DNA of 64,000 nt, taken from assembly GCA_013112545.1 (NCBI GenBank), contig JABFGJ010000002.1, positions 62,001 to 126,000 on the forward strand, in the 5' to 3' direction. The first letter of the stretch is position 1, and every line of letters starts with the position of its first letter. This stretch comes from Bacteroidota bacterium. Lineage in GTDB: Bacteria; Bacteroidota; Bacteroidia; Flavobacteriales_E; Vicingaceae. Below, piece by piece: positions 1-64,000 of the stretch. Under the pieces are notes generated by a model. That model made no database searches, was not told where the DNA came from, and saw only the letters and a list, made by a program, of their open reading frames with translations. The position numbers and the translations under genes were made by a program.

Positions 1-1224
1 TCTAATGAAAGGACTTAGATGATCTGTTCCAATGGCCAAATAGCCCAATCTGAGGTATAAGCCCATTTGTGGAGCCGTATAGTTTGACAGTGATAAAGGA
101 ATTGATGCAGTAAACCAACGACTTTCGAATCGTGGAGAAATTGCAAATACATTTGATCGTTCAACTCCCAAGCTAGTAGCAAGACTAATTTTTTGAACAA
201 TAATAGCATTCAGATAAACATAGTCGCGAAGCCTATAGTCGGCCTGCAATGAAAGTGCTGTTGGCAGAATAGCTGTAAAATTTGATTCATTGATTTCATT
301 AGCTTTAGCTATTCCTTTTTCTATGTCACCAACCTCTAGACTATCAGATAAATTAGCATTTTGTGAATTTTCTTTAAATCGTATATAGCCCACATCTAAA
401 AGTGAAACCCCAATTTTATAATGGTATTCAGGTGCTTTACAACCTACTTTTCTGGAATGTGCATAGTAATTGTCAACATTGTTTTTTATTAGCATTTTTT
501 TATAAACAAAACCGGAGTTTAAACTCCAACCACTTCCAGCATTCATTGCAACATCAGAATACGAATATTCACCTTGCAAGTTTTTGAGCGTTCCGCTTCC
601 TCTTCTAACTTCAATTTCTGCATTGTCAATAATCATATTGGTTTGATGAATTCCAACTAAACGATTCAGACTTAAAGCTGTGCTCATCATTCGAGTACCT
701 TTACTATAAACGATTCTACCATAACTTACTCCTATTTCTGCCCAAGTCATGCTTTTAATTCGCCCATTATTAATTTGGTAAGTACCATCAGCAGCGCTAT
801 CAACTCCTTGATTTGCTATGATTTGACCCATAGCTCCTGGTAGGTTATTTAAATTGGCATAAGACCGGAGTGCAGTGTGAAAGCCAAAACCATTTTTTCC
901 GGAAGCAATTGAAAATGAAGGACCGAGAACTTCTAAGGACATAAACCCTTTGCTGTCTTTATTAGGCGAATCATAGGCAATGGGAAAGTCGGTACTTTTT
1001 GGACCTAATCTTGAGTTGGCGATATGCATAAAATTATTGCGAATGGATGCATGAAAACCCATTACATTAACCGATAGCCAAGGTTTTTGATCGAGTATGG
1101 AGGCGGGATTGTTAGAAACGTGATATACTGGTAAGTAATTATCTGTCGTAAGACCTATCTTTTCCTGAGCAAAAGCATTTAAAGAGAAGCCCAATAATAA
1201 ACAGATATAAGCGATATACTTCAA
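1..1224 (-). CDS. DUF5723-type outer-membrane protein, C-terminus cut by the left window edge
   Basis: An open frame of about 408 codons runs without a stop from 1224 to the window edge, so only the N-terminal part is seen. No in-frame ATG lies near the 5' end; the frame has a TAA a few codons upstream, and a TTG at 1222-1224 begins a clear signal peptide (MKYIAYICLLLGFSLNAFAQ). Just after it come an NNPASI motif and alternating aromatic/polar stretches expected of beta strands. This matches the DUF5723 family of Bacteroidota, large predicted outer-membrane barrels of unknown function. It is read divergently from nothing close: recJ lies upstream on the same strand, 114 nt away. The start codon is an inference from the signal peptide; the family call is fairly sure. 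Confidence 0.75.
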   Translation of the reverse strand, partial: MKYIAYICLLLGFSLNAFAQEKIGLTTDNYLPVYHVSNNPASILDQKPWLSVNVMGFHASIRNNFMHIANSRLGPKSTDFPIAYDSPNKDSKGFMSLEVLGPSFSIASGKNGFGFHTALRSYANLNNLPGAMGQIIANQGVDSAADGTYQINNGRIKSMTWAEIGVSYGRIVYSKGTRMMSTALSLNRLVGIHQTNMIIDNAEIEVRRGSGTLKNLQGEYSYSDVAMNAGSGWSLNSGFVYKKMLIKNNVDNYYAHSRKVGCKAPEYHYKIGVSLLDVGYIRFKENSQNANLSDSLEVGDIEKGIAKANEINESNFTAILPTALSLQADYRLRDYVYLNAIIVQKISLATSLGVERSNVFAISPRFESRWFTASIPLSLSNYTAPQMGLYLRLGYLAIGTDHLSPFIR

Positions 1225-1338
1225 GACATAAATGTATAAAACAATAAATGATATCTTACTGTTTTTGATTTAAGATAAAAGTAAAGAATAAAAATTTCGT
1301 TTATAAATAATAGTTGCCAATCAGTTTTTTAATCCACC

Positions 1339-3063
1339 CTAATTCTCCGGGTCACTTGCTCTCAAATCCTTCAATACTAGTTGCAAAGTCACATTTCCAT
1401 TCCATTCGTTTTCTTCTATAGTAAAAATAATATCAAAGGGGATTCCGCTGCGTATCATTTCAAAATGTTGACTCATGTTGAATCCAATTGCTGGAAATGC
1501 AACCATGCGATTTGAACGATGATAAATGTCTAGCTTTAGGTGGTTTGTTCCAACGATTCTAGAGTTTCCACGATCATTTACTCCTTTGCATATAAATACA
1601 GGTTTCATGTTTGCAGGACCAAAAGGCGCAAATTGTTTCAATACTGCGTAAAACTTCTTGTTGATTTCTGTTAAGGCAATTTCACTATCAATTTCTATTT
1701 CGGGACTTAGTAAATCCTTCGGAATCGTGGAGGCAACAACTTCTTCAAATTTTTTCTGAAAAGCGGGAATATTTTCTATGGGCATGGTCATTCCAGCAGC
1801 GTATTTATGGCCGCCAAACTGAGTTAATAAATCGCTGCATTGCTCAATAGCTTCGTAAATACTAAAGCCTTTTACAGAACGAGCAGATCCGGCTGCTTTA
1901 CCATTACTTTCAGTTAAAATTATCGTTGGTCTATAATAACTTTCGATACAGCGAGAGGCTACTATACCGATTACTCCTTTATGCCAATCTGCTTTATACA
2001 ATACGGTTGTTTTCTGTGATTTGAGCTTATTATCTGCAGCAATCATCGCTAAAGCTTCTTCAGTTATACTAGCGTCAATTTCTCTTCGATCATTGTTCTG
2101 GTTGTGAATTTCTGTGCCTCCCAATTTTGCTAAATCAACATTGTCAGCAATCATTAGTTCTACTGCTTTTTTGCCACTTTCTATTCTTCCAGCAGCATTT
2201 ATTCTGGGAGCTAGTGTAAACACTACATCCATCACCGTTAGGCGTTTCTTTTTGAAATTGGCCATCTCTAGCATCGCTTTGAATCCCATGTGTGGATTGC
2301 TGTTTAGTTTTTCCAAACCAAAATAGCACAAGGTTCTATTTTCTCCAACGATGGGGACTATGTCGGCGCATATACTTACGGCCAAAAAGTCCAATTTATC
2401 TTCCAACTTTTCAAAAGGAATGTTTTCTTTTTGTGAATAAGCTTGCAGCAGTTTGAATCCTACACCACAGCCAGATAGCTCTTTAAAGGGATATTCACAA
2501 TCGTTGCGCTTGGGGTCTAAAACGGCCACTGCATTTGGTATTTCTTCTCCGGGGTTGTGATGATCACATATGATAAAATCAATGCCTTTTTCGTTGGCAT
2601 AAGCTATTTTGTCTAATGCTTTTATTCCACAGTCTAATGCGATGATTAAAGAGATATCATTATCATCAGCATAATCTATTCCTTCGAAAGAAATGCCATA
2701 ACCTTCGGAATACCTATCGGGAATATAATAATCTAACTGCTGGTAAAATTCATTGAGAAAAGAGTAAACCAGTGCGACCGAAGTGGTTCCATCCACATCA
2801 TAATCGCCATAAATCAAAATTTTCTCTTCTGCTTTTATAGCCTTTTGCAATCGCTCGACAGCAACATCCATGTCTTTCATCAAAAAAGGGTCGTGAACCT
2901 GACTCCAATCTGGTCTAAAGTAATCTTTGGCTTTTTCAAAAGTGTCAATTCCTCGCTGAATTAAAATGTTCGTTAAGCGTGGGTTAAGTTGGTTTAATTC
3001 TGCAGATAACTTTGCTATTTTATCTTCATCTGCCTTGGGTATGATTTTCCATCTATTGTACAT
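1339..3063 (-). CDS. recJ: Single-stranded-DNA-specific exonuclease RecJ
   Basis: A 574-residue protein of the usual RecJ length. The DHH phosphoesterase domain shows the first metal-binding motif DYDVDG at residues 87-92 and the DHH triad at about 167-169. The DHHA1 domain carries FGGHKYAAGM near residue 417, and a C-terminal OB-like region follows. RecJ degrades single-stranded DNA 5' to 3' and works with RecQ/RecF-type recombination and mismatch repair in the cytoplasm. It stands alone on the minus strand, divergent from cysH across a 97-nt gap, so the two probably have separate promoters there. All metal-binding motifs are intact and the call is secure. Confidence 0.96.
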   Translation of the reverse strand: MYNRWKIIPKADEDKIAKLSAELNQLNPRLTNILIQRGIDTFEKAKDYFRPDWSQVHDPFLMKDMDVAVERLQKAIKAEEKILIYGDYDVDGTTSVALVYSFLNEFYQQLDYYIPDRYSEGYGISFEGIDYADDNDISLIIALDCGIKALDKIAYANEKGIDFIICDHHNPGEEIPNAVAVLDPKRNDCEYPFKELSGCGVGFKLLQAYSQKENIPFEKLEDKLDFLAVSICADIVPIVGENRTLCYFGLEKLNSNPHMGFKAMLEMANFKKKRLTVMDVVFTLAPRINAAGRIESGKKAVELMIADNVDLAKLGGTEIHNQNNDRREIDASITEEALAMIAADNKLKSQKTTVLYKADWHKGVIGIVASRCIESYYRPTIILTESNGKAAGSARSVKGFSIYEAIEQCSDLLTQFGGHKYAAGMTMPIENIPAFQKKFEEVVASTIPKDLLSPEIEIDSEIALTEINKKFYAVLKQFAPFGPANMKPVFICKGVNDRGNSRIVGTNHLKLDIYHRSNRMVAFPAIGFNMSQHFEMIRSGIPFDIIFTIEENEWNGNVTLQLVLKDLRASDPEN

Positions 3064-3160
3064 GGTCTAAATTTCCTAAAATAAATCTGCATATAAAATA
3101 ATTGAGAAATTACTTTGTATTTAAACGATAAAATAGACTTGTCGGGATTAATTTTAGCCT

Positions 3161-3826
3161 ATGGATAAGTTTGAGAAAATCAAAAGCCAAATTCAACAGT
3201 ATTTAAGAGAAGACAAGAAATTATTTGTTACTTCTTCCTTTCAAACACACAGCATTCCTTTGTTACACATCATTAGTCGGATAGATAAAAGTATTCCAAT
3301 TTTTTTTCTAAATACTGGCTTCTTGTTTCCAGAAACCTTGGTATTTAAAGATGAATTAAGCGAATTGCTCGACTTAAAGATAACTGGATTAGAGTCGCTT
3401 ATTCCCAAGAGTCAACAGTTAGATCAGAATGGGCAGTTGCTCTTTACATCAGACCCAGATTATTGTTGCTACTTGAACAAAACTCAACCTTTAGAACCCA
3501 TTTTACTGAGTCATGATGTTTGGATAAATGGAATAAGAGCCGATCAAAATACCAATCGGGCGCAAATGAAAATAGAAGAAAAAACCCCTCAAGGGGCTTT
3601 GCGTTATCATCCCATGTTGGATTGGACCTCTAAAGAGATTTTTCAATATCGAAAAACCTATAATTTACCAGCGCATCCGCTAGACGCAAAAGGATATTTA
3701 AGTATCGGTTGTGAGCCCTGCACACGTAAAATGGTGGGCAATGATGATGAAAGAACTGCCCGTTGGTTCGGTATGAATAAAGTAGAGTGCGGTTTGCACA
3801 CGGATTTAATTGTAAAAGAAAAATGA
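3161..3826 (+). CDS. cysH: Assimilatory adenylyl-sulfate (APS) reductase, CysH family
   Basis: A 221-residue PAPS/APS reductase-family protein. It has the adjacent cysteine pair at residues 102-103, a CEPC motif at 184-187 and the catalytic cysteine C210 in ECGLH. The CC...CxxC set is the [4Fe-4S] ligand signature of reductases that use adenylyl sulfate rather than PAPS, so APS is the likely substrate; it is reduced to sulfite with thioredoxin. The gene overlaps the next one by ATGA (start at 3823), suggesting translational coupling to a sugar epimerase. Other sulfate-assimilation genes (ATP sulfurylase, sulfite reductase) are not in the window. Family certain, substrate inferred from the cysteines. 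Confidence 0.92.
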   Translation: MDKFEKIKSQIQQYLREDKKLFVTSSFQTHSIPLLHIISRIDKSIPIFFLNTGFLFPETLVFKDELSELLDLKITGLESLIPKSQQLDQNGQLLFTSDPDYCCYLNKTQPLEPILLSHDVWINGIRADQNTNRAQMKIEEKTPQGALRYHPMLDWTSKEIFQYRKTYNLPAHPLDAKGYLSIGCEPCTRKMVGNDDERTARWFGMNKVECGLHTDLIVKEK

Positions 3827-4740
3827 AAGTATTAATAACTGGTGGAGCAGGATATATTGGAACGAGTTTAATTGAATCATTAGTGAACTCTGATCACGTT
3901 AGCGAATTGATAGTTTATGATAATTTAAGTCGGGGAAACCGAAACTTGTTTATAGGCAATCCAAAATTGGAAGGAGCTAAACTTACCTTTGTTCAAGGAG
4001 AGCTGTTGGACTCTAGAAAACTGAATTCGATTTTAAAAGGAGTTGACTTGGTGTATCATTTGGCAGCAAATGTGACCACACCTTTTTCTGATCAAAATCC
4101 ACATTTGTTTGAACAGGTTAACCATTGGGGAACTGCAGAATTGGTTTATGCCCTTGAAAAAAGCAATGTAAAACGATTGGTTTATCTAAGCAGTGTTTCT
4201 GTATATGGCACATCAAATTCGAGTAAAAAGGTAGGAGATGAACTAAACCCACGAACCTTTTATGGTATTTCTAAAATGCGCGCAGAAGCACATGTTGAGC
4301 GCTTGATGAATAAAATGGAAACCTACATTATTCGTTGCGGAAATGTTTATGGCTACAATAGAAGTATGCGTTTTGATGCGGTTATCAATACCTTTTTGTT
4401 TGAAGCTAACTTTAAAAATCGAATAACTATTAACGGCACTGGTGAACAAAGAAGGCCATTTATTCACATTGACAAGGCAGCCCAAACATTGCTGACTTTA
4501 AGCCAGGCTGAATTAGCAAATGGGATTTACAACTTAGTAGATAAAAACTGGGCTATTGGAGAAGTAGTGAAAGAATTGAGAGCAATTTATCCTGACTTGG
4601 AAATGATTTTTGTAAATCAACACATGAAAATGAGAGAATTAGAAGTTGAAGGTTCACAGGAGTTAACGCAAATGTTTTCAGGGAATACCAAAAGCTTACA
4701 AGATGAATTAAGAGACTTTAAAGCCGCTTTTACTTTTTAG
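3823..4740 (+). CDS. NAD-dependent epimerase/dehydratase (extended SDR)
   Basis: About 305 residues from the ATG at 3823, which overlaps the cysH stop as ATGA; an in-frame upstream start at 3787 would lie inside cysH and is less likely. The N-terminus has the Rossmann GGAGYIG at residues 7-13, a serine-rich YLSSVSVYG around 121-129, and the catalytic YGISK with Y147 and K151. These are hallmarks of extended short-chain dehydrogenases acting on nucleotide sugars. The substrate cannot be told; UDP-glucose 4-epimerase-like is one possibility. It converges on rsmI with an 11-nt overlap of the coding ends. Two genes further on are surface-glycan genes, so a role in envelope polysaccharide is plausible. 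Confidence 0.88.
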   Translation: MKVLITGGAGYIGTSLIESLVNSDHVSELIVYDNLSRGNRNLFIGNPKLEGAKLTFVQGELLDSRKLNSILKGVDLVYHLAANVTTPFSDQNPHLFEQVNHWGTAELVYALEKSNVKRLVYLSSVSVYGTSNSSKKVGDELNPRTFYGISKMRAEAHVERLMNKMETYIIRCGNVYGYNRSMRFDAVINTFLFEANFKNRITINGTGEQRRPFIHIDKAAQTLLTLSQAELANGIYNLVDKNWAIGEVVKELRAIYPDLEMIFVNQHMKMRELEVEGSQELTQMFSGNTKSLQDELRDFKAAFTF

Positions 4741-5416
4741 CTTTACCTTCTACAATCAATACAATTTCCCCTTTTAAAGTGTGATTTTCATAATGAGCTT
4801 GCAACTCTGAGAGTGTGCCACGAACTGTTTCTTCATGTAATTTAGTGATTTCTCGACTTACTGAAGCATTTCGATCCTCTTCAAAAAACTCTCGAATGTT
4901 CATTAGCGTTTTTATTAAACGATGAGGAGATTCATAAAAAACAATGGTTCTGGTTTCTTCTGCCAACAACTTTAAACGAGTTTGCCTTCCTTTTTTAACA
5001 GGCAAAAAGCCTTCAAAAATAAATTTATCGGAAGAAAAACCCGAATTAACTAAAGCAGGAACAAAGGCAGTTGCACCCGGCAAACAATCTACTTCAATGC
5101 CATTTTCGATGCAAGCTCTAACTAAAAAAAACCCTGGGTCTGAAATACCTGGAGTTCCAGCATCAGTTATAACAGCCATGTTTTCTCCAGCTTCAATCCT
5201 TTTTACCAACGATTCTGTTATTTTATGTTCGTTGTGTTGATGATAAGATTGTAAAGGCTTCTGAATCTCATAGTGCTTTAACAACTTACCACTTGTTCTG
5301 GTGTCTTCGCATAAAATTAAATCAACGGCTTTTAGAACTTCAACAGCTCTATAAGTCATGTCTTTTAAATTTCCAATAGGAGTTGGGACGAGGTATAATT
5401 TTGACATAGTCTTCAA
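4730..5416 (-). CDS. rsmI: 16S rRNA (cytidine(1402)-2'-O)-methyltransferase RsmI
   Basis: A 228-residue SAM-dependent tetrapyrrole-methylase-fold protein. The N-terminal LVPTPIGNLKD, then CEDTRTSGKLL, ITDAGTPGISDPG and PGATA motifs are those of RsmI, which methylates the ribose of C1402 in the decoding centre of 16S rRNA. A start at 5407 (MSKLYLVPTP) is as likely as the first ATG at 5416 and would shorten it by three residues. The length is slightly under that of the E. coli protein, which has a longer C-terminal part. It converges with the epimerase gene (11-nt overlap) and appears monocistronic. Confidence 0.95.
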   Translation of the reverse strand: MKTMSKLYLVPTPIGNLKDMTYRAVEVLKAVDLILCEDTRTSGKLLKHYEIQKPLQSYHQHNEHKITESLVKRIEAGENMAVITDAGTPGISDPGFFLVRACIENGIEVDCLPGATAFVPALVNSGFSSDKFIFEGFLPVKKGRQTRLKLLAEETRTIVFYESPHRLIKTLMNIREFFEEDRNASVSREITKLHEETVRGTLSELQAHYENHTLKGEIVLIVEGKAKK

Positions 5417-5497
5417 ATTTAATCTTTTCCAATTCAGAGCGTTTAAAAGATATCAGAATTATTTATATCGAAGAATTCTATTGTGTTATTTTGCATC

Positions 5498-6256
5498 ATG
5501 CAAATAAAAATTTCTGCGGTTATTATCACCTTCAATGAAGAAAGAAATATAGAGCGATGTTTGCTTTCTATTAAAGACATTGTAGATGAAATTGTGGTGG
5601 TTGATTCTTATTCAAAAGATGCCACTAAAAGTATTTGTGAAAAGTATAACGTGCGTTTTATAGAGCATCCATTTGATGGGCATATTGAGCAGAAAAACTG
5701 GGCAAAAGACCAAGCGACAAATAACTATATTCTGTCTTTAGATGCCGATGAAGCATTAGATAAAGACTTACAGAAATCAGTATTGATAGCCAAAAATGAT
5801 TGGAAATATGACTCGTATAAAATGAATCGTTTGACCAATTATTGCGGTAAATGGATACGTCATTCTGGTTGGTATCCAGATACAAAGTTGAGGTTGTTTG
5901 ACCGAAGAAAAGGAGAGTGGGGAGGCAGTAATCCTCATGATAAATACCTACCAGTAGAAGGGGCTAAAATTGGATATTTAAAAGGGGATATTTTACACTA
6001 TTCATACTATACCCGCCAAGAGCATCTAAATCAATTGGAGTACTTCTCAGAAATTGCTTCTAAAGATTTGTATCAAAAAGGTAAAAAGGCCACTTATTTT
6101 AAGTTGATACTAAATCCAATTGCAAGTTTTATAAAGGCTTATTTTTTAAAAATGGGATTTTTAGACGGTCTTGCAGGATTTCACATCAGCCGTTTAGCGG
6201 CCTATTCAAATTATTTAAAATATTTGAAGTTGATTCATTTGTCGAAAAAGAACTAA
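5498..6256 (+). CDS. Family 2 glycosyltransferase, WaaE/KdtX-like
   Basis: About 252 residues from the ATG at 5498; a GTG at 5483 in the same frame would add MLFCI and is judged less likely because the family begins with the first beta strand (ISAVIITFNEE). The GT-A nucleotide-sugar domain shows the DADEAL acidic motif near residue 83 and a WYPDTKLRLF segment typical of the LPS core beta-glucosyltransferase (WaaE/KdtX) subgroup. Such enzymes add a hexose to the LPS inner core or to other envelope glycans at the inner face of the membrane. The gene converges on an O-antigen ligase (3-4 nt overlap of the ends), which supports a surface glycan role. Exact sugar unknown. Confidence 0.88.
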   Translation: MQIKISAVIITFNEERNIERCLLSIKDIVDEIVVVDSYSKDATKSICEKYNVRFIEHPFDGHIEQKNWAKDQATNNYILSLDADEALDKDLQKSVLIAKNDWKYDSYKMNRLTNYCGKWIRHSGWYPDTKLRLFDRRKGEWGGSNPHDKYLPVEGAKIGYLKGDILHYSYYTRQEHLNQLEYFSEIASKDLYQKGKKATYFKLILNPIASFIKAYFLKMGFLDGLAGFHISRLAAYSNYLKYLKLIHLSKKN

Positions 6257-7860
6257 GCCTGCTTTTTGAAAGGCAAAGCCAGTAGAATTATCGTTTGAAA
6301 AATCGTAAAAAAAGTTACCCCCGCTTGGGTTTCTAGCGTATCTTCTGTTAGGAAAGACAATGCGGCAAGTAATAAAAAAATAAAGAAAACTCGCTGATGC
6401 TCTTTTGAAACAATGAAATAGGGGTAAAATAAATAGACTAGAAAAAAGATTAATCCTAAAACTCCAAATGTTGCCCAAAAGGTAAGGTATTGGTTGTGAG
6501 CTCTCTTTTGATATTCTGGAGCCAAACTACTTTGGTTAAGTTGATATTGTTTTTCGATTGCACTTGCTATGTCTCCTGTGCCAACACCGATCCAAAAGTT
6601 ACTTTTAGCAACATGCCAAGCTGTTTTCCAATATTCTAATCGCATAACTAGCGAAAAACCGTCAATGGAATGACCTTTTAGGTAATTATCAAATTCGTAA
6701 ATGCTGCTAAATACTCTGTTTTGTATCGGGTTGTGGTTTAAGTAATATACATTAGGAATTCCATTTTCTATGGCTTCTATTTCTTGCTCAGTTAATTTAT
6801 TTACTCCAATAGAGTCCTTTTTTAATCCTTTAGAAGAAAGAAATCTGGCTGCAGTAGATATAATTTTTTGATTTTTTAAATCATTACTATCTAAAGATAT
6901 AGAACTTCTTTTGCTCCACTCGTTTTTGAATTCTTTTAATGCAACAAAACGCCAAACATAAACACCATTTTCTTTGATTTTACTACCAATATCATGAAGA
7001 TATTGCTCGCCATTGTCGGAATAAAAAGTAGTAATTTCTTCTTGCTCATAGCTTAATGGAACAACTCTATAAAAATCCTTTTTAATTTGATTGAATTCAT
7101 GAATTACAAAATAGCCGAGTATGAAAGAGATACAAATGATAAGTGTTTTTGTAATAAAATAGGATTTCTTTGAAAACAAACGAAAAAGTGCCACTGCAAT
7201 GGCAGAAACAATCAATATAACTAAGCCAGTGCTAAGCTCAAACTGAAAAAGTGCAATACAAAACCAGATGGCGATTATCGTAAGTATAATTTGTAGTGGA
7301 ACTGTATATCTTTTAATAAAATAAAAAATTAGAACTATTGCCAAACAAAAATTTAAACCATATCGAATGTGAGAAATTGAAACTGATATTTCTCTTTTGT
7401 CAATAATTTCATCGCCCCAGTAGCCAAGTAGTTTGCCCAAACTAACCAAGCTAATTACGAAGATAGTTCCAATATAAATGAGCAATAAGTTTTTCCATTC
7501 TTGCACGGTGAATCTTTTGGAAGTTCCAATAATTATTGGCAGAATTAAAAGTGGCAATTTAATAGTCAGATCCTTTATGGCATAGTCAAAATCACTTGTC
7601 CACAAGCAACCAATGAGGTGAAGCAAAAATAAAGCGGTCAGCAAAAGAATAACTTTACTTGATTTTATAGTTATCCATTTTGCTTTAAAATTTGCTTCAA
7701 GTAACCAATTGCCCAATAGAACAAATTGCCCTAAACTCATCAAGAAACGAGACCAAGTTAAGCCACAAAGAATAAGCGCTAAACCAAATAAGTATAGGTT
7801 TCTATGGTTAATAAAAGAAAAAAGGGGGAATCTCTTTCCGATTGCTTCTATAAGTTTCAA
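6253..7860 (-). CDS. O-antigen ligase/polymerase family membrane protein
   Basis: A 535-residue polytopic protein with roughly ten to twelve hydrophobic segments. The last third has the Wzy_C/WaaL-type region: a GVGTGD motif followed by RAHNQYL before the final membrane helices, where the conserved histidine of the ligase lies. Between the two membrane halves sits an unusually long hydrophilic loop (about residues 255-440), expected to be periplasmic. Members either join O-antigen to lipid A core or polymerise O units; the sequence does not decide which. The neighbours are a WaaE-like glycosyltransferase (convergent) and, one nucleotide upstream, an S41 protease gene on the same strand. Confidence 0.85.
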   Translation of the reverse strand: MKLIEAIGKRFPLFSFINHRNLYLFGLALILCGLTWSRFLMSLGQFVLLGNWLLEANFKAKWITIKSSKVILLLTALFLLHLIGCLWTSDFDYAIKDLTIKLPLLILPIIIGTSKRFTVQEWKNLLLIYIGTIFVISLVSLGKLLGYWGDEIIDKREISVSISHIRYGLNFCLAIVLIFYFIKRYTVPLQIILTIIAIWFCIALFQFELSTGLVILIVSAIAVALFRLFSKKSYFITKTLIICISFILGYFVIHEFNQIKKDFYRVVPLSYEQEEITTFYSDNGEQYLHDIGSKIKENGVYVWRFVALKEFKNEWSKRSSISLDSNDLKNQKIISTAARFLSSKGLKKDSIGVNKLTEQEIEAIENGIPNVYYLNHNPIQNRVFSSIYEFDNYLKGHSIDGFSLVMRLEYWKTAWHVAKSNFWIGVGTGDIASAIEKQYQLNQSSLAPEYQKRAHNQYLTFWATFGVLGLIFFLVYLFYPYFIVSKEHQRVFFIFLLLAALSFLTEDTLETQAGVTFFTIFQTIILLALPFKKQA

Positions 7861-7861
7861 T

Positions 7862-9538
7862 CTATTCGTTTTCTGAAGTAAACGTTCCAGCTAAAATACT
7901 ATTGTGCTTATTTCTATCAGACAAGTTGTTAATTGCCTCTTTTATATCAATGTCTGTAGCTAGTGATTGTTCTATCCGCCCATTTTGGAAATAATACCTC
8001 GAGACAATTTCATTTTCTAATATATTGCTTATCTCATCTTTAAACTTTTGTAAATCTTCCGATTTGTCTTTATTTATCTTTTCTTCAAGCGCAGTGTATT
8101 CTTCTTCAACTCCTTCATAGTATTTCTCTTTTTGAGCAGTTTTTTTAAGTTCTTCTAACAACTGTTCACTTTTAGTGGTGTAAGAAATGTCTTTATCGGC
8201 AAGGTAATCAACAAAAGTTTGATAATCAGAATCGCTTAATTTAAAAGTTTTGGCACTTGATATTTCTGGATGTTTTAAAGCGTATTGGGTAGCAAAATTG
8301 AAGATATAGTATTTTCGAATAAGGATAGAAGTTAACTGGCTTATTCTTGACTCCTCTGTTAGTATGTCTGGTTTTATTCCCTTGCCATCCAGTACTTCTC
8401 TTTTAGATTTAATTGTTTTAAATTTCTTGATTAATGAATCAGGAACATCAACTGCATCTCCGTTTTTATTTTTATGAGAGTAATCAATTCGCTGTATGCA
8501 TCTTCCGCTTGGGATATAGTATTTAGCTACGGTTACTTTTAATTGTGAATTATAACTTAAAGGTCGAGTTTGTTGAACTAATCCTTTTCCAAAGGTTTGT
8601 TTTCCGATTATTACAGCACGGTCATAGTCTTGCAAAGTGCCTGAAACAATTTCTGAAGCTGAAGCTGATGATTCATCAACCAAAACGATAACAGGAATTT
8701 CAGTATCTAGTGGTTCATGAGTGGTTAAGTAAACGGCGTCCCACTCTTTTCTTTTACCTCTTGTTTCTACTACTTTTTTACCTTTTGGAATAAAGACATT
8801 CACAATATTTACTGCTTCTATTAAAAGTCCGCCTCCATTTCCGCGCAAATCAAAAACAAGCTCCTTCATTCCTTGTTTATCTCTCAAATCTTTAAAGGCA
8901 TCTATAAATTCTGTTGATGCGGTCTGTGTAAATCCAACTAGTTTAATATAACCCACTTGTTCGTTTAGCATGCCATAGTAAGGCACGTCGTTGATTTTTA
9001 TGTTTTCACGAGTTACTGCTTTAGTTTCAATTTTCTTAGAATTTAAAGTTGGACTTTGTACTTCAATATTAAATGAAGTTCCTGGCTGACCTTTTAAGTA
9101 TTCGCTAATTTCAGAAGTCGTTTTGCCTTGTACTTCTTTTCCGTCAACTTTTATAATAATATCTCCGGCTTTCAATCCAGATTTATTGGCTGGAAACCCT
9201 TCATAAGGTTCTGAAATCACAATGTTTTCCCCATCTTTATGGATTAAAGCTCCAATTCCACCATATTGTCCAGTTGTCATAAACCTAAAATCTTCTATCT
9301 TAGATTCGGGTATATAATTAGTATAAGGGTCTAGTGATTGCAACATACCATCAATTGCGGTTTTCATAAGCTGACCAGGCTCAGTTTCGTCAACATAATA
9401 AGTATTTAGTTCTTTGAAAAGGGTGCTAAAGATGTCCAAATTCTTAGATAATTCGAAATAAGAATCACCAAAACCATAAGACAACCAGGATGTTAAGGAC
9501 AATGCAATTATGAGGAAGAATACTTTAATTTTTTTCAT
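7862..9538 (-). CDS. S41 family C-terminal-processing peptidase with PDZ domain
   Basis: About 558 residues from the ATG at 9538 ([12 protein letters not shown]), which gives a good signal peptide; longer in-frame starts run further into yidD. Order: signal sequence, helical region, PDZ domain at about 80-165 ([20 protein letters not shown]), the S41 core with DLRGNGGG near 230, the serine of SSASASE near 290-295 and the lysine of KQTFGKG near 315. This is the Ser/Lys dyad of tail-specific proteases (CtpA/Prc), which trim envelope proteins in the periplasm. A C-terminal helical domain of about 130 residues follows. The start overlaps yidD by 14 nt, and yidD overlaps rnpA, so the three are probably co-transcribed. 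Confidence 0.93.
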
Positions 9539-9770
9539 TTTTTTTCTTTTTAGGTACCGGGTCATATCCATGGCCTCCCCAAGGGTGACATGACAAAATT
9601 CTTTTTATTGCCAAAAAACTGCCTTTTAGTGGACCATGAATAGTTAAAGCATCAACTGCATAAGTCGAACAAGTAGGAGAATACCTACAATTTGCACCAA
9701 AAATGGGTGAAATTGTATATTGATAAACTCGAACAAAAAAAATAAGAATCCGGCTAATCAGTCTTGCCAT
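9525..9770 (-). CDS. yidD: Membrane protein insertion efficiency factor YidD
   Basis: An 81-residue protein with the full YidD signature: an N-terminal amphipathic/hydrophobic stretch, then [11 protein letters not shown], then [18 protein letters not shown]. YidD helps YidC insert proteins into the inner membrane, and in most bacteria lies between rnpA and yidC. Here rnpA is upstream (17-nt overlap) but an S41 protease gene takes the place of yidC downstream (14-nt overlap). The three conserved cysteines are present. A lysine-rich tail closes the protein. Call secure. Confidence 0.95.
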
Positions 9771-10140
9771 AAAGCTTTTCCAAACGTAATAAAATTCTGT
9801 TTATTTTATCTTGAATTTCCATAAAAGGTAATATTTCTTTACTCTGAAAAATAAACATGATTAAAAGGGTGAATTCTTGCTTGGCAATAGCGGACTTTAA
9901 AGAATGTTTGTTGAGTCGATAGGCTTCCTTAGTTCTTCTTTTTAATAGATTGCGATCAACGGCTTTCTTGATTTTTTTTTTAGGAATACTAACTGCTATT
10001 TTAACGGCTTCAGTTTCTTTAGGAACGCTAAGATAAATGACTCTAAAAGGAAAATCTACAAATGTTTTTCCCTTGGTAAAAAGCATTTGGATTTCATCTC
10101 TATGATGAATTCGTTCAGATTTTTTTAAGTCAAATTTCAT
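9754..10140 (-). CDS. rnpA: Ribonuclease P protein component
   Basis: A 128-residue basic protein of usual length. It contains the RnpA RNA-binding signature around residues 55-75 ([26 protein letters not shown]), of which the RNLLKRR-type arginine-rich helix is the family hallmark. It binds the P RNA and 5' leader of precursor tRNAs. The usual upstream neighbour rpmH is absent; instead hemD lies upstream beyond a strong hairpin terminator at about 10149-10184. Downstream it overlaps yidD by 17 nt. Confidence 0.95.
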
Positions 10141-10148
10141 GAAGCTTG

Positions 10149-10184
10149 AAAAAAAAAGGCATTTACCAAAGATAAATGCCTTTT
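10149..10184 (-). terminator. Rho-independent terminator after hemD (bidirectional-looking)
   Basis: Twelve-base arms AAAAGGCATTTA (10154-10165) and TAAATGCCTTTT (10173-10184) enclose a 7-nt loop. Read on the minus strand the stem is followed by a run of T (complement of the A run at 10149-10157). It lies 18 nt past the hemD stop and just upstream of rnpA. Confidence 0.85.
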
Positions 10185-10202
10185 GCTAAATCACTAAAGA
10201 TT

Positions 10203-10949
10203 TTATTTTTTATTTTGTTTTTTAATGTATTGCTCTAGCGCCATAGTCATTGATGGAGCTTCTGGTTTTGGCGCTGCAATGTTTATTTCTAAACCTGCTT
10301 GTTCGGCAGCTTTTGCAGTGGTTGCACCAAATACAGCAATTCTTGTGTCGTTTTGTTTAAACTGTGGAAAGTTTTCATAAAGTGAAGCAATTCCGGCTGG
10401 ACTAAAAAACACAAGAACATCATAATTAACATTCTCTAAGTCAGACAAATCGCTACAAACTGTTCTGTATAGCATAGCTTCTTTAAAGTCAACACCATGA
10501 TCTTTTAACGTTTGTGGTATGTCTTGTTTTAGAATGTCAGAGCAGGGAAGTAAAAATTTTTCTTCTTTATGCTTTTTAATTAAAGGAATCAAATCCTCAA
10601 TTTTTTGTCTGCCATGAAAAATTTTTCGCTTTCTATATATTACATATTTCTGAAGGTAATACGCAGTAGATTCAGAAATACAAAAATATTTTAGAGTGTC
10701 AGGCACATTGTATCTCATTTCTTCGCTAATGCGAAAAAAATGGTCAACAGCATTTCTGCTTGTAAAAATAACAGCACTAAAATCGGTGAGATTTACTCGC
10801 TGTTGTCTGAATTCTTTTGAGTCTATTCCTTCTACGTGAATAAACGGTCTGAAATCGACTTTTACTTTACAACTTTCTGAAAGGTCGAAGTAAGGAGATT
10901 TTTCTGTTTCTGGTTCTGGTTGAGAAACTAATATTGTTTTTACCTTCAA
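10203..10949 (-). CDS. hemD: Uroporphyrinogen-III synthase (HemD family)
   Basis: A 248-residue protein with the two-lobed HemD pattern. The recognisable pieces are AVIFTSRNAVDHFF in the first lobe, a conserved DVLVFFSPAGIASL in the second lobe, and RIAVFGATTAKAAEQAGL near the end. The enzyme closes and inverts hydroxymethylbilane to uroporphyrinogen III in heme synthesis. HemD is poorly conserved in sequence, but these motifs and the following DUF4271 gene, a usual partner in Bacteroidota, support the call. The gene ends at a strong terminator. Heme demand in the window is visible in the heme A synthase and cytochrome-like genes. Confidence 0.88.
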   Translation of the reverse strand: MKVKTILVSQPEPETEKSPYFDLSESCKVKVDFRPFIHVEGIDSKEFRQQRVNLTDFSAVIFTSRNAVDHFFRISEEMRYNVPDTLKYFCISESTAYYLQKYVIYRKRKIFHGRQKIEDLIPLIKKHKEEKFLLPCSDILKQDIPQTLKDHGVDFKEAMLYRTVCSDLSDLENVNYDVLVFFSPAGIASLYENFPQFKQNDTRIAVFGATTAKAAEQAGLEINIAAPKPEAPSMTMALEQYIKKQNKK

Positions 10950-10990
10950 AGCTATTTTAGATTAAGATTCTTATAATAATTTAACTTTAT

Positions 10991-11875
10991 CTACAACTTG
11001 ATCGTTAGCAATTTTACAAGCAACGCCAAGGGTAAAATTTCAAGGGTGCAAAGATACAAAATTATCAGATTCAATTTATTGGTTTTCTGTAGACCGATTC
11101 TAAATCCTCTAAAGAGTTGAATTAAAACACTTAATGAAAGAAAAAACAAGGCTATGAGCAACAATGCATTTGAAGATATATTCGAATAGACTAACAATGA
11201 CAATAGGATTAAAAAAATAATACCTAAAAACTTATTCAATAAGTTAACATGAAAAGCATATTCTTGAATGAGCTCTTTTTCGTCTAAGAGCCAAGCCGAA
11301 AAACGATATAGGGCAAATTTTAAAAACAAATAACTTGAGAGGCCAACAAATAGAATAATGTTAAGCTTGGTTAGACTGTGGTCTAATATGTTTTCATTGA
11401 AAATTAAAAATGCAAAGAATGTAGGAACTGCAATTAAAAAAATGGTAATCAATGAAATATTTACTGGATGAGAATAAATTTTTTCATAACGAATAATTTG
11501 TTTTCCCAATTTCCAATTGACAACTGTTTTGCTAATTAAGTTAAATCTTTTATGGTGAAAACTGTAAGTATAAGCTAAAAGAACATAACTAAGAATTAAT
11601 AAAAGAAGCAGCCAAGATGCCACAAAAGGCTTTGGAGAACCATCAATAAAAACAAGATTTGAAGCATAAGTTTCACTAACTTCTAATACATCAGCTGCAA
11701 ATTCGCTAAACCAATAATTGGAATCTATCGGCTCATAAGGCCGTATATAAATCAAGTCTGGAGGACTTGTTTGAGGCTGTGTAGTATCGAGTAGTGTCGT
11801 AGTGCTTAGTTCTTCCAATGAATCGGGATAATTTCTATTGCAAAAGTAAGTTGAATTAGTGAATAGAGAATACAT
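10991..11875 (-). CDS. DUF4271 membrane protein
   Basis: About 294 residues from the ATG at 11875; an upstream in-frame start at 11953 would run into the divergent acyl-CoA dehydrogenase gene and is rejected. After a hydrophilic N-terminal region of about 75 residues there are six to seven hydrophobic helices, starting with a very leucine-rich one (FVASWLLLLLILSYVLLAYT). This is the DUF4271 family, found next to hemD across Bacteroidota and with no known function. It lies 41 nt upstream of hemD on the same strand. A role linked to tetrapyrroles is only a guess from the neighbourhood. Confidence 0.82.
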   Translation of the reverse strand: MYSLFTNSTYFCNRNYPDSLEELSTTTLLDTTQPQTSPPDLIYIRPYEPIDSNYWFSEFAADVLEVSETYASNLVFIDGSPKPFVASWLLLLLILSYVLLAYTYSFHHKRFNLISKTVVNWKLGKQIIRYEKIYSHPVNISLITIFLIAVPTFFAFLIFNENILDHSLTKLNIILFVGLSSYLFLKFALYRFSAWLLDEKELIQEYAFHVNLLNKFLGIIFLILLSLLVYSNISSNALLLIALFFLSLSVLIQLFRGFRIGLQKTNKLNLIILYLCTLEILPLALLVKLLTIKL

Positions 11876-11905
11876 TCTTACAAATAGCTTAGCTTGATTT
11901 ATTAG

Positions 11906-11913
11906 TATTTTTG
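11906..11913 (+). promoter_or_regulatory. Candidate -7 element for the acyl-CoA dehydrogenase gene
   Basis: TATTTTTG fits the Bacteroidota -7 consensus TAnnTTTG and ends 15 nt before the ATG at 11929. No good -33 TTTG is seen at the right distance, so this is tentative. Confidence 0.3.
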
Positions 11914-11928
11914 GCAAAAAAAATAGAA

Positions 11929-13107
11929 ATGGCAACAGATAGATTTCAAGCACCCGACTATTATTTATTAGACGAATTATTGAGCGATGAACATAAGTTA
12001 ATCCGCGACTCGGCTAGAGAATGGGTAAAAAAAGATGTGACTCCAATTATAGAAGAATATGCTCAAAAGGCAGAATACCCCACTCAGCTGACAAAAGGCT
12101 TAGCAGACATTGGCGCATTTGGCCCATATATTCCAACAGAATATGGCGGTGCTGGCTTAGACCAAATATCCTATGGTTTAATCATGCAAGAGTTAGAGCG
12201 AGGCGATTCAGGTTTAAGATCAGCAGCTTCTGTTCAAAGTTCATTGGTGATGTATCCTATCTATCAGTATGGAAATGAAGCTCAACGAAATAAATATTTA
12301 CCCAAATTAGCGTCGGGTGAGTTTATTGGCTCCTTTGGTTTAACAGAACCAGACCACGGCTCTAATCCTAGTGGAATGATTACTAACTTTAAAGATAATG
12401 GCGATCATTATTTATTGAATGGTGCTAAAATGTGGATTACCAATTCACCGATTTGCGATGTAGCTGTTGTTTGGGCAAAAAACGAAGCAGGTAGAATTCA
12501 CGGTTTAATAGTAGAGCGTGGAATGGAAGGGTTTACAACACCAGAAACCCATGGTAAATGGTCGCTGCGAGCATCAAGAACTGGGGAATTAGTATTTGAC
12601 AATGTAAAAGTGCCCAAAGAGAATTTGTTGCCCAATAAATCTGGATTAGGAGCACCTCTTGGTTGCTTAGATTCTGCACGATACGGAATCGCTTGGGGAG
12701 TAATAGGTGCGGCAATGGATTGTTATGATTCTGCTTTACGTTACTCGCAAGAACGAATTCAATTTGATAAACCAATTGCATCTTTTCAATTGGTGCAAAA
12801 GAAATTAGCTGAAATGATAACTGAAATTACAAAAGCTCAGTTATTAACTTGGCGATTAGGTGTGCTAAAAAATGAAGGAAGAGCAACTACTCAGCAAATT
12901 TCGATGGCCAAAAGAAACAACGTTGACATGGCTTTGAAAATAGCTAGAGAAGCAAGACAAATTCATGGAGGCATGGGAATTACAGGAGAATACCCAATTA
13001 TGCGCCACATGATGAATTTGGAGTCGGTAATCACCTATGAAGGAACACACGACATACATTTATTGATAACCGGAATGGATGTAACAGGCATTAGTGCCTT
13101 TAGATAA
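11929..13107 (+). CDS. Acyl-CoA dehydrogenase, glutaryl-CoA dehydrogenase type
   Basis: About 392 residues from the ATG at 11929; a TTG at 11911 in frame is less likely. Family landmarks in order: EYGGAGL, the FAD/substrate motif GLTEPDHGSNP, RASRTGELVFDNVKVP, the ARYGIAWGVIGAA stretch characteristic of glutaryl-CoA dehydrogenases, a RQIHGGMGITGEYP motif, and the catalytic glutamate in TYEGTHDIH (residue about 371, matching the position in the human enzyme). It would oxidise and decarboxylate glutaryl-CoA to crotonyl-CoA in lysine/tryptophan breakdown, passing electrons to ETF. The monocistronic gene ends with a strong terminator. The exact acyl substrate is inferred from sequence similarity. 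Confidence 0.92.
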   Translation: MATDRFQAPDYYLLDELLSDEHKLIRDSAREWVKKDVTPIIEEYAQKAEYPTQLTKGLADIGAFGPYIPTEYGGAGLDQISYGLIMQELERGDSGLRSAASVQSSLVMYPIYQYGNEAQRNKYLPKLASGEFIGSFGLTEPDHGSNPSGMITNFKDNGDHYLLNGAKMWITNSPICDVAVVWAKNEAGRIHGLIVERGMEGFTTPETHGKWSLRASRTGELVFDNVKVPKENLLPNKSGLGAPLGCLDSARYGIAWGVIGAAMDCYDSALRYSQERIQFDKPIASFQLVQKKLAEMITEITKAQLLTWRLGVLKNEGRATTQQISMAKRNNVDMALKIAREARQIHGGMGITGEYPIMRHMMNLESVITYEGTHDIHLLITGMDVTGISAFR

Positions 13108-13125
13108 TCGATAATAACACAATAT

Positions 13126-13163
13126 AAAAGGCTCGCTTTTGATTCAAAAACGAGCCTTTTTTT
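13126..13163 (+). terminator. Rho-independent terminator of the acyl-CoA dehydrogenase gene
   Basis: Arms AAAAGGCTCG (13126-13135) and CGAGCCTTTT (13151-13160), with an extra inner pairing TTTTG/CAAAA, followed by more T. It begins 18 nt after the stop codon. Confidence 0.9.
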
Positions 13164-13265
13164 ATTGGAATGCGTTAACTTTCGGGTTAGATTTGAAAAT
13201 TAAAAAATGCAATTTTTAGGATGTAACTGGTAAGTTAGATATTTATTTGTTGTAGAACATAACCT

Positions 13266-13673
13266 ATGAGACTACTAATTCTGACATTTTTAACCTTTAC
13301 CACTTTTAACACATTTGCTTGTAAATGTATAGAGACGAAATTCCAGGAAGGATTTTCAAACTCTGACATAGTCTTTGTTGGTCAAGTGGTTAGTATTAAA
13401 GATTATAAAGAGAGTTGTCAAGATGATAACTGCACAGACTATCTAGTTGTTTTCAAAATAACTAAAACTTTTAAAGGTAAAAGTGATAATGTAAAAATTC
13501 ACACTTTCAAAGATTCGGGCGGTTGTGGATATCCTTTTAAATCAAATCTGGAATATCTAATTTATGCTAACAGTTCAGGTGAATATTCTTACAGAGTTGG
13601 ACTTTGTTCCAGAACTTCAAAGCTAGAGTCAGAAAATGCACAATCTGATATTAAAAAAATTGAGAAAAGATAA
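13266..13673 (+). CDS. Small secreted TIMP/netrin (NTR)-like protein
   Basis: A 135-residue protein with a signal peptide ending TFA, so the mature protein begins CKC, as in tissue-inhibitor-of-metalloproteinase-like and other NTR-fold proteins. Six further cysteines are spread through the chain (C at about 51, 56, 80, 82 and near the end in VGLCSRTS), and the pattern DIVFVGQVVSIK and LEYLIYANSSGEYS fits the OB-like barrel of the family. Bacterial members are extracytoplasmic and mostly uncharacterised. The 3' end overlaps the next gene by 38 nt in another frame. It has no clear partner in a pathway here. Confidence 0.7.
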   Translation: MRLLILTFLTFTTFNTFACKCIETKFQEGFSNSDIVFVGQVVSIKDYKESCQDDNCTDYLVVFKITKTFKGKSDNVKIHTFKDSGGCGYPFKSNLEYLIYANSSGEYSYRVGLCSRTSKLESENAQSDIKKIEKR

Positions 13674-14136
13674 AAAAACCACGCCTAAAAGAATTCTGAA
13701 GATTTTAGGAACTAATTATAATTTTCATTGGTTTATTGTTGCCATTTGTATAAGTCCTCTTTTATACTTGACTTCTGTAAATAATGGCACTTTTAATTTA
13801 AATCGAGTTTTATTTCTATCTGTTTTCAATATAGCTTTACTTCTAGTTGCGTTGCTCTTTACTCGGAAATATAAATTCTATATTGACCATTGCGAACAAA
13901 CCAGTTTTCTTGTCTCGAAAAAATACCCAATTAAAATAGTTTACTATAAGGACATACAAAAAATTGAATTTGTACCAAGTATTAAAGGAAATAGTTCACT
14001 AATAATTTACTATCATGCTAATGATAAACTGTTTAAGAGAAGCATTCAAATGAATAAAACTAAAGCACACTTATTAGCAGATTATTTAAAATCAAAGGGG
14101 TTACAACAAATCAAACTAATAAATTTATCCAGCTAA
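13636..14136 (+). CDS. Hypothetical membrane protein, two transmembrane helices
   Basis: A 166-residue protein that I do not recognise. A basic N-terminus is followed by two hydrophobic helices (about residues 30-48 and 58-80) separated by a short loop, then a soluble domain with alternating strands (IKIVYYKDIQKIEFVPS, SSLIIYYHAND) that resembles the bacterial PH-like domains attached to membrane anchors. The ATG at 13636 overlaps the preceding secreted protein gene by 38 nt; a later start would lose the basic leader. The pair is probably one transcript. Function unknown. Confidence 0.6.
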   Translation: MHNLILKKLRKDKKTTPKRILKILGTNYNFHWFIVAICISPLLYLTSVNNGTFNLNRVLFLSVFNIALLLVALLFTRKYKFYIDHCEQTSFLVSKKYPIKIVYYKDIQKIEFVPSIKGNSSLIIYYHANDKLFKRSIQMNKTKAHLLADYLKSKGLQQIKLINLSS

Positions 14137-14234
14137 TTCCATACACATTGGGCATTTACAAAAGTTTATTCTCCAAACCAACCCATCCAAAGCTTCAAAC
14201 TTTGGATGGGTTAAGCTACAATAGATTGCTCTAA

Positions 14235-15194
14235 TTATGAATAACTGTTGCTCCCTCCCAAAATCTTATCGGCCAACACACTAGATAATTTATAATAAGA
14301 TTCTACTGTCCATCCAGCGACATGAGGACTTAAAATAACCTGATTACTTTGTTTCAAATATTGAAAAGCTTCGGGTAGTTCTTCTGCTTTCAAATTCTCA
14401 AAAGAAAGACTTTCATATTCCAAAACATCTAAGCAAGCACCCAGTATTTTCTTGCTTTCCAGCGCATCTACCAAATCGCTTGTTTTTAGGTTTTTCCCTC
14501 GAGCGGTATTGATAAGGTAAAACGCTTTCTCAAATTGATTGATAAAATCCGAATTGATAAGGAATTTTGTCTCTGCCGTTAAAGGTAAATGTATGCTCAA
14601 CACATCTGTTTCTGCAAATAACTGCTCCAAGCAAACCTCTTTTACTGCATCTTCTCCAAAGTTTGATTTGTATTTATCATGGGCAATAATCTTCACATCA
14701 AAACCTTTTAATCGCTCGGCAAATGCTTGTCCCATAAAGCCGTAACCCAAAATTCCAATCGTTTTTCCTTTTAATTCTAGACCTCTATTTTGCTCTCTAT
14801 TCCATTTTCCTTCCCGTACTTCTAAGTCTGATTTCTTCAATTGATTAAACAAACTTAAAATCATAGCAACGCAGTGTTCGGCTACTGCATCTCTATTCCC
14901 TTCTGGAGAGTTATAACAGATAATTCCTTTTTGTTTAGCAAGTGCTAGGTTAATGTTTTCCATGCCAGCTCCTGATCGCGCAATCCATTTCAGCTTCTTA
15001 GCTCGATTAAAAACAGGCTCATCAAATTGGAATTTACTGCGAATTACAGCACCTTCATATTCTGGTATAATACTGAGAATTTCTTCCTGGGTTAATTCAT
15101 TTTTCCACTCGCAGATATAACCAGCTTTTTCAAGTCTTTCAAAAAGAATTGGATGAACAGAGTCTATGAAAATAACTTTAGGCTTTTGATTCAT
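14235..15194 (-). CDS. D-2-hydroxyacid dehydrogenase, NAD-binding
   Basis: A 319-residue member of the D-isomer-specific 2-hydroxyacid dehydrogenase family. It has the nucleotide-binding GILGYGFMGQAFAERL, a catalytic arginine in LINTARGKNL, a glutamate about 25 residues later, and the catalytic histidine in LSPHVAGWT. The substrate could be 3-phosphoglycerate, glycerate or a related acid; a more typical serA sits at 59.5 kb next to serC, so this copy probably does something else. It lies 20 nt downstream of mgtE on the same strand and is likely co-transcribed. Confidence 0.88.
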   Translation of the reverse strand: MNQKPKVIFIDSVHPILFERLEKAGYICEWKNELTQEEILSIIPEYEGAVIRSKFQFDEPVFNRAKKLKWIARSGAGMENINLALAKQKGIICYNSPEGNRDAVAEHCVAMILSLFNQLKKSDLEVREGKWNREQNRGLELKGKTIGILGYGFMGQAFAERLKGFDVKIIAHDKYKSNFGEDAVKEVCLEQLFAETDVLSIHLPLTAETKFLINSDFINQFEKAFYLINTARGKNLKTSDLVDALESKKILGACLDVLEYESLSFENLKAEELPEAFQYLKQSNQVILSPHVAGWTVESYYKLSSVLADKILGGSNSYS

Positions 15195-15214
15195 TTGCCG
15201 AGAATATATGATTT

Positions 15215-16576
15215 TTACAACATGATGTACATAAAATGGCCTATTCCAAAATAAATTAATAAACCTACTACATCATTTGTAGTTGTAATAAATGGACCTG
15301 TTGCTAAAGCTGGGTCAATGTTGTATTTATTCAACATAAGTGGAATAAAAGTGCCAAATAAACCTGCAAAAACAATAACGACATTCATGGCTAAGCACAC
15401 AGTTATGGCTAAGCTGATGTTGTCTTTCACCATAAAGGTATATAGAAAAATAATGGAACTGCAAACCAGTCCATTCATTAAAGCAATAAGAAACTCCTTG
15501 CTCAATCGTGCGAAAATTCCATCAAATCCAAGAGATTTGTTAGCCAAACCTTGAACAATAATGGCTGAAGATTGCACCCCAACATTTCCTCCAGTTGCTG
15601 CAATCAAAGGAATAAACAAGGCCATTTCAGGGTGAATTTGTAATTGGTCTTCATATTGATTGATAATTAAAGAACCAAAAATTCCACCTAACATACCAAC
15701 AAGTAACCAAGGCAAACGAGCCCTAGTTAAAATGAATGCACTATCACTAGAATCAACACTTTCCGAAATACCCGATGCCAATTGGTAATCTTTATCGGCC
15801 TCTTCTTTAATCACATCAACCACATCATCAATGGTAATTCTACCAATTAGGCGATTTAATTCATCAATAACTGGCAATACAACTAAGTCGTATTTATCCA
15901 TGATGTTGGCAACTGATTCAGCATCTTCATACGCTTTTACCCAATGTACATTTTCGTCGTATAAATCGGCAATTTTACTTTTAGCCGGAGCGAGTAGCAA
16001 CTTTTTTAACGATAGTGTACCTATTAATTTGTCTTTGCTGTCAACAACATAAATGGTGTAAACATTATTGATGTCTTCGGCTTGCTTGCGCATTTCTTTT
16101 ATGCAGCGTGGTATAGTCCAATCTACTTCAACCTTTATAAGCTCTTTGGCCATTAAACCACCTGCAGAATCTTCGTCGTAGTTTAATAGGTCAACAATGT
16201 CGCTAGCTTGTTCGGCATCTTTAATTAATGAGATTACATTATCCTTTTTTTCATCTGAAAGTTCTGCCATAATATCGGCAGCATCATCAGAATCCATATT
16301 GTCGATAAATCGCTCTGCAATTTCAGCGGGATCAAGTGTTTTTAAGAATTTCTCTCTAACATCCTCTTCAAGCTCTATAAGTACATCAGATGCAATTTCT
16401 CCATCGAGATATCGATAAAACTTTTCTGCTTCTTCAGAGTTTAACTCGTCAAAAATTTCAGCAATATCGGCTGGATGCAAATCATTGATTTGCTCTAAAA
16501 CACTGATGTTTTCTCCAGTTTCTAAAGCTGTTTTTACGGCTTCTAAATACTCTTTAGTTAATTCAAATTGCATCAA
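15215..16576 (-). CDS. mgtE: Magnesium transporter MgtE
   Basis: A 453-residue protein of normal family length with the three MgtE parts in order. The acidic N domain (residues 1-130) contains LHPADIAEIFDELNSEEAEKF-type superhelix repeats. A tandem CBS pair at about 135-260 has the GTLSLKKLL and GRITIDDVVDVIKEEAD blocks. A C-terminal domain of five membrane helices has PLIAATGGNVGVQSSAIIVQG, the Mg2+ selectivity helix. The channel imports Mg2+ and is gated by Mg2+ binding in the cytosolic domains. In many Bacteroidota mgtE follows rsmA; here about 2.5 kb of other genes separate them. Confidence 0.96.
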   Translation of the reverse strand: MMQFELTKEYLEAVKTALETGENISVLEQINDLHPADIAEIFDELNSEEAEKFYRYLDGEIASDVLIELEEDVREKFLKTLDPAEIAERFIDNMDSDDAADIMAELSDEKKDNVISLIKDAEQASDIVDLLNYDEDSAGGLMAKELIKVEVDWTIPRCIKEMRKQAEDINNVYTIYVVDSKDKLIGTLSLKKLLLAPAKSKIADLYDENVHWVKAYEDAESVANIMDKYDLVVLPVIDELNRLIGRITIDDVVDVIKEEADKDYQLASGISESVDSSDSAFILTRARLPWLLVGMLGGIFGSLIINQYEDQLQIHPEMALFIPLIAATGGNVGVQSSAIIVQGLANKSLGFDGIFARLSKEFLIALMNGLVCSSIIFLYTFMVKDNISLAITVCLAMNVVIVFAGLFGTFIPLMLNKYNIDPALATGPFITTTNDVVGLLIYFGIGHFMYIML

Positions 16577-16802
16577 ACACTTTTTACGATGACGAATTTA
16601 GGCTTTTGAATTAGAAATTTCAACAAGTGTAATTTTTTTAGCCAATTCAAATTGATAGGATTGTTATCCCTTGAGAAGCTTTAGTAAGTCTCCGAAGAAC
16701 GAATTGGACTTTAAATAAGAGGTTAAAATTAAATGGCTTGCAAGTTTCGATTAGAATAATTCCTATTTTTAAACTCGGAATGCAATTCAAAACCTAACTA
16801 TT

Positions 16803-17681
16803 ATGAAAAAATTGGTACTCATTGTTATACTAACCATAGCATATCTACCTCAACAAGTAAACGCTCAAACCTATTTTCCAGAAGGGGCAACATGGACTTA
16901 TCATGAACCATCGTTTATGTCAAATTCATTTTCTTATACCACAATAGAGGCTATGGGAGATTCTATTTTTAATGGCGATACTTTAAGCTATTTGAAGGGC
17001 ACAGTTACCTGTTCTGTTGGAAAGAACGAACTATTGAAACAGATAGGAGACCAAGTTTATAAATTAAATAAATGTGATTCAAGCTATACCTTGCTGTATG
17101 ATTTTGGAGCTTCAGTAGGAGATACACTTACTATTTATACAGATGTTTGCCAATTCAATGACACTATTTATTTGCACGTTGATTCCATCGTTTCATCAAA
17201 TATTAATGGTCGTGTTTTAGACCGCTTTTATTTAAGTCAGCTTAATTTTAATGGATATTCTTTCGGAGGAGAGGTTATCGAAGGAATAGGAAACACAGTT
17301 AGCTTTTATCCTTTAATGGGCTTTTGCGATCCGGTAGGTGGACCACTTAGATGCTATAGCGATACTGTTATGGGTGAGTATAAAACAGGTATTTATGGTG
17401 GTGTCTGCGATACAGTTTTAGTTGGTGTGAATGAATTGCTCCTTCCTAACTATTCTATATTTCCAAACCCCACTTCTGGAAAAATTAACATCGATTTTGG
17501 AGAAGTACAATCCAAGCTAAATGCAATTGTTAGAAATAGCTTAGGACAAATTGTATCAAGGCATGAAGTTATTTCAGCTCAAAATCTAGAGATTAATATA
17601 GAAGCCACCTCTGGTTTATACTTCTTGCAATTGATTAAACCCAATGGTGAATTAAAGACAATAAAGATTCTAAAAGAGTAG
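16803..17681 (+). CDS. Secreted protein with T9SS type A sorting domain
   Basis: A 292-residue protein with a signal peptide (cut after VNA) and a C-terminal sorting domain of about 75 residues opening with YSIFPNPTSGKINI and closing on GLYFLQL and IKILKE. That tail directs export across the outer membrane by the type IX system and attachment or release at the surface. The passenger has no named domain but carries W-T-Y near its start, ASVGDTL at about 101-107 and VIEGIGN, motifs also present in the passenger encoded at 62193-63152, so the two are paralogues. It is isolated between mgtE (divergent) and the mobile mystery pair (convergent). Confidence 0.85.
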   Translation: MKKLVLIVILTIAYLPQQVNAQTYFPEGATWTYHEPSFMSNSFSYTTIEAMGDSIFNGDTLSYLKGTVTCSVGKNELLKQIGDQVYKLNKCDSSYTLLYDFGASVGDTLTIYTDVCQFNDTIYLHVDSIVSSNINGRVLDRFYLSQLNFNGYSFGGEVIEGIGNTVSFYPLMGFCDPVGGPLRCYSDTVMGEYKTGIYGGVCDTVLVGVNELLLPNYSIFPNPTSGKINIDFGEVQSKLNAIVRNSLGQIVSRHEVISAQNLEINIEATSGLYFLQLIKPNGELKTIKILKE

Positions 17682-17797
17682 TGCTTTGCAATTCGATTAT
17701 TTTGAAAAACGGGATATCTTTTGAATTGAAAAAAGTGAATTGGTGCCACTCTTTATTGAATCACTTTAGACCATAATAGGGTACATATTGTATGCAG

Positions 17798-18400
17798 TTA
17801 AGAACGAGCAAATGCGATCAAGTTGGCATAGTCACCATGGTCGGCTTTTTTTAGCGCGATCAGATAGTTTTTTCTTGCATCACTTTCATTCGATAAATTC
17901 GAATCGGATTGGCCCCAAGTAAAAATTCTTCGCTTGAATACCTTTTCGGCTATTAGATCTCCCATTAATCTGCTATGTCTTCCATTCCCATTCGAAAAAC
18001 AATGAATACTTACAATGCGGTGCTTAAAACGAATTGCAATTTCATCTTCCGAAAAGGAATTATTTTCAATCCAAAATTTCGCATCATCTATCAAGGCTCT
18101 TAATTGGATTGGAATCATCCAACTTTCGACTCCAATGTTTTTTTCAGTTTTACGAAATTCACCTGCCCATTTCCATACTTCATTATACATTCGTTTGTGT
18201 AATGACTTTATAAAAGTCTCTGACAATAATTTATTTATTGGCATTTTTCTTCCAATAGTCCATTGTACAGCTTTTTCAATGTTGTTTTGCTCAAATTCAT
18301 CCAGTTCAGCATTGGTGGTAATTGTTGCTATTTTTAGACCCTCTTTTTCTTCTTCCTCTAGTGGAGTCTGTCCTTGTAAATAATCAAGATTTAATCCCAT
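17798..18400 (-). CDS. Mobile mystery protein B, Fic/Doc-domain
   Basis: A 200-residue protein whose central Fic domain has HCFSNGNGRHSRL, a version of the HxFxxGNGRxxR active site with the histidine and the GNGR phosphate loop kept, so AMP or other nucleotide transfer to a target is possible. The N-terminal part has LNELDEFEQNNI-type features typical of the 'mobile mystery protein B' family. Its start overlaps the end of the XRE gene upstream (18391-18400), the usual A-B arrangement. The pair is proposed to behave like a toxin-antitoxin module and travels between genomes. Substrate unknown. Confidence 0.86.
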   Translation of the reverse strand: MGLNLDYLQGQTPLEEEEKEGLKIATITTNAELDEFEQNNIEKAVQWTIGRKMPINKLLSETFIKSLHKRMYNEVWKWAGEFRKTEKNIGVESWMIPIQLRALIDDAKFWIENNSFSEDEIAIRFKHRIVSIHCFSNGNGRHSRLMGDLIAEKVFKRRIFTWGQSDSNLSNESDARKNYLIALKKADHGDYANLIAFARS

Positions 18401-18849
18401 AGTATTTTTGGCATTTTTTCAATTATGTCTTTGGTTCTAGCATTTATCGCCTTTTTAATCCTTTCCGGAGAATTTTCTTGGTCTTCCAATTTCATTGTAT
18501 TAGAAGTGCGTAATACAATTTCGGTTGCAAGTTTTTTTGCTTTCTTTTCTATTAGGTTTTCTATATTTCCATCGATAGGTATAAAGCCGTATATCAATTT
18601 CATGTCCATTGCTTTTCCTGCTTCTTCTAAAGCTTTAATCGTAATAGCTCCTTTTGCTTCTCTTTTTTCTAAACTTTGTGCGCTTTGCTTAGTTATGCCT
18701 AGCTTGTTGCCAAGTTGCTCTAGCGACATCCCTATGGATGTCCGAATAGTTTTAATCCATCCTATAGCTGGACTTGTTTCTTTACTAGCTAGTTTATAAG
18801 GCTTTAATTTTTTGTTTAGTTGTTCTATTTGGAGTTTACTTGTTTTCAT
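18391..18849 (-). CDS. Mobile mystery protein A, XRE-type DNA-binding
   Basis: About 152 residues from the ATG at 18849 (MKTSKLQIEQLNKKL). The upstream ATG at 18882 would overlap a -7 promoter element at 18880-18887, so the shorter form is preferred. The middle carries an XRE helix-turn-helix (IGMSLEQLGNKLGITKQSAQSLEKRE) at about residues 40-65. The invariant partner gene B (Fic) follows with a 10-nt overlap. It probably represses the operon and may neutralise protein B, by analogy with antitoxins. Nothing else mobile, such as an integrase or transposase, is visible nearby. Confidence 0.85.
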   Translation of the reverse strand: MKTSKLQIEQLNKKLKPYKLASKETSPAIGWIKTIRTSIGMSLEQLGNKLGITKQSAQSLEKREAKGAITIKALEEAGKAMDMKLIYGFIPIDGNIENLIEKKAKKLATEIVLRTSNTMKLEDQENSPERIKKAINARTKDIIEKMPKILWD

Positions 18850-18879
18850 TTGTAAGCTTATATTAAGACTAATGTTTAT

Positions 18880-18887
18880 CAAATGTA
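18880..18887 (-). promoter_or_regulatory. Candidate -7 element for the mobile mystery operon
   Basis: CAAATGTA on the plus strand is TACATTTG on the minus strand, matching TAnnTTTG. It lies 31 nt upstream of the ATG at 18849 and supports that start over the one at 18882. A TTTTG lies further upstream but at a shorter than usual spacing. Confidence 0.4.
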
Positions 18888-19114
18888 TGAATATATTATT
18901 ACAAAATATGCTTTTTAGTCAATATATAATATTACTTTTATTTGTTTTAGACAAAGAATAGAAAAACTTAAGGTTGTTTTTTATATCAAAACTAGTGTAA
19001 AAGAAAACGGAATATAGAACCAGAGATTATGATGTATATTCAAATTTTATAATGAAAGTATTAAATATGAATGAGTTAAAAAACAGTATTATCGTATCAT
19101 TGTCTATTAAAATC

Positions 19115-19894
19115 CTACTTCGCCTCTTGAATCAAATTAGTTAAATCAATAAATCCTTGAACACTAATTTGTTCTGGTCTTTTATTGAAAACCTCATTGT
19201 CTTTTATACTGTCCTTTATAAAGGGCTTTAAAGAGTTACGCATGGTTTTTCTGCGTTGATTAAAAGCAGACTTAATCAAAGTTTTAAAGAGTTTTTCATC
19301 ACAATCGAGTGCTGCTACATCATTTCGTTTCAAACGGATTACTGCAGATTTAACCTTAGGGGGTGGGTTAAAAACATGCTCATCAACGGTAAATAAATAC
19401 TCAATATCATAAAAAGCTTGCAATAAGACACTCGTAATGCCATACACTTTAGAGCCTTCGGGCGAGGCAATGCGCTCGGCCACTTCTTTCTGAAACATAC
19501 CCACAACCTCCATTGCTTGGTCTTTATACTCCAGAGTTTTAAATAGAATTTGCGTTGATATGTTATAGGGGAAATTTCCAATAATCCCAAATTTTTCTCC
19601 CTGAAATAATTGGTTGAGGTCTATTTTTAAAAAATCTCCTTCTATTAAATGAGTTTCATCTAAAGTTGAATCTTCTTTTAGAAACTCAACAGATTCTGTG
19701 TCTATGTCAATTACAAATAGCTCTAAATCATCACGATTTAATAGTGGTTTTGTCAATACACCCATGCCTGGGCCAACTTCTATTGCTTTACTAAAATTTC
19801 CTGATTTTCCAAAAGCATCAACGGTGTCAAGTGCAATGGCTATATCAGTTAAAAAATGTTGTCCTAAATGCTTTTTGGCTTTTACTTGTTTCAA
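19115..19894 (-). CDS. rsmA: 16S rRNA (adenine1518/1519-N6)-dimethyltransferase RsmA
   Basis: A 259-residue protein with the KsgA/RsmA motifs: KKHLGQHFLTD at the N-terminus, the SAM loop IEVGPGMGVLTKPLL at about 40-54, the NFPYNIST catalytic motif (NLPY-type) near residue 108, and NQRRKTMRNSLK in the C-terminal rRNA-binding domain. It dimethylates the two adenines of helix 45 late in 30S assembly. It closes the five-gene set running from serS; only 4 nt separate it from the DUF4286 gene upstream. Confidence 0.96.
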   Translation of the reverse strand: MKQVKAKKHLGQHFLTDIAIALDTVDAFGKSGNFSKAIEVGPGMGVLTKPLLNRDDLELFVIDIDTESVEFLKEDSTLDETHLIEGDFLKIDLNQLFQGEKFGIIGNFPYNISTQILFKTLEYKDQAMEVVGMFQKEVAERIASPEGSKVYGITSVLLQAFYDIEYLFTVDEHVFNPPPKVKSAVIRLKRNDVAALDCDEKLFKTLIKSAFNQRRKTMRNSLKPFIKDSIKDNEVFNKRPEQISVQGFIDLTNLIQEAK

Positions 19895-19898
19895 TGGA

Positions 19899-20204
19899 TT
19901 AAGCTTTTTCTAGTAAAGTTCTAAAAGCTACAAATCGGCCTTCAAATTTATCGTTGTGTTCTTTTTGTAATCTCGGTGCATGATGAGCTTGGTATTGATG
20001 TAAGTCTTTCATGCTTGGGCAAGAATACTGTATGTTATAGGTTTGACCTGTTTCTTCTGCATTGTGTGAGATTACTTTTAAGAAACGATTATCTATAAAA
20101 AAGCCCGTTTCCATTACATCTGGAATATGGGTTTCCTTCATCCAAGTAAGCCACTCTTTATGAATGTCATCTTCTACATTTATTGTTACGCTATATACTA
20201 TCAT
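19899..20204 (-). CDS. DUF4286 family protein
   Basis: A 101-residue protein of the DUF4286 family, recognised by its opening strand (IVYSVTINVEDDIHKEWLTWMK), HIPDVMETGFF, and the pattern YNIQYSCPSMKDLHQYQ. The fold is expected to be a small ferredoxin-like alpha/beta barrel as in dimeric monooxygenase-like proteins, but the role is unknown. The gene sits between a TPR gene (1 nt) and rsmA (4 nt) and is certainly part of that transcript. Confidence 0.85.
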   Translation of the reverse strand: MIVYSVTINVEDDIHKEWLTWMKETHIPDVMETGFFIDNRFLKVISHNAEETGQTYNIQYSCPSMKDLHQYQAHHAPRLQKEHNDKFEGRFVAFRTLLEKA

Positions 20205-20205
20205 C

Positions 20206-22059
20206 TTAGTTCAATTCTTCAGTGTTTTCGATTTCATCGCCACGCAAAAAACGAAAACGCTTTCGGCTTTCCACCACGTGAATACTAGCCGGATAAGTGG
20301 TGATTAATTGCTTATACAATTCCATTGCTTTCTCCGAGCTATTTAACTTTTCTTCCTCTAATTTGGCTAAGTGAAACAAGGCATCATCTCCTAAAATATC
20401 ATCGGCAAAATCGGCAAGTAATTTCCTTAAGTAAACAGCTGAGCTATCATAATTGCGCTGTGCATATTCCATCTCATACTTTATGAAAAGGATGTCATCC
20501 TTTAAACTAGAGGCCGGAAAAAATTGAGGGATGGAATCTAACGTTTTGTTTGCAGCAGCATAATCTTTTTTAAAGCGCCACAAATCTGCACGCGCATACA
20601 TTTCCAGCGGTTCTGCTATACTATCTAAGCCAATGTTGTCCGTTATGGTTAAGGAAAGCGACATGGCATCATTGGCTATTAATTTAGATGTAGATCCTTT
20701 TAAAACATCTAGTTGTGCCTGACTCCAATAAAAATCGCCAGTATAATAAGCCACTTTTGCATTTTTCAATTTTGCAATTTCGCCCAATTGGTCGTATTTA
20801 AAATCTTTTTCTACTTGAGAGTAGAGTAGGGAAGCATCCCAAATTTCGTTTTCGATTAAAAGTAAATCAGCTAAATTTAGTTTAGCTTGAGCTTTTTCCT
20901 GATTGCTTATTCCTGAAATTTGAATAATTTCTTCATACTGAGCAATGGCTGTATCGACTTGGTCTAAATAAAAAGCTTCTAATTCTGCTAAATCCATCAT
21001 AAGTGGATAAGTAAAGGATGATTTTCCTAAGTCAGTCAAGGTGCTGATGTATTTTGCTTTCAATAGATTAAGGTCTTCTGTCTGATAGTCTTGATTCAAG
21101 GTTTTTAATTTCATCACCTTTACCAGTTGCATTTTAGCACTTAGTGAGTATGGACTGTTTTCATCGAGGCCAACCACATATTCATAACATTGTTGAGCCA
21201 CTTCAAAAGCCTTGTTCGCAAGACTCAACTGTGCCAAACTGTAAAGCCTTTTACCATTTTCATTTAGCCTACGGTCTAAGGCTTTTGCTTGAATAAAAGC
21301 TCCATTAAAGTTTTTGTCCTGAATGTAAAGCCAAATCAACAATTCGGAATAGATGTCTTTTGTTGGCTCTTTTTGTATTTTTCTCAAAATTTGCTCCCTT
21401 AGCATTTCCATCTGTTTACCTTCTGGATCGGGATATAAATAACGTTGAAATAAATTTTGTACCGTTTGAATATAACCAGAGTTTGATCCTAAAATGGTCA
21501 GGTATTCCTGAATCATATCCTCTGTTTTACCAAGCTCAGCATAGGCTATGGCTAATTCAAACTGAAAAAGGCTAGGGTCATTGTTTCTTTTTCTGCCTAC
21601 TAAATAGACTTGTTCTTGAAAAACATATTTTTCATATTGTCTAAACCGATTGGCTAATACCCTTGTTTGAGAGGAATTGGCATCAATTAAATCAATGGCT
21701 TTTTCAAAACTTTTTTGAGCGTCTTTTTCTTCATTCTGTAGCTCGTAAAAATGGCCTAAATCAACCCATAATTCGGAACGTTGAGGAAAAGTTTTAATTC
21801 TTTTCTTTATGGTTTTTTCCCCTTCTTTTAATTGATTGGCTTTAGGGTATAGTTCGAGTAGGCTGTTGTAATAGCTATCCGAATTTGTATTTCGAAACAG
21901 CTCTTCATAATATTCGATAGCAATATCATAGGCTTCATCTGCTTCAGCTTGTTTGGCTAAATCAAAGAGTGTTTTATCCTTAGATTGCGCAAAAACCGGA
22001 TTAAATAGGCTTGCATAGCTAAGAATTAGGACCCCAAAAAATAGCTGGAATTTTTTCAT
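20206..22059 (-). CDS. Large periplasmic/secreted TPR protein
   Basis: A 617-residue protein with a signal peptide (cut near VFAQ) followed almost entirely by degenerate tetratricopeptide repeats. Clear ones include YDIAIEYYEELFRN (about 40-53), EKDAQKSFEKAIDL and, near the end, SSEKAMELYKQLITTYPAS. TPR solenoids are scaffolds for protein complexes; this one is probably periplasmic or outer-membrane linked. Its start overlaps the stop of the upstream lipoprotein gene by ATGA, so the two are translated together and may work together. No enzymatic domain is visible. Confidence 0.85.
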   Translation of the reverse strand: MKKFQLFFGVLILSYASLFNPVFAQSKDKTLFDLAKQAEADEAYDIAIEYYEELFRNTNSDSYYNSLLELYPKANQLKEGEKTIKKRIKTFPQRSELWVDLGHFYELQNEEKDAQKSFEKAIDLIDANSSQTRVLANRFRQYEKYVFQEQVYLVGRKRNNDPSLFQFELAIAYAELGKTEDMIQEYLTILGSNSGYIQTVQNLFQRYLYPDPEGKQMEMLREQILRKIQKEPTKDIYSELLIWLYIQDKNFNGAFIQAKALDRRLNENGKRLYSLAQLSLANKAFEVAQQCYEYVVGLDENSPYSLSAKMQLVKVMKLKTLNQDYQTEDLNLLKAKYISTLTDLGKSSFTYPLMMDLAELEAFYLDQVDTAIAQYEEIIQISGISNQEKAQAKLNLADLLLIENEIWDASLLYSQVEKDFKYDQLGEIAKLKNAKVAYYTGDFYWSQAQLDVLKGSTSKLIANDAMSLSLTITDNIGLDSIAEPLEMYARADLWRFKKDYAAANKTLDSIPQFFPASSLKDDILFIKYEMEYAQRNYDSSAVYLRKLLADFADDILGDDALFHLAKLEEEKLNSSEKAMELYKQLITTYPASIHVVESRKRFRFLRGDEIENTEELN

Positions 22060-22613
22060 TTTTCCGCTGATTCCTTTGTCCTGTATATGTTTAAAATACT
22101 GTCAACTTTAGGATTCATTTCGTCATACATAGGCTCTATGGTCTCTATTGCATAAAGAACTTCGTTTGCTTTTTCTTCGGCCAAAACTAAGTTGTTAGAC
22201 TCTAAATGGTAATACTTTTCAAATTGCCCATCTTCTAAAATTCCTGCTTCTCCATCGTGTTTTAGGTCAGCTAGTTGTTTCTTGGATATTTTTAATTCAT
22301 TAAGAATTAATGGATATTCTTGAGCATACATTTTAAATGCTTTTCTCATTGAGTAATAATCATCAAAAAACAAAGCCAATTCAGGTGTAATTGTATCAGT
22401 CATTTCTTCTTGAATAAATCGGATATTCTCAAAAAAGTGATTGAATGATACTTTATTTTTTGCCGTGTCAACTGCTTCTATTTTATTTAGAGTAGAGTCT
22501 AATCTAGATTGCAGTAGATTTAACTTATTGCTTTGGTCTTCGTTAAGTCCTTTGGTACAAGCTACTATGCTCAAACAAACAAGGCCAATGAATAGGATTT
22601 GAATATTTCTCAT
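22056..22613 (-). CDS. Hypothetical lipoprotein
   Basis: A 185-residue protein with a lipoprotein signal (IGLVCLSIVACTKG), giving a lipidated cysteine at about residue 19. The mature part is charged and probably all helical (SNKLNLLQSRLDSTLNKIEAV), possibly a coiled coil. I do not recognise a family. It overlaps serS by 1 nt (TAATG) and the TPR gene by 4 nt (ATGA). Being locked between them suggests a shared transcript with the TPR protein as likely partner. Confidence 0.75.
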   Translation of the reverse strand: MRNIQILFIGLVCLSIVACTKGLNEDQSNKLNLLQSRLDSTLNKIEAVDTAKNKVSFNHFFENIRFIQEEMTDTITPELALFFDDYYSMRKAFKMYAQEYPLILNELKISKKQLADLKHDGEAGILEDGQFEKYYHLESNNLVLAEEKANEVLYAIETIEPMYDEMNPKVDSILNIYRTKESAEK

Positions 22614-23884
22614 TAATTTATATTTTCAAATTTTGTGTAAGGTACTAATACTTCTGGAATTCGTATTCCGTTTTCCATTTGATAGTTTTCTAAAATAGCT
22701 GCTAATATCCTTGGTAATGCTAGGGCGCTACCATTCAAGGTGTGAGCATATTCTGATTTTCCAGCTTCATTTTTAAATCTAAGCTTTAGTCGATTAGCTT
22801 GAAATGTTTCAAAGTTTGAAACAGAACTAACCTCTAACCATTTGTCTTGTGCTGCTGAATAAACTTCAAAGTCGTAAGTAATTGCTGAGGTAAATCCAAG
22901 ATCGCCTCCGCAAAGCAAGGCAATTCGGTAATGTAAGCCTAGCTTTTCTAAAAGGCTGGCTACATGTTTTACCATGCCGTCTAAAGCCTCGTAAGATTTA
23001 CTTGGGTGAGCAATTTGCACAATTTCCACTTTATCAAATTGATGCAATCGATTTAATCCTCTTACATCTTTGCCATAAGAACCAGCCTCCCTTCTAAAAC
23101 AAGGGGTATAACCACAATTCTTAATCGGGAAGTCACTTTCTTTTAAGATAACATCTCGATAAATGTTGGTAATGGGCACCTCAGCAGTAGGGATTAAATA
23201 CAAGTCGTCAATTCCTACATGATACATTTGTCCTTCTTTATCGGGCAGTTGACCAGTGCCAATACCAGATGCTTCGTTGACCATATGAGGTGGAATTACT
23301 TCGCTATAACCCGCTAGGTCAGCTTCATCTAAAAAGAAGTTGATTAATGCGCGTTGTAATTTTGCACCCTGGTTTTTATAAACAGGAAAGCCAGCTCCAG
23401 CAATTTTAACTCCTAGTTCAAAGTCGATTAAATCAAATTGTTTTGCTAAATCCCAGTGGGGTTTAGCGTCAAAATCAAATGTAACTGGGTGACCATGTAC
23501 CTCTACTATCTTATTGTCCGTATCACACTTCCCAAAAGGAACAAGCTCATTTGGAACATTAGGCAATAAGTATAATAATTCTTTTTGCTCGTCTTCAATT
23601 TGTTGCAATTGCTCTTTAAGTATGTGTGAGCTTTCTTTTAAAGAACTTGTTTTCGATTTTAACTTATTAGCTTCAGCCGCATTTCCAGACTTAAATAAAT
23701 CACCAATTTGTTTGGCTAAATTATTAGCTTCTGCTAGTTGACTATCTAACTCTTGTTGAGTTAACTTTCTTTTTTCATCAAGCATTAATACTTGATCTAT
23801 GGTATCTGCGGCATCAATAGAACGTTTTTTAAATTGTTCAATAGCCCAATCGCGGTTTTCTTTTAAGTATGGTATCTGTAGCAT
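22613..23884 (-). CDS. serS: Serine--tRNA ligase
   Basis: A 423-residue class II synthetase of normal length. The N-terminal 100 residues form the antiparallel coiled-coil tRNA-binding arm (rich in K, E, L). The catalytic core has the TAEVPITNIYRD segment, motif 2 with CFRREAGSYGKDVRGLNRLHQF and motif 3 with LNGSALALPRILAAILEN. It charges tRNA-Ser and also tRNA-Sec precursors. It heads a run of five same-strand genes ending in rsmA, with a candidate promoter just upstream at 23906-23940. Confidence 0.97.
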   Translation of the reverse strand: MLQIPYLKENRDWAIEQFKKRSIDAADTIDQVLMLDEKRKLTQQELDSQLAEANNLAKQIGDLFKSGNAAEANKLKSKTSSLKESSHILKEQLQQIEDEQKELLYLLPNVPNELVPFGKCDTDNKIVEVHGHPVTFDFDAKPHWDLAKQFDLIDFELGVKIAGAGFPVYKNQGAKLQRALINFFLDEADLAGYSEVIPPHMVNEASGIGTGQLPDKEGQMYHVGIDDLYLIPTAEVPITNIYRDVILKESDFPIKNCGYTPCFRREAGSYGKDVRGLNRLHQFDKVEIVQIAHPSKSYEALDGMVKHVASLLEKLGLHYRIALLCGGDLGFTSAITYDFEVYSAAQDKWLEVSSVSNFETFQANRLKLRFKNEAGKSEYAHTLNGSALALPRILAAILENYQMENGIRIPEVLVPYTKFENIN

Positions 23885-23905
23885 GTCTTTTTAAAATACG
23901 AAGCA

Positions 23906-23940
23906 CAAAGATAGGAGAGAATCATCGATTTCTAATCAAA
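23906..23940 (-). promoter_or_regulatory. Candidate promoter of the serS-rsmA gene set
   Basis: On the minus strand TATCTTTG (plus 23906-23913) matches the -7 consensus TAnnTTTG, and a TTTG lies 23 nt upstream (plus 23937-23940), a little longer than the usual spacing. The -7 box ends 21 nt before the serS ATG. Confidence 0.5.
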
Positions 23941-23963
23941 AAATGCTTCATTTTAGGATACGA

Positions 23964-23999
23964 CAAAGCCTCTCCAATCTTTTGATTAGAGAGGCTTTG
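23964..23999. terminator. Strong hairpin between rpmA and serS
   Basis: Sixteen-base arms (23964-23979 and 23984-23999) with one mismatch and a 4-nt loop of T. It lies 19 nt past the rpmA stop, where a terminator is expected, but the U-tract on the minus strand is poor, so it may act in another way. Confidence 0.55.
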
Positions 24000-24018
24000 G
24001 GAAAATATTGTGAAGTAA

Positions 24019-24282
24019 TTAAGCTTCTACAACAGGTTTTACATGCACAAAAGATTTCTTGTTTCCTTTAACTTGAAAAGTAACAATACCGTCTTTTAAA
24101 GCAAATAAAGTATGGTCTTTGCCAATACCTACATTTTCACCTGGGTGATGCTTAGTTCCTCTTTGTCTTATGATGATGTTTCCAGCAATTGCCTCTTGTC
24201 CTCCAAAGATTTTGACTCCAAGTCTTTTACTTTCTGAATCTCTACCGTTTTTAGAACTACCGGCTCCTTTCTTATGTGCCAT
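24019..24282 (-). CDS. rpmA: 50S ribosomal protein bL27
   Basis: An 87-residue bL27 with the invariant [16 protein letters not shown] start, [25 protein letters not shown] and GKDHTLFAL. The N-terminus begins directly at AHKK, without the cleavable extension known in Firmicutes; it reaches the peptidyl-transferase centre. It is 57 nt downstream of rplU in the standard order. Confidence 0.98.
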
Positions 24283-24339
24283 GATCTATCGTTTTTTATG
24301 TTATTATGAAATCAGTTTCTGCTTTTGCTTCGCTGATTA

Positions 24340-24819
24340 TTAATCTTCTTTTTTGTCTTCTTTCTTAGCAGCAGGCTTTTTAGCAGCAGGCTTTTTGGCT
24401 TCCGCTTTAGGAGCAGCAGCTTTCTTTTCTGCAGCTGGCTTTGCTTCTTTAGGAGCTTCTGTTTTAGGAGCCTCTTCTTTGGCAGCCTTTGGAGCAGCAG
24501 CTTTTGTCGCTTTTCCTATGCTAGAAATTTCTATTTTGCTCAAGTATTGACGGTGACCGTTTCTTACTTTGTAGCCTTTTCTTCTTTTCTTTTTAAAGAC
24601 GATAACTTTGTCGCCTTTCAAGTGTTCAATTATCTTTGCCGATACTGAAACTCCTTGTACAACCGGGGCGCCAACTTCAATTTTATCACCATCTGCAGTT
24701 AAAAGAACGTTATCAAAAGTAACTTTTGATCCTTCTTCTCCTTCCAAACGATGCACAAAAATCTGCTGATCTTTTGCAACTTTAAATTGCTGCCCTGCTA
24801 TTTCTACTATTGCGTACAT
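24340..24819 (-). CDS. rplU: 50S ribosomal protein bL21 with a long Ala/Lys/Pro-rich tail
   Basis: A 159-residue protein. The first 105 residues are bL21 (YAIVEIAGQQFKVAKDQ at the start, FKKKRRKGYKVRNGHRQYL near 75-95). The remaining 50 or so are a low-complexity tail of repeated AAPK, KPAAEKK, KKPAAKK units ending in KKEDKKED. Similar tails occur on bL21 of other Bacteroidota; the role is unknown and the tail is expected to be disordered on the ribosome surface. It heads the rplU-rpmA pair from a well-formed promoter upstream. Confidence 0.97.
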   Translation of the reverse strand: MYAIVEIAGQQFKVAKDQQIFVHRLEGEEGSKVTFDNVLLTADGDKIEVGAPVVQGVSVSAKIIEHLKGDKVIVFKKKRRKGYKVRNGHRQYLSKIEISSIGKATKAAAPKAAKEEAPKTEAPKEAKPAAEKKAAAPKAEAKKPAAKKPAAKKEDKKED

Positions 24820-24857
24820 GCTTTAGGGTTTAATATTAATTTTCCAAAAATGGAGGG

Positions 24858-24889
24858 CAAATTTAATAAAAGCCTTTGAATCAAACAAA
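24858..24889 (-). promoter_or_regulatory. Promoter of rplU-rpmA
   Basis: On the minus strand a TTTG (plus 24886-24889) is followed after exactly 20 nt by TAAATTTG (plus 24858-24865). This matches the Bacteroidota consensus TTTG-N19-21-TAnnTTTG. The -33 box lies inside the right arm of the terminator hairpin of the upstream transporter gene. Confidence 0.65.
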
Positions 24890-24893
24890 GGCT
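24871..24893 (-). terminator. Terminator of the DMT transporter gene
   Basis: Eight-base arms AGCCTTTG (24871-24878) and CAAAGGCT (24886-24893), followed on the minus strand by TTTATTAAATTT. It starts 7 nt after the transporter stop codon and overlaps the rplU promoter. Confidence 0.7.
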
Positions 24894-24900
24894 AGGGTGA

Positions 24901-25827
24901 TTAATTTTTAGTTTCCTTTTGTATGGCTTCTTTTCGCTCCAATCTATTGTCTTTGTTGACTATATATACTCCAGTTAAGATTACAGCGATGCTTACAAAT
25001 TGCATCAATTGAATGTTTTCTCCATCTAGGAATCCCCAAAATATAGCAAATACTGGAATGATATACGTTGTTGATGATGCAAATACTGCCGACACTCGTT
25101 TGATTAGCATATTAAATAAAATAACTGCCATCGCTGTCCCAAAGATTGCTAACAAACTAATATAAAATAAAGACATCCACGCTTGTTCGTCGGTTTTCAT
25201 GATGTGTGTAAAATCGGAAGTAAAGAGGTAAATGCCCGCAAGGGGGCCAATCAATAGAAATCCAAAACTGGTAATGTTTACAGAATTTACTTCAACTAAT
25301 TTTGTTTTAATAAAATTAACGTTTACAGCATAACAAATCGTAGCAATTACTACTAGAATGCTGTATAAAAAATCATCGTTATCAACGCTAATACCTCCAC
25401 CAACTGAAAGCAATCCAATTGCTCCTATTAAGCCAATAATTACCCCAAGCATTTTCAACCAACGTAATTTTAATTTAAAAAACAACAGGCCAATAAGCAC
25501 TGTAAATAGTGGAACCAGTGAGTTTAACATTCCCGAAAGGGAACTGCTAATGTGCGTTTGAGCTTTGGTAAACAAAAATGCTGGTATTCCACTTCCTAAT
25601 AATCCAGCTAGAAAAATTTTAAGCCATTGATTTCGCTTTATTTTCTTAAAGTTTTTTATAATAATAGGAGAAAGAAACAGGAAAGAAATAACGATTCTAA
25701 GCGAAGCAACTTGATTGTTGTCAAATGTTACCAACCCTTTTTTCATCAATATAAAAGAACTTCCCCAAATAAATGCAAGGAAGAACAACAATGTCCATTG
25801 AATAGCGGGTTTATTTAAATCAAACAT
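24901..25827 (-). CDS. EamA/DMT-superfamily transporter
   Basis: A 308-residue protein with ten hydrophobic helices in two EamA repeats. The first repeat opens with FLAFIWGSSFILMKKG, a classic EamA signature, and the second with SILVVIATICYAVN and ends with IYLVN-like ILTGVYIVN. Members export amino acids, purines or other metabolites, and the substrate here cannot be read. It is divergent from the HMA lipoprotein gene and upstream of rplU, from which a terminator separates it. Confidence 0.9.
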   Translation of the reverse strand: MFDLNKPAIQWTLLFFLAFIWGSSFILMKKGLVTFDNNQVASLRIVISFLFLSPIIIKNFKKIKRNQWLKIFLAGLLGSGIPAFLFTKAQTHISSSLSGMLNSLVPLFTVLIGLLFFKLKLRWLKMLGVIIGLIGAIGLLSVGGGISVDNDDFLYSILVVIATICYAVNVNFIKTKLVEVNSVNITSFGFLLIGPLAGIYLFTSDFTHIMKTDEQAWMSLFYISLLAIFGTAMAVILFNMLIKRVSAVFASSTTYIIPVFAIFWGFLDGENIQLMQFVSIAVILTGVYIVNKDNRLERKEAIQKETKN

Positions 25828-25895
25828 TTTTTTAAAATAGGGAGCAAAATTAGTTTTTAGAATCTGATAAAGAAGATTTAAATTTCTTTATTGAT

Positions 25896-25903
25896 TACAT
25901 TTG
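25896..25903 (+). promoter_or_regulatory. Candidate -7 element for the HMA lipoprotein gene
   Basis: TACATTTG matches TAnnTTTG and ends 19 nt before the ATG at 25923. No clear -33 box. Confidence 0.4.
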
Positions 25904-25922
25904 TGATGTAAAATTTAAAAGC

Positions 25923-26414
25923 ATGAAAAAAATAGCATTTTCCTTAATTATTACAATGACTTTAGTTGGTCTAGTTTCCTGTGCTTCTCCTGAAAAAAAT
26001 GAAACCGAAAAAGTAGTTGTAAAGAAAGAAGTTTTGGCAGAGAATAAAGAATCTGTTGATATGAAAGTTGAAGGTATGGTTTGCGCTAAAGGTTGTGCAA
26101 AGTATATTGAGGATAAAGTAGCTGAACTAGATGGTGTTGTGTTAAGTTCTGTAGATTTTGCAAAAGGGCAAGCTCATTTTGAGTTTGATAAAACCATTAT
26201 CAACCCAGCCGATTTAGAAAAGTTTATTGACGAAATGCATGATGGACAATATCAAGCGGGTATAATAGATGTGAACGAACCTACTGAAGACGTTGAAGTA
26301 GAAGTAGAGAAAGAAAAAAAGAAAGAAACAAAGAAAGAAGTAGCTTCTGTAGTTGAGCGTTTCCAAATTTCAATTCCAGAATTATTTAGTTATTTTTTAC
26401 ACAGTATCAGATAG
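25923..26414 (+). CDS. Heavy-metal-associated (HMA) domain lipoprotein
   Basis: A 163-residue protein. A lipoprotein signal ends LVGLVSCASP, so it is lipid-anchored outside the cytoplasm at C20. An HMA domain at about residues 45-100 has the metal site in GMVCAKGCAKYIE; the two cysteines sit C-x3-C, one residue further apart than the usual CxxC but followed by GCA as in many periplasmic HMA proteins. A very charged linker of E/K/V repeats follows, then a short hydrophobic tail (SIPELFSYFLHSI). It is followed after 43 nt by heme A synthase, so delivery of copper towards cytochrome oxidase is a reasonable guess, not proven. Confidence 0.8.
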   Translation: MKKIAFSLIITMTLVGLVSCASPEKNETEKVVVKKEVLAENKESVDMKVEGMVCAKGCAKYIEDKVAELDGVVLSSVDFAKGQAHFEFDKTIINPADLEKFIDEMHDGQYQAGIIDVNEPTEDVEVEVEKEKKKETKKEVASVVERFQISIPELFSYFLHSIR

Positions 26415-26457
26415 TCTCAATATGCTTCATTGATTATGGAAGCCAAAAAAATCACTC

Positions 26458-27474
26458 ATGAATAACACCCATAGGCCAATTGTTATTTGGTTGTTTACCG
26501 GTTGTTTACTAATATTTCTTATGGTCGCCATTGGCGGATTAACCAGATTAACTCATTCTGGCTTATCAATGGTAGAATGGACTATTTTTGGAAGTACTCC
26601 TCCACACAATGAGGATGCTTGGCATGAACTATTTGACAAATACAAAGATTACCCAGAATATAAGCTAGTTAATTTTGATTTTTCATTAGATGAATTCAAG
26701 TCCATATTTTATTGGGAATACGGTCATCGTATGCTCGGAAGGTTACTAGGCTTTGTCTTTATTATTCCTTTCTTTTGGTTCTTATACCGTAAAAAAATAT
26801 CTAAAGATTTATTGCCCAAGTTAATTCTACTTTTATTTATGGGTGGATTCCAAGGCTTTTTAGGCTGGTATATGGTGAAAAGCGGCTTAGTTAGCGATCC
26901 TGATGTTAGCCACTATCGTTTGGCAATGCATCTTGTTACTGCATTTCTAACCTTTGCCTATACTTTTTGGATTGCTCTGGATTTAATATATCCTGTTCGT
27001 TTACAATCAGATCGAAAAATTAAAAAACTACTGTGGGTATTATTGCCAATACTAATTATACAAATTATATGGGGAGCTTATGTAGCAGGACTTAATGCAG
27101 GCTGGTTTTATAATACTTGGCCAAAAATGGACAACAATTGGATTGCCGAAGGAGTTACTGCGATGTCTCCAGTTTGGAAAAATTTTGTGGAAGGCATTGC
27201 TGGAGTTCAGTTTGTTCACCGCTATTTAGCCTATGTAGTAGTAGCATTAATTTTAATTGCTTTTTTTAGAGGACGTAAAATTGAATTGGAACTAAGTCAG
27301 AGAAAATCCTTGAATATCCTTGTATTAATGGTTGCCATACAATTTATTTTAGGGGTATTTGCCTTGCTATTTTCAGTGCCTGTAGTCTTGGGGCTTTTGC
27401 ATCAATTGGGAGCCTTCATGCTCTTAGGGGCAACTTTTTTTGCTATTCACCAATTTCATGGAAAATCTATTTAA
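26458..27474 (+). CDS. ctaA: Heme A synthase, COX15/CtaA family
   Basis: A 338-residue membrane protein with eight helices in two four-helix halves. The first half carries GGLTRLTHSGLSMVEW and the heme-ligand region YWEYGHRMLGRLLG; the second carries VHRYLAYVVV and a last histidine in LLHQLGAFMLL. Together these are the four conserved histidines of the family. It oxidises the C8 methyl of heme O to heme A for aa3-type oxidases in the inner membrane. It has the longer loop of type-2 (COX15-like) enzymes after helix 1. It converges with gldD with a 4-nt overlap of the ends. Confidence 0.94.
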   Translation: MNNTHRPIVIWLFTGCLLIFLMVAIGGLTRLTHSGLSMVEWTIFGSTPPHNEDAWHELFDKYKDYPEYKLVNFDFSLDEFKSIFYWEYGHRMLGRLLGFVFIIPFFWFLYRKKISKDLLPKLILLLFMGGFQGFLGWYMVKSGLVSDPDVSHYRLAMHLVTAFLTFAYTFWIALDLIYPVRLQSDRKIKKLLWVLLPILIIQIIWGAYVAGLNAGWFYNTWPKMDNNWIAEGVTAMSPVWKNFVEGIAGVQFVHRYLAYVVVALILIAFFRGRKIELELSQRKSLNILVLMVAIQFILGVFALLFSVPVVLGLLHQLGAFMLLGATFFAIHQFHGKSI

Positions 27475-28052
27475 TGGGTCCTTTGATTGACCCATTTAAA
27501 GCTTTCTAAAAAATGTTCAATATCTGCAATTAAGAAATCCTGCACTGGAGCAATTGAGTCAAAATTAGGCTCAGCATTAAAATATAGCGCCCCTCTTACA
27601 AAGTGATTTAAGCTGTCTGTAATATAAAATTGAGAACCTGATGCTGCATTACCAGCAATCTCATAAAATGTCCCAAAAACTCTTTCCTCTTGGTTAAAAA
27701 CAAGATTCTCTTTTATGTCTTGAGCTTTGCTTACATGTTTGTAAACTAGTGTTCTTGCATCTTCTAATAATTCACCAATATTGTTGTGAATGGGTATATA
27801 ACTCAGGTGGACTCTAGCGTTGTATTTAGTGAAATCAATGTTCATGAAATTAGAGTCTTTTGCAGTTCGCTGAAGGTTAGAATAGGCATACTGTGGCAAT
27901 TCAAATTCAAACGGAAATGGCAAGGTGTCTATTACTTGATAATTTTTTTCTGGCAAATCGATGCGGAAATATCCGGTAGGCTTAGGAAGGTAATTATCGT
28001 TACACGAAAAAAAAACAGCAAGTGTAAAGAGTATGGGAACTAACTTTTTCAT
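27471..28052 (-). CDS. gldD: Gliding motility lipoprotein GldD
   Basis: A 193-residue lipoprotein: signal ending AVFFSC with lipidation at C17, then the family hallmark PKPTGYFRIDLPEKNY and a C-terminal region with NAASGSQFYITDSLNHFVRGALYF. GldD is required for gliding and type IX secretion function in Flavobacterium and is present in most T9SS-carrying Bacteroidota, including non-gliders. It overlaps gldE by 4 nt, its usual partner. Confidence 0.93.
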   Translation of the reverse strand: MKKLVPILFTLAVFFSCNDNYLPKPTGYFRIDLPEKNYQVIDTLPFPFEFELPQYAYSNLQRTAKDSNFMNIDFTKYNARVHLSYIPIHNNIGELLEDARTLVYKHVSKAQDIKENLVFNQEERVFGTFYEIAGNAASGSQFYITDSLNHFVRGALYFNAEPNFDSIAPVQDFLIADIEHFLESFKWVNQRTH

Positions 28053-29392
28053 GATTTAAAATTCTGTTTTTCCTGTAAACTTAATTTTATTCGCTTTATT
28101 CTTCTTTTGTCAGCAGCTTCTATACTGATTAGATAATCCTTTAATCTTATTTTTTCTCCTTTCTTGGGGATTTTACCAAACAATTCGATTACCAAGCCTG
28201 CTAAAGATTCTGATTCTCCTTTAACTTCTTCAAATTCATCACCATCAATCCCAAGGATACGATACATATCATTCAAACCAATTTTTCCCTCAAAGACATA
28301 ATTGAAATCATCTAATTTAGAATATTCTAAATCTTCGTCATCAAACTCATCACTAATTTCGCCAACAATTTCCTCTAAAATATCTTCTAAACTGATTATA
28401 CCTGAACTGCCTCCATACTCATCTACAACAACTGCTAAGTGGATTTTTTTAAATTGAAATTCCTTTAGTAAATCATCAATTTTTTTATTTTCAGGGACAA
28501 AGAAAGGCTTTCGTATGATAGTTGTCCATTTAAAAGTCTCTTTATTTAAGTGTGGTAGCAAGTCTTTAATGTATAAAATTCCTTTAATGTTATCAAAACT
28601 ATCCTCATATACAGGAATTCTTGAGTAGCCTGAATCTAAAATAGTATCAATTACTTCTTGATATGTTTTATTAATGTCTATGCTTACTGTGTCAACCCTA
28701 GAAGTCATTACTTGCTTGACATCTGTATTGCCAAACTTTACTATTCCTTCTAGTATTTTATGGTCTTCTTCGGTTTTCGTATCGTCGCTTGTTAGCTCTA
28801 ATGCATGAGAAAGCTCATCTACTGAGATGTTATGGCCTTTCTTTTTGATACGCTTATCGATAAAGTTGGTAGAACTAACTAATAAACTACTTAAAGGAGA
28901 GAGTAAGGATCGCAAATATAGTGTAGGCAAAGCCATAAAGCTGGCTAGTTTTAAAGGTTTTGCATTTGCATATACTTTTGGAATAACTTCACCCAACAGA
29001 AGGAGCAAAAAAGTAACCAATACGATTTGTATGAAAAGCTTAGTGTTTTGACTCAGCGTTTCTGGAATTAATCCATCAGCGATATAGGTTGAAAGAATAA
29101 CAATAGCAACATTTACAAAATTATTAGCAATTAAAATTGTTGCTAATAGCTTCTTTGGTCGTTCAAGTAATTCCAATATGACACTTGCCGATTTGATTTT
29201 GTTACCTTGAAGCTCATCTTTTTCTGCGGGGTTTATAGAAAAATAAGCCACTTCTGAACCAGATATAAGCGCAGAAGCAACAAGTAAAATCAGCATTGCT
29301 AAGCAAGCTAAACTTAACTCTATTGGGTTAGCCATCAAAAATGGGTAGATGGCATTTAAGAATGTATAGCTCTGTTCAATGGGGTCTTCCAA
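28049..29392 (-). CDS. gldE: Gliding motility-associated protein GldE (CNNM/CorC-type)
   Basis: A 447-residue protein with a DUF21/CNNM membrane domain (three or four helices, residues about 15-190, with ALISGSEVAYFSI), a tandem CBS pair (about 215-345, with VMTSRVDTVSID and VVVDEYGGSSGIISLEDILEEIVGEI), and a C-terminal CorC_HlyC domain. The architecture is that of magnesium/cobalt efflux-type proteins, but the position directly upstream of gldD (ATGA overlap) identifies it as GldE. It supports GldD function in the envelope. It lies 45 nt downstream of ssb. Confidence 0.92.
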   Translation of the reverse strand: MEDPIEQSYTFLNAIYPFLMANPIELSLACLAMLILLVASALISGSEVAYFSINPAEKDELQGNKIKSASVILELLERPKKLLATILIANNFVNVAIVILSTYIADGLIPETLSQNTKLFIQIVLVTFLLLLLGEVIPKVYANAKPLKLASFMALPTLYLRSLLSPLSSLLVSSTNFIDKRIKKKGHNISVDELSHALELTSDDTKTEEDHKILEGIVKFGNTDVKQVMTSRVDTVSIDINKTYQEVIDTILDSGYSRIPVYEDSFDNIKGILYIKDLLPHLNKETFKWTTIIRKPFFVPENKKIDDLLKEFQFKKIHLAVVVDEYGGSSGIISLEDILEEIVGEISDEFDDEDLEYSKLDDFNYVFEGKIGLNDMYRILGIDGDEFEEVKGESESLAGLVIELFGKIPKKGEKIRLKDYLISIEAADKRRIKRIKLSLQEKQNFKS

Positions 29393-29437
29393 GGTGGCTA
29401 TGTTAGTGAATAATTTAAGCGGACGGATTGCTTCATT

Positions 29438-29878
29438 TTAAAAAGGTAAATCGTCATCTTTTTCTTCGCTGAGGTCTGGGTTTTTATTTTCTTTCTTACT
29501 TGAGCTCATATCGCTAGAACTAGAACTACTGGCTTCGTTAGTTCTTGCTCCACCGCCCAACATGGTCATCGAATCGCCAACAACCTCAGTAATGTATCTC
29601 GTATTTCCATCTTTATCTTCCCAAGATCTACTTCTCAGTTTACCTTCTATATAAACTTGACTGCCTTTTTTGAGGTATTTTTCTGCAATTTCTGCCAAAC
29701 CTCTCCACAATACGATATTGTGCCATTCGGTTTGGTCTTGTCTATTGCCATTTTTGTCTTTGTAGGACTCTGTTGTTGCAATTGGGAAGTTTGCCACAGA
29801 AGCACCGCTTTCTAAATGTCTTACTTCTGGGTCTTTACCTAAATTTCCTATTAATATAACTTTATTTACTCCAGCCAT
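29438..29878 (-). CDS. ssb: Single-stranded DNA-binding protein
   Basis: A 146-residue SSB. The OB fold fills residues 1-110 ([22 protein letters not shown] at the start, [30 protein letters not shown] in the middle). A serine-rich linker follows, and the conserved acidic tip ends DDDLPF, which binds partner proteins. Its -7 box TATCTTTG lies within the end of mutY. Call secure. Confidence 0.97.
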
Positions 29879-29903
29879 TTTGATTCTGTATGATTAATTT
29901 TTT

Positions 29904-30977
29904 CTATTGAAACAAAGATAATAAATTGGTTTCTTCTCTAACATAATTCTCAATTAATTTAGGAACTGCAAACTTAGTGATGTTTGATGATTTAATTTTA
30001 AGAAATTCTTTCTCTAATTTAGGCTTGGAACTTATTATTCTTAAATGATAAAATTTAGCAAAAATAATTTGATGAGATAAGATGTGTTTAATTGGTTTTG
30101 ATGTGCTTTTTAGTTGATAGTTAATACCATTCAGCAAGGTTTTAAATTGCGCATTATGGAGTAGTTCCTTCGAGCTCACTTCTGCTTCGGTTTCGATCAA
30201 GGGAAATTCATAGAGATTTTGCCAAATACCTTTTCCTTTTCTTTGGTTTAAAAATAGTTCATCTTCGCTATAAAGTATCAAATAGTTGAAAAACCTATTT
30301 CGCTGTTTCGTTTTTCCTGCCTTATAAGGAAGTATATGGACTAAATTTTGTTGCTTGGCGATACATTTTTTTTCTAAAGGACAATTTGCGCAATCTGGAT
30401 TTTTTGGTGTGCATTGTAATGCACCAAACTCCATTATAGCCTGATTGTGATTTGCAGGGTTTTTAAAATCTAGTAATTGATTGGCTAAGTGTTGAAATTC
30501 TTTCTTGCCTTTAGTGCTGTCAATGGCTGTTTGTATTCCAAAATAACGAGATAATACACGATAAACATTTCCGTCAACCACGGCTTGAGCTTCGCCAAAT
30601 GCAAAAGAGGCAATTGCGGCTGCCGTATATTCACCAACCCCTTTTAGTTTTTTAATTTCATTAAAAGTAGAAGGGAAATTACCTTGGTATTCTTTTATTA
30701 GCATTTTTGAGGCTTCAAGTAAATTTCGAGCTCTAGAATAATAACCAAGTCCTTGCCAGTCTTTTAAAATTTCATCTTCAGTACTCATGGCCAAATCAGC
30801 TATGGTAGGATATTTCGATATAAATTTTAAATAGTAATTCATGCCTTGATCAACCCTTGTTTGCTGCAAAATAATTTCAGATAGCCAAATTTTATAGGGA
30901 TTTCTGGTTTTTCGCCAGGGTAAATCCCGCTTATTTTGGTCGTACCAATACTGTATTTTAGGGCTAAAGTCTCGCAT
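29904..30977 (-). CDS. mutY: A/G-specific adenine DNA glycosylase MutY
   Basis: A 357-residue enzyme with all MutY parts: the catalytic glutamate in WLSEIILQQTRVDQG, the helix-hairpin-helix LKGVGEYTAAAIASFA, the catalytic aspartate in AVVDGNVYRVL, the [4Fe-4S] ligands C-x6-C-x2-C-x5-C (CTPKNPDCANCPLEKKC near residue 190), and a C-terminal NUDIX-like domain that reads 8-oxoG. It removes adenine paired with 8-oxoguanine. It is divergent from the HU-family gene. Confidence 0.96.
   Translation of the reverse strand: MRDFSPKIQYWYDQNKRDLPWRKTRNPYKIWLSEIILQQTRVDQGMNYYLKFISKYPTIADLAMSTEDEILKDWQGLGYYSRARNLLEASKMLIKEYQGNFPSTFNEIKKLKGVGEYTAAAIASFAFGEAQAVVDGNVYRVLSRYFGIQTAIDSTKGKKEFQHLANQLLDFKNPANHNQAIMEFGALQCTPKNPDCANCPLEKKCIAKQQNLVHILPYKAGKTKQRNRFFNYLILYSEDELFLNQRKGKGIWQNLYEFPLIETEAEVSSKELLHNAQFKTLLNGINYQLKSTSKPIKHILSHQIIFAKFYHLRIISSKPKLEKEFLKIKSSNITKFAVPKLIENYVREETNLLSLFQ
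29913..29920 (-). promoter_or_regulatory. Candidate -7 element for ssb
   Basis: TATCTTTG on the minus strand (plus CAAAGATA) sits 34 nt upstream of the ssb ATG, inside the end of mutY. It would allow ssb-gldE-gldD to be transcribed apart from mutY. No -33 box is obvious. Confidence 0.35.
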
Positions 30978-31056
30978 CTTATCTCTTATTTTCTGCTGTT
31001 TATAGAATATTCGATTAACTCTATGATAATTAGCTTAGTGAAATAAATATTATTGT

Positions 31057-31064
31057 TATATTTG
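31057..31064 (+). promoter_or_regulatory. Candidate -7 element for the HU-family gene
   Basis: TATATTTG, a match to TAnnTTTG, in the mutY/HU divergent gap. It ends 76 nt before the ATG at 31140; a long AT-rich leader follows. Confidence 0.45.
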
Positions 31065-31139
31065 CCGGCCGAAACTAGAAAAAGAATTCGGAATACCAAT
31101 TAATTAATAAATAATATAATAATCAAAATTAAATTAAAG

Positions 31140-31427
31140 ATGACAAAAGCAGATATCGTAACTGAGATTTCAGAAAGTACTGGAGTAGAAAAAGTAGCAG
31201 TACAAGCTACAGTTGAAGAGTTTATGAAAGCGATAAGAAATTCTTTGGAAAAAGGTGAGAACGTGTATTTGAGAGGTTTTGGTAGCTTCATTACCAAAAA
31301 GAGAGCTGAGAAAACAGGTAGAAATATTTCAAAAAACACTACTATGATTATTCCAGAGCACTTCATTCCAGCTTTTAAACCATCAAAAAGTTTTGTAGAA
31401 AGAGTAAAAACTAACGTTAAGCCTTAA
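31140..31427 (+). CDS. HU/IHF-family DNA-binding protein
   Basis: A 95-residue histone-like protein with the HU/IHF layout: N-terminal dimerisation helices (TKADIVTEISESTGVEKVAVQATVEEF), GENVYLRGFGSF at about 40-51, and the DNA-binding arm with a proline-bearing tip (MIIPEHFIPAFKPSKSF). It bends and compacts DNA as a dimer. Whether it forms a homodimer or pairs with another family member cannot be told. A TPR gene follows after 7 nt. Confidence 0.93.
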   Translation: MTKADIVTEISESTGVEKVAVQATVEEFMKAIRNSLEKGENVYLRGFGSFITKKRAEKTGRNISKNTTMIIPEHFIPAFKPSKSFVERVKTNVKP

Positions 31428-31434
31428 TAACTTA

Positions 31435-32283
31435 ATGTCTAATAAAAACAAAAAGAAAAGCCTTCTAATTATATTAGGAGGTCTTTTTTTAGGAGTTCTT
31501 ATCTATTTCGCCCCAGATCGATTAAGTCAAAAAGAGGATTCAGTAGCAAACAGTCATGATGATTCTCATGAGCACGCTGATGAAACAACTGATTTTACTT
31601 TTGCAGATGTAGATACTTTGGATCAAGTATTTATTGATTCTAAGTTGGAATTGATAGCAAACGAGTCTGATCTTGAAACAAAATTGCTGCAATTTGATAG
31701 CTTAATTTTATTCAGCATTCAAAATAATTATCCTCCTTTGGTTGCTAATTTTAGTGAACAAAAAGCAATACTTGACCCTACTGAAACTAGTTGGATGCTA
31801 GCTGGAGACAATTATTTTAAAGCGTTTCGCTTGTCTAAAAATCAATCAAAAAAGATGATTCAAAAGGCAATTGCGAGCTATGAAAAAGTTGTAGCAATGA
31901 ATCCGCAAACACTTGAAGCACAAACAGCTATTGGGGTTGCTTATGTTGAGGGTGCTGCAATGTTGGGCGAAGCACCAATGAAAGGAATCGGGATATTAAA
32001 AGAAGTTTTAAATAAAGAACCTGAAAATATCGATGCCTTAACAAATTTGGGTTACTTTGCAATTCAATCAGGGCAGTTTGATATTGCGATAGAACGATTT
32101 GAAACTGTTTTGAATATAGACCCTAAAAATGCAGAAGCCTATATTTACTTGACTGATATTTATTTGAGTCAAGAGAATATAGAAAAGGGGATAGAAACAT
32201 TAGAAAAATACAAAACATTGGTAAATGATCCGCTTGTAAAACAGCAAGTTGATGATTATATCAAAGAAATTAAAAACAAATAA
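31435..32283 (+). CDS. Membrane-anchored TPR protein
   Basis: A 282-residue protein: basic N-terminus, one hydrophobic helix (LLIILGGLFLGVLIYFA, about 10-26), a short histidine/aspartate-rich stretch (SHDDSHEHADE), then a helical domain with at least three TPR units in the second half (AIASYEKVVAMNPQTLEAQ, GIGILKEVLNKEPENIDAL, AIERFETVLNIDPKNAEAY). It is probably held at the inner membrane with the TPRs in the periplasm. It lies 7 nt after the HU gene and 19 nt before the small basic protein gene, so the three likely share a transcript. Confidence 0.85.
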   Translation: MSNKNKKKSLLIILGGLFLGVLIYFAPDRLSQKEDSVANSHDDSHEHADETTDFTFADVDTLDQVFIDSKLELIANESDLETKLLQFDSLILFSIQNNYPPLVANFSEQKAILDPTETSWMLAGDNYFKAFRLSKNQSKKMIQKAIASYEKVVAMNPQTLEAQTAIGVAYVEGAAMLGEAPMKGIGILKEVLNKEPENIDALTNLGYFAIQSGQFDIAIERFETVLNIDPKNAEAYIYLTDIYLSQENIEKGIETLEKYKTLVNDPLVKQQVDDYIKEIKNK

Positions 32284-32302
32284 ATTTTAAAAAAACTTAG
32301 TT

Positions 32303-32395
32303 ATGCCAAGCGGTAAGAAGAGAAAAAGACATAAGATGGCGACTCATAAACGTAAAAAAAGATTACGTAAGAATCGTCATAAGAAGAAGAAATAA
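32303..32395 (+). CDS. 30-residue very basic protein, COX24/AURKAIP1-like, probable small ribosomal protein
   Basis: ATG at 32303 to TAA at 32393-32395 encodes 30 residues starting MPSGKKRKRHKMATHKRKK and ending RHKKKK. More than half of the residues are lysine, arginine or histidine. The pattern KxRRKxMxxHKxRKxLRxxRxKK is that of the COX24_C/AURKAIP1 domain, whose mitochondrial form (mS38) and mycobacterial form (bS22) lie near the decoding centre of the small subunit. A short ATG leader, an immediately following terminator and the next gene being RNase G (rRNA processing) support a true gene. Homology by eye only; no match score. Confidence 0.8.
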   Translation: MPSGKKRKRHKMATHKRKKRLRKNRHKKKK

Positions 32396-32401
32396 GGAAT
32401 T

Positions 32402-32427
32402 AAAGCCCCTAGAAGAGGGGCTTTAAT
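32402..32427 (+). terminator. Terminator after the 30-residue protein gene
   Basis: Perfect nine-base arms AAAGCCCCT (32402-32410) and AGGGGCTTT (32416-32424) with a 5-nt loop, starting 7 nt after the stop codon. The T run is interrupted (TTAATTCT). Confidence 0.8.
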
Positions 32428-32508
32428 TCTCATTTCACATACTTGTTTCGTGGATTCCCTGCATGAAAATGTTTTGGGATTCTCTTGTTTGCATAATTCT
32501 CAAATGCT

Positions 32509-34059
32509 ATGAGTGTAGATTTAGTAATAAGCTCAAAGTCATCTGAAGATGTTATTGCACTCCTTGAAGATAAGCAACTTATAGAGTTGCATAAAGAAAA
32601 GAGTAATAATAATTTCTCTGTTGGTGACATCTATTTAGGAAGAATTAAAAAAGTAATGCCCGGTTTAAATGCGGCATTCGTTGATGTAGGATATAGTAAG
32701 GACGCTTTTTTACACTATCTTGATTTGGGGCCAAATTTTGCCTCATTAAATAAGTACGTCCAAGGTGTTGTTAATAAGCAGATAAAAACATCTGCCCTTA
32801 AAAGCTTTAAATTCGAGAAAGAGATTGATAAGGAAGGCAAAATTGCCGAGCAATTGAGCTCCAATCAATTTGCATTAATTCAAATTGCAAAAGAACCAAT
32901 TTCAACAAAAGGACCAAGATTAAGTAGTGAAATTTCAATAGCCGGTCGTTATATGGTATTAGTGCCATTTTCCGATCGTATTTCGGTTTCTCAAAAAATC
33001 AGAAACCAAGAAGAAAAAGACCGTTTAAAACGCTTGATTAAATCCATCCGACCTGAAGGTTTTGGAGTAATTGTAAGAACTGTTGCCGAAAACAAAAAAG
33101 TAGCTGACTTACATTCTGATTTAAGTGATTTGATGGATAAATGGGAGAATTGTTTTAAGCAATTACAAAAAGCAAAACCCCCGCATCGTGTTTTAGGTGA
33201 AATCAGTAGAAGTTCAGCCATGTTACGAGATCTTTTAAATAAAGATTTCAATAACATTTATGTTGACGATGCTGATACCAAAGATGAATTGAAATCTTAT
33301 ATAGGATCAATAGCACCCGGTAAAGAAAAGATGGTTAAAGGCTATCGCCGACAAACGCCAATTTTCGAACATTTCGGAATTGAGAAACAAATCAAATCCT
33401 TGTTTGGAAAGAACGTGACAATGAAGTCTGGAGCTTATCTAGTGATAGAACACACTGAAGCTTTGCATGTAATTGATGTCAATAGCGGGCAACGCAGTCG
33501 AAATAAAGACGACCAAGAGAAAAATGCTATAGACGTCAATCTTGAGTCTGCTGCTGAAGTGGCTAGACAATTGAGACTTCGAGATATGGGAGGTATTATT
33601 GTTATCGACTTCATCGATATGAAAGATGGTAGCAATCGCGAATTACTTTATGAGAAAATGAAGGAATTCATGAAAGATGATAGGGCAAAACATACGGTGT
33701 TGCCTCCTTCAAAGTTTGGTTTGGTTCAAATTACCCGCCAGCGAGTTAGACCAGAAATGGAGATTAAAACCGCTGAAAAGTGTCCGTGTTGTAATGGATC
33801 TGGCGAAACACAAGCCACAGTCCTACTTGTTGATGAGATAGAAAACAACCTTCGTTATATTTATTTGCAATTGAATCAGAAAAAACTAAGCCTTGTTGTG
33901 CATCCATTTGTGGAAGCATTCTTAACTAAAGGCTTATATTCAACTCAAAGAAAGTGGTTTTTGAAATATAAAAAATGGACTACTATTAGACCATCGTCTG
34001 CGTATCAGTTTTTAGAATACAAGTTTTTTGATGCCAACGGAGATGAAATTGTGTTGTAG
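32509..34059 (+). CDS. rng: Ribonuclease E/G family protein (RNase G type)
   Basis: A 516-residue protein close to RNase G in length, without the long C-terminal scaffold of RNase E. It has an S1 RNA-binding domain (about 38-125, opening VGDIYLGRIKKVMPGLNAAFVDVG), the catalytic DNase-I-like region with HVIDVNSGQRSR and IVIDFIDMKDG supplying the two metal-binding aspartates, and a Zn-link CPCCNGSG around residue 424. It cuts single-stranded 5'-monophosphate RNA and trims rRNA. It stands 85 nt after a terminator. Confidence 0.95.
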   Translation: MSVDLVISSKSSEDVIALLEDKQLIELHKEKSNNNFSVGDIYLGRIKKVMPGLNAAFVDVGYSKDAFLHYLDLGPNFASLNKYVQGVVNKQIKTSALKSFKFEKEIDKEGKIAEQLSSNQFALIQIAKEPISTKGPRLSSEISIAGRYMVLVPFSDRISVSQKIRNQEEKDRLKRLIKSIRPEGFGVIVRTVAENKKVADLHSDLSDLMDKWENCFKQLQKAKPPHRVLGEISRSSAMLRDLLNKDFNNIYVDDADTKDELKSYIGSIAPGKEKMVKGYRRQTPIFEHFGIEKQIKSLFGKNVTMKSGAYLVIEHTEALHVIDVNSGQRSRNKDDQEKNAIDVNLESAAEVARQLRLRDMGGIIVIDFIDMKDGSNRELLYEKMKEFMKDDRAKHTVLPPSKFGLVQITRQRVRPEMEIKTAEKCPCCNGSGETQATVLLVDEIENNLRYIYLQLNQKKLSLVVHPFVEAFLTKGLYSTQRKWFLKYKKWTTIRPSSAYQFLEYKFFDANGDEIVL

Positions 34060-34428
34060 TACCAATTAAGGATAAAAAATAAACCAAACTTGTCCACTTT
34101 TTACTGAATTGCTAACTTGCTCATTATTAATTTATATTGCTAAACTATAATGCAAGTATCGACTATTTAGCTCAGTCAAACATTTAAGTTGAGTAACTAG
34201 TGATTTTCCTAGGGCAATAAACTTTTTTCACGATTTTGATAACACTAAACTATTTTTTTTAATATTGTTTGTCCTTAAAATATCTTTGAGCTTTTTATGA
34301 CACTATAAGGCTTATAAATGTATAGCTTAGAGCTTCATGTTTTCATAGAAAACTCAGTTAAATAAAAAAATGTATAATTTTAATCATTACACAACAGCAT
34401 AATTTTTTAAAACAAGAGACTTCAAAAA
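34060..34428. other. 369-nt AT-rich gap upstream of the cytochrome/YceI/DUF5777 cassette
   Basis: No frame or RNA gene is recognisable. It contains a TATCTTTG at 34281-34288 that fits the -7 consensus, with a TTTG only 9 nt upstream, which is too close. The promoter of the following five-gene set must lie here. The gap is markedly long for this window. Confidence 0.5.
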
Positions 34429-34830
34429 ATGTCAAAAAAAATAATTGCAGCCATAATTATTATACTAGTCATAATTGTAGGGCTTTATCAATATAATAGG
34501 AAGGTGCCTAGTCTAGAGTCAATAAATGCTGATTATTCTCTAAGTTCAAACGAATTGTATGATGCATTTGAAAATGATGAGAAACAAGCATTGACTTTAT
34601 ATGAAAATAAAGTTATTGATGTAAGTGGAAAGGTTCTAAGCATTAAAGAGGAAGGTGGTACAAGTGTTATAGTAATTGAGTCAGAAAATGCTATGATAGG
34701 AGGAATAAATTGTTCATTCAATGAAAAAATTAATAACATTCAAGAAGGTCAAGTCTTAACTATTCGAGGACGCTGCCAAGGATTTTTAATGGATGTAATA
34801 TTAAATAACTGCATCATTATTAATGAATAA
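34429..34830 (+). CDS. Membrane-anchored OB-fold (tRNA_anti-like) protein
   Basis: A 133-residue protein: one N-terminal helix (IIAAIIIILVIIVGLYQY), a short linker, then an OB-fold of the tRNA_anti-like family. That family is marked by SSNELYDAFENDEKQALTLYENKVIDVSGKV and GQVLTIRGRCQGFLMDVILNNC near the end. Such domains occur in exported bacterial proteins with unknown ligand. It is the first gene of a five-gene set and overlaps the next by 8 nt. The charge pattern of the leader suggests the domain lies outside the cytoplasm. Confidence 0.8.
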   Translation: MSKKIIAAIIIILVIIVGLYQYNRKVPSLESINADYSLSSNELYDAFENDEKQALTLYENKVIDVSGKVLSIKEEGGTSVIVIESENAMIGGINCSFNEKINNIQEGQVLTIRGRCQGFLMDVILNNCIIINE

Positions 34831-35170
34831 ATTAGTTAGTTTATTAATCGTGATAAGTCTAAGTGCCTGCTATTACGATAACGAAGAGGAATTATATCCA
34901 AACCTTGATTGCACGACTAAAACCATAAGTTTTTCTTCAGATATTAGTCCAATTATAAACACTAAATGTGCAACAACAGGTTGCCATGTTCAAGGAGGTT
35001 CAGGATCTGGAATCTTTGAAAATTACAATCAAATTAAAGCAAAAGTGGATAATGGCTCATTTAGAAATAGAGTGATTATACAGAAAGATATGCCACCTTC
35101 TAGTTCGCTTACTAATTGTCAAATTACTTATATAGAACAATGGATAAACAATGGAGCACCAAATAATTAA
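34823..35170 (+). CDS. Cytochrome c-like lipoprotein, single module with CX4CH site
   Basis: A 115-residue lipoprotein (signal ending ISLSAC, lipid at C16). The one module has a heme-type site C49-x4-C54-H55 (KCATTGCH) instead of CxxCH, a later Met-Pro-Pro (M90) that could be the distal ligand, and the closing block YIEQWINNGAPNN. The same layout appears twice in the protein at 36620-37336. I read it as a c-type cytochrome domain of the kind found in Bacteroidota and Planctomycetes exported proteins; heme attachment at CX4CH needs proof. It overlaps the OB-fold gene by 8 nt and is 9 nt from the YceI gene. Confidence 0.78.
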   Translation: MNKLVSLLIVISLSACYYDNEEELYPNLDCTTKTISFSSDISPIINTKCATTGCHVQGGSGSGIFENYNQIKAKVDNGSFRNRVIIQKDMPPSSSLTNCQITYIEQWINNGAPNN

Positions 35171-35179
35171 AAACAAATT

Positions 35180-35731
35180 ATGAAAAAAATAGTAATACTT
35201 GCAGGAATATTAATAGGAACAGTTAATGCTTTTGGTCAAAAATATTTAACCCAAAATGGGACAATAAATTTTTATTCTGAGACGCCTTTAGAAAATATTG
35301 AGTCTGTTAACAATCAAGTTTCTTCAGTGTTAGACACAGAAAATGGAAACATTGTATTCTCATTATTGATTAAAGCATTCTCTTTTGAGAAAGCCTTAAT
35401 GCAAGAACACTTCAATGAAAAATATCTAGAAAGCGAAAAATATCCTAAATCAACTTTCAAAGGCTCTATTCTAGATTACTCTACTTATGAGTTATCTAAT
35501 GAGCCAACTAAAGTGAAAATAAAAGGGCAACTAACTATTCATGGTGTGACAAAAGAAATAGAAGTGAATGGTAGTCTAACAAAGACCTCTGATAGTAAAA
35601 TAAAAGGGGAATCAGAATTTTTAGTTTTATTAGATGATTATAATATCAAGGTTCCATCAGCAGTGTCGGGTAATATTGCTAAGGAAATAAAAATAAAGGC
35701 CATCATGAATTATGAAAAATTTGAAAAGTAG
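35180..35731 (+). CDS. YceI family protein
   Basis: A 183-residue protein with a signal peptide (cut near AFGQ) and a YceI lipocalin-like barrel. The conserved features are NGTINFYSETPLENIE, FNEKYLESEKYPKSTFKG and GQLTIHGVTKEIEVNG. Characterised members bind polyisoprenoids such as quinone-like or isoprenoid chains in the periplasm. Here it is flanked by cytochrome-like lipoproteins and a DUF5777 barrel, which fits a carrier for a lipid cofactor. It overlaps the next gene by 20 nt. Confidence 0.92.
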   Translation: MKKIVILAGILIGTVNAFGQKYLTQNGTINFYSETPLENIESVNNQVSSVLDTENGNIVFSLLIKAFSFEKALMQEHFNEKYLESEKYPKSTFKGSILDYSTYELSNEPTKVKIKGQLTIHGVTKEIEVNGSLTKTSDSKIKGESEFLVLLDDYNIKVPSAVSGNIAKEIKIKAIMNYEKFEK

Positions 35732-36623
35732 AAGTTTCCTTTTTCTCTTTTTTACTCTCTTTTCATTGTCTATTTATGGGCAAGACGACCTAATGGCACT
35801 TTTAAATGAAAAAGAAGAACCTACAATTAATTATACCATTGCAACATTTAAAAGCACTAGATTAATAAGTGGGCATAGTGTAGAAACAAATTCAAAAGGC
35901 GTACTACAGTTTTTAATTGGTCACCGATTTGGACGAATAAATTCAGGTTGGAAAGATTTATACGGTGTTGATAATGCAACAATTAGGCTTGGATTCGAGT
36001 ATGGGTTAACAGATAATATAAATATAGGTATTGGTAGATCTGGATTTGAAAAGACATTTGATGGAACATTAAAATGGAAACTCATAAGGCAGCAATCAGG
36101 AGCAAAAAGTTTTCCCTTTACATCAACCTTTGTTAGTAGTATTTATATGAACACGATGGATTGGCCTTATCCTGAACGGGAAAATTATTTTTCTTCTCGA
36201 ATAAATTATCATCATGCACTTTTAATTGCTCGCAAATTTGATGATGTCATATCATTTCAATTGATGCCAACTCTTGTTCATCGCAACTTAGTTCAATCCT
36301 CTAAAGATGAAAATACAATTTATTCAATTGGCTTAGGCTCATCTTTAAAATTAAGCGGATCATTAAGGTTTAACATGGAATATTATTATATTCCAGAAGG
36401 TCAAATCTTTAGTACATTAGGTGGTGAAAAGGTTAGAAATTCGCTTTCAGTAGGTGTAGATTTAGAAACTGGAGGGCATGTTTTTCAGTTGTTTCTAACT
36501 AACAGTAGGGGTATGGCTGAGAAGTTTTTAATTGGAGGGACTTCAGGAAATTGGTTAGATGGTGATATACATTTTGGGTTTAATGTTAGTCGTGTTTTTA
36601 CACTGAAAAAGCCAAAAAAATGA
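35712..36623 (+). CDS. DUF5777 outer-membrane beta-barrel protein
   Basis: A 303-residue protein with a signal peptide (cut near IYGQ) and many alternating strands ending on an aromatic-rich barrel. Family markers are DDLMALLNEKEE right after the signal, TFKSTRLISGHSVET, and LQFLIGHRFGRINSGWKDLYGVDNATIRLGFEYGLT. DUF5777 is a Bacteroidota family of predicted outer-membrane barrels, often next to YceI and cytochrome-like genes. It starts inside the YceI gene (20-nt overlap) and ends on an ATGA overlap with the last gene of the set. Function unknown. Confidence 0.88.
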   Translation: MKNLKSRSFLFLFFTLFSLSIYGQDDLMALLNEKEEPTINYTIATFKSTRLISGHSVETNSKGVLQFLIGHRFGRINSGWKDLYGVDNATIRLGFEYGLTDNINIGIGRSGFEKTFDGTLKWKLIRQQSGAKSFPFTSTFVSSIYMNTMDWPYPERENYFSSRINYHHALLIARKFDDVISFQLMPTLVHRNLVQSSKDENTIYSIGLGSSLKLSGSLRFNMEYYYIPEGQIFSTLGGEKVRNSLSVGVDLETGGHVFQLFLTNSRGMAEKFLIGGTSGNWLDGDIHFGFNVSRVFTLKKPKK

Positions 36624-37336
36624 AAAGAGTAGAATATTTAATATTATTTGTCATTTGTTTTTCAATAATGTTCATTTCTTGTGAGCACGAGCCCATAGCT
36701 CCTTTACCTTCGAATTCTGCGATTAAGAATAATGAGGGTAACTCTAATGAAGATCCTTGTGATTCTGATACTGCATATTTTGTGAATGACATTTTCCCTA
36801 TTATAAGTTCAAATTGTGCTTTTAGCGGATGCCATGGAAATGGGAGCAGTCGAGATGGGGTAGAATTAAGTACATATAATTCTATTATTACTACTGCCGA
36901 TGTAAGGCCATTTGATTTAAGTGGTTCTGATTTATATAAAGTTATAACTGAAAGTGACCCAAATAAGAGAATGCCAAGGCCTCCTGCAAATCAATTAAGT
37001 CAAACACAGATTTCACTTATTGCAAAATGGATTAACCAAGGGGCAAAAAATAATTCATGCAGCCAATGTGATACCACTAATGTTACTTTTACACTATCGG
37101 TATCACCAATAATTAAAAGCAATTGTCAAGGGTGTCACAACGGAGTAAATCCTGGTGGAGGTATCGTTCTTACAAACTATACGGAAATTAAAAATCAAGT
37201 AGTTTCAGGTAAACTAGATGGTGCAGTTAACCATAGACCTGGTTTTATACCAATGCCTTATAATCAACCCAAGCTTAATGATTGCAACTTGTTTAAAATA
37301 AACAAATGGATTAATGAAGGAGCACTTAATAATTGA
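36620..37336 (+). CDS. Cytochrome c-like lipoprotein with two modules
   Basis: A 238-residue lipoprotein (signal ending IMFISC, lipid at C21) built of two similar modules of about 90 residues. The first has C66-x4-C71-H72 (NCAFSGCH), a later KRMPRPP (M118) and WINQGAKNN. The second has a standard C169-x2-C172-H173 (NCQGCH), PMPYNQP (M212) and WINEGALNN. Between them is a CSQC pair (147-150). The repeat layout equals the single module at 34823-35170. It is the last gene of the set, starting by ATGA overlap with the DUF5777 gene. Probably an outer-surface or periplasmic electron-transfer lipoprotein. Confidence 0.8.
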   Translation: MKRVEYLILFVICFSIMFISCEHEPIAPLPSNSAIKNNEGNSNEDPCDSDTAYFVNDIFPIISSNCAFSGCHGNGSSRDGVELSTYNSIITTADVRPFDLSGSDLYKVITESDPNKRMPRPPANQLSQTQISLIAKWINQGAKNNSCSQCDTTNVTFTLSVSPIIKSNCQGCHNGVNPGGGIVLTNYTEIKNQVVSGKLDGAVNHRPGFIPMPYNQPKLNDCNLFKINKWINEGALNN

Positions 37337-37391
37337 GAACTAAATGTTAAATGTAGCTGGAGTTAAAACTATTTATTGATTAGATTAACAT

Positions 37392-38645
37392 CTATTTCTT
37401 TTCCAATGAAATTAACTTTTTATAATTGATACCCAAAGGGATTAGTGAAATTACTATGGCTAAAGCCGCTATGGCGAAGGTATAAACCACATGGTCGTCC
37501 GCTGCAAAAAAGGCTAGTGAAAACAGCCCGATAAAGATTGACCTTAGAAAGATATTTATACTCTGAAAAACACTATTTGCCCTACCAATAATGTTATTTG
37601 GAATGTGATTAAACAAATATGTTATTCTCATGATACGAATGCCAGCATTGGCTATTCCCAAACCAAGTGCAAAAAAGAATAAGAGGTATATGTTTTTTGT
37701 GAAAATTAAAGTAATGAAAGAAATCAATGCAATTAACATCAGGTAAATAACTGAGTAAACACTGGTTTTGCTTTTGAAAATTTTACTAACAAAAAATCCG
37801 GCCAATAAAGCACCAAGCGCATAACTGATTTTTGTGATCGCATAAATGCCACCCTCAGCTTCTAAACGGCTTTCGATATACATGGGCCAAAGTAAATGTG
37901 TTGAAATTAACACAAAAATAAAAACAGTATAAGAAGCATTTCCAAAATAAAACAACAAAGGCCTGTCCTTTAGGTATTTAAATCCTTCTTTTAAGCGAGT
38001 TACTATAGGCTCTTTTGAAACCTTGAGTTTTTCTGTTGGTGTGTATTTAATAAAGTAAATAAGTACCATAGCAACTAAATAAGTAGTTCCATCAAGTAAA
38101 AAAATCTCTTGAATGGACAAGGGCTTAATTTCTAATTGCAGCCAAGTTTGTTGAATGGATATACCTTCAATTAACATGACGGCAATTGCTCCTGAAAAAA
38201 CATTAGTCGATTGGCCGATAACTTCAAGCAAAGAGTTTGTTTTACTATAATTTTCTTTTTCGGTTATTTCTTGCCCAAAGGCGTAAAGTGTGGGGTAGTG
38301 GATATTATAATTAAAAACGGTAAAGCAAAAAACAGTTGCCACTAAAAACATAGGCAATGAACCCTGAGAGAAGCCATAAGTAGCAACACTTAATAAAACG
38401 GCAGCACTAACCATGCAAATCGCCAAGAATATATTTTTTCGGGGATAGCGATCGATGAGGGTGCCAGCATATAAACCCCAAAATAGAGTGATGAACGTTG
38501 CAACTGCATAAATGGTAGCGAAGGTTGAAGCTGCCCCAAGATATTTGGCAAAATACCAAGGAATGGCTAACATGCTGACTCCTTGGGCGGCGTGAGAGAC
38601 AGCATTTGCACTTAATAATAAATAGAGTGCTTTTTTATTCTTCAT
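37392..38645 (-). CDS. MFS transporter
   Basis: A 417-residue major facilitator with 12 hydrophobic helices. Between helices 2 and 3 is GTLIDRYPRKNIF, a form of the MFS signature loop. The layout and the long central loop (about 215-235) resemble the enterobactin-exporter/MFS_3 subgroup. The substrate is unknown. It is divergent from recX across about 100 nt and convergent with the cytochrome cassette, with 55 nt between the ends. Confidence 0.88.
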   Translation of the reverse strand: MKNKKALYLLLSANAVSHAAQGVSMLAIPWYFAKYLGAASTFATIYAVATFITLFWGLYAGTLIDRYPRKNIFLAICMVSAAVLLSVATYGFSQGSLPMFLVATVFCFTVFNYNIHYPTLYAFGQEITEKENYSKTNSLLEVIGQSTNVFSGAIAVMLIEGISIQQTWLQLEIKPLSIQEIFLLDGTTYLVAMVLIYFIKYTPTEKLKVSKEPIVTRLKEGFKYLKDRPLLFYFGNASYTVFIFVLISTHLLWPMYIESRLEAEGGIYAITKISYALGALLAGFFVSKIFKSKTSVYSVIYLMLIALISFITLIFTKNIYLLFFFALGLGIANAGIRIMRITYLFNHIPNNIIGRANSVFQSINIFLRSIFIGLFSLAFFAADDHVVYTFAIAALAIVISLIPLGINYKKLISLEKK

Positions 38646-38746
38646 TCTTTTTTTCTAACATATCTTCGTGCAAAGTAAATCCTTATTGTTGCTTATTTTA
38701 CTGTTTTTTTGAGATAATCTTACAATGGGTTTTTTTGGGTATAACT

Positions 38747-39220
38747 ATGAATTTTAATAAGAAACAATATTCATTCGAAGAGGTTTATAGCAAACTGATG
38801 AGGTATTGTGCTTATCAAGAACGATCGACTTATGAAGCTAAGAATAAAGCTTTTGAGTTAGGTTTGCGAAAGAATGAACTCCAAAAATTGATTGATTTAC
38901 TACAAGAAGAAAATTTTATAGCGGACGAACGATTTGCAAAAGCTTATGTCAGTGGGAAGGTGAATGTAAAAAAGTGGGGGAGATATAAAATATCAGAAGG
39001 TTTATTTGCTAAAGGGATTACAGGAGAAACTGCAGAAGAAGCACTTCGAGAAATAGATGAAATGGTTTATTTTAAAAATTTAAGCTATTGGGTGGACTAT
39101 AAATTGGAAAGAGAAGTTTATACGAAAGCAGAACTGCCAAAATTGTATCGCTTTTTACAATCTAAAGGGTATGAGAGTGAGTTTATTGCAAAAGAGTTAA
39201 AAGGCAGAAAACTAATGTAG
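38747..39220 (+). CDS. recX: Regulatory protein RecX
   Basis: About 157 residues from the ATG at 38747; in-frame codons further upstream encode a cysteine/phenylalanine-rich stretch unlike RecX and overlap the MFS gene, so they are rejected. RecX three-helix repeats are visible: LMRYCAYQERSTYEAKNKAFELG, LIDLLQEENFIADERFAKAYV, and KWGRYKISEGLFAKGI. RecX caps RecA filaments and limits recombination. RecA is not in the window. It overlaps the downstream convergent gene by 9 nt. Confidence 0.9.
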   Translation: MNFNKKQYSFEEVYSKLMRYCAYQERSTYEAKNKAFELGLRKNELQKLIDLLQEENFIADERFAKAYVSGKVNVKKWGRYKISEGLFAKGITGETAEEALREIDEMVYFKNLSYWVDYKLEREVYTKAELPKLYRFLQSKGYESEFIAKELKGRKLM

Positions 39221-39772
39221 TCGCTTTTTCTTTATTTGTCTTATTCCAAAAAAGCCATCGGCAAAAGTGATAGACAAAGAATCACTGCCGTCATATTCGT
39301 GGTTTTCTTCTCGATACAAAGTTCTGATATATGCAGCATCTTCATATGGATTGCCCTCTAATACATAACATAGATTTTCATTGTTAAGCACTGCATGCTC
39401 AATTTTATATGTTTCTATATAAGGTTTTCCAGCAAATACATTATTTATCAATAAAAATATGGTAAACAAGAGCGGAGCAATGCTAATCAAGTTAAAGATG
39501 ATGTATTCGTACATGCTCATCGTTAATAATTTTCGATACCATTTTATGGGAATTAAAAAACTAAGCCCTAAAAAAAAGGCTAATATTTTAAAGAATCCCA
39601 ATGTGCTAAGTTCAACCTGGTGAATGTGTAATAACAGGTAAATGCAACTGATAAAAAAGACGATAATTGCGGTTATCGTAAACTTTCCCATATTGTCCAC
39701 TACAGGTTCATCTATTGAAGCCTTCCCATATGGGTTTTTATAGGATTTTTTATTGTGATTAATGTTAGCCAA
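39212..39772 (-). CDS. Hypothetical membrane protein
   Basis: A 186-residue protein not recognised. It has a hydrophilic N-terminus, three hydrophobic helices (about 29-50, 58-77 and 88-112) and a hydrophilic C-terminal domain of about 70 residues (ETYKIEHAVLNNENLCYVLEG, DAAYIRTLYREE) probably outside the cytoplasm. The stop is 1 nt before the peptidase gene on the same strand starts its own end at 39774, so it is downstream of and co-transcribed with that gene. Function unknown. Confidence 0.65.
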   Translation of the reverse strand: MANINHNKKSYKNPYGKASIDEPVVDNMGKFTITAIIVFFISCIYLLLHIHQVELSTLGFFKILAFFLGLSFLIPIKWYRKLLTMSMYEYIIFNLISIAPLLFTIFLLINNVFAGKPYIETYKIEHAVLNNENLCYVLEGNPYEDAAYIRTLYREENHEYDGSDSLSITFADGFFGIRQIKKKRLH

Positions 39773-39773
39773 A

Positions 39774-40712
39774 TTAGAGGTGTTTCATGAGGTAACTGTA
39801 CAATTGATGCATGGCTTTTATGTCCGCTTTGTGAACAATTTCAGTTGGTTTATGCACGTTGTTTTCGCCGGCGCCAACAAAGCACCAATCGATAGGATAA
39901 GGAGAGCGCTGCAAAGCATTTCCATCGCTTCCTCCTGCACTTTCTACTTCTAATTGAAAGGGAATGCCAGATTCTTTGGCCAGTTCAATAATTCGATTAA
40001 TGTAACTTTTTCGGGGAATACCGGAATCTCGCATGGAGATTGCAACACCATTACCATGTGTAACACCTTCGGTTATCCAGGTGATGTCAGAAATTAGCGC
40101 TTGTTTTATTTGATATTCTTTGTATAAATAGCGCGCTAAATAGCCTACACTGCCACCGCCAACTTCTTCCCATGCGGAAAACACAATCGCTCCGTTTTCT
40201 ATAGTTTCAGCAACTTTTAAAGCATTCCAAATTCCCAAGCGATTATCTAAATAACAAGATTGTATGTATTCATCGGTATTGATAAACTCTTGCTTGTAAG
40301 TCAAGGTAGTTCCTCGTTCTATGGGCCTTGAAAAATCGACCTTTAGTGTTTTATTTTTATTTTCGTCCTCTTCAAGGAGTAGTTTCGCTTCAATTTTTCC
40401 TAGAGAATCTTCCCCAACTAAACCTGTTCCGCTCTCGGCTTCTGGCCCACCAATACGAATTAAATTATTGTTATAAGCAACAGTATAACCAACAGAATCC
40501 ATGTGGGCATAAATTGCCGTTTGTGGTTTTCCAAAAATTAAGATTAAACAATCTTGAAAATCAGAACCTTGAATCAGGTCTGGTTTTACTTTCCACGTGC
40601 TTTGGTGTTTTTCTATATAGTTTATCAGAAAATTCTTGACAGTAATTTCGCTACCAGAAGGTGCAGGAATAGCGCAAAGTTCTTTTAATAGCGCAAGGTC
40701 TTTTTGATTCAT
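39774..40712 (-). CDS. M42-like metallopeptidase (M20/M42 superfamily)
   Basis: A 312-residue aminopeptidase-type protein. The metal-binding positions are recognisable: AHMDSVGYT (first zinc histidine), YLDNRLGIW (bridging Asp), WEEVGGGSVGYL (catalytic Glu pair), DITW (zinc Asp) and a late histidine in HKPTEIVHKADI. The order and SAGGSDGNAL match the M42 glutamyl aminopeptidase group more than M20. It is somewhat shorter than usual M42 enzymes and the peptide specificity is unknown. Upstream lies a gap with REP-like repeats. Confidence 0.86.
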   Translation of the reverse strand: MNQKDLALLKELCAIPAPSGSEITVKNFLINYIEKHQSTWKVKPDLIQGSDFQDCLILIFGKPQTAIYAHMDSVGYTVAYNNNLIRIGGPEAESGTGLVGEDSLGKIEAKLLLEEDENKNKTLKVDFSRPIERGTTLTYKQEFINTDEYIQSCYLDNRLGIWNALKVAETIENGAIVFSAWEEVGGGSVGYLARYLYKEYQIKQALISDITWITEGVTHGNGVAISMRDSGIPRKSYINRIIELAKESGIPFQLEVESAGGSDGNALQRSPYPIDWCFVGAGENNVHKPTEIVHKADIKAMHQLYSYLMKHL

Positions 40713-40794
40713 GAAGACGAAGTTAGTAAATCGATTATTAATTACTATTCTGATAATTGCTAATTACGAAAAAATAAGTCTGAGTTTTTACCAG

Positions 40795-40893
40795 CTCTGT
40801 AGGATTTTAAATCCTCAGCAGCATAGGATGTTCATTAGTATATTCTCCGCAGTGGTTTGCAACCCTGCGGTGGACAAGTTTAACCCTACGGAG
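40795..40893. repeat. REP-like hairpin cluster 1, left copy of a flanking direct repeat
   Basis: Includes the near-palindrome around 40801-40815 and a bulged hairpin CCGCAG/CTGCGG at 40847-40870, closed by GGTT/AACC with one bulged T, typical of REP elements. The 50 nt at 40822-40871 match 43 of 50 bases at 42014-42063. An outer CTCCG/CGGAG pairing (40845-40849 with 40889-40893) is also possible. Confidence 0.65.
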
Positions 40894-40950
40894 TAAAAGC
40901 AGTATATTCCACTTCATTAATTGACATCTACCATGTTCCAAAAGGAATTA

Positions 40951-41253
40951 TTAATCTTTTCTTTTAGTCCAGTTGGTAGGATTAAGCGAAGTATGAAAAA
41001 CGGCTCTAACTGATACAATTATTTTAGGTTCATCAATAGTAAAATGAATCATAAATGGGAACTTTTTAAGCGGAAGGCAATGAACAGTATCGTAACGGAT
41101 TTCAAAATTTGGGTGTTTAGTTAAGCTATCAATATGGGTAGGCACAGCGTTATGAAACTTTTTGCCAAGTCCTTTTTGCTGTTTATTGTACCACGTAATG
41201 GCTTCTTGAATATCTAAATGAGCATCAGGCTCAATTTTAACTTTAAAAGCCAT
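40951..41253 (-). CDS. RelE/ParE-family toxin
   Basis: A 100-residue RelE/ParE-fold protein: a conserved AHLDIQEAITWYNKQQKGLGKKF start, the RYDTVHCLPLKKFPFMIHF centre, and a closing strand KIIVSVRAVFHTS with the arginine needed in the active site region. Such toxins cleave mRNA at the ribosome or poison gyrase. The upstream 68-residue gene ends exactly at its first base, a standard antitoxin-toxin overlap. The 3' end is 58 nt from the left repeat cluster. Confidence 0.9.
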   Translation of the reverse strand: MAFKVKIEPDAHLDIQEAITWYNKQQKGLGKKFHNAVPTHIDSLTKHPNFEIRYDTVHCLPLKKFPFMIHFTIDEPKIIVSVRAVFHTSLNPTNWTKRKD

Positions 41254-41459
41254 TAATCCAGTTTAAAGTCGTTTTTTACCTCATCCCAATCGAGCAGTCT
41301 TTCAGGGTTTTTATTAGAATCAGCAATACGCTGTCTAACAATTTTTTTATGCTCTTCAGGAATAGAAACATCAGCAGCTTTAACGAAGCCCAAATTTTTA
41401 ACTAGTTCCATGAAGAACTGGAACTTATTCTCGGGAATATTTAAAATAACTTGTTTCAT
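41253..41459 (-). CDS. Antitoxin of the RelE/ParE pair
   Basis: A 68-residue acidic/basic protein starting MKQVILNIPENKFQFFMELV and ending LLDWDEVKNDFKLD, the shape of small antitoxins that pair with this toxin group (short DNA-binding strand first, then a helix that wraps the toxin). Its last base is the first base of the toxin gene. It is 4 nt downstream of an XRE regulator gene. Confidence 0.85.
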   Translation of the reverse strand: MKQVILNIPENKFQFFMELVKNLGFVKAADVSIPEEHKKIVRQRIADSNKNPERLLDWDEVKNDFKLD

Positions 41460-41463
41460 AATT

Positions 41464-41814
41464 TTAAGAAGCTAGTTGTTGTTGTAGGTTAGTTGTAAGG
41501 ATAAAAGCGTTTAAAAACTCTTTAACGAGTTTTTTCTTATCATTTGGGAGCTTTTCTACTTTTTTAAATTGGTTTAATAATTCTTGGTCAGAAATACTGT
41601 TACTTGCTTTATCCTCTAAAGTTCCATTAATTAAATAATCAGGCGAAACCTCTAAGACCTGAGCTATACGATTCAGTACTTCTGCCGATGGTTTAGCGTC
41701 CCCTCTTTCATATCTTCCAATATTGCTGTAATGTGTATCGGTCAACTCAGCCAATTTTTGTTGAGACAATCCTTTTTTAGAACGCTCATCCTTTAGTCGT
41801 TTGTTTAAGCTCAT
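41464..41814 (-). CDS. XRE-family transcriptional regulator
   Basis: A 116-residue protein with an XRE helix-turn-helix in residues 8-62 (KGLSQQKLAELTDTHYSNIGRYERGDAKPSAEVLNRIAQVLEVSPDYLING) and a helical C-terminal part. It is the first gene of a three-gene set with the antitoxin and toxin (4 nt to the antitoxin). A -7 box and an inverted repeat lie just upstream, so it probably represses its own operon. It may be a second-layer regulator of the module or a recruited repressor. Confidence 0.88.
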   Translation of the reverse strand: MSLNKRLKDERSKKGLSQQKLAELTDTHYSNIGRYERGDAKPSAEVLNRIAQVLEVSPDYLINGTLEDKASNSISDQELLNQFKKVEKLPNDKKKLVKEFLNAFILTTNLQQQLAS

Positions 41815-41843
41815 GACTATTCGTTTTTAAGTTATTAACAACA

Positions 41844-41871
41844 CAAAGATAGCGAAAACGAACAGGTTTTC
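41844..41871 (-). promoter_or_regulatory. Candidate XRE promoter with overlapping operator
   Basis: On the minus strand a -7 box TATCTTTG (plus CAAAGATA, 41844-41851) is followed at once upstream by the inverted repeat GAAAAC-N6-GTTTTC (41854-41871). The repeat fills the space between -7 and -33, where a repressor would block the polymerase. The ATG is 30 nt downstream of the -7 box. Confidence 0.45.
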
Positions 41872-42013
41872 ATTATTTTTTATTGCCAATATGAATAACT
41901 TTTGTTATTTGGATAATGATAAATAATGCTTTTATGGTAAGTTTGTGCAGAAGTGAACAAAAATAAATTATCAATAAACTTAAAAAGTTCGTGAGCAATG
42001 GAAATACTAGCAC

Positions 42014-42149
42014 CGTAGGATGTTTATAAGTATATGTTTCGCAGTGGTATGCAACCCTGCGGTATTACAATGTAGTATTTATTTATATTTGGAGTTAAGA
42101 AAGTCAATGCAGAATTTCAAACCCTGCGGAGCTGATTCATCCCCGCGGG
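42014..42149. repeat. REP-like hairpin cluster 2, right copy of a flanking direct repeat
   Basis: The 50 nt at 42014-42063 match the left copy in 43 positions and include the hairpin CGCAG/CTGCG at 42040-42061. A second CCCTGCGG (42122-42129) pairs with CCGCGGG (42143-42149), allowing one G-T pair. Confidence 0.65.
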
Positions 42150-42200
42150 AATACTAAACGAAAAGCCAATTCGCGCGACTATCAAATTTTTAAGCATAAA

Positions 42201-42233
42201 AAAACCCAATAAGGTTTTAGCTATTGGGTTTTT
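42201..42233 (-). terminator. Terminator of dnaN
   Basis: Arms AAAACCCAATA (42201-42211) and TATTGGGTTTT (42222-42232), with T-rich runs on both strands. It starts about 20 nt past the dnaN stop. Confidence 0.85.
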
Positions 42234-42252
42234 GTGAATTTTCAATTTATTT

Positions 42253-43374
42253 TTATGAATTAAGCATGACTGGCATCACCAACATCAATACTTGCTCATC
42301 ATCATTTTCAGAAGTTGTAGGAGTTAAAATACCTGCTCGGTTAGAAGCCGACATCGCAATGTTTACTTCATCTGTGCTTAGGTTGCTCAACATTTCAATT
42401 AAAAAACGGGAGTTAAATCCAATTTCCATGTCTTCCCCTTCAAACTGACAAGTTAAACGCTCAACAGCTTCGTTCGAAAAATCAACATCTTCAGCAGATA
42501 TTTGCAATTCGCTACCAGTCATTTTTAAACGAACTTGGTGGGTTGTTTTGCTTGAGAAAATTCCCACACGCTTAATAGAGCCTAAAAAAGCACTTCGGTC
42601 AATAGTCAATTTATTGGGGTTCTCTTTTGGAATAACCGCTTCATAATTGGGATATTTCCCATCGATTAATCGGCATATCAATTGAGTGTTTTCAAAACTA
42701 AATGAAGCGTTAGTTTGGTTGTATTCGATTTGAATGTTATCGTCCATAGAACTTAAAATGTTTTTCAACAAGTTCAATGGTTTTTTGGGCATAATAAACG
42801 ATGCTGCTTTACTTGCTTTAGCATCCGTTCTTACATATTTTACCAATTTATGTGCATCAGTGGCAACAAAGGTTAAGTCATCTTTGCTCAATTGAAAAAA
42901 CACACCTGACATCACTGGTCTTAAATCGTCATTACCACTTGCAAAAATTGTTTTTTCAATGGCATTAAAAAGCAATTCTCCAGCAACTTCTATTTTGGAA
43001 GGAGCTTCTACTTGTGGTGTTTTTGGAAATTCCGCAGCGTTTTGCCCGCTCAGTTTATACTTACCATAATCAGAGCTAATTTCTATAGCAAAGGTTTTAA
43101 GGTCTATGCTAAAAGTAAGCGGTTGATCTGGCAAAGATTTTAAGGTGTCTAATAATAATTTAGCTGGAATAGCAATCGTACCTTCTTCTTTTGAGTCAAC
43201 TTTTATGATAGTCATCATGGTTGTTTCCAAATCGGAAGCCGTAACTTTTACTTCATTTTCAGAAATTTCAAAAAGGAAATGATCTAAAATCGGAAGCGAG
43301 TTGCTCGAATTTAAAACACCGCTAATGTTTTGAAGTTGCTTTAATAATGAAGAACTGGATACTATAAATTTCAT
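42253..43374 (-). CDS. dnaN: DNA polymerase III subunit beta (sliding clamp)
   Basis: A 373-residue clamp of normal length, three similar domains of about 120 residues: the start MKFIVSSSSLLKQLQNISGVLNSSNSLPILDHFLF, SGVFFQLSKDDLTFVATDAHKLV at the start of domain 2, and the C-terminal QVLMLVMPVMLNS close to the end, a form of the conserved MPMRL-type terminus. It encircles DNA and holds polymerase III. It is not next to dnaA here; it is followed by nothing on the same strand and preceded by DUF4340 and gldG. Confidence 0.96.
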   Translation of the reverse strand: MKFIVSSSSLLKQLQNISGVLNSSNSLPILDHFLFEISENEVKVTASDLETTMMTIIKVDSKEEGTIAIPAKLLLDTLKSLPDQPLTFSIDLKTFAIEISSDYGKYKLSGQNAAEFPKTPQVEAPSKIEVAGELLFNAIEKTIFASGNDDLRPVMSGVFFQLSKDDLTFVATDAHKLVKYVRTDAKASKAASFIMPKKPLNLLKNILSSMDDNIQIEYNQTNASFSFENTQLICRLIDGKYPNYEAVIPKENPNKLTIDRSAFLGSIKRVGIFSSKTTHQVRLKMTGSELQISAEDVDFSNEAVERLTCQFEGEDMEIGFNSRFLIEMLSNLSTDEVNIAMSASNRAGILTPTTSENDDEQVLMLVMPVMLNS

Positions 43375-43398
43375 TTATTTCACTTTAAGTTAGACAAA

Positions 43399-43406
43399 CA
43401 AATTTA
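43399..43406 (-). promoter_or_regulatory. Candidate -7 element for dnaN
   Basis: TAAATTTG on the minus strand (plus CAAATTTA) lies 25 nt upstream of the dnaN ATG, in the gap after the DUF4340 gene. It would allow dnaN to be transcribed on its own. No -33 box at the right distance. Confidence 0.4.
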
Positions 43407-43442
43407 TAGCTTTACTTCAAGCAGATGTTGCATCGTTTTTAA

Positions 43443-44480
43443 TTACTTTTCAACAGTTGTTGATGAAATAAAGTGCTCGAAACTAGGCACTAATGGGTCG
43501 AAATTGAGATTTGGTACAATTGCGTGAACATCTGGACCCAGTTCTGAGCTATATGCATACATTCTTTCAGGGTTAAAGAAAATAGGTTTTCCATTTAACT
43601 CAGAGCCTGGTCTTACAGGTAAGTTGTATAAATTAATGGTGTATTTATTTTGCTCATTGTCTAATACTTTAATGCTGTGTCTTGGAATTCTATTATAAAC
43701 GGAGTCCAGTTTTTCAATTGGGGTTTTAGTATCAACATATTCATAATAAACTCCTTTAAACTGTTTTAAGTAAGGAATTGCAATATTTGGATCAACAGCT
43801 GTTAAGCTGTTGACTTTTAAATTGGTAATTTGAAATCTTGACTGACCAAGGTTTTCGAGTTTAAACGAGGTAGAAGTATCTGAAGCGTGAATCACTTCAA
43901 CCGATTTAATCGATTCGGGTTTTAATTTTAACATGGCTCTATCTTTCCAAACGGTTGCATCTGTAAAAAAACGAGAACCTAAAAATCCACGCTCCATCAA
44001 TAAATGAGTAATGTATGGTTTAGAGGATTTAATCCCATCTTTTTCGAGCAACATATACGTTCCTACGTTTGTGCCCGTAGCGTGGCTAATATACCAAGTT
44101 TTTATAGGCTCATCTTTACCTGCATAAAACTCAACTTTAGTCGAACTTGTAGCCAATCGCTTGATAATCGAAGGTAAATAGCCTTTAGAAACTGGCGATT
44201 GTATGGTGATGTCATGCGCTGTTTTTAAGATTAAGCCGATGGCATCAACCCTAGCAATATATTCACCGTTTACTCGCCATATTCCATCTTCTCTACGAGT
44301 AATTAAAACCTTTTCTCCACTTAATCTACTAATAAACACTTGGTCGATAGCCGATGTATCTTCAATGGCAAAATCTTTAAAGTCTCGCTCTTGTTTAGTG
44401 ACTGAAGAGTTAGATGTATAAAGGAAATAAGCCGCAGCTATCAAGACTAATAAAAGCACTATGCCAATAAGATTTTTCAT
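43443..44480 (-). CDS. DUF4340 protein
   Basis: A 345-residue protein with an N-terminal membrane helix (LIGIVLLLVLIAAAYFLY) and a long exported domain of the DUF4340 family, recognised by DGIWRVNGEYIARVDAIG, DEPIKTWYIS and the lysine/aspartate pattern FFTDATVWKDRAML. The family often follows Gld-type or other ABC-transporter auxiliary genes, which is the case here: gldG is 4 nt upstream. It may be a peripheral subunit of that transporter. Function unknown. Confidence 0.85.
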   Translation of the reverse strand: MKNLIGIVLLLVLIAAAYFLYTSNSSVTKQERDFKDFAIEDTSAIDQVFISRLSGEKVLITRREDGIWRVNGEYIARVDAIGLILKTAHDITIQSPVSKGYLPSIIKRLATSSTKVEFYAGKDEPIKTWYISHATGTNVGTYMLLEKDGIKSSKPYITHLLMERGFLGSRFFTDATVWKDRAMLKLKPESIKSVEVIHASDTSTSFKLENLGQSRFQITNLKVNSLTAVDPNIAIPYLKQFKGVYYEYVDTKTPIEKLDSVYNRIPRHSIKVLDNEQNKYTINLYNLPVRPGSELNGKPIFFNPERMYAYSSELGPDVHAIVPNLNFDPLVPSFEHFISSTTVEK

Positions 44481-44483
44481 TTG

Positions 44484-46226
44484 TTATACGGTGTATTTTC
44501 TTTTTCTAATAAAATTCAATATCAAGCCAATAATGATGATTAAAATTACTGGAACAACTGTGTTAATTGCTTGTATCAGCGTTTTGTGATTGTCAATAAT
44601 TTGGGTGTTTAGTAATCTAATTTTAAAACTTTTAGTATTTGATAAGATTAAACCCGAATCATCCACCATGTAATTAATGGCGTTCATAAAAAAATCTTTA
44701 TTAGCATAAACTTGCTTGGTGTTTTTATCAAATCCTAATGCATAATACTCGTTGGTTTTTGTATTATAATCGTTGCGAATTAAGGAAGCGTCTGATATAA
44801 AAAGCTGTTGAGTTGGCTCACTTATTTCTCGGTATTGTATTTCTCCTGCATTGGTCACATTTGGAGTCAAGCGGTTTTTAAATACCGATTCAAATTGCCC
44901 TTCAACTAAAACACCAACAGGCACATGCTTGATTTTATATTGTTCTTGAGGAGGATTAAAACTCAGCATGTTTAAGCTGATTCGAGTAGGAGCTTTTACG
45001 AGTTTCGTATATTCTGAACTAGACAAAACAATTGTTTTTTTAAGACCTTGATCGCTTCCAACTAAGTCGATACTGTTGGCAAATTGTAGTTTTACGACAT
45101 CTAAATTTTTATTGATAGGATGGTCGTTTTTTGAGAAAATTAAGGGGTAAAACAGCCAAGGATACAATTGGGTTTTCGCTTGCGTTCCATACTGTCCACT
45201 AACTACAGGAATAGGAGCAGCTCTTAAATCCTGAACCAAATCACGGTTGATTCTTACTCCATAATGAAACAATTGATCGTCAAGATTGAGTTCTTTAGGA
45301 ATGCCAGTTGTAGTGAAACTATTCTTAGGATTTAAACTATCCATGCTCGCTTGCACATGATTGACAAGCCAAACCACTTTACCACCATGCATAATAAATT
45401 GATCGATGATAAATTTGTCTTTTTCTGTAAAAGCTGAATCAGGTCCGGCAATAATTGCCAATACAAATTTATTACTGACATCAGCAGTTGAACTATCAGT
45501 ATAGTCTCTAGCTGATAAACTGTTTATATTGCCATCAATTCGTATTCGCTCTACTTCATAATATTCGCGTAAACTTCTAACAATATCGGCCGTTTCATAT
45601 TTGTTTAACTCACCGTGACCTTCAATAAAGGCGATGCGTTCAATATAAGGAGAGGTTATTTTTTTAATGGCACTGGCAATTTCAAATTCTAGGCTTTCTA
45701 TCGAACGATTTAAAACTACTTCTGGCGGAGCCCCAAACTGGCTTTTCAATAATTGAATGGGAGTTTCTATACCTTGATATACGGCAATTGCACCAGGCCA
45801 AACTACCTTTTTTGAAATGCCATCCTCATCTTTTATTTCTAAATCTGTAGGTTTTAACCCTTTGTCATAAAGGTTTTTATAGACTTTGTCGCGTTGTTTT
45901 ATATCTGGATTATCAGAAGGATTGATAAAATCGAAATCAATTTTTCCATTGGAATATGATTGAAATTCGTCTAACATCTCCTTGGTTTCATTTCTCAGTC
46001 TTTTAAATGAAGCCGGAAAATTTCCTTCTAAGTAAACAGAGATATATACTTGATCCTCAAGATTAGAAATCAATTGGCGAGTGGGTTCAGATATGGAATA
46101 ACGTTTTTCGGAAGTTAAATCAAAACGATGAAAAATAAATTTGGCAATAAAATTTAGGGTAATGATAATTCCAATACCTATAATAAAACCGAATATGTCT
46201 TTGCGTTTACTTTTATTCATTACCAA
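44484..46226 (-). CDS. gldG: Gliding-associated ABC transporter auxiliary protein GldG
   Basis: A 580-residue protein: an N-terminal membrane helix (IFGFIIGIGIIITLNFIAKFIF), a long exported domain with SISEPTRQLISNLEDQVYISVYLEG and IERIAFIEGHGELNKYETADIV (ABC_transp_aux), and a C-terminal membrane helix (VVPVILIIIIGLILNFI). This is GldG, which together with the permease GldF and the ATPase GldA forms an ABC system needed for gliding in Flavobacterium. It overlaps gldF by 7 nt. gldA is not in the window, as is common because it lies apart. Confidence 0.94.
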   Translation of the reverse strand: MVMNKSKRKDIFGFIIGIGIIITLNFIAKFIFHRFDLTSEKRYSISEPTRQLISNLEDQVYISVYLEGNFPASFKRLRNETKEMLDEFQSYSNGKIDFDFINPSDNPDIKQRDKVYKNLYDKGLKPTDLEIKDEDGISKKVVWPGAIAVYQGIETPIQLLKSQFGAPPEVVLNRSIESLEFEIASAIKKITSPYIERIAFIEGHGELNKYETADIVRSLREYYEVERIRIDGNINSLSARDYTDSSTADVSNKFVLAIIAGPDSAFTEKDKFIIDQFIMHGGKVVWLVNHVQASMDSLNPKNSFTTTGIPKELNLDDQLFHYGVRINRDLVQDLRAAPIPVVSGQYGTQAKTQLYPWLFYPLIFSKNDHPINKNLDVVKLQFANSIDLVGSDQGLKKTIVLSSSEYTKLVKAPTRISLNMLSFNPPQEQYKIKHVPVGVLVEGQFESVFKNRLTPNVTNAGEIQYREISEPTQQLFISDASLIRNDYNTKTNEYYALGFDKNTKQVYANKDFFMNAINYMVDDSGLILSNTKSFKIRLLNTQIIDNHKTLIQAINTVVPVILIIIIGLILNFIRKRKYTV

Positions 46227-46951
46227 TTTCTTGAACTGAGTTTCAACTTAGTTAACATAATAAAAAAGGCAATTAAGGACAAGAAATACAACGCATCTCT
46301 TGTATCAATTACACCACGACTCATGGAGATGTAATGTTCATTAATTCCCAGTTTCAAAATCAGATAATCAATTCCACCTAGTAAATCCAAAGAACTAATA
46401 AAATCGAATCCTATATAAGTGAAAAAGCTAATAAATACGGCAATAATAAAGGCGATAACTTGATTGTCGGAAAGGGACGAAGAAAACAATCCAATTGCAA
46501 CAAAGCCTGAGGCTAAGAACAACAAACCCAAATATGAACCCCACATGCCTCCTTGGTCAATATTGCCAACAGGAGCACCTAAATAATAGACCGTTGCAAA
46601 GTAAATTAATGTTGGTAATAGGCTAAAAAGTACCAATAAAAAACCCGCTATGTATTTAGCCCCAATGATTTGTAAATCAGTAATTGGTTTTGTTAACAGT
46701 AATTCGATGGTGCCAGTTTTGTTTTCATCGGCAAAAAGCCGCATGGTAATGGCTGGAATTAAAAACATAAAAACCCAAGGAGCCATGTTAAATAGTGAGC
46801 TAAGGGAAGCGTATTCGCCATCTAACACATTGGTGTCACCTGGGAACACCCACATGATTAAGCCCATAATTGTCAGGAATACAATGATGACAATGTATCC
46901 GATTAGAGAACCTAAAAAACCTTGAATTTCTTTCTTGAGTAAACTATACAT
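46220..46951 (-). CDS. gldF: Gliding-associated ABC transporter permease GldF
   Basis: A 243-residue membrane protein with six helices (IVIIVFLTIMGLIMWVF near the start, FMFLIPAITMRLFADENKTGTIELLLTKPITDLQII in the centre). The ITMRLFADE-KxGTIELLLTKP block is the hallmark of ABC-2 type permeases. Paired with gldG by overlap, it is GldF. It begins the minus-strand run gldF-gldG-DUF4340, divergent from lysC across a 243-nt gap. Confidence 0.93.
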   Translation of the reverse strand: MYSLLKKEIQGFLGSLIGYIVIIVFLTIMGLIMWVFPGDTNVLDGEYASLSSLFNMAPWVFMFLIPAITMRLFADENKTGTIELLLTKPITDLQIIGAKYIAGFLLVLFSLLPTLIYFATVYYLGAPVGNIDQGGMWGSYLGLLFLASGFVAIGLFSSSLSDNQVIAFIIAVFISFFTYIGFDFISSLDLLGGIDYLILKLGINEHYISMSRGVIDTRDALYFLSLIAFFIMLTKLKLSSRNW

Positions 46952-47194
46952 TCAATAATTTAAATGGAAAACAAAACTAAGCAAATCGGGGCTTTTTCCG
47001 ATTGATTTTAACAGCTTTTAATACTGATGAGTTATTCTACGATAGTCTAAAAAAAGTTGGACTATTTTTTACTTTTCGGCATTTACCATGGTATCAATGG
47101 ACTATTAAAAAAACAATAAGTAATAGATGTAGTTATTTAAGAAACTGTTGCCTGAAAAGCTTTTAATATCTTTGGCGCCTTAATTTGTTTTAAT
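46952..47194. other. Divergent gap between gldF and lysC
   Basis: Holds a TAGTTTTG -7-like box on the minus strand (46972-46979) for gldF and the lysC promoter (47148-47174). No gene or structured RNA is recognised; a lysine riboswitch is not apparent. Confidence 0.5.
47148..47174 (+). promoter_or_regulatory. Candidate promoter of the lysC-lysA-M1 set
   Basis: TATCTTTG at 47167-47174 fits TAnnTTTG, with TTG at 47148-47150, 16 nt upstream. The spacing is short for this phylum. The lysC ATG is 20 nt after the -7 box. Confidence 0.45.
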
Positions 47195-48505
47195 ATGAAA
47201 GTTCTAAAGTTTGGCGGTACATCAGTAGGCTCTGCACAGCGCATGAAGGAAGTTGAAATACTGTTGCGGCAAGATGGAAAGAAAGTTGTTGTTTTATCGG
47301 CTATGTCAGGTACTACAAATAGCTTGGTGGAAATTGCAAATTATTTATTTGCAAACAAAAATGAGATAGCTTCAAATTTGCTTGAAGGATTAAAGTCAAA
47401 GTATTTACAAACGGTAAATGAATTATACAAATCAGATAACTTTAAAAGCAAGGCCAAGGATTTGGTTTATTCTCATTTCAATTATTTGTTGAGTTTTACT
47501 AGAGATTTATTTACAATTCACGAAGAGAAAGCTGTATTGGCTCAAGGAGAACTACTTTCAACAGCTCTTTTTCAACTTTATTTAGAAGAATTAAATGTTA
47601 ATTCTGTTTTAATTCCAGCTTTAAAGTTTATGCGAATAGACAAAGACTTGGAGCCTGACTATTTTTATATTCAAGAGAATTTAAATCGGATACTAGAAGA
47701 GAATAAATCGGTTGATATTTTTGTTACTCAAGGGTTTATCTGCCGTAATGTGTATGGCGAAATTGATAATTTAAAAAGAGGTGGGAGTGACTACTCAGCG
47801 TCTTTGATGGGTGTAGCAGTTAAAGCAGAAGAGGTTCAAATATGGACAGATATTGATGGCATGCACAACAACGACCCTAGAATTGTTGAAAAAACAATGC
47901 CTATTCAACAATTGTCATTTGATGAAGCAGCTGAGTTAGCTTATTTTGGAGCTAAAATATTGCATCCCACAAGTGTATTACCTGCAAAAAAGGCAAATAT
48001 TCCAGTTCGATTAAAAAGCACAATTGAACCCAATGCATTTGGCACTCTTATCACTTCGCAAACTTCGGGAAAAGGAATTAAGGCCATTGCAGCTAAAGAT
48101 GGAATTTCGGCAATTAAGATAAACTCAGGTAGAATGCTATTGGCTTATGGGTTTTTGCGAAAAGTGTTTGAAATTTTTGAATTGTTTAAAACGTCGATAG
48201 ACATGATAACCACTTCTGAAGTGGCTGTATCGGTTACAATTGATGATGATAAGAACTTAAATGACATTAAAAAAGAGCTCGAGAAATATGGCCGTGTTGA
48301 AATAGATAGAAATCAAACAATTGTTTGTATAGTTGGAGATTTTATAAGTGGGGATAAAGGGATTGCCAATCAGATTTTTTCAGTCTTAAAAGAAATACCT
48401 ATTCGTATGATTTCCTATGGAGGGAGCAATCACAACATTTCCATTTTAATAAATACGAAAGACAAGCAATTAGCATTGAAAGAACTAAATAAATTGTTTT
48501 ATTGA
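47195..48505 (+). CDS. lysC: Aspartate kinase, monofunctional
   Basis: A 436-residue protein with the kinase signature KFGGTSVGSAQRM at the N-terminus, a second active-site segment LKRGGSDYSASLMG around residues 203-216 and a C-terminal pair of ACT domains (about 305-436, including SINSGRML-like INSGRMLLAY and the ISYGGSNHNISIL close). It phosphorylates aspartate, the first step to lysine, threonine and methionine. The ACT pair suggests feedback control by an end product; which one cannot be told. It overlaps lysA by one base (TGATG), which points to a lysine-biosynthesis role. Confidence 0.95.
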   Translation: MKVLKFGGTSVGSAQRMKEVEILLRQDGKKVVVLSAMSGTTNSLVEIANYLFANKNEIASNLLEGLKSKYLQTVNELYKSDNFKSKAKDLVYSHFNYLLSFTRDLFTIHEEKAVLAQGELLSTALFQLYLEELNVNSVLIPALKFMRIDKDLEPDYFYIQENLNRILEENKSVDIFVTQGFICRNVYGEIDNLKRGGSDYSASLMGVAVKAEEVQIWTDIDGMHNNDPRIVEKTMPIQQLSFDEAAELAYFGAKILHPTSVLPAKKANIPVRLKSTIEPNAFGTLITSQTSGKGIKAIAAKDGISAIKINSGRMLLAYGFLRKVFEIFELFKTSIDMITTSEVAVSVTIDDDKNLNDIKKELEKYGRVEIDRNQTIVCIVGDFISGDKGIANQIFSVLKEIPIRMISYGGSNHNISILINTKDKQLALKELNKLFY

Positions 48506-49671
48506 TGAGCATGTTTAATACTGACATTGTAGAGAAGCTAGAAGCTATTCCAACTCCATTTTATTATTACGATTTAAGAATATTAAATCAAACTTTGAAT
48601 GCGATACAGCAAGAGGTTCAAGGCTTGCCTTATTTGGTTCATTATGCCATAAAGGCAAATACCAACACTAAAGTTCTAGAACAAATTCATTCAGCTGGCT
48701 TTGGAGTAGATTGTGTAAGCGGAAATGAAATAAACTGCGCCTTAAATCATGGATTTAAAGCAAATCAAATTGCTTTTGCAGGAGTTGGAAAATCAGATTC
48801 CGAAATTAAATTTGGATTAGAAAAAGGAATTTTCACCTTCAATATTGAATCTATACCTGAATTGCTGGTTGTAAATGACCTAGCGAAATCTATGGGTAAA
48901 ATTGCTCCAATTGCTATCCGATTTAATCCCAACATTAATGCAAAAACTCATCACTACATTACAACCGGTTTAGAAGAAAACAAATTTGGAATAAACTTTT
49001 GGGAATTAGATTCATTGTTTGAATTTTTGAGAAAATTAGATAATGTTAATTTGTTGGGCTTGCATTTTCACATAGGTTCTCAAATTACAGATATGAGTGT
49101 ATTTAAAAGTTTGTGCAACCGTGTTAATGAATTGCAAAAGCTATTTAAAGAGAAATCTTTTGCGATACAGCATATTAATGTGGGCGGGGGGCTAGGTGTT
49201 AATTACCACGAGCCAGACATGGATGCAATACCTGATTTCAAAACTTTTTTTAGTGTTTTCAAACAATTTTTAGACTTACAACAAGGGCAAGAGCTCCATT
49301 TTGAATTGGGTCGATCTATAGTGGCTCAATGTGCAAGTTTAATGAGCCGAGTTTTGTATGTAAAGGAAGGGATCAAAACAAATTTCGTAATCTTAGATGC
49401 AGGAATGACTGAGTTGATTCGTCCAGCTTTATATCAGTCATATCATAAAGTAGAAAACATTAGTAAACAAAAACAAGAAAGTAATTTAAAATACGATGTG
49501 GTGGGCCCAATATGTGAATCTTCTGATTGTTTTGGCAAAGCAATTTTAATGCCCCATACAGAAAGAAATGATCTAATCGCCATTCGGTCAACAGGAGCTT
49601 ACGGTGAAGTGATGGCTTCTTCCTATAATTTGAGAGATAAAGTAAAAGCAATATATCATGATGAAATTTAG
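48505..49671 (+). CDS. lysA: Diaminopimelate decarboxylase
   Basis: About 388 residues from the ATG at 48505; a TTG at 48502 overlaps the lysC stop and is less likely. PLP lysine in HYAIKANTNTKVL (about residue 51), HFHIGSQ near 187, the glycine-rich VGGGLGVNY near 223 that holds the phosphate, and GPICESSDCFGK (CESxDxF motif) near 335, then a final STGAYGEVMASSYN. It is a fold-type III decarboxylase that makes L-lysine from meso-diaminopimelate. It is coupled to lysC and overlaps the M1 peptidase gene by 14 nt. Confidence 0.95.
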   Translation: MSMFNTDIVEKLEAIPTPFYYYDLRILNQTLNAIQQEVQGLPYLVHYAIKANTNTKVLEQIHSAGFGVDCVSGNEINCALNHGFKANQIAFAGVGKSDSEIKFGLEKGIFTFNIESIPELLVVNDLAKSMGKIAPIAIRFNPNINAKTHHYITTGLEENKFGINFWELDSLFEFLRKLDNVNLLGLHFHIGSQITDMSVFKSLCNRVNELQKLFKEKSFAIQHINVGGGLGVNYHEPDMDAIPDFKTFFSVFKQFLDLQQGQELHFELGRSIVAQCASLMSRVLYVKEGIKTNFVILDAGMTELIRPALYQSYHKVENISKQKQESNLKYDVVGPICESSDCFGKAILMPHTERNDLIAIRSTGAYGEVMASSYNLRDKVKAIYHDEI

Positions 49672-52072
49672 AATAATAAATGTTATCCTTTTTATAACAA
49701 TAAACACCCTATTAAATGCTCAAGTAGCTCAACGAAACTATTATGCCGACGAAGGTTTAACACCTCGAGAGCATTCTGTTGACTTTACGCATTTGAAGCT
49801 CCAGGTTTCTTTTGTACCCGAAGAAGGTAAAGTAATTGGCCTTGTAGAAGAAAAGTTTACTGTTTTGCAACAATCCATAGACACCTTGTTTTTGGATGCA
49901 ACTCAAATGAAAATAAATTCGGTCAAATTAGATGGGGAAGCTGTGCCATTTGATAACACACAAAGTGGATTGATACTAAGATTTAAGGAAGCATTAAAAT
50001 GGAACACAGCACATAACTTGACCATCGACTATGAAGCACAGCCTACCAAAGGAATTTATTTTATTGGTTGGAATGATAAAACAGGCCGAAGCAGAAAACA
50101 AATTTGGACTCAGGGTCAAGGGATTAACAACCGCCACTGGATACCCATGTTCGACGAAAAGAACGATAAACTCATTACAGAAATGTTGGTTGAATTTGAT
50201 TCTAAATATCAAGTACTATCAAATGGTAAAAAGCTTGGTGAGAAGAAAATGAAGAATGGAAAGACTCAATGGCATTATAAAATTTCGCATCCACACTCCT
50301 CGTATTTAATTATGTTGGGCATTGGAGAATATGGAATTGAAAAGCAAAAATCGGCTAGTGGAGTGCCTTTGAATTTATATTATTATCCAGGTCAAGCTGA
50401 GCAAGTAGAGCCAACTTATCGTTTCTCAAAAAAGATGTTCGACTTTTTTGAAAAAGAAATTGGTGTTCCTTATCCTTGGTCAACTTACTCGCAAATTCCA
50501 GTTCAAGATTTTATGTATGGTGCTATGGAAAACACAACAGCAACCGTCTTTGGCGATTTTTATTTAATTGACTCTCGAGGATATTTAGATCGGAATTATG
50601 TGCGAGTAGATGCGCATGAATTGGCTCATCAGTGGTTTGGTGATATGGTTACTGCCAGAGCGAGTGCCCATCATTGGTTGCAAGAAAGTTTTGCAACACA
50701 TTATGATATGATGTATCAGAAAGAAGCTTTTGGTTCAAATCATTTTGATTGGGTTAGAAGAAATTACAATGAACAAGCCTTGAATGCAAGCAAGAGTGAC
50801 TTAAAGCCTTTAGCCCACTCGAGTGCAGGCACTGTTAGGCATTATCCAAAAGGAGCATTTGTATTGCAAATGTTAAAGTACGTTGTTGGCCGAGAACAAT
50901 ACAATGCAGCTATCAAATATTACTTAGAAAAACACGCTTATGGCAATGTAAATAGCTATGATTTATTGGTTGCTTTTCACGAAAAACTAGGCTTGTCGTT
51001 AAATTGGTTTTGGGAAGAGTGGATATATAAGGGTGGGGAACCTGCTTATGAAGTTTCGTTCACCGAAATTGGAAATGCAGGTATTTTCGATGTTAAACAA
51101 ACCCACGAGCAAAACGATTTGGTGGGATTATTTAAAATGCCAATCAACTTTGAAATACATTATAAGGATGGCAGCAATTCAGTTAAACAAGTTTGGATAG
51201 AAAAGGAAAGCCACCAAGTGAAATTTGAAATTCCGGCAACTAAAGAAGTGAGTTATGTCCTTTTTGATCCAAATAGTGAAGTGATGAAATCGGTTCAGTT
51301 TAGTAAATCAACTGCCATGTTGAAAGCACAAGCGAGTGAAGCTAAAAATATGATGGATAGATATGATGCTATTTCTGCTTTGGCTTTTCGAGAATTTGAA
51401 GGAAAAGAAGCTTTTTTAATGCAGCGCTATCAGGAGGAAACATTTCATGGGATAAAAGGGGAGATTATCAGTCAAATACTTCCTCAAATGAATGAAAATG
51501 CTACAACATTAACAAAACAAGCACTAGCAGACCTTGACGCAGAAGTTCGAAAAGCAGCATTAAATAATACGGTTAGAATCTCGACTGAAATGGAGCCATT
51601 ATATCGTAAACTTTTGCAAGATTCTTCTTATCAGGTGATTGAAAAAACACTGGATTTACTGTCTTTTTATTTTCCACAAAATATTGATGAATACCTTAAA
51701 ATAACAGAAAATGAAAAAGGGAATCGTTCGCTCAATGTTAGAATTAAACACTTGTCAATAGATTATCAAAAAAACAATAATGAGGAGGCATTAAATGAAT
51801 TAGTGGATTATACTTCTAATTCATTTGAGTTTTTGACTCGGGTAAATGCAGCGGAAACTTTACAAGAGATGAATCAACTTAATGAAACTGCTTTAGCAAA
51901 CCTTCTAGATGCAACATTTAGTTTTAATGGCCGCTTGAGTGGGCCTGCAACTCAAGTTATCAATCATTTTTTTGAGCAAAGTGCCTATAAAAGGATGATC
52001 CTTAATTATGTATCCAACAAAACTTGGAGCGATTCAGAATTTAAAAAAGTTAAGAAATATATGATTCCTTAA
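49658..52072 (+). CDS. M1 family aminopeptidase
   Basis: An 804-residue protein with a signal peptide (cut near LNAQ). The catalytic domain has the exopeptidase motif YGAMENTTAT (about residues 287-296) and the zinc site HELAHQWFGD with the third ligand glutamate in LQESFATHYD about 18 residues on. The last 270 residues are HEAT-like alpha-helical repeats, and a beta domain precedes them. It probably trims peptides in the periplasm or at the surface. It overlaps lysA by 14 nt, an odd partner, and may be coupled to it simply by compactness. Confidence 0.93.
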   Translation: MMKFRIINVILFITINTLLNAQVAQRNYYADEGLTPREHSVDFTHLKLQVSFVPEEGKVIGLVEEKFTVLQQSIDTLFLDATQMKINSVKLDGEAVPFDNTQSGLILRFKEALKWNTAHNLTIDYEAQPTKGIYFIGWNDKTGRSRKQIWTQGQGINNRHWIPMFDEKNDKLITEMLVEFDSKYQVLSNGKKLGEKKMKNGKTQWHYKISHPHSSYLIMLGIGEYGIEKQKSASGVPLNLYYYPGQAEQVEPTYRFSKKMFDFFEKEIGVPYPWSTYSQIPVQDFMYGAMENTTATVFGDFYLIDSRGYLDRNYVRVDAHELAHQWFGDMVTARASAHHWLQESFATHYDMMYQKEAFGSNHFDWVRRNYNEQALNASKSDLKPLAHSSAGTVRHYPKGAFVLQMLKYVVGREQYNAAIKYYLEKHAYGNVNSYDLLVAFHEKLGLSLNWFWEEWIYKGGEPAYEVSFTEIGNAGIFDVKQTHEQNDLVGLFKMPINFEIHYKDGSNSVKQVWIEKESHQVKFEIPATKEVSYVLFDPNSEVMKSVQFSKSTAMLKAQASEAKNMMDRYDAISALAFREFEGKEAFLMQRYQEETFHGIKGEIISQILPQMNENATTLTKQALADLDAEVRKAALNNTVRISTEMEPLYRKLLQDSSYQVIEKTLDLLSFYFPQNIDEYLKITENEKGNRSLNVRIKHLSIDYQKNNNEEALNELVDYTSNSFEFLTRVNAAETLQEMNQLNETALANLLDATFSFNGRLSGPATQVINHFFEQSAYKRMILNYVSNKTWSDSEFKKVKKYMIP

Positions 52073-52079
52073 ACGGGAC

Positions 52080-52751
52080 TTAATTGGTTATAAACTTTGT
52101 GATAGTCGCTTGACCTTTTGGATTAATGATTTTTAAAAAATAAAAACCTTTAGCAGGACTAGAAAATGGGATTTGCTGTTGTTTGTTAAGATTTAAGGTT
52201 TGATCTAATAATGCTTTACCTGTTAAGTCATAAACAATTGCTCTTCCTCTAAAGTCTTGGTTTAGTTGAAAATGCAAGCTTGAGTTGGCATAATACACTT
52301 TAGAAACATTCAATTTAATCTCATCTACACTAACTTTAAAAGAAACGCAGGCGCCAGGATGTTTTGTTGAATTATCTGGATAATCATCAGTTCGCTCTGC
52401 GGTAACGCAAATGACATAAGAGTTCTCCCATTTAAAAGAATAGCTAGGCATAATTACATAGTCATTTCTTTCGCCAACCCGGGTAGTTATCCCTACTTGC
52501 TTTCTAACGGTGTAATATTCAGTTGAATCTCCCGCACCAATGCTAACAGAAAACGTAATGGTATCTTGAGCAAATAATATATGTGGCCCATCGTTTTGCA
52601 CACGTACTTCAATAGGCTCAGTAGCATTGTTGTTGTAATTAAATCCCGCAGTTGGGTTAATGATATTTCGAACGCCAATTCCATTTTGATTCTGTGCTTG
52701 CAAAACAAAACAAGTACTAAGCAGTATTGTGAAGATTAAAATTCTTTTCAT
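52080..52751 (-). CDS. Secreted protein with T9SS type A sorting domain
   Basis: A 223-residue protein with a signal peptide (cut after VLQA). The passenger of about 130 residues has a beta-rich pattern (ATEPIEVRVQNDGPHILF, SYVICVTAERTDDYPDN) resembling an Ig-like or CARDB domain. The final 70 residues form the sorting domain (VYYANSSLHFQLNQ to KGFYFLKIINPKGQATITKFITN). It would be exported by the type IX system. It converges with the M1 gene, with 7 nt between the ends. Confidence 0.82.
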   Translation of the reverse strand: MKRILIFTILLSTCFVLQAQNQNGIGVRNIINPTAGFNYNNNATEPIEVRVQNDGPHILFAQDTITFSVSIGAGDSTEYYTVRKQVGITTRVGERNDYVIMPSYSFKWENSYVICVTAERTDDYPDNSTKHPGACVSFKVSVDEIKLNVSKVYYANSSLHFQLNQDFRGRAIVYDLTGKALLDQTLNLNKQQQIPFSSPAKGFYFLKIINPKGQATITKFITN

Positions 52752-52761
52752 GAATTTAGTT

Positions 52762-52965
52762 TTAGATTATTGTAATAGTGGTTTCGTTTACTTGAATAAT
52801 ATCGCCTTTTCTTACTTTCAATCGCTTTCGAGTATCTATATTTCCATTATATAATACTTCTTCATCTTCAACCATTTGTTTTGCCATGCCACCAGTATCT
52901 GCAAGGCCAACTAACTTTAATAGCTTTATTAATTCGATGTACTCAGAAGTAAGCTCAAATTCCAT
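52762..52965 (-). CDS. S4-domain RNA-binding protein
   Basis: A 67-residue protein that is one S4 domain of the YbcJ type: IELIKLLKLVGLADTGGMAKQMVEDEEVLYNG, then TRKRLKVRKGDII near the end. S4 domains bind RNA, most likely rRNA or tRNA. It is 10 nt upstream of the T9SS cargo gene on the same strand. Confidence 0.88.
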   Translation of the reverse strand: MEFELTSEYIELIKLLKLVGLADTGGMAKQMVEDEEVLYNGNIDTRKRLKVRKGDIIQVNETTITII

Positions 52966-53149
52966 TATACAAAAGTAGGAAACTAATTAAAAGATTTGGT
53001 GTGGTTTAATACGATTGCCAAGCATTGTATGTTGTCATTTACAATTGCTCATATATCAGAACAGTTACTAGAAACAGAAATCCTCGTTTTTCATTACGAT
53101 GTTTACTTTAATTCAAAACTACCTTCATATAAATTCGTTTATTTGATAC

Positions 53150-53959
53150 ATGAAGCATTGTATTTTCATTTTATTTCTATTTGTTTTTTCGAGTAGCTTT
53201 AGTCAGGCATGTTTGTTAGAAAACAAAAGCTTCAAAACTGGAGAGCGGGTGGACTATACCATCTACTATCATTTAGCAGGTATTTGGGTTGGTGCAGGTG
53301 ATGTTTATTTTACTGTGGATACGCTAAAAATAGGCAATGCAGCTTATTATCATCTTTATAGTTATGGGCAAACGTATAAGAAATACGACTGGATTTATAA
53401 AGTAAGGGATGTTTTTGAAAGTTATGTTAAGCAATCTGATCTGCAACCACTTCGATTTAAACGAGAAGTAAGGGAAGGTAGTACTTATATTAAAGAAGAC
53501 TATGTTTTTAAAGCGAAAACAAACGAGGTTATCACACTTAGGCAATTAGATAAAAAAGAACCGATGAAAAGAGACACGGTAAAATCTAAGCCATGCAGCT
53601 ATGATGTTTTAACCATGATTTACTATGCAAGAAACATGGATTTTTCGAACGTAAAAGTGGACGAGAAAGTACCAATACGAGTGTTTTTAGACAACCAATC
53701 ACATGATAGTTATATACGATATTTGGGAAAAGAAGAGTTGACCATAAAAGATTTAGGAACATTCCGCTGCATTAAAATAGCTCCTTTTTTAATAGATGGA
53801 ACTATTTTTAATGGCGGTGAAGACATGACAGTGTGGGTGACTGATGATAAAAATCGAGTGCCTTTACTTATAGAAACTCCAATATTAGTGGGTTCTATAA
53901 AAGCCAGAGTAAACAAGATGGAAGGATTACGGCATCCTCAAGATTCAAGAGTTAATTAA
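53150..53959 (+). CDS. DUF3108 family protein
   Basis: A 269-residue protein with a signal peptide (cut near SFSQ) and the DUF3108 domain: GERVDYTIYYHLAGIWVGAGDVYFTV early, KYDWIYKVRDVFESYV, and SYDVLTMIYYARNMDF in the centre. Members are exported, probably lipid- or sugar-linked beta-rich proteins of unknown job. It converges with the DUF493 gene (4-nt overlap). Confidence 0.85.
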   Translation: MKHCIFILFLFVFSSSFSQACLLENKSFKTGERVDYTIYYHLAGIWVGAGDVYFTVDTLKIGNAAYYHLYSYGQTYKKYDWIYKVRDVFESYVKQSDLQPLRFKREVREGSTYIKEDYVFKAKTNEVITLRQLDKKEPMKRDTVKSKPCSYDVLTMIYYARNMDFSNVKVDEKVPIRVFLDNQSHDSYIRYLGKEELTIKDLGTFRCIKIAPFLIDGTIFNGGEDMTVWVTDDKNRVPLLIETPILVGSIKARVNKMEGLRHPQDSRVN

Positions 53960-54228
53960 AGTGCCATTAAACCCTCAATCTTGGCTGCTTTTTCATAACG
54001 TTCTATAATTCCATCTGCACTTAGCATCAGCTCTTTTGCACTTACACTAACAAATTTTCCTTTGCTCGATTGTTTTAAACTTACTTGTGCTTCAGGGCCA
54101 AATAATGCTTCAACTTGAGCAAGTTTTTGATTGTCCGATGGTACTATGAATTTGAAAAAATATACCCTAGGCCACTCACCTGAATTTTCTAATTTTTCTT
54201 TTAAAGCTGTGAAATCAAGTTTAGCCAT
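53956..54228 (-). CDS. DUF493 family protein
   Basis: A 90-residue protein with the DUF493/YbeD core: YFFKFIVPSDNQKLAQVEALFG and SSKGKFVSVSAKELMLSADGIIERYEK. The fold is ACT-like, and its function is unclear. It is 1 nt downstream of the HEAT-like gene and is certainly co-transcribed with it. Confidence 0.85.
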   Translation of the reverse strand: MAKLDFTALKEKLENSGEWPRVYFFKFIVPSDNQKLAQVEALFGPEAQVSLKQSSKGKFVSVSAKELMLSADGIIERYEKAAKIEGLMAL

Positions 54229-54229
54229 T

Positions 54230-54763
54230 TTATTCTCCTTCTATTGGTAAATTACGAATCACATCAGCAAGGCTTTTTAATAAGAGCTTCTTTTCCTGAC
54301 TTTCTTCTTTTTCGTATGCTTCTTCAATATCAGCCTCAAAATCCAATAAATCAGCTTCTGGATAGGCTGCATCAAAATTTTCGACTACAGTTAATGCTTC
54401 TAAACAAACCATATAATCGCCTTGAATTGCCATTTTTACAAATAAGTCTATATAATCTGAACCGTCAATTGCGGATTGCCAAAAAGCAGCTATTAAAAAA
54501 CTATGGTAAAATTCCATATCCTTGTTTTGAATAGCAGAAACTAGTACAGGTACACTTTCATTGTCTTTTAAATCGAATATAAACGAAATGACTGCCTCTT
54601 CAACTAATGGTTCATCGGTATCTTTCAATAAATCCAACATCGCTTGAAATGACTTCGCATTTCCTTCTTTTCGATTTCTTTTGATAGCATCTAATACAAT
54701 GCTTGTATCGTTTGCTTTAAAATCCTTGATAATGGTTTCAATGGCTTTTGAAGTGTTTTCCAT
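54230..54763 (-). CDS. HEAT-repeat-like protein
   Basis: A 177-residue acidic protein, all helical, with repeated pairs such as IVLDAIKRNRKEGNAKSFQAMLDLLKDTDEPLVEEAVISFIFDL and DNESVPVLVSAIQNKDMEFYHSFLIAAF. This is a HEAT/armadillo-like solenoid with no catalytic part, so it is likely a scaffold or regulator. It lies just upstream of DUF493. Confidence 0.75.
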   Translation of the reverse strand: MENTSKAIETIIKDFKANDTSIVLDAIKRNRKEGNAKSFQAMLDLLKDTDEPLVEEAVISFIFDLKDNESVPVLVSAIQNKDMEFYHSFLIAAFWQSAIDGSDYIDLFVKMAIQGDYMVCLEALTVVENFDAAYPEADLLDFEADIEEAYEKEESQEKKLLLKSLADVIRNLPIEGE

Positions 54764-54848
54764 AATTTAAATTGAATGGACAAAATTACCATAAAATGGG
54801 CTTCTCAACGGCTAGTTTTCATTAACATTGCTCGCTTAAAATTTAAGC

Positions 54849-56837
54849 ATGAGAATATTTTATAGAGTATTGATAATAAGCTCGGTACTTATTTTTGTTG
54901 GCCATAGCTCTTTCGCACAAGATACAGTAAAAATACAAGAGGTTGAGGTTAAGTCTAATAGGTCTAAAGTTGAATTTAATCAGGCGGCTAGAAGCATAAG
55001 TGTAATTTCTAAAGAAGAAATTGGCAACAGCCCTGCTAAAACATTAAACGAATTGTTGGAGTTTAGCTCTAACATCGACATCAAACAAAGAGGTCAAAAT
55101 GGTGTTCAAGCTGACCTAAGTTTAAGAGGTTCAAGTTTTGAGCAAGTGCTTATCTTGTTAAATGGAGTAAAAATGACAGATCCACAAACTGGACATCACA
55201 GTTTGAATCTTCCATTGGAATTATTAGATATCGAGCGCATAGAAATATTAAAAGGGGGGGCTTCTCGAATTTATGGGCCAGGTGCTTTTGCAGGGGCAAT
55301 TAATATCATAACCAAAAACCCCAAAAAAAGTCAAGGGATAATTCAGGCATTAATGGGACAATATGGTTTGAAGAAACAAGCAATTTCTGCTTCTGTGGTT
55401 GAGAAAAAACACAGTCACTTGATATCATTTTCAAGGCAAAATTCAGATGGATATATAAGAAACACAGATTTTCAACAGCGAAATGTATTTTGGCAATCTG
55501 AGCTAACATTTAAGAAATCCAATTGGAAATTAAATGCAGGACAAAATGAAAAATCTTTTGGTGCACAAAGTTTTTACACGGCTACTTTTCCAGATCAATT
55601 TGAAGAAATTGCTAGTCAATTTGCTTCAATAATAGGAGAAGTAAATCAAGGAAAATGGAGTATTGAACCTAAAGTATATTACAGAAAACACCAAGACCGC
55701 TTTGAATTGTTTCGAGAATCCCCTTCTTTTTATTCACGATTAGCGCAAGGAGGGTTTGCAAACAATTTTGGCGATACAGTTTCTTGGTATTCAGGGCATA
55801 ACTATACTCAAACACAAGTTTATGGAGCAGAAATCAATGTGCAGTATATAAGTAAATTAGGTCAAACCAGTTTGGGAATGGATTTTAGAAAAGAAGAAAT
55901 TTTGAGCAACGGCTTGGGTGAATTATTGAAAAAACCCATTCAGGTTAAAAATGAAGATCCTACAGCCTTGTATTTAAGAGGTGCTGAACGTGAAAACAGA
56001 AGCTTTTATGCGGAGCATAATTATCTTGGCGAAAAATTGTTTGTCTCTATTGGAGCAATGTATAACCTCAATACTGATTTTGAAGATGAGTTATTTCCAG
56101 GGGTAGATATAAGTTATCAAATCACTAAAAAAATTAGACCATTTGCATCAGTCAATCGTTCTTTCAGATTTCCAACCTACACCGATTTATACTATAAATT
56201 AGGAGGAGCAAAAGGAAGTATAAACCTCAAACCTGAAGAGTCAATTAATTATGAACTGGGTTTTAAGTATTCTGGAAATACTCAATATGCGATGATTTCT
56301 GGATTTAGAAGAGAAGGGAAAAACCTAATAGATTGGATTAGGTATTCAGGCAGTATGACAACACAAGCTGCAAATTTAACTGAGGTGAACATAAATGGAA
56401 TAGAAGTAGAATATGTATTGCAAGCCAATTCACTCTTACAAAAAATCCCTTTGTTGAATAAGTTGAGGTTTGCTTATGCTTATTTGTATTCCGATAATAA
56501 AAGCACAGGATTTGAGTCGAATTATGTACTCGATTTCTTAAATCATAAAGCCGATTTATTGACTCAATTTAAAATAGCTAATCATTTATTTATCGATTGG
56601 AATTTTAGTTTTCAAGATCGAAGAGGTGAATTTGTCAATGCAAATGGGCAATCTAAGTTTTTTAAACCTGTATTTATTTCTGATTTGAAAGCATCAGCTC
56701 AACAAAAGAACTTGACTTTATTTATTCAAGTTTCTAATTTATTTAATCAATCTTATTTCGATATTGGCAATGTAGTCAACCCCGGCAGGTGGATTAGCTT
56801 GGGAATGTCTTATAAATTTGATTTTGAAAAAGACTAG
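54849..56837 (+). CDS. TonB-dependent outer-membrane receptor, BtuB-like
   Basis: A 662-residue receptor with a signal peptide (cut near SFAQ). The TonB box region is VKIQEVEVKS, and the plug spans about 45-160 (ARSISVISKEEIGNSPAKTLNELLEFSSNIDIKQRGQNGVQADLSLRGSSFEQVLILLNG, GGASRIYGPGAFAGAINIITK). The rest is a 22-strand barrel ending FDFEKD. The plug sequence is closest to vitamin B12/BtuB-like and short siderophore receptors, but no cobalamin riboswitch is seen in the 85-nt gap upstream. Ligand unknown. Confidence 0.9.
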   Translation: MRIFYRVLIISSVLIFVGHSSFAQDTVKIQEVEVKSNRSKVEFNQAARSISVISKEEIGNSPAKTLNELLEFSSNIDIKQRGQNGVQADLSLRGSSFEQVLILLNGVKMTDPQTGHHSLNLPLELLDIERIEILKGGASRIYGPGAFAGAINIITKNPKKSQGIIQALMGQYGLKKQAISASVVEKKHSHLISFSRQNSDGYIRNTDFQQRNVFWQSELTFKKSNWKLNAGQNEKSFGAQSFYTATFPDQFEEIASQFASIIGEVNQGKWSIEPKVYYRKHQDRFELFRESPSFYSRLAQGGFANNFGDTVSWYSGHNYTQTQVYGAEINVQYISKLGQTSLGMDFRKEEILSNGLGELLKKPIQVKNEDPTALYLRGAERENRSFYAEHNYLGEKLFVSIGAMYNLNTDFEDELFPGVDISYQITKKIRPFASVNRSFRFPTYTDLYYKLGGAKGSINLKPEESINYELGFKYSGNTQYAMISGFRREGKNLIDWIRYSGSMTTQAANLTEVNINGIEVEYVLQANSLLQKIPLLNKLRFAYAYLYSDNKSTGFESNYVLDFLNHKADLLTQFKIANHLFIDWNFSFQDRRGEFVNANGQSKFFKPVFISDLKASAQQKNLTLFIQVSNLFNQSYFDIGNVVNPGRWISLGMSYKFDFEKD

Positions 56838-57544
56838 ATTTTAGTTAGTCTAGCTAAATAGCTGCCGTCTTCTACTTCATAAATGATTTCGGTATTCCAG
56901 CCACATTCTGTAGCTATTTCTTCTAGCTTTTCTTCGTCAACATAGAGCCATTGGTATTTACTGCCAATGATTTCTTCATAAGATAATTGATAATTCACCT
57001 CTCCAAAATAGTCGTTGTCATTTTCTAAATCGGGATTAGAAATACGCAAATCGGAAGAGTCTAGTATAATTTGACCTGATCTACTTGTAATGCTTTGAGC
57101 GTGATTCAAGTAGTCTTTTAACCCTTTTAAATTGCCTGCGACTCCAATTCCGTTCATTAGAAATAAGAGGGTGTCGTATTTTATTTTAGACTTATAATCT
57201 AAAAAGTCGGCGCAAACAACATCAGCCAACCCCCTTTTTTTCATAATTTCTACACTATTGGGATCTATGTCTAAAGCAGTTACTTTAAATTCTAACTCTT
57301 CCAACAATAAAGCGTGAGCACCTGCACCCGCACCGACATCTAAAATTCTGCCTTCACAAAGTTCAAGGGCTATTTTTTCTAACTCAGGACTTTCTTCTGG
57401 ACTTCTAAAGTAAATTTTTGCAGGCATAAAAATCTCTTCTCCGCCATCCATTTTAATTCCAATTTTAGCTTTTTTCTTTCCATTCCAATAGGCTAAAAGC
57501 GCTTTGCCTTGAGGTTCCCATGCGGGAATTTGCTGTTCATTCAT
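56834..57544 (-). CDS. Class I SAM-dependent methyltransferase
   Basis: A 236-residue protein with the Rossmann SAM-binding motif ILDVGAGAGAHALLLEEL at about residue 66 and ALDIDPNSVEIMKKRG after it, then FLDYKSKIKYDTLLFLMNGIGVAG. The N-terminal region (ALLAYWNGKKKAKIGI) has a short strand-rich extension. The substrate is not known. It converges with the TonB receptor (4-nt overlap) and lies 5 nt downstream of yggS. Confidence 0.88.
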   Translation of the reverse strand: MNEQQIPAWEPQGKALLAYWNGKKKAKIGIKMDGGEEIFMPAKIYFRSPEESPELEKIALELCEGRILDVGAGAGAHALLLEELEFKVTALDIDPNSVEIMKKRGLADVVCADFLDYKSKIKYDTLLFLMNGIGVAGNLKGLKDYLNHAQSITSRSGQIILDSSDLRISNPDLENDNDYFGEVNYQLSYEEIIGSKYQWLYVDEEKLEEIATECGWNTEIIYEVEDGSYLARLTKI

Positions 57545-57549
57545 TTTTA

Positions 57550-58218
57550 TTAATAATTCCTTGCACCAAAAATGGAGCTTCCAATTCGCACCATTGTTGA
57601 TCCAGTTTCTATTGCTAGTTGATAATCTCCACTCATGCCCATACTAATTGTATTGAATGATTCAATTTGGGCAAAATGATTTCTTTTTGTGTTTTCGAAA
57701 ATTGTTTTTAAATGTTCAAATTCTTTGCGAACGGTTAATTGATTGTCTGTATTAGTAGCCATTCCCATTAATCCATGAACTTCTATATTTTTTAAGTTTC
57801 TATAGCTTGTTGAATTTAGCAATTCATCAAGTTCAATTTCATCCAAGCCGTATTTACTTTCTTCTTTGGCAATATAGCATTGTAATAATACCGGAATTGT
57901 TCGTTTGTTTTGCCTTGCTCTTTTATCAATTTCTTCGAGTAATCTCAATGAATCTACCGAGTGAATTAAGCTAACATGTGGAGCAATATATTTGACTTTG
58001 TTGCGCTGCAAATGGCCAATCATGTGCCATTCTATATCCTTTGGAAGTGCTTCTGCTTTTTCTTGTAATTCTTGTGCTTTGTTTTCGCCAAACACTCGTT
58101 GTCCAGCCTCGTAAGCTTCTATAATAGCAGCTTGTGGCTTTGTTTTAGAAACCGCAACCAAACAGACTCCTTGTGGGATTGTCGCTTTAATACTCGCTAA
58201 ATTGTTTGCTATACTCAT
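57550..58218 (-). CDS. yggS: PLP-binding protein YggS/PLPBP
   Basis: A 222-residue protein with the YggS/PLPBP hallmarks: the PLP lysine in LVAVSKTKPQ (about residue 26), VFGENKAQEL near 46, WHMIGHLQRNK, and SMGMSGDY, MVRIGSSIFG at the end. It binds pyridoxal 5'-phosphate without being a decarboxylase and helps keep vitamin B6 levels in check. It is 5 nt downstream of the DUF1015 gene. Confidence 0.94.
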   Translation of the reverse strand: MSIANNLASIKATIPQGVCLVAVSKTKPQAAIIEAYEAGQRVFGENKAQELQEKAEALPKDIEWHMIGHLQRNKVKYIAPHVSLIHSVDSLRLLEEIDKRARQNKRTIPVLLQCYIAKEESKYGLDEIELDELLNSTSYRNLKNIEVHGLMGMATNTDNQLTVRKEFEHLKTIFENTKRNHFAQIESFNTISMGMSGDYQLAIETGSTMVRIGSSIFGARNY

Positions 58219-58223
58219 GTTTG

Positions 58224-59480
58224 TTATCTGTCGTTTTCGTCGGTAGAAAATACAGTTAAACCACTTCTTAATTTAGGCTCTATCCAGGTGCTTTTTGGAG
58301 GCATTATGCAATCGGCATCAGCAATTTTCTTCAATTGGTCCATCGTTACCGGAAAATGTGCAAAAGCAGCTCTCGCTTTTCCTGAATCTACATCGTGTTT
58401 TAAAGCTTCAACTCCTGCTAAACCGCCCTTAAAATATACGCGATTGTCTGTTCTTAAATCAGTAATTCCCAAAATAGGAGCTAGTAGATGGTTTGTTAAA
58501 ATAGAAACATCTAAATTCTCAACGGGATCGCTTGCTTTAATCTTGCCCTCTTTTGGAATCAAGCAATACCATTTATTATCGATATACATACCGATTTCAT
58601 GCACCTTGCGGGGAACAAACATTTCTTTATCAACATATATTACTTCAAACTCCTTTTGAATTTTTTTCAAGAACTGAGCAGTTGTTAAATCGCCTATTTC
58701 TGTAATCAAACGGTTAAACTCAAATATTTGCAATTCTTGTTCTGGAATAAAAACGCCCATAAAAAAATTATAGAGTTCATCTCCTGTATGATTTGGGTTT
58801 TTACTCTTTAATTCTTCTCCCATTAAAGCAGAAGAGGCAGAGCGATGGTGGCCATCTGCTATATAAATTGAATCTACTTCTTTAAATGCTTCAGCTATTA
58901 ATTGAACTTCTTTAGGGTTGTCAATTACCCAAAAGCTATGCCTGTCCTTATTGGTAGTCGTGAAATCATATTCTGGCCTTTCGATTATTTTCTGTTGAGT
59001 TATTAGATCAATTGTTTCGTTGTTTGGATAAGTAAAACAAACAGGCTCAGCATTTATTTGTGTTGATTTCAAATAATTTTTAAACATGTTTTCACGCTTA
59101 GCAATTGTAGCCTCATGCTTTTTGATTACTTTATTGTGATAATCCTCAACTGAGGCACAGCCAATTATTCCCAAGTAGGCATGACCATTTTTTATCTGCC
59201 GATAAATATAAAATGAATCTTTCTCATCTTGAACTATGATTTGATGAGTAATGAACTCTCTAAATTTTTCTCTTACTTTTAAAAACCGAGCTTCTGAATT
59301 AGCTTTTGTTGTTTTTCGCTTGTTGTATTCAGGGTTAAGTATGTGTAAAAAAGTGAAAGGATTTTCATCCAATTTCGACATTAAGCCTTTTCTGGAATAG
59401 GATATATAAGACCTTGAGGCTACCAAATGAACCTTATCTCTTGTCGGCCTGAATGCTTTGAATGGTCTAACTGTTGCCAT
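58224..59480 (-). CDS. DUF1015 family protein
   Basis: A 418-residue protein of the DUF1015 family, marked by YIADGHHRSASSAL at about 207-220 and DPKEGKIK-like YCLIPKEGKIK later. The function is unknown; the family lies beside serA/serC in many Bacteroidota and Clostridia, and the position here fits: 19 nt downstream of serA. An enzymatic role around serine is plausible but not shown. Confidence 0.87.
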   Translation of the reverse strand: MATVRPFKAFRPTRDKVHLVASRSYISYSRKGLMSKLDENPFTFLHILNPEYNKRKTTKANSEARFLKVREKFREFITHQIIVQDEKDSFYIYRQIKNGHAYLGIIGCASVEDYHNKVIKKHEATIAKRENMFKNYLKSTQINAEPVCFTYPNNETIDLITQQKIIERPEYDFTTTNKDRHSFWVIDNPKEVQLIAEAFKEVDSIYIADGHHRSASSALMGEELKSKNPNHTGDELYNFFMGVFIPEQELQIFEFNRLITEIGDLTTAQFLKKIQKEFEVIYVDKEMFVPRKVHEIGMYIDNKWYCLIPKEGKIKASDPVENLDVSILTNHLLAPILGITDLRTDNRVYFKGGLAGVEALKHDVDSGKARAAFAHFPVTMDQLKKIADADCIMPPKSTWIEPKLRSGLTVFSTDENDR

Positions 59481-59499
59481 TTAGTGTTTCATCAATCAA

Positions 59500-60462
59500 T
59501 TAAGCGTTTACTTTTTCGTAAAAAGCGATGATTTGGGCTGCTAATTCAGTTCCTATTCGGTCTTGAGCTTCAACTGTTGCAGCTCCAATGTGAGGAGTTA
59601 ATGACAGTTTCGGGTGCTTTAACAAATCGGCATTTGGATTTGGTTCTCCAACAAATACATCTAAAGCAGCATGAGCTACCTTGCCAGAGTTTAGAGCGTC
59701 GATTAATGCGCTTTCATCAATTACACCTCCTCTGGCTGCATTGGCAATTACAACTCCGTTTTTCATTTTGGCCAATTCTTTAGCGCCAATTACTGCTTCA
59801 CTTCCTCCTGGAATGTGAAAACTCAAAAAGTCTGCATTTTTAATTACACTTTCCATGGATTGATTTTTTATAGGAATACTAAAATCATTTCCCGCAATAT
59901 GCAGTTTTATTTGATAGTTATCGCCACCAAAAGCATCATGTGCAATTACATTCATGCCGCAGCCTAAAGCATATTGTGCCAATGCTTGTCCAATTCTACC
60001 AAAACCAATTATTCCCATGGTTTTGCCTCGAAGCTCAATTCCTTTAGCGTATTTTTTCTTTAATACTTTAAAATCTGTAGCTCCATTTACAGGCATCTCT
60101 CGGTTAGCATCATATAAAAAACGAACAGCGCCAAACAAATGAGCCATCACTAATTCTGCAACAGACTGAGATGAAGATGCTGGCGTGTTGATTACCTCAA
60201 TACCTTTGCTTCTAGCATATTCCACGTCTATATTGTCCATGCCTACGCCACCACGTCCTATCATTTTTAGGTTTGGACAAGCGTCAATTAGGTCTTTTCT
60301 AACAGTAGTTGCAGAACGAACTAAGAGTACTTCGTAATTTTCTTTGTTTATCGCATCTATTAAGTTTTCTTGAGCAACTGTTTCAGTTACTACTGTAAAA
60401 CCTTCATTTTCCAATGCAACTTTTCCTGAAGCTGCAATTCCGTCATTTGCTAATACTTTCAT
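59500..60462 (-). CDS. serA: D-3-phosphoglycerate dehydrogenase, short form
   Basis: A 320-residue dehydrogenase with the NAD site GIIGFGRIGQALAQYALG at about residue 151, the catalytic arginine in ANAARGGVIDES and the catalytic histidine in LTPHIGAAT. It lacks the C-terminal ACT domain of long SerA enzymes and so may lack serine feedback control. The position 82 nt after serC points to phosphoglycerate as substrate, oxidising it to 3-phosphohydroxypyruvate. Confidence 0.92.
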   Translation of the reverse strand: MKVLANDGIAASGKVALENEGFTVVTETVAQENLIDAINKENYEVLLVRSATTVRKDLIDACPNLKMIGRGGVGMDNIDVEYARSKGIEVINTPASSSQSVAELVMAHLFGAVRFLYDANREMPVNGATDFKVLKKKYAKGIELRGKTMGIIGFGRIGQALAQYALGCGMNVIAHDAFGGDNYQIKLHIAGNDFSIPIKNQSMESVIKNADFLSFHIPGGSEAVIGAKELAKMKNGVVIANAARGGVIDESALIDALNSGKVAHAALDVFVGEPNPNADLLKHPKLSLTPHIGAATVEAQDRIGTELAAQIIAFYEKVNA

Positions 60463-60544
60463 CTTAATCTATTTTTTTTGCTTAAAGTGTTGTCTGCTTT
60501 AAGCTATTTTTAAATATTCTAACAATTGTGGTTTAAGTGAAAAA

Positions 60545-61618
60545 TTAACCTTTCGTTCTTTCTAATTCTTTCATCACATCAACCAATACTTGAACGCTTT
60601 CTAGTGGCAATGCATTATACATAGAAGCCCTATAACCGCCAACAGAGCGATGACCTTTAATTCCACTGATGTTGGCTGCATTCCACATTTTGTCAAAAGT
60701 TTCTTTGTGGCTTTCGTCGTTTAACACAAAAGTTGCATTCATATTCGAACGATCTTCTTTTTCAGTTACTCCTCTAAATAAGCCATTTCTGTCAATCTCA
60801 CTGTAAAGTAAATCTGCTTTTTGCTGATTGATTTTTTCAATCCAAGAAACTCCTCCATTTTTCTTTAACCATTCAAGGGTTAGCATGCTAACATAAATGG
60901 AATACACCGGCGGAGTATTAAACATGGAATCTTTGGCAATATGCGTACTTAAATCGAGCATAGTAGGAATATCGTTACCAGTTTTACCTAGCATTTTCTC
61001 TTTTACTATATACAAAGTAGCTCCCGCAGGACCTAGGTTTTTTTGTGCACCAGCATAAATTAAATCGAAGTCAGCTACATTTATTTCTTTGCTAAAAATG
61101 TCGGAAGACATATCGCATATTAATGGAATTCGACTAATCGGAGTCTTTTTAAATTGAGTGCCATAAATGGTGTTATTTGAAGTGTAGTGCAAATAACTGG
61201 CATCGGATGGAATACCATAACCCTTTGGGATATAACTGAAATTTTTATCTTCACTACTTGCAATTACATCAACATTGCCAAATCTTTTGGCTTCTTTTAT
61301 TGCATTTTTTGCCCAAGTTCCTGTGTTTATATAAGCAGCCTTGCCACCTTGAGGAAAAAAGTTATAAGCAGCAGTTAAAAAACCGAGACTTGCACCGCCT
61401 TGTAAAAATAAAACTTGATAGCCTTCCGGCACACCTAATAACTCTTTAACTAGACTTCTTGCGTTTTCCATCGCTTCTACAAAGTCTTTGCCTCTATGCG
61501 AAACTTCAAGAATAGAAAGGTTAAGTCCATTAAAATTTTGAACAGCAGCTGCTGCTTTTTCTAAAACTTCTTGGGGCAAAATACATGGCCCTGCACTGTA
61601 ATTGTGAACTTTAGTCAT
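60545..61618 (-). CDS. serC: Phosphoserine aminotransferase
   Basis: About 357 residues from the ATG at 61618 (MTKVHNYSAGPCILP), the usual SerC start; a longer in-frame start at 61690 adds an unlikely basic leader. Motifs: SAGPCILPQEV, EVSHRGKDF, FLQGGASLGF, the PLP lysine in YAGAQKNLGPAG (about residue 200) and GGYRASMYNAL near the end. It moves an amino group to 3-phosphohydroxypyruvate for serine. With serA and DUF1015 it forms a serine unit. Confidence 0.95.
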   Translation of the reverse strand: MTKVHNYSAGPCILPQEVLEKAAAAVQNFNGLNLSILEVSHRGKDFVEAMENARSLVKELLGVPEGYQVLFLQGGASLGFLTAAYNFFPQGGKAAYINTGTWAKNAIKEAKRFGNVDVIASSEDKNFSYIPKGYGIPSDASYLHYTSNNTIYGTQFKKTPISRIPLICDMSSDIFSKEINVADFDLIYAGAQKNLGPAGATLYIVKEKMLGKTGNDIPTMLDLSTHIAKDSMFNTPPVYSIYVSMLTLEWLKKNGGVSWIEKINQQKADLLYSEIDRNGLFRGVTEKEDRSNMNATFVLNDESHKETFDKMWNAANISGIKGHRSVGGYRASMYNALPLESVQVLVDVMKELERTKG

Positions 61619-61771
61619 ATTGTTTTTTATTAGGTTGTCAAATTTGCGAAATTTATTGCATATTCCGAATTTTAAAGCCCTTGAATTCAACTAAAAATAG
61701 CTGGTTTTTGAAGGATTTTTTATTCTGGTAAAATAATTTCAAAGATGTAAGCATGAAAGATTAAAATAATG

Positions 61772-61779
61772 TATATTTG
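61772..61779 (+). promoter_or_regulatory. Candidate -7 element for the bL31 gene
   Basis: TATATTTG matches TAnnTTTG and ends 27 nt before the ATG at 61807. It argues against an in-frame upstream start at 61777, which would overlap the box. Confidence 0.5.
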
Positions 61780-61806
61780 CCCTCCAATTTTTTAAGGCAT
61801 TTAGAT

Positions 61807-62082
61807 ATGAGAAAAGATATACACCCAGAAAATTACAGAACAGTAGTTTTTAAAGATATGTCGAATGACGAAGCATTTATTACTAAATCTACTGCAGCTA
61901 GTAGTGAGACAATAAAATGGGAAGATGGAAATGAATATCCATTGATTAAATTAGAGATTTCAAACACCTCTCATCCGTTTTACACTGGTAAAATGAAATT
62001 GGTGGATACAGCTGGTAGAATTGATAAATTCAAAAACAGATACGAGAAATTCAATAAAAAGCCTGCTTCTACAGAAGAGTAA
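61807..62082 (+). CDS. rpmE2: 50S ribosomal protein bL31, type B
   Basis: A 91-residue protein from the ATG at 61807 ([17 protein letters not shown]); an upstream in-frame ATG at 61777 overlaps the promoter. It lacks the CxxC zinc motif of type A bL31 and has the type B segments [37 protein letters not shown] and [10 protein letters not shown]. The zinc-free form is a common variant that can serve when zinc is scarce. It ends with a strong terminator. Confidence 0.95.
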
Positions 62083-62108
62083 TAGTTTTTAATTAGATTA
62101 ATATGTAT

Positions 62109-62142
62109 AAGCCTTTCAAGTTTAAACTTGAAAGGCTTTTTT
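62109..62142 (+). terminator. Terminator of the bL31 gene
   Basis: A perfect 30-nt palindrome at 62109-62138 (arms AAGCCTTTCAAGTTT and AAACTTGAAAGGCTT) followed by T residues. It starts 27 nt after the stop. Confidence 0.9.
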
Positions 62143-62192
62143 CGTGCGATAAAATACAGACTAGTAGAAGTTATTGTAAAAATAAAACCAAC

Positions 62193-63152
62193 CTAATTCA
62201 CTACTATTTTTTCAACAAATCTCCTTCCTTTTTCTGTTTGAATAACAATGAAGTAGATTTTATTGAATCCTGGTAATTCTATTTTTTGTGGAATTGTTTC
62301 TGAGGATACAATTAATTTGCCTTTAGCATCATACACTTTTATCGTTCCTAATAAATTTAACTTATTAGTAATGAATACTTCTCCATTGCTAGGGTTTGGG
62401 TTAAAGCTAAAAGTAAAGTCATTTAATTTGACTTCGTTTAAATTAGTGACTGTATTGCATTGATTTGTGGTTGGGTAAATAGTTTGTCCGCTTAGCTGAA
62501 CGCATGCTAAATAGACTTGGCTTGCAGGATGGCAATTATAGTTGTGCTTGCCAATACCATTGCTGCTGCCAATTCCTTCAATTAATTGAGATGGATAAGT
62601 GCGCCCAAATAGTGGATTGGTAGGACTAAGGCAGCTTGAGTCGTTAATAATATAAGTTCGTCTTGATTTGTTGCCTAAAAGAATGGAATCTATTCTAGTA
62701 ATGATTAAAGGTGCAGAACCCTGTTGATTTAGTTCAATTGCGTAGCTAGGACGAAGCGTGTCGCCAACAGAATAATTGAAGTCGAACCACAAAGAGTCTT
62801 GTGTAGTATTAGGAAGCCTTAACCAAACTTTTTTATGGATAGAGTCATTTCGAAAAGATCCAAAAAACTCTTGTTTATAAGTTCTAACTCCTAAAGTACA
62901 AGGATAATTAGGCGTTCCTTCATACCTTTCGGTTGATTTAATAAGCTTGTGATAGTTTAGCGAATTAATTAGGGTATCTTTTTCAATCTCAAATGTTTTT
63001 GTTGAGCAAATATTTGTGTTTGTAAAGCTGTACTCCCAAGTATAGTCTTGTTTCCAAATAATATCTTTAGTTGGAAAAGGAGTATAAGATTGAGCTAAAA
63101 GGTTAGTAGATACAAAAAGGGTTAAGAAAACAGAAAATATAAATTTGGCCAT
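62193..63152 (-). CDS. Secreted protein with T9SS type A sorting domain
   Basis: A 319-residue protein with a signal peptide (cut near LLAQ). The passenger (about 20-230) has TWEYSF early, YSVGDTLRPSY, and LIEGIGSSNGIG, motifs shared with the protein at 16803-17681, and several cysteines. The sorting domain starts FSFNPNPSNGEVFI and ends RRFVEKIVVN. It is a type IX cargo of unknown role. Confidence 0.85.
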   Translation of the reverse strand: MAKFIFSVFLTLFVSTNLLAQSYTPFPTKDIIWKQDYTWEYSFTNTNICSTKTFEIEKDTLINSLNYHKLIKSTERYEGTPNYPCTLGVRTYKQEFFGSFRNDSIHKKVWLRLPNTTQDSLWFDFNYSVGDTLRPSYAIELNQQGSAPLIITRIDSILLGNKSRRTYIINDSSCLSPTNPLFGRTYPSQLIEGIGSSNGIGKHNYNCHPASQVYLACVQLSGQTIYPTTNQCNTVTNLNEVKLNDFTFSFNPNPSNGEVFITNKLNLLGTIKVYDAKGKLIVSSETIPQKIELPGFNKIYFIVIQTEKGRRFVEKIVVN

Positions 63153-63178
63153 GATTAACAGTTTAATGTTCTGCTAAT

Positions 63179-64000
63179 TTAAGAAATTAATACTTCCCAA
63201 GCTTCATTTATTTTAGCTGCTATAAGTAGCTTTTGTGCTTTTCTTTGTTTTTCTTCCCAGTTTTCAGAAAATGTTTTTTCAGAAAATTTCGGTAATTCTT
63301 CTACATTGCCGAGCATGCCTAAATCATTTCCAGTTAAAATAGTGCTCTTTCTAATGGGCTCTGGCAATTGGTCTATGCCAATTCCAAGGTTTCGAACTGG
63401 TTTGGGAACTTCGAATAAACAATCTCCAGAAGCTCTAACATAATAATTACCGCCCATTCGGCCAACTAAGTCAATTTTGTGCTGGTCAATTGTGCCGTCT
63501 TCTCCTAGAATAGCTTCATTAATGTGAACCATCACAATCTCACAAATGATTAAATTTCCTGAACCTCCTACATCTCCTAATTCTACTACTTCTCTCACTT
63601 TGCATTCTAACTGTACCGGAGATTCCTTCACCCGAAAGGGTTTGACCAAATCGGAAGCTATTGGAGTTAAACCTGCTTTTACAAATTCATCCACGCCTTT
63701 TTCGTAAGCCGTGCTCGATAAAGACATTTGCTGCACCAGGTCAAAGTTGACAATGTTTATGACCACTTCCATGGTTTCTTTAATGTTGTCGTAAGTGTTT
63801 TTCTGCGTATTGGTTCTGCCGCTTTTGGCAGGAGAAAATATGGCGATAGGAGGGGCGGCGCTGAATACATTAAAAAAACTAAAAGGACTTAAATTCCTAT
63901 TTCCATCTTTATCAATTGTTGATGCAAATGCTATGGGTCTTGGGCCTACTGAGCCTAATAAGTAGTTGTGAAGTTTGCCCATTGAAACTTCTTTGGGGTC
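63179..64000 (-). CDS. Flavin reductase family protein, 5' end cut by the window edge
   Basis: At least 273 residues; the frame is open to the right edge, and the codons before an internal ATG at 63982 read DPKEVS, which is typical family sequence, so the true start is outside. Motifs are LLGSVGPRPIAFAST (FMN-binding start), NLSPFSFFNVFSAAPPIAIFSP, TYDNIKETMEVVINIV and a late GRMGGNYYVRASG. It reduces or binds FMN, supplying it to a partner or acting as an oxidoreductase. Partner unknown. Confidence 0.88.
   Translation of the reverse strand, partial: DPKEVSMGKLHNYLLGSVGPRPIAFASTIDKDGNRNLSPFSFFNVFSAAPPIAIFSPAKSGRTNTQKNTYDNIKETMEVVINIVNFDLVQQMSLSSTAYEKGVDEFVKAGLTPIASDLVKPFRVKESPVQLECKVREVVELGDVGGSGNLIICEIVMVHINEAILGEDGTIDQHKIDLVGRMGGNYYVRASGDCLFEVPKPVRNLGIGIDQLPEPIRKSTILTGNDLGMLGNVEELPKFSEKTFSENWEEKQRKAQKLLIAAKINEAWEVLIS

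Follow-up and report, generated by a model that had tools for sequence, protein, structure and literature searches.

A cassette of five genes around the DUF5777 barrel is conserved in Bacteroidota far beyond chance, which we regard as close to certain, and it has the appearance of a so far undescribed unit by which the cell envelope handles electrons. The example analysed here lies in a stretch of 64,000 nucleotides (the window) from a member of the Vicingaceae and consists of five ORFs on the same strand, which code for an OB-fold protein (OB), a putative single-module cytochrome lipoprotein (C1), a YceI-family protein, the DUF5777 barrel (B) and a putative two-module cytochrome lipoprotein (C2), in that order (Table 1). 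5.39 million open-access full texts contained no mention of DUF5777, and no paper on the gene set came up either. The analysis ties DUF5777 to recurrent heme-type lipoproteins and to a probably dedicated YceI subfamily, so that orphan families become one testable system. It also yields a specific hypothesis on redox chemistry at the outer membrane for a large bacterial group, and it puts on record that a CX4CH motif is conserved in lipoproteins of the heme type.

The tight packing of the five ORFs that had been reported in a preliminary description of the locus was reproduced, with spacings of -8 (OB/C1), +9 (C1/YceI), -20 (YceI/B) and -4 nt (B/C2), and this packing suggests that the five genes are read as one transcript. 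All five products had also been said to carry export signals, and these can indeed be read from their sequences: C1 and C2 have lipoprotein signals (LSAC-YYDN and FISC-EHEP), YceI and the barrel have Sec signals, and OB has a hydrophobic N-terminal anchor which looks uncleaved. The cassette is followed by a convergent transporter-like gene, and a ribonuclease E/G-like gene is found upstream of the 369-nt gap that precedes OB (both identified by eye).

This gap had been described as an unusually long leader. It is on the long side, but similar or larger gaps exist elsewhere in the window (e.g. at 52751-53150), and in relatives the gap before OB has a length of 18 (L067), 39 (L081), 60 (L069) or 141 nt (L213). 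The idea of a long conserved leader or riboswitch was dropped because of this variation and because a comparison to Rfam gave no match at E up to 1. The long leader is outside the conserved design of the cassette. Promoter scans returned counts equal to the shuffled expectation.

Table 1. Features of the cassette, with positions given as coordinates of the window.
Feature	Position	Strand	Evidence
Leader, upstream gap of 369 nt	34060..34428	+	No Rfam match; length varies among relatives
OB, N-terminally anchored OB-fold protein, tRNA_anti-like family PF12869, 133 aa	34429..34830	+	Pfam 5.8e-21, alignments
C1, putative single-module c-type cytochrome lipoprotein, 115 aa, Met-Pro and WINNGAPNN end	34823..35170	+	Profiles
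C1 candidate heme motif CATTGCH (CX4CH), residues 49-55	34967..34987	+	C49, C54, H55 invariant in alignment A3
YceI-family lipocalin-like carrier (predicted), putative DUF5777-linked subfamily, 183 aa	35180..35731	+	PF04264 9.7e-15
B, DUF5777 predicted 12-strand outer-membrane barrel, 303 aa	35712..36623	+	PF19089 3.1e-90
C2, putative two-module diheme-type cytochrome lipoprotein, 238 aa	36620..37336	+	PF13442 and PF07635
C2 first candidate heme motif CAFSGCH (CX4CH), residues 66-72	36815..36835	+	C66, C71, H72 invariant in alignment A6
C2 second candidate heme motif CQGCH (CX2CH), residues 169-173	37124..37138	+	C169, C172, H173 invariant in alignment A6

The neighbourhoods of DUF5777 were analysed in a sample of 120 neighbourhoods from whole genomes and 80 named loci, with 198 DUF5777 genes counted. 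ORFs were called and then searched with profiles that had been seeded with the window proteins; a directon was defined by gaps under 150 nt. A single-module cytochrome lipoprotein shares the directon with DUF5777 in 142 of the 198 cases, YceI in 136, OB in 65 and a multi-motif (C2-type) cytochrome in 59, counts which were obtained with a simple ORF caller and are likely to be underestimates, as an opposite-strand ORF displaced YceI or C1 in some loci. In those named genomes whose type is closest to that of the window, a cytochrome is encoded within four genes of DUF5777 in 73 of 78 and YceI in 62 of 78 cases, and as this set was chosen by similarity to the window's barrel it over-represents the window's type. 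The named loci include those of Brumimicrobium (the best match, with 69% identity), Salibacter, Pontibacter, Marivirga, Aquimarina, Fulvivirga and Rufibacter, as well as those of many Saprospiraceae and Bacteroidales MAGs.

The window's own order (OcYBC for OB, C1, YceI, barrel and C2) occurs four times, while the core orders seen most often are cYB (32), B alone (21), YB (21), CcOYB (16), cOYB (12) and cB (12). As the set is kept in many families with rearranged orders (cYB, CcOYB, cOYB, OcYBC, CcBYO), it appears that selection acts on the set rather than that an order has been inherited. The families concerned are common in Bacteroidota, so that an adjacency which is accidental or merely inherited, with no joint function, had to be considered. 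This is contradicted by the co-occurrence counts and by the conservation of the set in many families despite the rearranged gene orders, and in the window's genome the strong copies, which are single, lie together; we consider such an explanation hardly credible.

In the genome from which the window is taken (3.27 Mb), the cassette locus contains the only DUF5777 gene, the only strong member of the OB family and all three strong cytochrome modules; the genome has five genes for YceI proteins. Of 395 genomes sampled from the phylum, 153 carry DUF5777. The cytochrome module in a short frame (under 300 aa, E <= 1e-18) is present in 18 of 20 DUF5777-positive but only 1 of 20 DUF5777-negative genomes (Fisher p 6e-8), and the linked YceI subfamily (E <= 1e-40) in 19 of 20 versus 7 of 20 (p 1e-4), p-values that are indicative only, as the thresholds were set after the tables had been seen and the genomes are hand-picked and phylogenetically dependent. 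YceI and the barrel are not strictly tied, because seven of the 20 negative genomes keep the YceI subfamily and because barrels of the cB and cBC types occur without YceI. A heme-copper oxidase gene is found in all 153 positive and in 225 of 242 negative genomes, a difference that is significant but constitutes a weak test as the oxidase is near-universal.

The preliminary description had noticed one module type in both lipoproteins, and this proved to be real and conserved throughout the C1 and C2 families: a C..CH or C....CH motif is followed by Met-Pro and by a WI..GA.NN end. Among the 80 single-module proteins of alignment A3, M90, P91, W107 and a Gly are conserved in at least 90%, in addition to the invariant motif residues; in the two-module alignment A6, M212 and P213 are invariant and M118 is conserved in at least 90%. 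Both alignments thus have the position of a distal Met ligand after the motif, as in class I c-type cytochromes, and the second module of C2 has the CX2CH attachment motif of that class. CX4CH is probably best read as a heme site too, because CX2CH and CX4CH alternate at one alignment column of the single-module family. CX4CH is also found in cytochrome c3 (PMC10454114). In all 55 two-module homologues, a set selected for having two motifs, CX4CH comes first and CX2CH second. For an extra pair of cysteines in single-module proteins, both are present in 40, neither in 46 and only one in 7 cases, which fits a disulfide, with a count that is inflated by relatedness.

C1 on its own has no Pfam match, and a PDB search with the single sequence of C2 gave nothing useful; matches were obtained only with alignment profiles. 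The A3 profile detects the diheme cytochrome FoxE (1.4e-10) and cytochrome c6 (6e-8) in the PDB, the A6 profile detects FoxE (2.4e-6), and 42 of the 80 A3 members match Cytochrome_CBB3. The AlphaFold2 model of C1 is helical (mean pLDDT 88.9) and has no significant match in Foldseek, while the sequence profiles match cytochromes c. That C1 and C2 are c-type cytochromes is supported by these profiles, and they would be expected to bind heme. The genome also has a cytochrome c assembly gene (PF01578) in a frame of 806 aa, a length that would suit a fused CcsBA.

Mature C1 proteins begin with an acidic stretch throughout the family (CYYDNEEELYP-like), more acidic than in the other lipoproteins of these loci (p 3e-28), and C2 is unlike C1 in this. 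The C1 N-terminus resembles, with a match that is not exact, the lipoprotein export signals that have been described for Bacteroidota (PMC5080379). This is only a suggestion that C1 may be surface-exposed.

The earlier assignment of the third product to YceI stands, as the window protein reaches 55.7 bits against PF04264 (cut-off 23.7). A PDB search with the single sequence was not useful, but its alignment profile A2 matches solved YceI structures in the range from 5e-13 to 5e-5, with BcnB at 5e-13 and E. coli YceI at 1e-12. In a quick tree calculated without bootstrap, the DUF5777-linked proteins form two groups apart from other YceI paralogues, with one clear exception (L120) and one pair of long-branch rows for which the placement is unsure. 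Four rows that are labelled as unlinked (L140, L149, L150, L157) come from the same locus, a few genes further away. Judged from this tree, the cassette YceI is a probable member of a dedicated subfamily linked to DUF5777. Bacteroidota use menaquinone, and for this reason menaquinone would be the expected ligand. Crystal structures of YceI proteins contain octaprenyl lipids or ubiquinone-8 (PMC9113575).

OB matches PF12869 with 75 bits (cut-off 23.5) and carries the Cys residues typical of the family in GxCxG...C. A CcmE-like heme chaperone, which has the same anchored OB architecture, was rejected as Pfam gave no CcmE match and the best hit of the PDB profile search is 3f1z at 3e-4. Anchored OB-fold proteins are common binding scaffolds, and YceI is a lipid binder by family. 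On these grounds, the cassette might serve envelope assembly or lipid trafficking, with YceI moving polyprenyl lipids and the cytochrome modules acting as redox sensors rather than carriers. As partners of the barrel, however, the cytochrome modules are no less constant than YceI (142 versus 136 directons), and they are kept in many loci without YceI, so we give this possibility only a slim chance.

For the fourth product, the description as a predicted outer-membrane barrel of the DUF5777 family agrees with a match of 302 bits that covers all of PF19089 (positions 1-247 of 247) and with the AlphaFold2 model (93 homologues, mean pLDDT 93.8), which has 12 long strands. No relative was found among PDB sequences, and the structure search returned generic small barrels only, with a query TM-score under 0.5. 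The invariant residues are Q24, H71, F73, G85, H256, F258 and F290. As judged by the parity of hydrophobic-residue alternation, H71, F73, H256, F258 and F290 would be on the lipid-facing side, on strands 1, 11 and 12, while the conserved charged residues R72, R92, D117, K121, K175 and R211 would face the lumen.

In several other loci the partners of the barrel are different, as counted within a range of six genes that may extend beyond its operon and as identified by one representative per cluster. A 340-aa cytochrome with two CXXCH motifs occurs beside the barrel in 12 loci, mostly directly after it and replacing YceI; its interpretation as a TsdA-like enzyme was abandoned as there was no PDB match. 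Near DUF5777, plastocyanin-like cupredoxins occur in 11 loci, a Rieske lipoprotein in 7 and ECF sigma factor genes in 11. Other DUF5777 loci encode an NrfD/DsrP-like protein of the membrane, together with its 4Fe-4S partner and with regulators similar to Crp. These neighbours point to electron transfer as the common theme.

The interchange of redox partners around the barrel, together with the charged residues on the lumen-parity side, would also suit a substrate channel with an electron drain. The barrel would then admit a small substrate, a reductase or oxidase nearby or elsewhere would use the cytochromes as wires, and the exchangeable redox protein (YceI, the diheme cytochrome, the Rieske protein or the NrfD set) would set the chemistry. 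We consider this distinctly unlikely, as the five-gene type encodes no catalytic enzyme and the similarity to small porins is merely generic.

The preliminary description had interpreted the cassette as an envelope redox or lipid-carrier system. It had named a lack of co-occurrence in other genomes as a refutation, and the families do occur together throughout Bacteroidota. The co-occurrence data, the cytochrome profiles, the YceI family and the largely redox-related neighbours are in line with this interpretation; the long leader that it included is not part of the design. Our preferred reading, to which we assign slightly less than an even chance, is that of an envelope redox unit in which electrons pass between the heme lipoproteins and a lipoquinone that YceI binds, and in which the barrel serves as their partner in the membrane. 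C1 (monoheme) and C2 (diheme) would be lipoproteins with heme c that are attached to the outer membrane, and the lipoquinone in the YceI pocket would be menaquinone or another polyprenyl lipid. The 12-strand barrel may be their partner in the outer membrane, where it would offer a docking site or a channel, and OB, with its anchor, may be an accessory factor. The cassette would carry reducing power or a redox lipid between periplasm and outer membrane, which might keep the lipids of the envelope in a reduced state or supply an electron acceptor of the outer membrane. The YceI step is proposed by analogy, because the YceI family holds octaprenyl lipids or ubiquinone-8 and because the BcnA-LcoA system and Cbp2D may serve as precedents. 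The loose tie between YceI and the barrel and the missing Foldseek match of the C1 model speak against this reading.

Instead, the cassette could be the Bacteroidota counterpart of BcnA-LcoA and function as an antioxidant unit, where a reduced isoprenoid or quinol carried by YceI quenches lipid peroxyl radicals of the outer membrane and the heme lipoproteins, instead of cytochrome b561, reduce this lipid again or oxidise it. BcnA, a YceI protein, and cytochrome b561 protect against lipid peroxidation (PMC9113575). The ECF sigma factor genes would suit an envelope-stress regulon, but a sigma factor is absent from most loci, and neither cytochrome b561 nor aldehyde reductase is prominent among the recurrent neighbour clusters (some of which were run against Pfam). 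In class I cytochromes c with a Met ligand, moreover, the potential is often too high for easy reduction of quinone. Altogether, we regard a radical-quenching role as rather unlikely.

Several known systems share features with the proposed envelope redox unit. NanC, Tsx, FapF, the COG4313 channel and OmpG are generically similar to the AlphaFold2 model of the DUF5777 barrel, which differs from them by its invariant His and Phe residues on the exterior parity. In the porin-cytochrome systems Cyc2, MtrAB and PioAB (PMC10654088), an outer-membrane barrel is associated with c-type heme, as would be the case for the cassette. Their heme domain is fused to or held in a barrel of 16 (Cyc2-type) or 26 strands (MtrB-type), whereas the DUF5777 barrel is a separate polypeptide with 12 predicted strands and without a heme motif. 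A split, minimal version of such an outer-membrane conduit is conceivable, in which a surface-exposed monoheme C1 and a periplasmic diheme C2 pass electrons through the outer membrane at the barrel, and YceI supplies menaquinol. The invariant exterior His/Phe patch (H71, F73, H256, F258, F290) would then be the binding site of a redox cofactor or the place where the lipoproteins dock, but we consider this version improbable.

FoxE (PDB 5MAB; PMC10654088), the best PDB profile match of the cassette cytochrome modules, has two modules with Met ligands and an extra disulfide, features that it would share with the cassette proteins. It differs in its CX2CH motifs and in its operon foxEYZ, which has neither barrel nor YceI, and it is an Fe(II) oxidase, while no link to iron was seen for the cassette.

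Pairs of a YceI protein and a cytochrome are already known. In Cbp2D from Cellvibrio japonicus, a YceI/X158 domain is joined to two c-type cytochrome domains (PMC8981238), and so a YceI module adjoins two cytochrome c modules as in the cassette. In Cbp2D, these domains and a carbohydrate-binding module belong to one protein, whereas the cassette consists of separate genes, with lipid-anchored cytochromes and a barrel, and has no pointer to polysaccharide. In Burkholderia cenocepacia, BcnA works with the cytochrome b561 LcoA against lipid peroxyl radicals (PMC9113575), and thus a periplasmic carrier of the YceI family is genetically linked to an envelope heme protein, as is proposed for the cassette. 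A cytochrome b561 gene is absent from the window cassette, as judged from its ORFs and Pfam; compared to BcnA-LcoA, the cassette has c-type heme-type lipoproteins, the DUF5777 barrel and the OB-fold protein.

A YceI domain (lipocalin-like carrier family PF04264, which also has a member beside the DUF5777 barrel in the cassette) was also found at the C-terminus of a membrane H+-pyrophosphatase, which is encoded outside the window in the same genome (locus L004, contig C2:138822-142295). The pyrophosphatase matches profile PF03030 (1.6e-177 for the part of the protein searched), and the YceI domain match has a value of 2.7e-17. As YceI matches recur within open frames of about 900-940 aa in most related genomes, the sequences suggest that this fusion is conserved among relatives.

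Within the window, the TIMP family match is, by its family name, unexpected for a bacterium.

Additional features in the window
Feature	Position	Adjoining gene
Small secreted protein, TIMP family match (9e-9)	13266-13673	
Fic/DOC-family protein	17798-18882	HTH regulator
Antitoxin of an addiction module, paired with a ParE-like toxin (weak match)	40951-41459	HTH gene

Choice-of-anchor V proteins recur near DUF5777 (11 loci; for example L116:6872-7696). They combine a CxxCH motif close to the N-terminus with a T9SS sorting tail and are possibly secreted heme proteins.

At the second-type DUF5777 loci L116 and L117, an NrfD/DsrP-like membrane protein and a 4Fe-4S protein are encoded beside the DUF5777 copies, which are also accompanied by small cytochromes c and Crp-like regulators. 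This gene group looks like a quinone-linked redox cluster.
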